This document shows, one piece after another, positions 1-24,437 of a DNA stretch of 24,437 nt. Under the pieces are notes generated by a model, which saw nothing but the letters and a program-made list of their open reading frames with translations, was not told the origin of the DNA and ran no database searches. Source of the DNA: a virus. The DNA is taken from positions 1 to 24,437 of IMG/VR virus record IMGVR_UViG_3300023174_002401, one strand, 5' to 3'. The position numbers and the translations under genes were made by a program. The number at the start of each line of letters is the position of its first letter. Position 1 is the stretch's first letter.

Positions 1-1
1 T

Positions 2-46
2 GAAGTGTTATTATCAGGCGAGCTAATGAGAAAATTTTATGTATAA
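2..46 (+). CDS. 3' end of an upstream gene (partial)
   Basis: An open frame enters from the left edge and stops with TAA at 44-46, encoding a tail that ends in GELMRKFYV. It overlaps the start of the next gene by 8 nt, a typical tight phage junction. The other two forward frames stop at positions 1-3 and 24-26, so this is the only frame that can carry a gene up to the gp5 start. Too short to assign; in T4-like phages other baseplate hub genes often lie near gp5, which is inference only. Confidence 0.45.
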   Translation, partial: EVLLSGELMRKFYV

Positions 47-1115
47 CGAAAACTTTATGGGCCTTTCAGGCTTTTTCTGGTTTACTGGCCTTGTTGAGGA
101 CAGGCAAGATCCACTCAAAGCAGGCCGTGTTCGTGTAAGAATATTAGGCCAGCATACATCCGATAAAACTTTATTACCTACGGAAGATTTACCATGGTCT
201 CTTGTTATGTTACCGATAACGGCCAGCGGCGTAAGTGGTATAGGAAATTCGGCGACCGGACTACTCGAAGGAAGTTGGGTGTTTGGTTTCTTTCGAGATG
301 GTCAGAGAAGGCAAGAGCCAGTTATATTAGGTAGTTTACCAGGAAGGCCTACTCAAGCAGCAAATAGCTCCTCTGGGTTTAATGACCCGAACGGAGTTTA
401 TCCTCGTTATATTAATGAGCCAGATGTAAATCGTCTGGCCATTAATGATCCTTTAAAACCACATCCAAGTCTGGCCATCAGAGAACAGGCCAGAACGTTA
501 GGTGTACCTACAGCGGACTTTAATCCTTATACAGCGGCCGATGGATCGGCAATAGCACCATCGGACAGCACTACATGGAATCAACCTGAATTGCCTTATG
601 CGGCCGTTTATCCAAGCAATCAAGTATATGAGAGTGAATCTGGCCATATCATGGAGTTTGATGATACAAAGGACAACGAGCGTATTCATCTTCGCCACAG
701 GACAGGCACTGGTACAGAGATTCACCCCAATGGCGACCAGACCACCATTACCAAGAATATAACAACAATCAACAATGGCCAGTCTAACCATTATATCACA
801 GGCGACTCTAATACCACTATAGATGGCCACCATAAGTTATTCATTAATAAAAAAGGAGAGGCCAATAACCACTACGATATACACATAGGGCCAAATGCCT
901 CTATTAACATAGTAGTAGAAACAGGTGATATAAACCTTGTAACTGGCCAAGGTAAAGTAAATGTCAATTCAGCAGGTGATTATAATTTAAAGGTAGGTGG
1001 TAATATGACAGTTACAGTAGCAGGCGAGTTTAATCAGAGAGTAGATGGTGGTTCTATATTAAACACATCAGGCACAGTGGTCATCACAGGTGAGACAATT
1101 GATCTTAACCCATAA
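39..1115 (+). CDS. 5: Baseplate hub / tail spike protein, gp5-like, no lysozyme domain
   Basis: Central spike of the contractile tail, expected to trimerise below the tail tube and carry the PAAR tip encoded at 8492. Residues about 11-105 look like the gp5 OB-fold: a GFFWFTGLVEDRQDP opening, then RVRVRILG, LPWSLVMLP and the G-S-W-V-F-G-F-F-R-D-G strand followed by EPVILGSLPG. A linker follows. From about residue 200 comes the ESGHIMEFDD..ERIHLRHRTGT segment that leads into the triple beta-helix, with repeated short beta strands (GDYNLKVGGNMTVTVAGEF) to the end. At 358 aa it is much shorter than T4 gp5 (575 aa), because no lysozyme domain lies between OB-fold and helix. ATG 39 is chosen; Met7 (57) is an alternative. 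The gene is unusually rich in GGCC compared with the rest of the window. Confidence 0.9.
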   Translation: MYNENFMGLSGFFWFTGLVEDRQDPLKAGRVRVRILGQHTSDKTLLPTEDLPWSLVMLPITASGVSGIGNSATGLLEGSWVFGFFRDGQRRQEPVILGSLPGRPTQAANSSSGFNDPNGVYPRYINEPDVNRLAINDPLKPHPSLAIREQARTLGVPTADFNPYTAADGSAIAPSDSTTWNQPELPYAAVYPSNQVYESESGHIMEFDDTKDNERIHLRHRTGTGTEIHPNGDQTTITKNITTINNGQSNHYITGDSNTTIDGHHKLFINKKGEANNHYDIHIGPNASINIVVETGDINLVTGQGKVNVNSAGDYNLKVGGNMTVTVAGEFNQRVDGGSILNTSGTVVITGETIDLNP

Positions 1116-1121
1116 CGAAGG

Positions 1122-1135
1122 CCAGCAGTAGCTGG
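1122..1135 (+). other. Small hairpin after the gp5 gene
   Basis: CCAGC-AGTA-GCTGG forms a 5-bp stem with a 4-nt loop just after the gp5 stop codon. No T-run follows, so it is at best a weak 3'-end structure. The rest of the gap to 1294 shows no gene; it also holds a CCTGG/CCAGG pair (about 1250-1275) just before the Fe-S carrier gene. Confidence 0.3.
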
Positions 1136-1294
1136 AGCAAAAAGTTAATCTATAAAGTGATGTAATGGTGTATCAATACTAGCAGGCCATTCATATATTA
1201 TCCATAGGAACTGGTGAATTTATCTAACATCCTTAGCCCTTAAAAATTTCCTGGTATATTTTTTACTGTTCCAGGTTTGAGTCTAAATATTGAT

Positions 1295-1627
1295 ATGGCA
1301 GATATTATTACATTAACAGATAAGGCAAAGAACTATCTTATTGGTATTATGGCCAAGTCTGGTAAAAGACATGTATTTCTACAGGCCAAAGGTGGTGGTT
1401 GTGCTGGATTTAAATATGATTGGTCTTATCCGAATGAGACTGATTTAGATAGTAAAGATACTTACATTCATATGGATGAAGGATATTCTTTAGTGATTGA
1501 TCGTTATAGTGCTTTTAAATTAATAGGCATGAAAATTGATTATATTGAATCTATCTCTGGTTCTAGTTTAGAAATATCAAATCCAAATGCGACTTCTACT
1601 TGTGGATGTGGTGAGTCTTTTTCTTAG
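1295..1627 (+). CDS. A-type iron-sulfur carrier (IscA/HesB/ErpA family)
   Basis: Fe-S cluster or iron carrier, predicted to hand clusters to apoproteins in the infected cell. The 110-aa product has the family layout: an N-terminal ITLTDKAKNYL helix, GGGCAGFKYDW with Cys36, and a C-terminal CGCG with Cys103 and Cys105, giving the three conserved ligands. The length matches the usual 105-120 aa. A TTG at 1277 could add six residues, but ATG 1295 gives the standard family N-terminus and is preferred. It converges tail to tail with the hydroxylase gene at 1624, overlapping it by 4 nt. Neighbouring iron enzymes and the SPASM enzyme at 23246 are plausible clients, which is inference. Family assignment is firm; the client is unknown. 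Confidence 0.9.
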   Translation: MADIITLTDKAKNYLIGIMAKSGKRHVFLQAKGGGCAGFKYDWSYPNETDLDSKDTYIHMDEGYSLVIDRYSAFKLIGMKIDYIESISGSSLEISNPNATSTCGCGESFS

Positions 1628-2193
1628 GGATTGTTTGGCGACATAGGCACGTCAAAGATAAAAGCAATACGTTCTGCTGGCCCTATATTTTCAGCCATGT
1701 GGTTTTTCTTATTATCAAACCAAAAGAAAGTTCCTGGTTCTACTACAATCACCTCTTTTGTATTATCATCATCGCCATCGTCCCAAACTGTATAACGATA
1801 TAGGCCTTTAATTGCTAAATGATAACGATCTTTTGTATGATAGTATTTACCTTGATCAATATGTTTACCTGTAATTTTACCTGCTGGTGTATTTAAAAAA
1901 GCACAACGACCTACTCTTAACGATTTTGATGCTAGCCATTGTTGAATGGCAATATGTCTTGTTGTTGCTTCTGTTGGTACACAAATTTCTGTATCACCTA
2001 TAAATTCATCAGATTTAGAAACGCCACCCATGACTAATTGAAGCACATCTGCTGTTACAAGTTTACTATGAGGATCTTGTCGATCAACACCTTTTAAACG
2101 GCTAGCATTACCCCAGTCTTGAGGATATTGTTCCAACTGTTCACGTATTTTAGATACGTCTATATTCTTTTCAATAATACGTATGTTCTTCAT
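1624..2193 (-). CDS. Aspartyl/asparaginyl beta-hydroxylase-like 2OG-Fe(II) oxygenase
   Basis: Predicted non-haem Fe(II)/2-oxoglutarate dioxygenase of the Asp/Asn beta-hydroxylase type, which hydroxylates side chains in proteins or peptides. The 189-aa product shows a double-stranded beta-helix signature: HID (His111, Asp113), RYHLAIKG at 123-130, then PGTFFWFDNKKNHMAEN with His165, and Arg175 in ERIAFIFDVP as the 2OG-binding Arg. This is the complete 2-His-1-carboxylate facial triad. Its ATG overlaps the stop of the 31-aa peptide upstream by ATGA, so translation is probably coupled. It is the last gene of the minus-strand run that starts at 3415. The substrate is unknown; a virion protein or a host ribosomal or envelope protein are all possible. 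Confidence 0.85.
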   Translation of the reverse strand: MKNIRIIEKNIDVSKIREQLEQYPQDWGNASRLKGVDRQDPHSKLVTADVLQLVMGGVSKSDEFIGDTEICVPTEATTRHIAIQQWLASKSLRVGRCAFLNTPAGKITGKHIDQGKYYHTKDRYHLAIKGLYRYTVWDDGDDDNTKEVIVVEPGTFFWFDNKKNHMAENIGPAERIAFIFDVPMSPNNP

Positions 2194-2285
2194 TTACGAA
2201 GTATATCTTTAATGATTAATACCCAAAAACATATTACGGTAATTATACTCATAAAGAAAAATGTAGTTATTATAAGAGATATCAT
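2190..2285 (-). CDS. 31-aa single-helix membrane peptide
   Basis: Begins ATG at 2285 and ends TGA at 2190. It encodes a hydrophobic stretch rich in Ile, Phe, Thr and Val over residues 2-25, then a basic end (KDILRK), consistent with one inner-membrane helix. It joins both neighbours by ATGA overlaps: its ATG overlaps the stop of the 24-aa peptide before it, and its TGA overlaps the ATG of the hydroxylase after it. Function unknown. The double coupling and clean hydrophobic pattern argue that it is translated. Confidence 0.6.
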   Translation of the reverse strand: MISLIITTFFFMSIITVICFWVLIIKDILRK

Positions 2286-2356
2286 TTACTAATGTAATGT
2301 AAAATTATTAAAGCCGGTATTAACAGTAATAAAGGAAATACAAATTGATAGATCAT
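2282..2356 (-). CDS. 24-aa single-helix membrane peptide
   Basis: ATG at 2356, TGA at 2282. Residues about 4-21 are Phe/Leu/Ile/Pro rich (FVFPLLLLIPALIIL), followed by HYISK: a minimal transmembrane segment. It starts 1 nt after the TAA of the 22-aa peptide and overlaps the following 31-aa peptide by 4 nt. No family recognised. Confidence 0.55.
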   Translation of the reverse strand: MIYQFVFPLLLLIPALIILHYISK

Positions 2357-2357
2357 A

Positions 2358-2426
2358 TTATCTCATTGAATAATAGGTAGCTACAATTAACACGATAACG
2401 GCCACTATAATATAAAAAGTTGACAT
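2358..2426 (-). CDS. 22-aa single-helix membrane peptide
   Basis: ATG at 2426, TAA at 2358. Almost the whole peptide is a hydrophobic Ile/Val/Leu/Ala helix (FYIIVAVIVLIVATYY) with a short polar end (SMR). It starts 1 nt after the stop of the nuclease gene and ends 1 nt before the next ATG, so it is the first of three chained micro-genes. No family recognised. Confidence 0.55.
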   Translation of the reverse strand: MSTFYIIVAVIVLIVATYYSMR

Positions 2427-2427
2427 A

Positions 2428-2859
2428 TTAATTGCACCATGATTGTTTAGCTTCGCCATAATATTCTCTAGCGTAACCATTTTTAATTAATAATGATCTT
2501 AGACTTTGTCCATCTAATATAATATCACCTAACACGCGACCACCAAACTTATCCCAATCAGCAATAGCTACTTCTATTTTCTTAGCATTAGCAATTGATT
2601 TCTTTGTAAATTCTGTAGCAGCTAGACCTTTAGTGTTTTCAGATTCACATTTAGCACGGAATCCTTTTTCTGGTGTATCAACACCATAGACACGAATAGA
2701 TAATTCTTTTTTAAGAGGTTCTGGTAAGAAATTTGCTTCAAATGCTACTGTATCGCCATCTAATACTCTAGTTAATTTATAATTGTATTTTTTCATTTCT
2801 ACATCCTTCGCTAACGCCAAAGTAGGTAGAATCATTAATATTAATAATAATCTTTTCAT
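2428..2859 (-). CDS. Exported thermonuclease-like (SNase family) nuclease
   Basis: Predicted Ca-dependent staphylococcal-nuclease-type enzyme that cuts DNA or RNA. Residues 1-17 form a signal peptide (Lys-Arg, hydrophobic core, LALA cleavage motif), so the enzyme should reach the periplasm. The mature part has TRVLDGDTV (DGDT 34-37), IRVYGVDTPE (Arg56, Asp61, Glu64) and DKFGGRVLGD (Arg108), matching the metal-binding and catalytic positions of the family, and ends with an LIKNGYAREYY helix. Cys71 and Cys142 could form a disulfide after export. At 143 aa it is a single compact SNase domain. It follows the 2OG oxygenase gene by 16 nt and leads the micro-peptide chain. Possible roles are salvage of extracellular or competitor DNA, or attack on incoming DNA in the periplasm; these are inference. 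Confidence 0.85.
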   Translation of the reverse strand: MKRLLLILMILPTLALAKDVEMKKYNYKLTRVLDGDTVAFEANFLPEPLKKELSIRVYGVDTPEKGFRAKCESENTKGLAATEFTKKSIANAKKIEVAIADWDKFGGRVLGDIILDGQSLRSLLIKNGYAREYYGEAKQSWCN

Positions 2860-2875
2860 ATACTATAATATAACA

Positions 2876-3415
2876 CTATTTAACTATTTTGTCAAGCGCT
2901 GGAACGTAATAATCAAATGTCATTACGCGTCTTTTGACATTTTCATTGTTTATATTAGCTTTATGTACAAATGCTTCATTGACATTTAACATAAACAATT
3001 CGCCCTTTTTAGGAAATAATTTAAATTCTTCAGTTGAATTTTTAATATCAAACCCATTATTAGAATCTTCTGTATTATCTAAGTACAAATTAAAAACCAA
3101 ACAAATATTTAAATCAGCCCAAGTATCTATATCGTTATGCCATTTACGAGCTTTATTGTGAGCAAGATTACAACCTAGTTTACGTAGGTTTTTATAACCA
3201 GAACCAAAAAAACTTACATATCGTTGTTCTATTAATAAACGAAATTCATCTATTATAGAAACTAATTTAAGATCGTTTTTATAAACATAATCGTCTGGTT
3301 GGTCGCCTGCTTGTATAAAATTATAATTATCAAAATCATATTTAAATACTTCCTGGAATGGTAATATTGTATAACCATTTATATAAAAATTATTTAGATT
3401 TTCAGTTGTCAACAT
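2876..3415 (-). CDS. 2OG-Fe(II) oxygenase (PhyH/prolyl-hydroxylase-like fold)
   Basis: Predicted Fe(II)/2-oxoglutarate dioxygenase of 179 aa. The metal triad is visible as KWHND (His93, Asp95) and a distal His151 (EAFVHKANINN), followed by KRR (161-163) supplying the likely 2OG-binding Arg, in a strand ending RVMTFDYYV. The NLYLDNTEDSNNGF segment at 109-122 is typical of the loop between the two metal motifs. It is the first gene of the minus-strand run. Its ATG sits 7 nt after a reverse-strand TATAAATA box, so the transcript should have almost no leader. Such enzymes are common in marine T4-like phages, usually with unknown substrate. Confidence 0.75.
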   Translation of the reverse strand: MLTTENLNNFYINGYTILPFQEVFKYDFDNYNFIQAGDQPDDYVYKNDLKLVSIIDEFRLLIEQRYVSFFGSGYKNLRKLGCNLAHNKARKWHNDIDTWADLNICLVFNLYLDNTEDSNNGFDIKNSTEEFKLFPKKGELFMLNVNEAFVHKANINNENVKRRVMTFDYYVPALDKIVK

Positions 3416-3422
3416 ATACTAT

Positions 3423-3434
3423 TATTTATAAATA
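3423..3434. promoter_or_regulatory. Palindromic bidirectional T4-type late promoter
   Basis: TATTTATAAATA is a perfect 12-bp palindrome that contains TATAAATA on both strands: 3427-3434 on plus and 3430-3423 on minus. The minus box lies 7 nt before the ATG of the 2OG oxygenase (3415). The plus box serves the small acidic protein at 3462, which has its own AAGGAG site. TATAAATA is the known T4 late promoter element; the bidirectional use is inference. Confidence 0.65.
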
Positions 3435-3461
3435 GTATTACCAATTAACCAAGGAGTTAAA

Positions 3462-3635
3462 ATGGGCAGAAAAAAAGTAAAAACTCCTGAAGATATAATT
3501 GAATCTATAAAAGAAAAACAATCTGAAATTGACGATTTATTGTACGACTTAGAAGATACTATAAGTGTTTCTTCTGATGAAGATATTTCCGACTTTGATG
3601 AGGAAGAGGAAATAGACGAAACAGACGAAGAATAA
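3462..3635 (+). CDS. 57-aa acidic hypothetical protein
   Basis: Starts at ATG 3462, 5 nt after a strong AAGGAG ribosome site (3451-3456) and downstream of a TATAAATA box. A basic start (MGRKKVKTP) is followed by a helical EDIIESIKEKQSEIDDLLYDLED segment, then a very acidic C-terminus of Asp/Glu runs. Acidic small phage proteins can be DNA mimics or assembly factors, but nothing here proves that. A strong hairpin follows the stop. No family recognised. Confidence 0.75.
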   Translation: MGRKKVKTPEDIIESIKEKQSEIDDLLYDLEDTISVSSDEDISDFDEEEEIDETDEE

Positions 3636-3652
3636 CAACAATCTATATTTCA

Positions 3653-3692
3653 GGTGCCTAGGTAACTAGGCACCCTTTGAAGCAACAAAGGG
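3653..3692 (+). terminator. Two overlapping hairpins between small late genes
   Basis: The first hairpin is GGTGCCTAG (3653-3661), loop GTAA, CTAGGCACC (3666-3674): a perfect 9-bp stem. The second is CCCTTTG (3673-3679), loop AAGCAA, CAAAGGG (3686-3692): a perfect 7-bp stem. They share CC at 3673-3674, so both cannot form completely together. There is no clear T-run, so this is either a rho-independent-like end without U-tract, an RNA stability element, or an attenuator ahead of the gene at 3697. Confidence 0.5.
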
Positions 3693-3696
3693 TTAA

Positions 3697-3864
3697 ATGG
3701 ATAACAGATACATAGGCCTAATTATATTAGGTATTATATTTTCATTACTATCATGGTTATATCTTTCAATCTATTGCCAATCAAAACGTTATATTAAAAA
3801 ACTTAACAGATTAAAAAAATTAAAGATACTATCTCAAAAAATAAGGAGAAAACGTGTTTGGTAG
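3697..3864 (+). CDS. 55-aa single-pass membrane protein
   Basis: ATG 3697 to TAG 3864. Residues 5-26 are a hydrophobic helix (IGLIILGIIFSLLSWLYL), followed by a strongly basic cytoplasmic tail rich in Lys/Arg (KKLNRLKKLK, IRRKRVW), so N-out/C-in topology is likely by the positive-inside rule. It overlaps the next gene by 11 nt, and that gene's ribosome site lies inside it. No family recognised. Confidence 0.65.
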   Translation: MDNRYIGLIILGIIFSLLSWLYLSIYCQSKRYIKKLNRLKKLKILSQKIRRKRVW

Positions 3865-4102
3865 AAAAAAAAGTAAAAACCCTAATTTAAAAACATTAAA
3901 GAAAAAAGCACCAAAGATACCAGACTTTACTTGTACTGATGTAGATCACATCATCAGTTATGTTGAAGATAAAGACTTGTTAAATCGCACTCAATTAGCA
4001 TACTTCAAAAGACGCATGGAAAAACTACGTACTTCTAATGAAAAATTAAGAGATAGTGGTATCTATTGGTATGAAGAAATTAAAAAGTTATTACATAAAT
4101 AG
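3854..4102 (+). CDS. 82-aa basic helical hypothetical protein
   Basis: GTG start at 3854, supported by AAGGAG at 3843-3848 with 5-nt spacing. A Lys-rich N-terminus (GRKKSKNPNLKTLKKKAPKIP) is followed by DFTCTDVDHIISYVEDKD and a helical C-terminal part (RRMEKLRTSNEKLRDSGIYWYEEIKKLL) with coiled-coil character. The pattern resembles small conserved proteins of marine T4-like phages, without known function. The unusual GTG start and the overlap with the membrane-protein gene suggest translational coupling. Confidence 0.7.
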   Translation: MFGRKKSKNPNLKTLKKKAPKIPDFTCTDVDHIISYVEDKDLLNRTQLAYFKRRMEKLRTSNEKLRDSGIYWYEEIKKLLHK

Positions 4103-4106
4103 ATAT

Positions 4107-4265
4107 ATGTACACAGACAGAATAAATGAGCCTCGGTATAATGCAGGCAATTTTCAAGAGTATGATTACGAATTAGAATGGATCGAATGTGTTTGGAATA
4201 TTACTTACAAACAAATTGAATTAGTAACGGCCTTTACTTATCCTTGGATCAAAAATTCTGTCTAA
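4107..4265 (+). CDS. 52-aa hypothetical protein
   Basis: The frame is open further upstream, but ATG 4107, just after the previous stop (4102), is the natural start. The product is Tyr/Trp/Glu rich (EYDYELEWIECVWNITYKQIE) without a membrane segment. A CATAAATA sequence (4094-4101), one base from the late box, ends 5 nt before the ATG. The 3' end overlaps the end of the convergent receptor gene by 17 nt. No family recognised. Confidence 0.55.
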   Translation: MYTDRINEPRYNAGNFQEYDYELEWIECVWNITYKQIELVTAFTYPWIKNSV

Positions 4266-5991
4266 ATCCAAATAAAAAATTTCTACCTAATTGATTATAA
4301 CCATCAGGCCTTTCATATTTCTCATTTGTTATATTATTTAATTTACTATACAATACAATATTACCTAAAGTATAATCAGCAACCAAATCAAAAGTGCTTA
4401 CTGAAGGCATATTTTTATTATTATATGTTACACTATCAATATCTAAATGAGAACCATAATAATTCCAGTTTGCTTTTAAAGATGTGTTTTCAATCTTATT
4501 ATAAGAAACTTCTAAATTATTAACCCATCTAGGACGTCTTGCCAATTCTTTACCTTTACTATCTTCCGCTATTATAAATGTAGTTGAATTTTTTAAATCT
4601 AAATTCAATACATTATGTTTTAATTTTGTTTCAATACCTTTTCTTGTGCTTGTACCATTATCATTTTCATATGTATTATTTTTATATATTAATAGATTAT
4701 TGATTTTACTTTCAAACACCGCAATATCAATAATTTTATTGTTATAACCTACTTCATAAGTTATACTTTTTTCTGGTATTAAATTAGAGTTACCTAAGAA
4801 ACCATAGTTATCTTTACCATACATTTCGTATAGTGTGGGCATTTTATATCCCGTTGATACACTTGTTCTAAAACCATTATAAAAAAGACCGACTCTTTCC
4901 GTTAATTGATTATCAAAGTTACTTGGCATATCATAGCGAGCCCCACCTGTTACAAATAATTCGTCAGATAAAAACTTACTAACATTAAAATAGTAACCAT
5001 GATTTTCTCTTTTCTTATCTACGAAAGAAACATAATCATCTATGTTGGTATTGAATTTCGCATTTGTAAATGTATGTTCAGTACCTAAACTTATATCAGC
5101 AATTGTATGAAAAGTGTTTTTAGTTAATAGAGTTTTAGCATTACTATCGTAAGTGTCTTTAACGCCTGATTTATTATATTCTCTATTGTGGTCTGTATTA
5201 TTTAAAGTAAATTCAAAATCATTATTTTTTTGTAAAGATAGTTGTTGATTTTTAAAATTCCATAAACCAGAATAGTTTGTATTATCAGCACCACTGTCAT
5301 CCAAATTTGTCTTATTGGTTTTATCTATGAAATTTGTTTTTAAAAACCAATCATCTACTATACGAGAATCTGTTTGTAAAATGTAATTACGTGTTCTAAA
5401 AGAATCTGGTTCATTACCTTTTGGATAAACACTTATACCATCACTAGTTTCATTTTCAATTTGTAAATCTATTATATGATTATCAATTTTTTTACCTAAC
5501 TTAATTGTTTGTGTTTTAGTATTTTTAGAACCATAAGATAGATCAATCCAATTTTTATCATTAGCCTGAGTTTTCATGTTAACAACGCCGCCGATTGCGT
5601 CAGGTCCATAAACACTTCCCATAGGGCCTTTGATAACTTCTAGTGATTGAACTCCTAAAAAATTATGTTGGCTTAAATCATCATTACCTGTAGGTGTACT
5701 GGCATCTTTAATTGGTATTCCGTTTAAAGTAAACAATGTATGATTTGAATTTGTACCACGTGTAAAAGTACTACTGAACTGGCCTTTTGGCCCATACTGT
5801 ACAATGTTTGTGCTAGTTATATTTTTTATATCATTTGGCTCTATAACGTCATAAGAATACGTTAATGGTAAATGTTCCTCTGCCGTTCTAAATGCTTGTA
5901 TTGTAATTTGAGGAATATTTTCGTAAGAATATTGTGAATATGAAGTATTGGTTAAGAATATGAATAATAATAATTTAATGAATAAACGCAT
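4249..5991 (-). CDS. TonB-dependent outer-membrane receptor (BtuB/siderophore-receptor type)
   Basis: Predicted 22-strand outer-membrane barrel with N-terminal plug that imports iron chelates, cobalamin or similar ligands using TonB energy. Residues 1-20 are a signal peptide. PQITIQAFR (27-35) is a possible TonB box. The plug (about 40-140) carries the family signatures TLFTLNGIPIKDAS (85-98) and VQSLEVIKGP..SVYGPDAIGGVVNM (114-139). The rest shows alternating beta-barrel strands, the SVSTGYKMPTLYEMYG segment, the NITNEKYERPDGYNQLGRNF end motif and a terminal Phe. At 580 aa it is intact and close to BtuB in size. It starts inside the end of a 36-aa peptide gene with its own sigma70-type promoter. 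Composition is as AT-rich as the rest, so it is not a fresh host insertion. The ligand is unknown; a nutrient-uptake role and a receptor-masking role are both possible. Confidence 0.93.
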   Translation of the reverse strand: MRLFIKLLLFIFLTNTSYSQYSYENIPQITIQAFRTAEEHLPLTYSYDVIEPNDIKNITSTNIVQYGPKGQFSSTFTRGTNSNHTLFTLNGIPIKDASTPTGNDDLSQHNFLGVQSLEVIKGPMGSVYGPDAIGGVVNMKTQANDKNWIDLSYGSKNTKTQTIKLGKKIDNHIIDLQIENETSDGISVYPKGNEPDSFRTRNYILQTDSRIVDDWFLKTNFIDKTNKTNLDDSGADNTNYSGLWNFKNQQLSLQKNNDFEFTLNNTDHNREYNKSGVKDTYDSNAKTLLTKNTFHTIADISLGTEHTFTNAKFNTNIDDYVSFVDKKRENHGYYFNVSKFLSDELFVTGGARYDMPSNFDNQLTERVGLFYNGFRTSVSTGYKMPTLYEMYGKDNYGFLGNSNLIPEKSITYEVGYNNKIIDIAVFESKINNLLIYKNNTYENDNGTSTRKGIETKLKHNVLNLDLKNSTTFIIAEDSKGKELARRPRWVNNLEVSYNKIENTSLKANWNYYGSHLDIDSVTYNNKNMPSVSTFDLVADYTLGNIVLYSKLNNITNEKYERPDGYNQLGRNFLFGFRQNF

Positions 5992-6085
5992 AAGCCAGAC
6001 ACCACAGTTCTAGGCCTAATTTGTATAATAAAAAAACAACAACGGGACCTAATAATAAACTTAAATAAAAATATTTTTCCTTCAT
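5975..6085 (-). CDS. 36-aa membrane peptide leading the receptor gene
   Basis: ATG 6085 to TAA 5975. MKEKYFYLSLLLGPVVVFLLYK gives a short charged start and a hydrophobic helix, followed by LGLELWCLAYAFIH. It lies directly downstream of the minus-strand sigma70 promoter and overlaps the receptor start by 17 nt in another frame, so it could couple receptor translation, act as a leader peptide, or be a small membrane partner. No family recognised. Confidence 0.5.
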   Translation of the reverse strand: MKEKYFYLSLLLGPVVVFLLYKLGLELWCLAYAFIH

Positions 6086-6095
6086 ATGTTTATTT

Positions 6096-6124
6096 ATTCT
6101 ATCATAAATTGTTCAAATTGTCAA
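6096..6124 (-). promoter_or_regulatory. Sigma70-type promoter for the receptor operon
   Basis: On the minus strand, TTGACA (6124-6119), a 17-nt spacer, and TAGAAT (6101-6096). This is a consensus -35 with a one-mismatch -10. The predicted start lies about 4 nt before the ATG at 6085. Confidence 0.75.
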
Positions 6125-6152
6125 CTTATTTACATCAATAAATAGTGTTGAC
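6120..6152. promoter_or_regulatory. Dyad between divergent promoters (possible operator)
   Basis: GTCAAC (6120-6125) and GTTGAC (6147-6152) are inverted copies, and inside them ATTTA and TAAAT are also inverted around a CATCAA-type centre. Part of the symmetry is forced by two opposed TTGACA boxes, but the inner arms are extra. It could bind a regulator that controls both genes together. Confidence 0.4.
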
Positions 6153-6176
6153 ATTAAGTATATTTTAATGTATAAA
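6148..6176 (+). promoter_or_regulatory. Sigma70-type promoter for the 375-aa gene
   Basis: TTGACA (6148-6153), a 17-nt spacer, and TATAAA (6171-6176). The ATG at 6184 lies only 7 nt after the -10 box, so the mRNA should be nearly leaderless. It is arranged back to back with the receptor promoter; the two -35 boxes are 23 nt apart. Confidence 0.75.
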
Positions 6177-6183
6177 AACTCAT

Positions 6184-7311
6184 ATGAAACCTAAAGCTCC
6201 TAAAGATACAGAACAAAAAGATAAGATTAAAGTAACTGAAAAGATAGATGTAAAAAGTCGTCTTGGTTATTTTTCTGAGTTTGTAACTGCTTATGAACTT
6301 GCCATTATAATAGATAGAAACAAAGGCAAACTTACAAGTAGAAGTAAAATTGAATTACTTAAACAAAGTATGAATCTTAGAAGAAACGAATTAATAAGAT
6401 TAAAAGTTTCGGCTGATGAATTAAAAAGACAAGAAACAGGCGGTAAAGTTATAGCCAATCAAATATTCAAAGATTTAATTTTGAATGGTAAAGAAGGTAA
6501 TGATTATCATACTTTAGAATTTGATATAGAATTAACTGGTGATAGTGCCAAAGGTGTAGAGAAAGCAGACGTTGTTGTTACTGTAAAACGTCCATCTAAA
6601 AAACAAATTGTAGATAGAATTGCTGCCTCATTAAAAACTTATAAAACACCAAATATTAATTTAGCAAACTCTACATTTACAAGTTTATTAAAAGTTCTTT
6701 CAGGTGATGATGAATATGAAAATAAAACATTACAAAAATTTGAACACATTATATTTACAGGTATGGTTGCTGAGTTTATGAAAATTAAAAAAATTAAAGA
6801 TAAAAAATTTGCTGAAGATGCTGTAGGTTCAGGTGAGAAATTTTTAAAAGAATATGGTTCTGCTTTATTTGGTAAAATAAAAGAAGCGGGCAGAGCAGCA
6901 TCGAAAGCTTCACATAAAGAAGTATCTAAACTAATTATAGGAGAATTTGATAAATTGTATAAAGATAATAAAAAGAAAATGAATCAAAATTTATTACATC
7001 TAATAGGTATGGATGGAGGTGATGATTTTTATGCCGCTATAGGTACTGCTGGCAAACAAAAAGTTTTATCATCAAGACAAAGTAAAGAAATGAAAGAATT
7101 TTTAGAATCGGTTAAAACAAATAAATTAAATGTTAATATGAAACCTAGTGATAGTGGTAATGCTATTGATGTTAGTATTCAGTTAGATAAAGAAGTAATT
7201 GCTAAATCTACAATAAGTTTTACAGATACCGGTATTGGTTCTGGTGGTATGACTAAAAGTAAAGGTGCCGGTAAAACAAACTTTTGGTTTAATGTTAAAG
7301 AGTTTATGTAA
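6184..7311 (+). CDS. 375-aa protein of unknown function, possible PD-(D/E)XK-like nuclease
   Basis: No family recognised with confidence. A Lys-rich disordered start (1-24) is followed by SRLGYFSEFVTAYELAIIID (Glu32). A later segment reads LEFDIELTGDSAKGVEKADVVVTVKR with Asp129, then IAASLKTYKTPNINLANSTF with Lys151. An early Glu, then KADVVV and an SLK strand, resemble a degenerate restriction-endonuclease-type core seen in some phage proteins, but the expected acidic residue before the Lys is Ser. The C-terminal third is helical and basic, then ends in beta strands with Gly/Ser-rich TGIGSGGMTKSKGAGKTNF. It has its own sigma70 promoter and no ribosome site, unlike the late genes around it. 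It could alternatively be a structural or DNA-binding protein. Confidence 0.6.
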   Translation: MKPKAPKDTEQKDKIKVTEKIDVKSRLGYFSEFVTAYELAIIIDRNKGKLTSRSKIELLKQSMNLRRNELIRLKVSADELKRQETGGKVIANQIFKDLILNGKEGNDYHTLEFDIELTGDSAKGVEKADVVVTVKRPSKKQIVDRIAASLKTYKTPNINLANSTFTSLLKVLSGDDEYENKTLQKFEHIIFTGMVAEFMKIKKIKDKKFAEDAVGSGEKFLKEYGSALFGKIKEAGRAASKASHKEVSKLIIGEFDKLYKDNKKKMNQNLLHLIGMDGGDDFYAAIGTAGKQKVLSSRQSKEMKEFLESVKTNKLNVNMKPSDSGNAIDVSIQLDKEVIAKSTISFTDTGIGSGGMTKSKGAGKTNFWFNVKEFM

Positions 7312-7450
7312 AATTTAAATTGTCAACCTCTTTACACCAATCATCAATTTCTTCTTTTAGCATAACATTAGAAAATCCTTTGTACTTAACTAGGTAACAT
7401 TTCCCCCAAGCACCAACGTAATTAATATCAATGATTTCTGGTTTATCCAT
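7304..7450 (-). CDS. 48-aa hypothetical protein
   Basis: ATG 7450 to TAA 7304. It encodes a soluble-looking peptide with Trp and Cys residues (NYVGAWGKCYLVKYKGF, EEIDDWCKEVDNL). Its start overlaps the end of the upstream membrane-protein gene by 8 nt, and its end overlaps the convergent 375-aa gene by 8 nt, filling the gap exactly. No family recognised. Confidence 0.55.
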   Translation of the reverse strand: MDKPEIIDINYVGAWGKCYLVKYKGFSNVMLKEEIDDWCKEVDNLNFT

Positions 7451-7670
7451 TTATATAATATATAATAAGACCTATTGTAGTAACAACGGCAAATATTAAA
7501 TTGGTAACAATTAAAGACATTTCTTTCCACATAATACTTACTATTAACCATACAATAGCACCTAGTCCTAATATGATTGGACCGGCAGGATAATAACCAA
7601 GTGAATTGACTAAACTACCAACAATTAATATACCGGTAGCAACCCATTTTAAAATTTGATCTGTTTTCAT
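7443..7670 (-). CDS. 75-aa membrane protein, two to three helices
   Basis: Begins MKTDQILKWVATGILIVGSLVNSLGYYPAGP, then IILGLGAIVWLIVSIMW and LIVTNLIFAVVTTIGLIIYYI: three hydrophobic segments with short turns. The arrangement resembles small inner-membrane proteins common in marine T4-like phages, whose function is not known. It starts 2 nt after the 96-aa gene and overlaps the next by 8 nt, so it is part of a minus-strand mini-operon beginning at 8097. Confidence 0.7.
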   Translation of the reverse strand: MKTDQILKWVATGILIVGSLVNSLGYYPAGPIILGLGAIVWLIVSIMWKEMSLIVTNLIFAVVTTIGLIIYYING

Positions 7671-7672
7671 AA

Positions 7673-7963
7673 TTATCTTTCGTAAATAGCAAACGTATCG
7701 GCATAAGTTCTATGAACGTAGTCTCTAGGCCTACGGTAATATCTATAACCATTAGGAAAATATTTACTAGAACCTCTATAACGTATTCTTAAAGGTTGAA
7801 CCATTTTAGAATAAGAATAAAATATACCTAAAAATTGTATAGGTATTCCTTTAGCAACGGAACGTTCACAATCTGATGAACGATATTGATTGATAAGGCC
7901 TTCGGCCGACAATAATACATCTTTAAACTTTTGTGTATTCATAATTTTATCAGCGTATTTCAT
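7673..7963 (-). CDS. 96-aa basic hypothetical protein
   Basis: ATG 7963 is preferred: it overlaps the stop codon of the upstream 44-aa gene as TAATG, indicating translational coupling; a TTG three codons earlier is less likely. A helical N-terminus (MKYADKIMNTQKFKDVLLSAEGLINQYRSSDCERS) precedes a Tyr/Arg-rich C-terminus (IRYRGSSKYF, GYRYYRRPRDYVHRTYADTF). No family recognised; the Arg/Tyr-rich tail could bind nucleic acid or lipid head groups. Confidence 0.6.
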   Translation of the reverse strand: MKYADKIMNTQKFKDVLLSAEGLINQYRSSDCERSVAKGIPIQFLGIFYSYSKMVQPLRIRYRGSSKYFPNGYRYYRRPRDYVHRTYADTFAIYER

Positions 7964-8097
7964 TAAATACAACCTATAATACAGTTAGCAGTACCATAAG
8001 CAACCATATATTTTGCTCCAATGTAAAATAAAGCGTAACTTCCTAGTACAATAGCAGCAACAAGTAACAATGATTTAACATCTTCTTTAGTAAACAT
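7963..8097 (-). CDS. 44-aa single-pass membrane peptide
   Basis: ATG 8097 to TAA 7963. MFTKEDVKS precedes a hydrophobic helix (LLLVAAIVLGSYALFYIGA), then KYMVAYGTANCIIGCI with two cysteines. First gene of a minus-strand run of four. Upstream there is a plausible TTGTTT, 17 nt, TATATT promoter on the minus strand. No family recognised. Confidence 0.55.
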   Translation of the reverse strand: MFTKEDVKSLLLVAAIVLGSYALFYIGAKYMVAYGTANCIIGCI

Positions 8098-8260
8098 TTA
8101 TTTTATTTTTTTGTTGTTAATATACATATAATATACACTGTATTTTTGATTAAAACAAGCGAAAAAAGCACTTTTTTTAAAGAAATAAAGCAACAAAATC
8201 AGTAACTTAAATAAATGTTGTAAAAATACAACACAAAAAATCATTATAAATAGTAAATAT
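8098..8260. promoter_or_regulatory. Divergent intergenic region with hairpin and late promoter
   Basis: AT-rich spacer with no gene. It holds a minus-strand promoter candidate for the 8097 run, an A6GCACT7 tract near 8162-8178, a perfect hairpin TGTTGTA-AAAA-TACAACA (8216-8233), and the plus-strand late box TATAAATA at 8245-8252, 8 nt before ATG 8261. Confidence 0.5.
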
Positions 8261-8392
8261 ATGATTGATTTTGACAAAATTGATGATTTATCATTTATGA
8301 TTGATGATATTGATTCGAAAAAACTAAAAAAGGCAAAAAATTATGGCAAGAAAAGTAGCAGGAAACACAAACGCATCAAAAAAAACAAGTAA
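8261..8392 (+). CDS. 43-aa acidic-to-basic hypothetical protein
   Basis: ATG 8261 lies 8 nt after the TATAAATA box. The N-terminal half is acidic and hydrophobic (MIDFDKIDDLSFMIDDID); the C-terminal half is Lys/Arg-rich. Its last 50 nt overlap the next gene in a different frame, so the basic half may be a by-product of that A-rich region. No family recognised; it could instead be untranslated leader of the following gene. Confidence 0.4.
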   Translation: MIDFDKIDDLSFMIDDIDSKKLKKAKNYGKKSSRKHKRIKKNK

Positions 8393-8492
8393 ACCAAAAA
8401 GAACAAGCATTGGACGTGGATTTCACAGCAAATGTATGATGAATAAACACAAAAGAAGAAGTTTTAAGAAATATAGAGGTCAAGGTAGATAA
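8343..8492 (+). CDS. 49-aa basic conserved phage protein
   Basis: ATG 8343 to TAA 8492. Highly basic: MARKVAGNTNASKKTSKPKRTSIGRG start and a KHKRRSFKKYRGQGR end. From memory, small proteins with a TSIGR segment and a terminal YRGQGR are widespread next to baseplate genes in T4-like cyanophages, with no known role. Its stop overlaps the PAAR start as TAATG, so the two are co-translated. The charge suggests binding to nucleic acid or an acidic protein surface. Confidence 0.75.
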   Translation: MARKVAGNTNASKKTSKPKRTSIGRGFHSKCMMNKHKRRSFKKYRGQGR

Positions 8493-8755
8493 TGCCAGGC
8501 GTTGCTCGCAAGAATAAAGACATAGCGGGCGGTGTTGCTATTGAAGGAAGTCAAAATGTTTTAGTAAATGGTGATGGTGTAGTTAGAATTGGAGATAAAG
8601 TAGCAAGCCACGGCTTACCTCCACATCAACCAACGCCTCCTATGGTTCAAGGTTCACAAAATGTATTTGTAAATGGTATTGGTATAGTAAGAGCTGGTGA
8701 TAAAGCAAATTGTAATCATAATATCACAGGTTCTTCAAATGTTTCAGTAAACTAA
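8492..8755 (+). CDS. PAAR-repeat tail spike tip protein
   Basis: Forms the sharp metal-stabilised cone at the end of the gp5 spike in contractile tails. The 87-aa product has the PAAR pattern: MPGVARKNKDIAGG, GSQNVLVNGDGVVRIGDKVASHG, then a second GSQNVFVNGIGIVRAGDK repeat. His40, His45, Cys74 and His76 are the likely metal ligands, an arrangement known to bind Zn or Fe in this family. Length is typical for a stand-alone PAAR protein. Coupled to the basic protein before it; gp25 follows after 16 nt with its own late promoter. Confidence 0.92.
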   Translation: MPGVARKNKDIAGGVAIEGSQNVLVNGDGVVRIGDKVASHGLPPHQPTPPMVQGSQNVFVNGIGIVRAGDKANCNHNITGSSNVSVN

Positions 8756-8763
8756 TATAAATA
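8756..8763 (+). promoter_or_regulatory. T4-type late promoter before gp25
   Basis: TATAAATA ends 8 nt before ATG 8772. The T4 geometry puts the transcript start about 3 nt before the ATG, so transcripts from here would be leaderless. No ribosome site is visible in between. It starts immediately after the PAAR stop codon. Confidence 0.6.
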
Positions 8764-8771
8764 TTAACACT

Positions 8772-9197
8772 ATGCCAAATTACGATGCCAGTTCTACGAA
8801 TACTAGCAAGCGAGCTAATGTAAAATATAAAGATTTGGATTTAGATTTTGGTCGTAATACAGTAACAAGTGATGTAAATAAATTAACAGATGTTGAAGCT
8901 GTTAAAAGAAGTGTTAGAAATTTAATTAATACATCACACTTTGAAAGGCCTTTTCATCCAGAAATAGGTTCTAGTGTTAGAGCAATGTTGTTTGAATTGA
9001 TGACACCACTTACAGCATTAAATCTTCAAAGAAAAGTACAAGAAGTTTTAGTTAATTATGAACCAAGAATTAAATTGGTACAAATAGCTGCTAGACCAAA
9101 TTATGATAGTAATGCTTATGATTTAAGTATTTATTTTTATATTATAGGTTCTAATGAACTAATAAATGTAGAAACGTTTTTAGAAAGACTAAGATAA
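8772..9197 (+). CDS. 25: Baseplate wedge protein gp25
   Basis: Wedge component at the interface of tube, sheath and baseplate, related to the lysozyme-like GPW/gp25 family of contractile machines. The 141-aa protein shows the family core: LDLDFGRNTVTSDVNKLTDVEAVKRSVRNLINTS, the FERPFHPEIGSSVRAMLFE motif, then LQRKVQEVLVNYEPRIKLVQI and a final pair of strands (YDLSIYFYIIG). Length and order match T4 gp25. gp6 starts 2 nt after its stop, as expected for the conserved gp25-gp6 pair. Confidence 0.95.
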   Translation: MPNYDASSTNTSKRANVKYKDLDLDFGRNTVTSDVNKLTDVEAVKRSVRNLINTSHFERPFHPEIGSSVRAMLFELMTPLTALNLQRKVQEVLVNYEPRIKLVQIAARPNYDSNAYDLSIYFYIIGSNELINVETFLERLR

Positions 9198-9198
9198 T

Positions 9199-11055
9199 AT
9201 GGCAAGTAACAAATTAGAAGTATCAGATTTTGATTTTGATAATATAAAATCAAATTTAAAAACATTTTTACAAAGTCAAACAGAATTTTCTGATTATAAC
9301 TTTGAAGGTTCAGGATTTGCCGTTCTTTTAGATATACTAGCATACAATACACATTATCTAGGTTTCAATGCTAACATGTTAGCTAATGAAATGTATTTGG
9401 ATAGTGCTGACATTAGAAAAAATATAGTATCTTTAGCAAAGATGTTAAATTATACTCCATCTTCTGTTAGAGCACCTATAGCAAATTTAAATATAACTGT
9501 AAATGACGCAACCGGTTCAACTTTAACATTAACAAAAGGAACTGCATTTGTAACTTCTGTTTTAGGAACAACTTATCAATACTTGACAAATCAAGATTAT
9601 ACTATTTCTCCTGTAAATGGTGTTTATAATTTTTCAAATGTAAATGTTTATGAAGGAACTTTAGTTACTTATAGATATGTTGTTGATAAAAATGATCCTG
9701 ATCAAAAATTTGTAATTAATAGTTTAAACGCTGACACAACCACATTAAAAGTTTCCATACAAAACAGTTCTACTGATACAATTACAAATATTTACTCTTT
9801 AGCTGGTGGATACAATGGTGTATCTAATACTTCTAACGTTTATTTTTTACAAGAAAACGAAGATGGAAAATTTGAAGTTTATTTTGGTGATGGTGTTGTA
9901 GGAACTTCTTTATCAGATGGTAATATTATAATATTGGAATATATTGTTACAAATAAAGATCAATCTAATGGTGCTTCCTCATTTACACTATCTACAACAA
10001 TCGGTGGATTTTCAGACGTGTCTATAAAAACAAATTCAGCATCACAAGGAGGAACAGAAGCTGAATCTAAAGAGTCGATTCGTTTTAATGCTCCTTTAAA
10101 TTATTCTGCTCAAAACAGAGCTGTAACAACAACAGACTATGAAACGATTGTTAAGTCGATTTATCCAAATGCTTTATCCGTAAGTGCTTGGGGCGGCGAA
10201 AATGATGAGACAGCAATATATGGTGTTGTTAAAATTGCTATAAAAGCAAAAAGCGGATCTACACTTACAAATTCAACTAAGTCAAGCATTGTTACAGCAT
10301 TAAAACCTTACAATGTTGCTTCTGTAAGACCTATTATTGTTGATCCTCAAATAACTTCTGTTTTAATTACAAGTAATGTTAAATACGATTCAAGATTGAC
10401 AACAAAAACTTCAGATACTTTAAAATCTGATGTTATTAATCAGTTAATAAATTACAATACTAATACTTTACAAAAATTTGATGGCATATTCAGATATTCT
10501 AAAGTAGTAGGATTAATAGATAATACAGATACTAGTATAGTGTCAAACATAACTACTATTAAAATTAGAAAAAATTTTACACCAACATTAAATTCATCTA
10601 CAAAATATGACATCTACTTTAGAAATTCATTATACAATCCTGTGGCAGGATATAATTCTTCTCAAGGAGGAATCTTAGAATCATCAGGATTTAAAATTAG
10701 TGGTGATACAAATAATGTTTATTATTTAAATGATGATGGTAATGGTAATATAAGAAGATATAGATTGGTTAATGGTGTTAAAACTTATGTGAACAATTCT
10801 CAAGGAACTATATATTACTCTACAGGTCAAATTGAAATATCATCTTTAAACATAACTAGTGTTGAAAATATTAGAAATCAAATATCAACAGCAATAGAAT
10901 TGACTGTAAAGCCAAATTCAAATGATATTGTTCCTGTACGAGATCAAATTGTAGAAATAGATATAGAAAATTCTTCAATCGCAGTTCAACCAGATACTTT
11001 TGTTGGAGGATCAGCAGAAGCAGGAGTAGGTTACACAACAGCAACTAGCTATTAA
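9199..11055 (+). CDS. 6: Baseplate wedge protein gp6
   Basis: Main ring-forming wedge protein of the baseplate. The N-terminus (FDFDNIKSNLKTFLQSQTEFSDYNFEGSGFAVLLDILAYNTHY, then ANEMYLDSADIRKNIVSLAKMLNYTP) is the gp6/Baseplate-J start motif. The middle part has NRAVTTTDYETIVKSIYPNALSVSAWGGE, the conserved baseplate J segment, and GGYNG/VYFGDGVVG turns. At 618 aa it is near T4 gp6 (660 aa). The C-terminus is Ser/Asn/Thr rich. It is packed between gp25 and the next gene with 2-nt gaps and no promoter in between. Confidence 0.94.
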   Translation: MASNKLEVSDFDFDNIKSNLKTFLQSQTEFSDYNFEGSGFAVLLDILAYNTHYLGFNANMLANEMYLDSADIRKNIVSLAKMLNYTPSSVRAPIANLNITVNDATGSTLTLTKGTAFVTSVLGTTYQYLTNQDYTISPVNGVYNFSNVNVYEGTLVTYRYVVDKNDPDQKFVINSLNADTTTLKVSIQNSSTDTITNIYSLAGGYNGVSNTSNVYFLQENEDGKFEVYFGDGVVGTSLSDGNIIILEYIVTNKDQSNGASSFTLSTTIGGFSDVSIKTNSASQGGTEAESKESIRFNAPLNYSAQNRAVTTTDYETIVKSIYPNALSVSAWGGENDETAIYGVVKIAIKAKSGSTLTNSTKSSIVTALKPYNVASVRPIIVDPQITSVLITSNVKYDSRLTTKTSDTLKSDVINQLINYNTNTLQKFDGIFRYSKVVGLIDNTDTSIVSNITTIKIRKNFTPTLNSSTKYDIYFRNSLYNPVAGYNSSQGGILESSGFKISGDTNNVYYLNDDGNGNIRRYRLVNGVKTYVNNSQGTIYYSTGQIEISSLNITSVENIRNQISTAIELTVKPNSNDIVPVRDQIVEIDIENSSIAVQPDTFVGGSAEAGVGYTTATSY

Positions 11056-11057
11056 TT

Positions 11058-13571
11058 ATGGCTAATTTTAAAAATAAGATATCTAATTTAATTACTTCAC
11101 AGGTACCAGATTTTGTACTTGAAGATCATCCTAAATTTGTAGAATTTTTAAAAACATATTACACATTTATGGAAGCTGCCGAATTGGTGGTTACTAGTGT
11201 TGAAACTACGGATGGCATAAGATTAGAAACTGAAACAAATCGAGAAAATAACTTATTATTAGACGGTTCTCGTCTCGAATCTGAAAAAACTATTTTAGAT
11301 GCTGGTGATAAAATAATATTAGAAAGTTCTTCTTATGGAAAATTTGTCAAAGGAGAAATTATAATAGGACAAACATCAAAAGCAACTTCTATTGTACTTA
11401 CTGAGGATTTGGATAATCGCAGATTGTTTATTGTAGCTCAAGATAAGTTTATACAAGGAGAAACTTTATTAGGTTCTTCTTCAAATGCTAGTGCTATAAT
11501 TAATAACTATAGACCAAATCCTGTAAATAATATACAAGAATTATTGAATTTTAGAGATCCTGATAAAGCCATATCCAATTTTTTAATTAATTTTAGAAAT
11601 GAATTTTTATCAACCTTTCCTGAAAATTTAAATGTTAATGTTAATAAAAGAAATTTAATTAAAAATGTAAAATCATTATATCAATCAAAAGGCACTAAAA
11701 AAGGAAATGAATTATTTTTTAGATTGTTATTCAATGAAACAGCAGAAACAATTTATCCTAGAGAACAACTACTAAGAGTGTCGGACGGAAAATTTACCAA
11801 AAATAGAATATTAAGATCGTTAGAATTAGAAGGCGAAACTTTAAATTTAATAGGTAGAACAATAACAGGCAGAACATCAAACGCAACAGCTATAGTTGAA
11901 AATGTAAGTAAATTTTTAATAGGATCAAGTACAGTTTCAGAATTTGTTTTAAACAAAGATAGTATGTTAGGAACATTTTTGGTTGGAGAACAAATAACAG
12001 GAACAATAACAGATACGGACGATATTTTAATTAAATCTATTATTACTGGAATTCCAATTTCACATACAATAACAAATTTTGGAGTTTTGCATTCAGAAGG
12101 AGAAAGTGTATCTATTGTTGGCGGAGGACAAGGATCTATCGTACAAACAAAATCTATTACCTCTGGTAGTATTTCTGAAATTATAATAGATAATCCAGGT
12201 ACAGGTTATTCAATTGGTGATGAATTAGTTTTTGATAATACAAACACTAACGGAGCAGGTGCTGCTGGATTTATTTCAATAGTAAATGGAGGAATAATAT
12301 TAGAAGATGGTTCAAATGATAGAATTGTTTTAGAAGAATCGACAACACAAGAAGATGCTTATTCAGGAAATAAATTTGTACAAGAATTTGGTACAGGTAT
12401 AGGAGACATTACGGATGTTTATTTGTATAATTCAGGAAATGGTTATACAAAATTACCTATAGTAACAATTGCCTCAACAGGTAATGATGCTATTTTAAAA
12501 AGTTATACTACTGATATAGGTGGTGTGTTAGATTTAAAAATATTAGAATATGGTAAAGGTTATGAAAACTCTCCTACTCCTCCTACTTTAATTTTATATA
12601 AAAATTTAATATTAACAAACACTTCAGGAATTTTTATAGAAGGAGAAACAGTAACAACAAGTACTTCTGTTACAGCAACGGTTGTTAATTATAATCAATA
12701 TACTGGATTGTTAGTGTTAAAAAATAGTTCAGGAACTATAACACAAAATTCTACAATATTAGGAAATTCTTCAGGTTCTACAGGAACAATTTTTAGATCA
12801 AATTCAGCAACAGCTTCTTTGACTGTTGGTTCAGTAGCTGATACTGAAGGAGTTTATATAAATGAAGATGGCTTTGTTTCAGAAAATACTATTAAAATAC
12901 AAGACTCTTTATATTATCAAGATTTTTCTTATGTTATAAAAGTAGGTCGTTCAATTGCAGAATGGAGAGACACTTTTAAAAAGACCATGCACACTTCAGG
13001 TTTTTATCTTACTGGTCAAGTTGATATTTCAACAAGATTAAATGCTAAAATAAGATTCCCAATTACTGGAGCTGTTTCTGGTCAAATTCAGGAACCTTTA
13101 TTCAGCATTATCAATACACTTTTTGGTACAATATTTGGTAGAAGATTGGGAACATTAACCGATGGCACAACAAAAAGAGCGGATGCTAATGTAGGATTTA
13201 ATGCTGATTTAGATCCTAATACTATACATCCTTTTACACCAGGAACTAGAGATGTAACTTTATATTCTCCTGCTATTGGCATTTCATTAACATCAAGAGT
13301 TAGAGGAGTTATTAATGGTATTACAGTTAATGATGGTTTTGTTTATGCTGGTCCTAGATATGAAACTATTAATAGAGAAATATTTAGAACCTTTAAACAA
13401 ACAGGAACAAATTATTCTATTGCGGAATTAAGTAATAATGTTACTTTTGGAACTAAAACATCATTGGACGGTAACGACAATACTCTTTTATTATGTTCTA
13501 GTAGTTTAGGTAGAGGCATTAAAACTAAATTAACTATGCCAGCTGAAATCACTATAACAACTACACCATAA
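11058..13571 (+). CDS. Large baseplate/tail structural protein (gp7 position)
   Basis: Sits where gp7 lies between gp6 and gp8 in T4-like phages and is likely a wedge component, but sequence likeness to T4 gp7 cannot be shown by eye. The start (VPDFVLEDHPKFVEFLKTYYTFMEA) and RNLIKNVKSLYQSKGTKKGNELFFRLLFNE (198-226) are motifs I associate with virion structural proteins of marine myophages. Between them and beyond are repeated small beta units of the form GE..xxG.TSxAxAxV at about 95-113, 129-148 and 258-280, and again near 525-545. Gly-rich GTGYSIGDELVFDN and NSGNGYTKLPIVTI segments follow. The C-terminus holds KVGRSIAEWRDTFKKTMHTSGFYL and a GRRLGTLTDGTTKRAD stretch. 837 aa, against 1032 for T4 gp7. 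Confidence 0.7.
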   Translation: MANFKNKISNLITSQVPDFVLEDHPKFVEFLKTYYTFMEAAELVVTSVETTDGIRLETETNRENNLLLDGSRLESEKTILDAGDKIILESSSYGKFVKGEIIIGQTSKATSIVLTEDLDNRRLFIVAQDKFIQGETLLGSSSNASAIINNYRPNPVNNIQELLNFRDPDKAISNFLINFRNEFLSTFPENLNVNVNKRNLIKNVKSLYQSKGTKKGNELFFRLLFNETAETIYPREQLLRVSDGKFTKNRILRSLELEGETLNLIGRTITGRTSNATAIVENVSKFLIGSSTVSEFVLNKDSMLGTFLVGEQITGTITDTDDILIKSIITGIPISHTITNFGVLHSEGESVSIVGGGQGSIVQTKSITSGSISEIIIDNPGTGYSIGDELVFDNTNTNGAGAAGFISIVNGGIILEDGSNDRIVLEESTTQEDAYSGNKFVQEFGTGIGDITDVYLYNSGNGYTKLPIVTIASTGNDAILKSYTTDIGGVLDLKILEYGKGYENSPTPPTLILYKNLILTNTSGIFIEGETVTTSTSVTATVVNYNQYTGLLVLKNSSGTITQNSTILGNSSGSTGTIFRSNSATASLTVGSVADTEGVYINEDGFVSENTIKIQDSLYYQDFSYVIKVGRSIAEWRDTFKKTMHTSGFYLTGQVDISTRLNAKIRFPITGAVSGQIQEPLFSIINTLFGTIFGRRLGTLTDGTTKRADANVGFNADLDPNTIHPFTPGTRDVTLYSPAIGISLTSRVRGVINGITVNDGFVYAGPRYETINREIFRTFKQTGTNYSIAELSNNVTFGTKTSLDGNDNTLLLCSSSLGRGIKTKLTMPAEITITTTP

Positions 13572-13576
13572 ATGAG

Positions 13577-13613
13577 TATAAATAATAATAAGTTTCAAAA
13601 ACTTGTATAAATA
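13577..13613 (+). promoter_or_regulatory. Tandem T4-type late promoters before gp8
   Basis: Two exact TATAAATA boxes at 13577-13584 and 13606-13613, 29 nt apart, in the only sizeable gap of the wedge cluster. The second is 18 nt before ATG 13632, leaving a short leader with a weak AAAGA ribosome site. They would boost gp8 and the giant downstream gene. Confidence 0.7.
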
Positions 13614-13631
13614 TAACTAAAGAAATTAACT

Positions 13632-15101
13632 ATGCCAGCAATTATAACAAATAAGTTTAGAATACACAACAGTGAACAATTTTCCGAGTCTTTTTCGGAA
13701 GCTTCTCCAAACATTTATTACCTAGGAATTGGTAGACCACAAGCTTGGGCTACTCAAACAAGAGGTGATTTAAGAACAGAAAATTTAGGAACAGATAGTG
13801 CTTCTATCACTCCTTCGGATAGTGTATTACAAGAGTTTAATACGTTTGACGATTTGCTTGCTGTAAAAAAAATAACATCATCTGACGTTTCTTATGTAAT
13901 ACCTAGAAGAAACTGGACAACAGGAACAACTTACGATATTTACAGACACGACTACGGTAACAGAATTACAGGAACAACATCAACTCAAACTTCAAATAGT
14001 GGTTCAACAACTTTATTTGATGCTACGTTTTATGTTTTAACTGCTGCTAGAAACGTTTATAAATGTTTAGATAATAATAGTAACGCATCTTCAACAACAG
14101 AACCAACAGGCACTTCTGTTAATATTATAACAACTGCTGATGGATATAAATGGAAATATATGTATACCTTATCAGCTTCTCAACAATCAAATTTTTTATC
14201 AACAGATTTTATGGCTGTATCAACAAACTCTACAGTATCATCAGCCGCTATTGATGGAGCTATTAATATAGTTAAAATAAAATCTGCTGGTTCAGGCGGA
14301 ACAAATGGAACATACACAAGTATTCCAATTCGAGGAGATGGTTCTTCAGGAACAGTTACAGTTGTGGTTTCAAGTGGAGCAGTTACATCAGTTACAATTA
14401 CAAACGTCGGAACAGGTTATACAATTGCTTACATTCGTAACGCAGATATAGTTTCTGCTGGAGCTACAGGTTTATCTGGTTCTGAAATAGATTGTATTAT
14501 TGAACCAAAAGGTGGCCATGGTTATGATGCTGTAAAAGAATTAGGTGGATTTTTTGTAATGTTAAACGTAAATTTAGAAGGAACAGAATCATCAAATACA
14601 GGAGACTTCACTGCTCAAAACGATTTTAGAAGAATAGTATTATTAAGAGATCCATATTCAAACGGAACTGTTGCTAGTTCTTCAACATTAAGAGCAACGA
14701 AAGCAGTTAGATTTGCTTCTTCACCAACTCCAGGAACTTTTCAAGTTGATGAAAAAATTACTCAAGCAACAACAGGTGCTGTAGGTAAAGTTGTTGAGTG
14801 GGACGCTACTAATAGAATATTACATTACATACAAACTAAATTTAATGATGAAGGTGTTGATAGTAATGGAAATTTAACAGCATTTAGTGGAGTAAATGTT
14901 ATCACAGGAGCAACTTCAAGTGCTACAGGTACACCGAGTTCGGTAGCAAGTGAAACTGCTGATCAAATTACATTTACAAATGGTTATAAAGGATCAGAAT
15001 TGGACAGACATAGAGGTGATGTTTTATATATTGAAAACAGAGCACCAATAACAAGAGCAGCCGACCAAACTGAAAATATCAAATTAGTAATTGAGTTTTA
15101 G
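13632..15101 (+). CDS. 8: Baseplate wedge protein gp8
   Basis: Wedge component that links gp6, gp7 and gp10 in the T4 baseplate. Family motifs align with T4 gp8 from memory: ITNKFRIHNSEQF at the start, YYLGIGRPQAW (29-39), the DDLLAVKKITSSDVSYVIPRRNW run with PRRNW at 91-95, YVLTAARNVYKCLDNN (134-149) and DGYKWKYMYTLS (170-181). At 489 aa it is longer than T4 gp8 (334 aa). The extra length includes Gly/Thr-rich beta regions, among them GTFQVDEKITQATTGAVGKVVEW, a unit also present in the proteins before and after it. It ends 8 nt before the next gene. Confidence 0.9.
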   Translation: MPAIITNKFRIHNSEQFSESFSEASPNIYYLGIGRPQAWATQTRGDLRTENLGTDSASITPSDSVLQEFNTFDDLLAVKKITSSDVSYVIPRRNWTTGTTYDIYRHDYGNRITGTTSTQTSNSGSTTLFDATFYVLTAARNVYKCLDNNSNASSTTEPTGTSVNIITTADGYKWKYMYTLSASQQSNFLSTDFMAVSTNSTVSSAAIDGAINIVKIKSAGSGGTNGTYTSIPIRGDGSSGTVTVVVSSGAVTSVTITNVGTGYTIAYIRNADIVSAGATGLSGSEIDCIIEPKGGHGYDAVKELGGFFVMLNVNLEGTESSNTGDFTAQNDFRRIVLLRDPYSNGTVASSSTLRATKAVRFASSPTPGTFQVDEKITQATTGAVGKVVEWDATNRILHYIQTKFNDEGVDSNGNLTAFSGVNVITGATSSATGTPSSVASETADQITFTNGYKGSELDRHRGDVLYIENRAPITRAADQTENIKLVIEF

Positions 15102-15109
15102 GGAGAAAT

Positions 15110-18100
15110 ATGCCAAGTCCAATAAAGACAACGCAGAAGCCTTATTTTGATGATTATAATGAGTCAAAAAAGTTTCATAGAATACTATACAGACCAGCAT
15201 ATGCTGTACAAGCTAGAGAATTAACTCAATCTCAAACAATTCTTCAAAACCAAATTGAAAGAGTATCAGATCACCTTTTTGAAAAAGGAGCAATGGTTAT
15301 TCCAGGAGAAATTGGATTTGATTTAAACTATTATGCTGTTAAACTTACATCTAAAACCTATTCATCAATATCAGATTACATTGGTAAACAAATAACAGGC
15401 GTTACTTCTGGAGTTATAGGTATTTGTGTTAATGCTGTCGCAAATAATGGAACAGATCCTGATACTTTATATGTAAAATATAATAAAACAGGAACAAATA
15501 ATACATCAATAGCATTTTCTTCTGGTGAAACTATAAACGCTACTTTAATTGGTAGTGCTTCAATTTTAGCTACGGCTGTTGTAAATTCAACAGCTACTGG
15601 TTCTGCTGCCAACATTGCTGCTGGCGTTTATTATATTAATGGATTTCACGTATCAGTAACAGAACAAACTTTAATATTAGACAAATATACAAATACACCT
15701 AGTTATAGAATTGGATTAACTATAACTGAAAGTTTTGTAACATCAAATGATGATGTCTCTTTAGTTGACAACGCTCAAGGTTCATCAAACGAAAATGCTC
15801 CAGGAGCTGATAGATTTAAAATAGATTTAACATTAGCTAAAAGAACATTAACATCAACAGATGATGCTAATTTTGTTGAATTATTAAGATTGTCAAATGG
15901 TATTAGATTAAATCAAGTTACTAGAACAAATTATGCTGTATTAGAAGATAATATGGCAAGAAGAACGTATGATGAATCTGGAGATTATAGTATTAGAGGT
16001 TTTGATGTTGACATGAGAGAACATTTATTAGATGGAAATAATAGAGGTATCTATACTTCTCCTACAGGCGATGAAGCCTTGTTAGCTGCTGGTGTAAATC
16101 CAGGTAAAGCATATGTTAAAGGTTATGAAATAGAAACTTTAGGAACTTCTTATGTAGAAATAGATAAAGCTAGAAATTTTAGTTCTGAAAATAATTTTAA
16201 TACAAGATTTGATGTAGAAAATTATGTTAATGTTACAAATGTTTACGGCACTCCTGATATAGGATTTGTATCTAGTGATGTTGAAGCATTTAAAAATGTA
16301 AATCTATATGATACAGCAACATCATCAAGAGGAACAGAACAATCAACTGTTGGTGTAACTGTACCACAAATAGGTAGAGCTAAATCGAGAGGATTCGAAT
16401 TAAATAGTGGAACAGCAAGTTCAAATATATTTGCTAGTTCTTCTTTAACAAGTGCTGTTTACAAACATTATCTATTTGATATAGAAATGTTTACACACTT
16501 AAACATTAAAACAGCAATAGATTTTACGGATGGAGAAAAAGTAACAGGTGGCACTTCAGGCGCTTATGGTTATGTTCAATCTTTAGATTCTATAAAAACT
16601 TCAGCTGTTACTAGTATTTCGGTTGCAAATCCAGGTGTTGTAACATTAAATTCACATTCATTTAGAGAAGGACAACAAATTACATTAACTGGCGGTTCGT
16701 TCTCAATCAGTAGTGCTGCTTATTCTAGTGGAACTGTATTTACAGTAAAAAATCCTACTACAAACACTTTTCAATTATACGATTCAACAGGAACATCTTC
16801 AATAAACGTAACTGCTTATAGTTCAGCTCCAACAGCTGCACATGGAGTTGTGGTACTTAATAATGTAACTGGAACTTTTGTTGCTGGTGAAACAATAACA
16901 GGAGCTTCTTCATCATTGACAGCTGTTATTCAAGATAATAGATATGGATTTAATGGTGTACAAACTTTTGATTTTACTTCAGTAAAACAAATTGGTATGT
17001 CAGGTTCTCCAACATACACTGCTGATGTTTCCACAAATTCTACTTACGGAGATAATTATACAATATTTGGTTCACTATCAGTAGCTAATAACGGAACAGC
17101 AGTAACAGGATTCGGTACACTATTTACCTCCGAATTAAGAATTGGAGATAATATTACATTTACTACAGACGCAGGAAGTTCAATAACTAGAATAGTTGAA
17201 TCTATTTCATCTAATACAAGTTTAGAATTGTCAACAGCCGTAGGAGCTTCTGATGTATCTACAAAAACTATAGCAATAAGAAAAAGAGGAAAATTACAAG
17301 GTTCTAATAAAAATATTTCAATATTTGAATTACCTTATAATGTTATTAAAACATTAAAAACAACTGCTAATGGTGGAATTACAGACACAAATTTTAAAAT
17401 AAGACGACATTTTACAGCAACATTATCTTCAGGTAGCGCTACTATTACTGCCGGCACAAACGAAATATTTTCTAGTCTAACCGAAAAAGATTTTTCAGTT
17501 TCTATAATGAGTATTGGTTCAGCAACAGCTGGAGCTGTAGGAGATGTATTAAGTCTTTCGGGCAATAATCATAATGGTAGTGCTATATTTACTTTAGGAG
17601 GTTCGCCTACAGGAAAAACTTTAACTTTAAATTTTGGAACAAATTATTCTAACGCTAAAATTAAAATATTAGCTACTATTAATCGTTCAGTTGCTGGTTC
17701 TAAAACAAAAACTTTAAATACAAGTTCTACAAAACATGTAACAAGTCAAACAGAAATAGAATCTGGTATTATTAATTTAGGCAAAGCAGACATATATGTA
17801 ATTAATAATATTTACATGTCAGCAAATTTCTCTACACCAGCTACAACCTCAGATACAAATGTAACTAATAGATTTATATTAGATAACGGTCAAAGAGATA
17901 ATTTTTACGATATAGGTAGAATTAAATTAAAAACAGGATCTATAATACCTACAGGTCGATTACTAATAAACTTTGATTATTTTTCTCATGGTTCAGGAGA
18001 TTATTTTGATGTAGATTCTTATTCTGGCGTTATTACTTACTCAAATATACCTGAATATACTTCTGATACTACAGGCAAAACATATAAATTAAGAGACTGT

Positions 18101-21100
18101 TTGGATTTAAGACCTAGAGTTGATGATGCTTCAACAATAATAAGTTCAGGACAAGATAGACAATATAGTGGAACAGGAGCTTCTACTATAGATATGGTAC
18201 AGTTTGGTTCTGATCTAAGTACAGATTTAGAATATTATTTACCTAGAATAGATAAAATATTTTTAGATAAAGATGGTAATTTTAAAGTTGTTTCAGGATC
18301 TAGTGCTTTAAATCCACAAATACCTAAAGGTCTTGAAAATGCTATGCACCTTTATACAATATATTTAAATCCTTATACACTAAACACTTCAGATTTAAAA
18401 ATTGAAAAAATTGATAACAAAAGATATACAATGAGAGACATTGGTGCTTTAGAAAAAAGAATTTCAAATGTTGAATATTATACACAGTTATCTTTATTAG
18501 AAACAAATGCTCAATCATTACAAATACAAGATGCTGAAGGATTTGATAGATTTAAAAACGGATTTGTTGTAGATAATTTTACAGGTCATGGTATAGGTGA
18601 TGTAGGAAATTTAGATTATAAAGTTTCTATGGACATGGCCGGCGGATATGTTAGACCAATGTTTAATTCTGAATCTGTACAATTAACTGAAGCTACCGGA
18701 GAAGGAAATACTACAGTTACAAATACAAATAGAACGTCAGCTGGTTATCAAAAAACAGGAGATTTAATCACTTTACCTTATACTGAAACAACTTTAATTA
18801 ATCAACCTTATGCTAGCAAATATATTAATGTAAATCCTTTTAATGTATTTACGTGGGCAGGTTCCGTTACACTTGATCCTCCGGGCGATGAATGGAAAGA
18901 AACTAATAGAGCGCCAGATTTAATAATTAATGAGCAAGGAGCTTTTGATACTATGGTTTCTAATTTAGGTAATCCTAATTTAGAAAGTGTAGAAATAGAT
19001 ACAATATGGAATGAATGGCAAGATTTTTGGCAAGGAACGCCAAGTGAAACATCAACAACAAGCGGAATCTACAGAGGAGCAAATCAGGTTGCTGGTAATG
19101 GAAGAGGCGCAGGTGGATGGACAGTATTAGCACAAGATGTAACAACAACATCCACACAACAAGTTTCTCAAACAAGAACAGGTATTAGAACATCTATAGT
19201 TCCTCAAGTTATAAGAACATCTTTAGGTGATAAAGTTATAAATGTTGCCTTTATTCCTTTTATCAGAAGTAGAATAATAAACTTTACAGCTACAAGATTA
19301 AAACCCAATACAAGAGTTTATGCTTATTTTGATAATGTTTCGATAACTTCATATATTACACCAACAGGAGGTTCTTTAGGTGGAAATTTAATAACAGATG
19401 CAAATGGTTCTGTATCGGGAACTTTTGCTATACCAGATTCTACAAATAGTTCTAATCCTAGATGGAGAACAGGCCAAAGAATATTCAGATTAACAAGTTC
19501 ATCTGGAAATTCATACACTGATGTTGAAACATCAGCGGAAGGTGATTATATTGCTAAAGGTTCTTTAGAAACAGTACAAAATACGGTAGTGTCAACGAGG
19601 GAACCTCAAACAGTTAGACAAACTGTTAATGATACTAGAAATATTAATAGAACATCTACAAGAACAACGCAAGAAGTAATACAATGGATTGACCCAATAG
19701 CACAAACATTTTTAATAGATGATACTGGTGGTGTATTTGTAACATCTATTGAAACTTATTTCCAATCAAAAGATCAAAACATTCCTGTTACATTACAGAT
19801 TAGAGAAGTTGTAAATGGTTATCCTTCTCGTACAATTGTTCCTTTTGGTGAAGTTGTTTTAAATCCTAGTCAAGTTAATATAAGCGATGATGCTACTGTT
19901 TCAACTAAATTTACTTTTCCTTCGCCAGTTTATTTACAAGAAAAAACAGAATATTCCTTTTGTTTATTAAGTAACTGTAACAAATATAATGCTTTTGTTG
20001 CAAGACTTGGTGATACTCAAATAGGATCTGATAGAACAATATCTCAAAATCCTTATGCTGGAGTTTTGTTTAAATCTCAAAATGGTTCAACTTGGACAGC
20101 AGAACAAATGGAAGATATAAAATTTAAAATTAATAGAGCCGAATTTGAAGATGTAGATGGAACTGTTACATTGGTCAATGACTCTTTGCCAACAAAAACA
20201 TTACCTACAAATTCTTTAAGAACAACAAATAGTTCAGGTGTAATAAGAGTATTTCACAGAAATCACGGTATGCACGGAACATCAAACAATGTTACAATTT
20301 CTGGAGTTGCTGCTGGTACATATAATGGTATTACACATACACAAATTAATGGAACATATACAAGTATTTCAAATGTAACATTAGATAGTTATGATATTAC
20401 AACGGCTGGCACAGCAACTTCTACAGGAGATATTGGCGGCTCAACAGTTACAGTAACTCAAAATAGATTATTTGATGTTGCTTGTTTAAATTTATCAACT
20501 ATGACTGTACCTTCAACTAATATGTACTATACTATGAGAACAACTACGGGCAAATCTGTACATGGTTCCGAAACGGAATTTAATCTATCTTCAATTTCAA
20601 ACTATATTAATGTAAATATAGGAAATAATATTTACTTCAATTCTCCTCAATTAGTAGCAAGTTCTATAAATGAAACTAACGAGATGGCAGGAAGCAAATC
20701 ATTATTTGTTAATTTATCTATGTCAACGGAAAATACAAAACTATCTCCTGTTTTAGACACAAAACGTATAAGCATGGTTGCTGTACAAAATAGATTAAAT
20801 AATCCTACTTCAGGTAATACGCCAAATTATATATCTGATATTAATTCAACAGGAACATCATCAGCAGCAGTTTATTTAACTAGACCTATTGTTTTAGAAA
20901 ATGCTTCAACAGCATTAGATATTAGATTGACTCAAAATATTAGATCAAGTTCTTCTGTAAAAGTTTACTACAGAGTTACAAGTTCCGCAGAAGTAAGAAA
21001 TATTAATGATTTAACGTGGGCGCCATTTAATACTGATGGTAGTGAAGATATATCTGTAACACCATCTGAAGATGATTTTACATTTAAAGAATACAAATAT

Positions 21101-21217
21101 TCTGTAACAGGAATAAAACAATTTACAGCATTTCAAATTAAAGTAGTTATGAAAGGATCAATTTCTTCTTATCCTCCAATTATAAGAGATTTAAGAGGAA
21201 TTGCTTTAGCAGCTTAA
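15110..21217 (+). CDS. Giant tail/baseplate protein with DUF4815-type N-terminus
   Basis: A 2035-aa virion protein, expected in the outer baseplate or proximal fibre. Residues about 15-75 (KKFHRILYRPAYAVQARELT, QTILQNQIERVSDHLFEKGAMVIPGE) are the signature I know from DUF4815 proteins of myophages. Beta units GEKVTGGTSGAYGYVQ and GETITGASSSLTAVIQ follow, with SHSFREGQQITLTGG-type domains. The middle has a conserved structural core (PRIDKIFLDKDGNFKVV, MRDIGALEKRISNVEYYTQLSLLE). A 1230-1400 part carries LPYTETTLINQPYASKYINVNPFNVFTWAG and IWNEWQDFWQG. The C-terminal third has WIDPIAQTFLIDDTGGVFVTSIETYF and a HRNHGMHGTSNNVTISGV domain. A GGGAG ribosome site precedes ATG 15110. It may fill the role of T4 gp10 and gp9 together, which is inference. 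Confidence 0.85.
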   Translation: MPSPIKTTQKPYFDDYNESKKFHRILYRPAYAVQARELTQSQTILQNQIERVSDHLFEKGAMVIPGEIGFDLNYYAVKLTSKTYSSISDYIGKQITGVTSGVIGICVNAVANNGTDPDTLYVKYNKTGTNNTSIAFSSGETINATLIGSASILATAVVNSTATGSAANIAAGVYYINGFHVSVTEQTLILDKYTNTPSYRIGLTITESFVTSNDDVSLVDNAQGSSNENAPGADRFKIDLTLAKRTLTSTDDANFVELLRLSNGIRLNQVTRTNYAVLEDNMARRTYDESGDYSIRGFDVDMREHLLDGNNRGIYTSPTGDEALLAAGVNPGKAYVKGYEIETLGTSYVEIDKARNFSSENNFNTRFDVENYVNVTNVYGTPDIGFVSSDVEAFKNVNLYDTATSSRGTEQSTVGVTVPQIGRAKSRGFELNSGTASSNIFASSSLTSAVYKHYLFDIEMFTHLNIKTAIDFTDGEKVTGGTSGAYGYVQSLDSIKTSAVTSISVANPGVVTLNSHSFREGQQITLTGGSFSISSAAYSSGTVFTVKNPTTNTFQLYDSTGTSSINVTAYSSAPTAAHGVVVLNNVTGTFVAGETITGASSSLTAVIQDNRYGFNGVQTFDFTSVKQIGMSGSPTYTADVSTNSTYGDNYTIFGSLSVANNGTAVTGFGTLFTSELRIGDNITFTTDAGSSITRIVESISSNTSLELSTAVGASDVSTKTIAIRKRGKLQGSNKNISIFELPYNVIKTLKTTANGGITDTNFKIRRHFTATLSSGSATITAGTNEIFSSLTEKDFSVSIMSIGSATAGAVGDVLSLSGNNHNGSAIFTLGGSPTGKTLTLNFGTNYSNAKIKILATINRSVAGSKTKTLNTSSTKHVTSQTEIESGIINLGKADIYVINNIYMSANFSTPATTSDTNVTNRFILDNGQRDNFYDIGRIKLKTGSIIPTGRLLINFDYFSHGSGDYFDVDSYSGVITYSNIPEYTSDTTGKTYKLRDCLDLRPRVDDASTIISSGQDRQYSGTGASTIDMVQFGSDLSTDLEYYLPRIDKIFLDKDGNFKVVSGSSALNPQIPKGLENAMHLYTIYLNPYTLNTSDLKIEKIDNKRYTMRDIGALEKRISNVEYYTQLSLLETNAQSLQIQDAEGFDRFKNGFVVDNFTGHGIGDVGNLDYKVSMDMAGGYVRPMFNSESVQLTEATGEGNTTVTNTNRTSAGYQKTGDLITLPYTETTLINQPYASKYINVNPFNVFTWAGSVTLDPPGDEWKETNRAPDLIINEQGAFDTMVSNLGNPNLESVEIDTIWNEWQDFWQGTPSETSTTSGIYRGANQVAGNGRGAGGWTVLAQDVTTTSTQQVSQTRTGIRTSIVPQVIRTSLGDKVINVAFIPFIRSRIINFTATRLKPNTRVYAYFDNVSITSYITPTGGSLGGNLITDANGSVSGTFAIPDSTNSSNPRWRTGQRIFRLTSSSGNSYTDVETSAEGDYIAKGSLETVQNTVVSTREPQTVRQTVNDTRNINRTSTRTTQEVIQWIDPIAQTFLIDDTGGVFVTSIETYFQSKDQNIPVTLQIREVVNGYPSRTIVPFGEVVLNPSQVNISDDATVSTKFTFPSPVYLQEKTEYSFCLLSNCNKYNAFVARLGDTQIGSDRTISQNPYAGVLFKSQNGSTWTAEQMEDIKFKINRAEFEDVDGTVTLVNDSLPTKTLPTNSLRTTNSSGVIRVFHRNHGMHGTSNNVTISGVAAGTYNGITHTQINGTYTSISNVTLDSYDITTAGTATSTGDIGGSTVTVTQNRLFDVACLNLSTMTVPSTNMYYTMRTTTGKSVHGSETEFNLSSISNYINVNIGNNIYFNSPQLVASSINETNEMAGSKSLFVNLSMSTENTKLSPVLDTKRISMVAVQNRLNNPTSGNTPNYISDINSTGTSSAAVYLTRPIVLENASTALDIRLTQNIRSSSSVKVYYRVTSSAEVRNINDLTWAPFNTDGSEDISVTPSEDDFTFKEYKYSVTGIKQFTAFQIKVVMKGSISSYPPIIRDLRGIALAA

Positions 21218-21218
21218 T

Positions 21219-21437
21219 ATGAAATTAAAAGTTCAAGGTTATGATTCATTGGTTAGAGATACAAACTCTAATGCTATTATTAATACTAATAAAAAAGAAT
21301 ATGAATTATATATGAGTAGAATTAAATCTCGTGAAAAACAAAGTGATGAAATAAGAAATGCTGTTAAAGAAATAAATACTTTAAAAACTGAATTACAAGA
21401 AATTAAAAATTTATTAAAAGAGGTTATAAAAAAATAA
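21219..21437 (+). CDS. 72-aa coiled-coil protein, conserved in marine T4-like phages
   Basis: ATG 21219, 1 nt after the giant gene's stop. The start (MKLKVQGYDSLVRDTNSNAIINTNKKEYELYMSR) resembles small proteins seen at this position in cyanophages, recalled rather than searched. The C-terminal 35 residues form a clear helix with heptad spacing (EIRNAVKEINTLKTELQEIKNLLKEVI), so it probably oligomerises or clamps neighbouring tail proteins. Followed 3 nt later by the fibre-like gene. Confidence 0.75.
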   Translation: MKLKVQGYDSLVRDTNSNAIINTNKKEYELYMSRIKSREKQSDEIRNAVKEINTLKTELQEIKNLLKEVIKK

Positions 21438-21440
21438 AAA

Positions 21441-22772
21441 ATGGCATACACAGTAATTAATACTACAGATACACTAGAACAGATGCGAGTTAAGTTAAAC
21501 AACTTGACTACAAACGATTTTGGTGATCCTGCTTTACTAGCACCAGCAGGTATATCCTCAACTTCTGTGGTTGGAGCTGTAGTTGAATTGGCAGCTGTTG
21601 CTTTTGCTGCTGGAGGTTTTAGTATTAAAGATTCTGCTAATACCACTCAAACTATTAGTTCTGGTCAAACATTAACCGTACTTGGCACAACAAATCAAAT
21701 TAATGCTGTTGTAAGTCCTACACGTACTCTAACTTTAAGTTTTCCAACTAACGTAACATTACCTGGGAATTTAACAACTATAGGAACACTACATACATTA
21801 GGCACAATAGAAATTAGCGGAAACAATATTAGATCAACAGATTCTACCACAGTTAGAATTAACGATTCTTTAAATGTTAATGGTAGTGTGTCATCAACTT
21901 CTGTAACTTCAACAGGTGCTATTTCAGGAACTACTATTACAGGTTCTTCTACAATTCAAGGTACAGATTTAATTTTAACAGGTTCAGCAGGAATTCAATT
22001 TGAAGGATCTACAGCTGACAATTTTGAAACAACTTTAGTTGTTGTTGATCCAACAGCAGATAGAACTATTACAATACCAAACGTAACAGGAACAATAGTT
22101 ACTACAGGAGACACAGGTACGGTTACAAGTACAATGATTGCTGATGGTACAATCGTAAATGGTGATATTGCTGACGGTACAATTAGAGGTGCTAAATTAA
22201 ACGTATCTACTGATAATGTTACTTTTGGTACCGTAACTGCTACTAATTTTACAGGTATAGCTTCAATAGCTACTGCTGTTACATTGGGAGCTAATAATTC
22301 AAATAATGAAACAGTTTATTTGGTTTTTTCTGATACAGCTACAGGCAATCAAAGTTTAGAAACAGATACAAGTTTATCATACAATCCATCAACGAATATA
22401 TTATCTACAACAGCTACACAAGCACGATATGCCGATTTAGCTGAGATTTATGAAACTGACAAACTTTATGATGTTGGTACTGTCGTAATGGTGGGCGGAG
22501 AAAAAGAAGTTACAGAGTGTTTTGTTGGTAAAAGAGCTCTTGGTGTTATATCTGATAGGCCTGCTTTTTTAATGAACTCTCAAGCTAAAGGACAACCAAT
22601 TGCATTAAAAGGACGTGTTAAAGTAAAAGTTGTGGGCACTGTTAAAAAAGGTGATGAGTTGGTTGCCGGTAATGGTGGTTTTGCTACAACTATTAGTGAA
22701 GAATTTACTAAAGTATTTGCTATCGCATTAGAAGATAATGAAAAAGGCCTAATAGAGGCAATTATACTATAA
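21441..22772 (+). CDS. Fibre-like virion protein with C-terminal assembly-type domain
   Basis: 443-aa beta-rich protein. The N-terminus (YTVINTTDTLEQMRVKLNNLTTNDFGDPALL) resembles attachment ends of marine phage structural proteins. The middle is built of short Thr/Ser/Gly repeats (GTLHTLGTIEISGNNIRS, MIADGTIVNGDIADGTIRG) that suit a trimeric shaft. From about residue 333 the ARYADLAEIYETDKLYDVGTVVMVGG segment begins, followed by RALGVISDRPAFLMNS, PIALKGRVKVKVVG and KKGDELVAG. This resembles C-terminal domains near the peptidase G2/intramolecular chaperone class of tail fibres. I see no proof of self-cleavage. It ends in an inverted repeat shared with the next gene's start. Confidence 0.75.
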   Translation: MAYTVINTTDTLEQMRVKLNNLTTNDFGDPALLAPAGISSTSVVGAVVELAAVAFAAGGFSIKDSANTTQTISSGQTLTVLGTTNQINAVVSPTRTLTLSFPTNVTLPGNLTTIGTLHTLGTIEISGNNIRSTDSTTVRINDSLNVNGSVSSTSVTSTGAISGTTITGSSTIQGTDLILTGSAGIQFEGSTADNFETTLVVVDPTADRTITIPNVTGTIVTTGDTGTVTSTMIADGTIVNGDIADGTIRGAKLNVSTDNVTFGTVTATNFTGIASIATAVTLGANNSNNETVYLVFSDTATGNQSLETDTSLSYNPSTNILSTTATQARYADLAEIYETDKLYDVGTVVMVGGEKEVTECFVGKRALGVISDRPAFLMNSQAKGQPIALKGRVKVKVVGTVKKGDELVAGNGGFATTISEEFTKVFAIALEDNEKGLIEAIIL

Positions 22773-22798
22773 TTTTACTGTACTAAATATTATAGTAT
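22764..22798 (+). promoter_or_regulatory. Inverted repeat spanning fibre stop and cupin start
   Basis: ATACTATAAT (22764-22773) and ATTATAGTAT (22789-22798) are perfect 10-nt inverted copies around a 15-nt loop. The upstream arm contains the fibre gene's stop and the downstream arm contains the first bases of the cupin ATG (22797). The stem is all A/T except one G-C pair. It could act as a transcript end or hide the cupin start. ACTAAATA, a weak late-box variant, ends 7 nt before the ATG. Confidence 0.45.
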
Positions 22799-23246
22799 GA
22801 TTAATGATTTAACTGATGAAATTTTATCCTTTTCAAGATACGAAAACAATCAAATCATTTATATAGATAAAAAAGGTAAAGACTATAAAGTTAAAAACGA
22901 AATAACTTATGGTACTTGGATTAAAACCTATAAAGATATTCCTCATATAAAAGTTGAAGGTTTAGAAGATAAATCATTTCATTCAAAAATATTAAAAGAT
23001 TTTAATTTAGATCATAAAGTAAATAGCGTTCATTTATTTTATAATCAATATGGTGGATTTTCTTTTCCAGAACATGCGGATGACACTAACGTTTTTTTAT
23101 ATATTGTAAAAGGATCAAAAAAAGTTTATATAGATAAACATCCAGTTTTAGTAAAAGAAGAACAAGCTGTTTTTATACCAAAAGGATTAAAGCACAAAGT
23201 TGATAGTTTATCAAATACTTGGGCATTAAGTATAGGATTTAATTAA
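22797..23246 (+). CDS. Cupin/JmjC-like metal-binding protein
   Basis: 149-aa protein with a compact double-stranded beta-helix. NSVHLFYNQYGGFSFPEHADDTNVFLYIVKGSKKVYID carries an HxD pair (His93, Asp95), and VFIPKGLKHKVDSL adds His133, the layout of cupin-fold Fe(II) dioxygenases (JmjC/AspH-like) or metal-binding cupins. The N-terminal 75 residues are not recognised. The stop overlaps the ATG of the radical SAM gene as TAATG, so the two are almost certainly co-translated and may act on one substrate. Whether it is an oxygenase or only a binding or recognition protein is open: no clear 2OG-binding Arg is visible at the end (TWALSIGFN). Confidence 0.7.
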   Translation: MINDLTDEILSFSRYENNQIIYIDKKGKDYKVKNEITYGTWIKTYKDIPHIKVEGLEDKSFHSKILKDFNLDHKVNSVHLFYNQYGGFSFPEHADDTNVFLYIVKGSKKVYIDKHPVLVKEEQAVFIPKGLKHKVDSLSNTWALSIGFN

Positions 23247-24283
23247 TGAATTGGATGTTTTATTTAAAGACAACTGAAACTTGTCAACTGAATTGTAAAC
23301 ACTGTTTTACTAGTGGCATAAATGGTAAAAAAATTTATTTTAATCATTTAAAAACCATTGATTTTTTAAAAAAATTTAGAGAATATTTTAATAAAGATTC
23401 AGATACAATTCATTTAGACTTTCATGGAGGAGAACCTTTTTTAGCACCAGTATCTCATATGAATAAGGTATACGAAGAATGTAAAGATTTGTGGCCCAAT
23501 ATGTCGTGGGGCATAACTTCAAATCTTGTTTTGAAATTAAAAGAAGAGCATTACGAATTTATAAAAGGCCCTTTAAAAAATCGTGTAGGCACTAGTTGGG
23601 ATCCTAAGATACGATTTGAAAATGATGCACAATATAATTTGTGGGAAAAAAATGTAAAAGATTTATTAAACAAAGGAGTTACAATAAGATTGTTTATTAG
23701 TGTAACGAAAGATACTATTGCTATAGAACCTATTGAATTATTAAAATGGATTAAAGAATTAGGTGTACAAGAAATATCTTTTGAACGTTTAACTGGCAAT
23801 GGTAATGCAAAATTACATCCTGAAATATTCCCCAATAATATAGAACAAGATAAGTGGTTTCTAAAAATGCACCATCAATCTAAAGAGTTTAATTGTAGGA
23901 GTTGGTTTGATAATGATACATTAGAAGTTATATACAGTAAATTTGAAACGGGGTTTTTAAAAGGTGGCACATTTTGTAGAGATTGTGAACAAAAAATATT
24001 CACTATAAATGCTGATGGAACCATATCAGGTTGTCCTAATTCTGCACCAGAGTTCTCGTTTGGTACAATAAATGACGATATACAAACCATTATAAATAGT
24101 CCAGTTAGAATAGAAAACATTGCTTGTGAACGTGCAAGAAATCCTATATGTTTTTCTTGCGAAGTTTTTGAGTTTTGTGGAGGTGATTGCCACCAACTTG
24201 CTTGGCAAGGTGATATATGTGGCGCACCTAAGAGCTTAATGAAGGAATTAAAAAGTAATATAAAATATGACAACATTAAATAA
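23246..24283 (+). CDS. Radical SAM enzyme with SPASM domain (peptide/protein maturase type)
   Basis: Generates a 5'-deoxyadenosyl radical from S-adenosylmethionine; SPASM members usually modify peptides or proteins. The radical SAM cluster motif is CQLNCKHC (Cys13, Cys17, Cys20), with GGEP at 61-64 for SAM binding and the usual barrel strands. The C-terminal SPASM part has Cys244 and Cys247, then INADGTISGCP (Cys263), and the CFSC..FCGGDC array (Cys302, 305, 311, 315) plus Cys325, enough for one or two extra 4Fe-4S clusters. The 345-aa length fits PqqE/anSME-like maturases. It is fused by TAATG to the cupin gene and overlaps the next virion gene by 17 nt, so it is embedded in the structural operon. 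The substrate is unknown; a virion protein is the simplest guess. Confidence 0.9.
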   Translation: MNWMFYLKTTETCQLNCKHCFTSGINGKKIYFNHLKTIDFLKKFREYFNKDSDTIHLDFHGGEPFLAPVSHMNKVYEECKDLWPNMSWGITSNLVLKLKEEHYEFIKGPLKNRVGTSWDPKIRFENDAQYNLWEKNVKDLLNKGVTIRLFISVTKDTIAIEPIELLKWIKELGVQEISFERLTGNGNAKLHPEIFPNNIEQDKWFLKMHHQSKEFNCRSWFDNDTLEVIYSKFETGFLKGGTFCRDCEQKIFTINADGTISGCPNSAPEFSFGTINDDIQTIINSPVRIENIACERARNPICFSCEVFEFCGGDCHQLAWQGDICGAPKSLMKELKSNIKYDNIK

Positions 24284-24437
24284 TCCAATTACATCACAAA
24301 ATATTGTGGATAGATTTGCAGATTTTGTAACTACTACTGCGAATACGGGAATTACTTGGGGAACTAACAATAAACCCTTTTCACAAATGCCTGACTCATA
24401 TTTGGGAGGCACAACTAATGGATCAACAGTAACCGCA
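24267..24437 (+). CDS. Virion structural protein, N-terminal part (runs off window)
   Basis: ATG 24267, overlapping the radical SAM gene by 17 nt and open to the window end (57 codons). MTTLNNPITSQNIVDRFADF, then ANTGITWGTNNKPF and MPDSYLGGTT, resembles the N-terminus of virion structural proteins in T4-like cyanophages, recalled rather than searched. TATAAAAT stands immediately before the ATG. A candidate substrate for the neighbouring maturases by position only. Confidence 0.7.
   Translation, partial: MTTLNNPITSQNIVDRFADFVTTTANTGITWGTNNKPFSQMPDSYLGGTTNGSTVTA

Follow-up and report, generated by a model that had tools for sequence, protein, structure and literature searches.

Do three open reading frames encoding only 22, 24 and 31 amino acids, wedged between a nuclease gene and a hydroxylase gene in a phage, represent real genes, and what might their products do? 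The window, i.e. the whole 24,437-nt stretch of DNA analysed, comes from a viral record of 24.4 kb (IMG/VR record IMGVR_UViG_3300023174_002401). It is assigned to a T4-like pelagimyophage, as a fragment of a genome closest to that of Pelagibacter phage Mosig, because its baseplate wedge protein shares 69% identity with that of Mosig (EXVC030M) and 55% with that of HTVC008M. The Mosig-like baseplate, the sole basis for a host assignment, points to a likely SAR11-type host; a scan with a nuclease profile gave no clue to the host, as the name Pelagibacterales is absent from all 11 bacterial MAG loci recovered. The operon is located in an accessory interval that is bounded by a gp5-like gene and gp25 and varies between Mosig and HTVC008M as well, and a DNA search of this region among phages matched solely a piece of the hydroxylase gene.

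The minus-strand frames A, B and C tile the 234 nt between the nuclease stop and the hydroxylase start, and the successive operon junctions read TAATATG, TAATATG, ATGA and ATGA (Table 1). The microgenes are not preceded by clear ribosome-binding sites, and their start-stop coupling is exact. The sequence-only reading had described this chain, joined by 1-nt gaps or ATGA overlaps, with coordinates and lengths that proved exact, and had judged it improbable by chance. In 20,000 dinucleotide-preserving shuffles of the 234 nt, searched for exact chains of ORFs of at least 15 aa running from nuclease stop to hydroxylase start, any exact chain was found seven times, at least two links four times and three links never, in agreement with that judgement. 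The description of the products as one-helix membrane peptides is also well supported: the best 19-residue Kyte-Doolittle means are 2.15 for A, 2.44 for B and 2.47 for C, consistent with a single helix each, and the frames are kept in relatives. All three, with fewer than 50 aa and one hydrophobic helix, fall into a descriptive class that may be called the one-helix phage microprotein.

Table 1. Positions of the operon, its promoter and other features of the window (numbered from its first nucleotide)
Feature	Position	Strand	Description
Microgene A	2358..2426	-	one-helix peptide, 22 aa, MSTFYIIVAVIVLIVATYYSMR; ATG 2426 to TAA 2358; 1-nt gap before B
Microgene B	2282..2356	-	one-helix peptide, 24 aa, MIYQFVFPLLLLIPALIILHYISK; ATG 2356 to TGA 2282; ATGA overlap with C; second-position changes depleted
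Microgene C	2190..2285	-	one-helix peptide, 31 aa, MISLIITTFFFMSIITVICFWVLIIKDILRK; ATG 2285 to TGA 2190; ATGA overlap with hydroxylase ATG 2193
SNase-type nuclease, exported	2428..2859	-	143 aa; Pfam SNase, phrog_452; signal peptide ending ALA/K; stop TAA 2430-2428, 1-nt gap before A ATG 2426
2OG-Fe(II)/Asp-Arg-hydroxylase-like protein	1624..2193	-	189 aa; phrog_32420; terminal gene of operon
Sigma70-type promoter of operon	2867..2895	-	TTGACA-17-TATATT, TG before -10; -10 ends 7 nt before nuclease ATG
T4-type late motif TATAAATA	8245, 8756, 13606; 3430-3423	+; -	before structural genes, small ORF at 8261, 2OG oxygenase at 3415
2OG oxygenase gene upstream of operon promoter	3415-2876	-	
Microgene F	5975..6085	-	one-helix, 36 aa; separate from the A-B-C chain; 17-nt overlap with start of TonB-dependent receptor gene
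TonB-dependent receptor	4249-5991	-	580 aa; plug and barrel, Pfam 1e-26
IscA-like Fe-S assembly gene	1277-1627	+	converges on hydroxylase end, 4-nt overlap
Cupin and radical-SAM/SPASM genes	22797-24283	+	cupin gene overlaps the other by one base; after structural gene; resembles a peptide-modification pair
Small hydrophobic ORF	3697-3864	+	55 aa; same accessory interval
Small hydrophobic ORF	7963-8097	-	44 aa; same accessory interval
Small hydrophobic ORF	7443-7670	-	75 aa; same accessory interval

The flanking genes resemble known enzymes. The nuclease matches the Pfam SNase family (3.3e-10) and phrog_452, an endonuclease family; its catalytic Arg, Asp, Glu and Arg (R56, D61, E64 and R108) are invariant across 12 homologues, its relatives keep a cleavable-looking signal peptide of their own, and it is apparently an active exported enzyme. 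The hydroxylase matches phrog_32420 (9e-41), and for Pfam PF05118 the window protein scores below the cut-off and a homologue (L016) above it. The best PDB matches of its AlphaFold model (pLDDT 89) include proline and aspartate hydroxylases, and the HxD...H motif of the double-stranded beta-helix is conserved, with H111, D113, H165 and R175 invariant in 29 homologues.

Homologues were gathered through both flanking genes and the peptides themselves. A was recovered in L001, L002, L007-L010 and L179 and B in L001, L002, L008-L010 and L179, and C, the most widespread of the set, also occurs without the nuclease or before another oxygenase. All alleles keep the ATG, the stop, the frame and the hydrophobicity, with length differences of whole codons, and the start-stop junctions that the sequence-only reading had singled out are conserved along with the frames. 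Frameshifts or premature stops beside intact flanking genes, which would speak against these frames being genes, were absent from about a dozen C alleles, 8 A rows and 6 B rows; relatives differ instead by the presence or absence of whole genes and by allele swaps. In unconstrained simulations along the allele trees, all ORFs stayed intact in 63 of 5000 runs for A, 58 of 5000 for B and 1 of 5000 for C. Parsimony steps at codon positions 1/2/3 numbered 11/14/19 for A, 16/5/17 for B and 40/14/36 for C. Second-position changes are therefore depleted in B (5/38) and C (14/90), as would be expected if a hydrophobic helix (NTN codons) were kept and the exact residue left free. The comparison of synonymous with non-synonymous change thus bears out the coding of B and C, whereas in A, with its short sequence and a dN/dS of about 0.2-1, the signal of purifying selection is weak; the case for A, the weakest of the three, draws mostly on its open frame, conserved ends (MxTF...M[RK]) and hydropathy. 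The peptide sequences drift fast in relatives, and the constraint on the microgenes appears to be purifying but loose. Together, these data indicate that A, B and C are real genes for single-helix microproteins. When compared with Pfam, PHROGs, NCBIfam, PADLOC and PDB sequences, the peptide families gave no significant match; a search of the phage collection with C was empty up to E 10, and peptide-led scans of viral contigs recovered only this gene neighbourhood.

Between the same flanks, this cassette holds from zero to four microgenes placed end to end, i.e. about 0-350 nt. The order A-B-C is found in the window and in L001, L002, L008, L010 and L179, D-A-B-C in L009, A-C in L007, D-C in L165, and C alone in L015, L086, L087, L091 and L168; L169, whose record is cut at its left end, has C and E. 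The cassette is empty in L092 and L093, in which the nuclease is joined to the hydroxylase by TAATG. Where the nuclease is absent, the same kind of promoter precedes C and the hydroxylase (L003) or the hydroxylase alone (L004-L006). In L085, the gene after C encodes a different, unrelated PF13759 oxygenase, and five relatives (L084, L088-L090 and L094) have the nuclease, no peptide and then the same downstream gene as L085. C lies directly before an oxygenase wherever the right flank is intact, except in L169, in which one ORF separates the two. A, B, C and D all encode one helix, though their sequences differ. L172 (102-240) has an intact C followed by a hydroxylase frame only a few codons long, which seems to be cut off at a recombination joint.

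Alleles are exchanged as well as lost. The flanking proteins of L008 and L009 are 97-98% identical, with a dS of 0.11 for both nuclease and hydroxylase, whereas amino-acid identity is 64% for A, 67% for B and 48% for C, and dS reaches 1.93, 0.55 and 0.38, respectively. Similarly, L010 and L007 have a dS of 0.22-0.24 in the flanks, but 0.75 in A and 1.13 in C; the converse is seen between L009 and L179, with C 81% identical and the flanking proteins 74-80%. Synonymous divergence is raised only within the cassette, which indicates import by recombination and not just fast protein change. These patterns indicate that the microgenes are optional and exchangeable between close phages. Such mosaicism suits genes of competition, yet it is common for any accessory phage gene.

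The promoter of the operon abuts the nuclease start and leaves almost no leader, so that the nuclease transcript may be leaderless. It is one of two 11/12 matches within positions 1-9300, and in the window as in 19/19 relatives some 6-8 nt separate a sigma70-type promoter from the nuclease start. In a scan, promoter-like sites were overall no commoner than expected by chance, and the evidence for this promoter is therefore its conservation and position. The late motif TATAAATA lies 15-26 nt before the starts at 8261, 8772 and 13632 (+) and 3415 (-), with a count across the whole window not above chance. The two motifs are read here as in the study of the related phage Melnitz, which treats sigma70 promoters as early and TATAAAT as late (PMC9004378). 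By this analogy, the operon is likely to be expressed early. In cyanophage S-SM2, a homologue of the hydroxylase lies between uvsX and gp41, a replication setting in keeping with early or middle expression. The gene upstream of the operon promoter has a late-type motif of its own (3430-3423), and late read-through from it into the operon is possible.

A second such arrangement, that of microgene F and the TonB-dependent receptor gene, follows a sigma70-type promoter with the sequence TTGACA-17-TAGAAT. F is strongly conserved, in L185, L186 and L190 (dN/dS about 0.1) and in L196, and is readable in L195; the motif GLELWCLAY at its C-terminus is still present in L195 and L196, whose receptor is 49% identical. 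One-helix microgenes chained to envelope-related genes behind sigma70-type promoters thus occur twice in the window. The receptor itself is an unusual phage gene. Its relatives were found on 17 viral contigs, the only matches in the phage collection were Salmonella-derived records, including two contigs on which 16S rRNA is found as well, and a genome scan with the receptor recovered no bacterial relatives.

From gene structure, conservation, mosaicism and the promoter motif, which are established directly, we infer a course of events that extends to timing, coupling, membrane insertion, topology and function. The host-type (early) promoter would drive nuclease-(D)-(A)-(B)-C-hydroxylase, and ribosomes would reach every microgene through termination-reinitiation at the TAATATG and ATGA junctions. 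The peptides are predicted to insert into the inner membrane with an N-out/C-in topology, because the positive charge of the A, B and C alleles is found at their C-terminal end. There they may modify the host membrane early in infection, for example by blocking the entry of superinfecting phage DNA, while the co-expressed nuclease would act in the periplasm; the exchange of microgenes between phages would proceed through recombination within the conserved flanking genes. The peptides are thus tentatively viewed as optional early inner-membrane microproteins that serve host takeover or competition between phages, with superinfection exclusion as an example, at a probability of roughly 0.4. This role fits the exchange among close relatives, the likely early expression and the company of an exported nuclease. 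Among the roles proposed in the sequence-only reading, the general class of envelope modulator is the favoured one.

The other readings are weakened by the patterns of presence and absence. The microgenes could be translational coupling spacers that pass ribosomes from the nuclease to the hydroxylase, the peptides themselves doing little; the exact coupling without clear ribosome-binding sites and the fast drift of the sequences are in keeping with this, but L092 and L093 couple the two genes directly without any spacer, and the retention of frame, hydrophobicity and a single helix in four different peptides argues against it, making it unlikely. Somewhat less probable still is that C serves the terminal 2OG oxygenase as membrane anchor or small subunit, as found in some membrane enzymes. 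Its place before the oxygenase (apart from the ORF in L169) and its persistence with the hydroxylase of L003 speak for such a pairing, whereas close hydroxylase homologues lack C (L004-L006, L092 and L093), the oxygenase that follows C in L085 is unrelated, and C alleles have been swapped while the hydroxylase remained nearly unchanged.

The sequence-only reading had also suggested lysis factors and export helpers, both now disfavoured. Small single-helix membrane proteins could act as holins, pinholins or antiholin-like factors, and late read-through from 3430-3423 is conceivable, but the neighbours are a nuclease and an oxygenase, with no endolysin nearby and no lysis gene adjacent, the promoter abutting the operon is of sigma70 type rather than late, and close relatives, which must still lyse cells, have freely lost the whole set; a lysis role is thus very improbable. 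A role in the export or regulation of the nuclease would explain why the peptides lie directly downstream of it in most relatives, yet this enzyme has its own signal peptide, occurs without peptides in L084, L088-L090 and L092-L094, and is missing where C persists in L003, which leaves this the least probable reading of all. A type I toxin was considered and dropped, as the position in the operon and the coupling are unsuited to one.

Takeover or competition at the inner membrane remains the preferred reading. One specific form of it, a speculative one about as doubtful as the oxygenase-subunit reading, is a superinfection-breakdown module: the swapped peptides would bind inner-membrane proteins that rivals need to get their DNA into the cell, so that this DNA would be left in the periplasm and destroyed there by the exported nuclease, and the peptide set would fix the range of excluded rivals. 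T4 makes the early superinfection-exclusion proteins Imm and Spackle, and one of its early exclusion proteins is periplasmic (PMC7677548). The peptides had no sequence match to known exclusion proteins in Pfam, PHROGs, NCBIfam or PADLOC.

Proteins of 22-31 aa lie under the usual gene-calling cut-offs, and in most phage genomes cassettes of this kind would therefore escape notice. That phages otherwise nearly identical swap a block of a few hundred bases points to selection on membrane peptides with hardly more than one helix, and the block offers a compact, testable system for the study of minimal membrane proteins in phage competition or in the takeover of abundant ocean bacteria.

T4 Imm has about 83 aa and mature Spackle 75 aa; both are longer than A, B and C and not detectably homologous to them. 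They are alike in being early, small, envelope-targeted proteins of T4-like phages (PMC7677548), insofar as the operon described here is early and its peptides enter the membrane. The hypervariable islands of pelagimyophages likewise hold variable genes between conserved modules, and roles in avoiding coinfection have been suggested for them; the published host-recognition cluster runs from VrlC to gp14 over tens of kb, whereas the present cassette, in the gp5-gp25 interval, measures about 0-350 nt (PMC7029224). Small ORFs were also read in Mosig, HTVC008M and Melnitz as a comparison, with no claim of homology. The hypothetical 31 and 39 aa ORFs of the Methylophilales phage Melnitz are, like A, B and C, tiny one-helix proteins of a T4-like marine phage, but neither start-stop chaining nor membership of a swappable cassette is known for them. 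The literature, to the limited extent accessible, describes no matching family and no chained swappable cassette. One-helix phage microproteins are thus already known, and it is the chained, swappable cassette of them that looks new.
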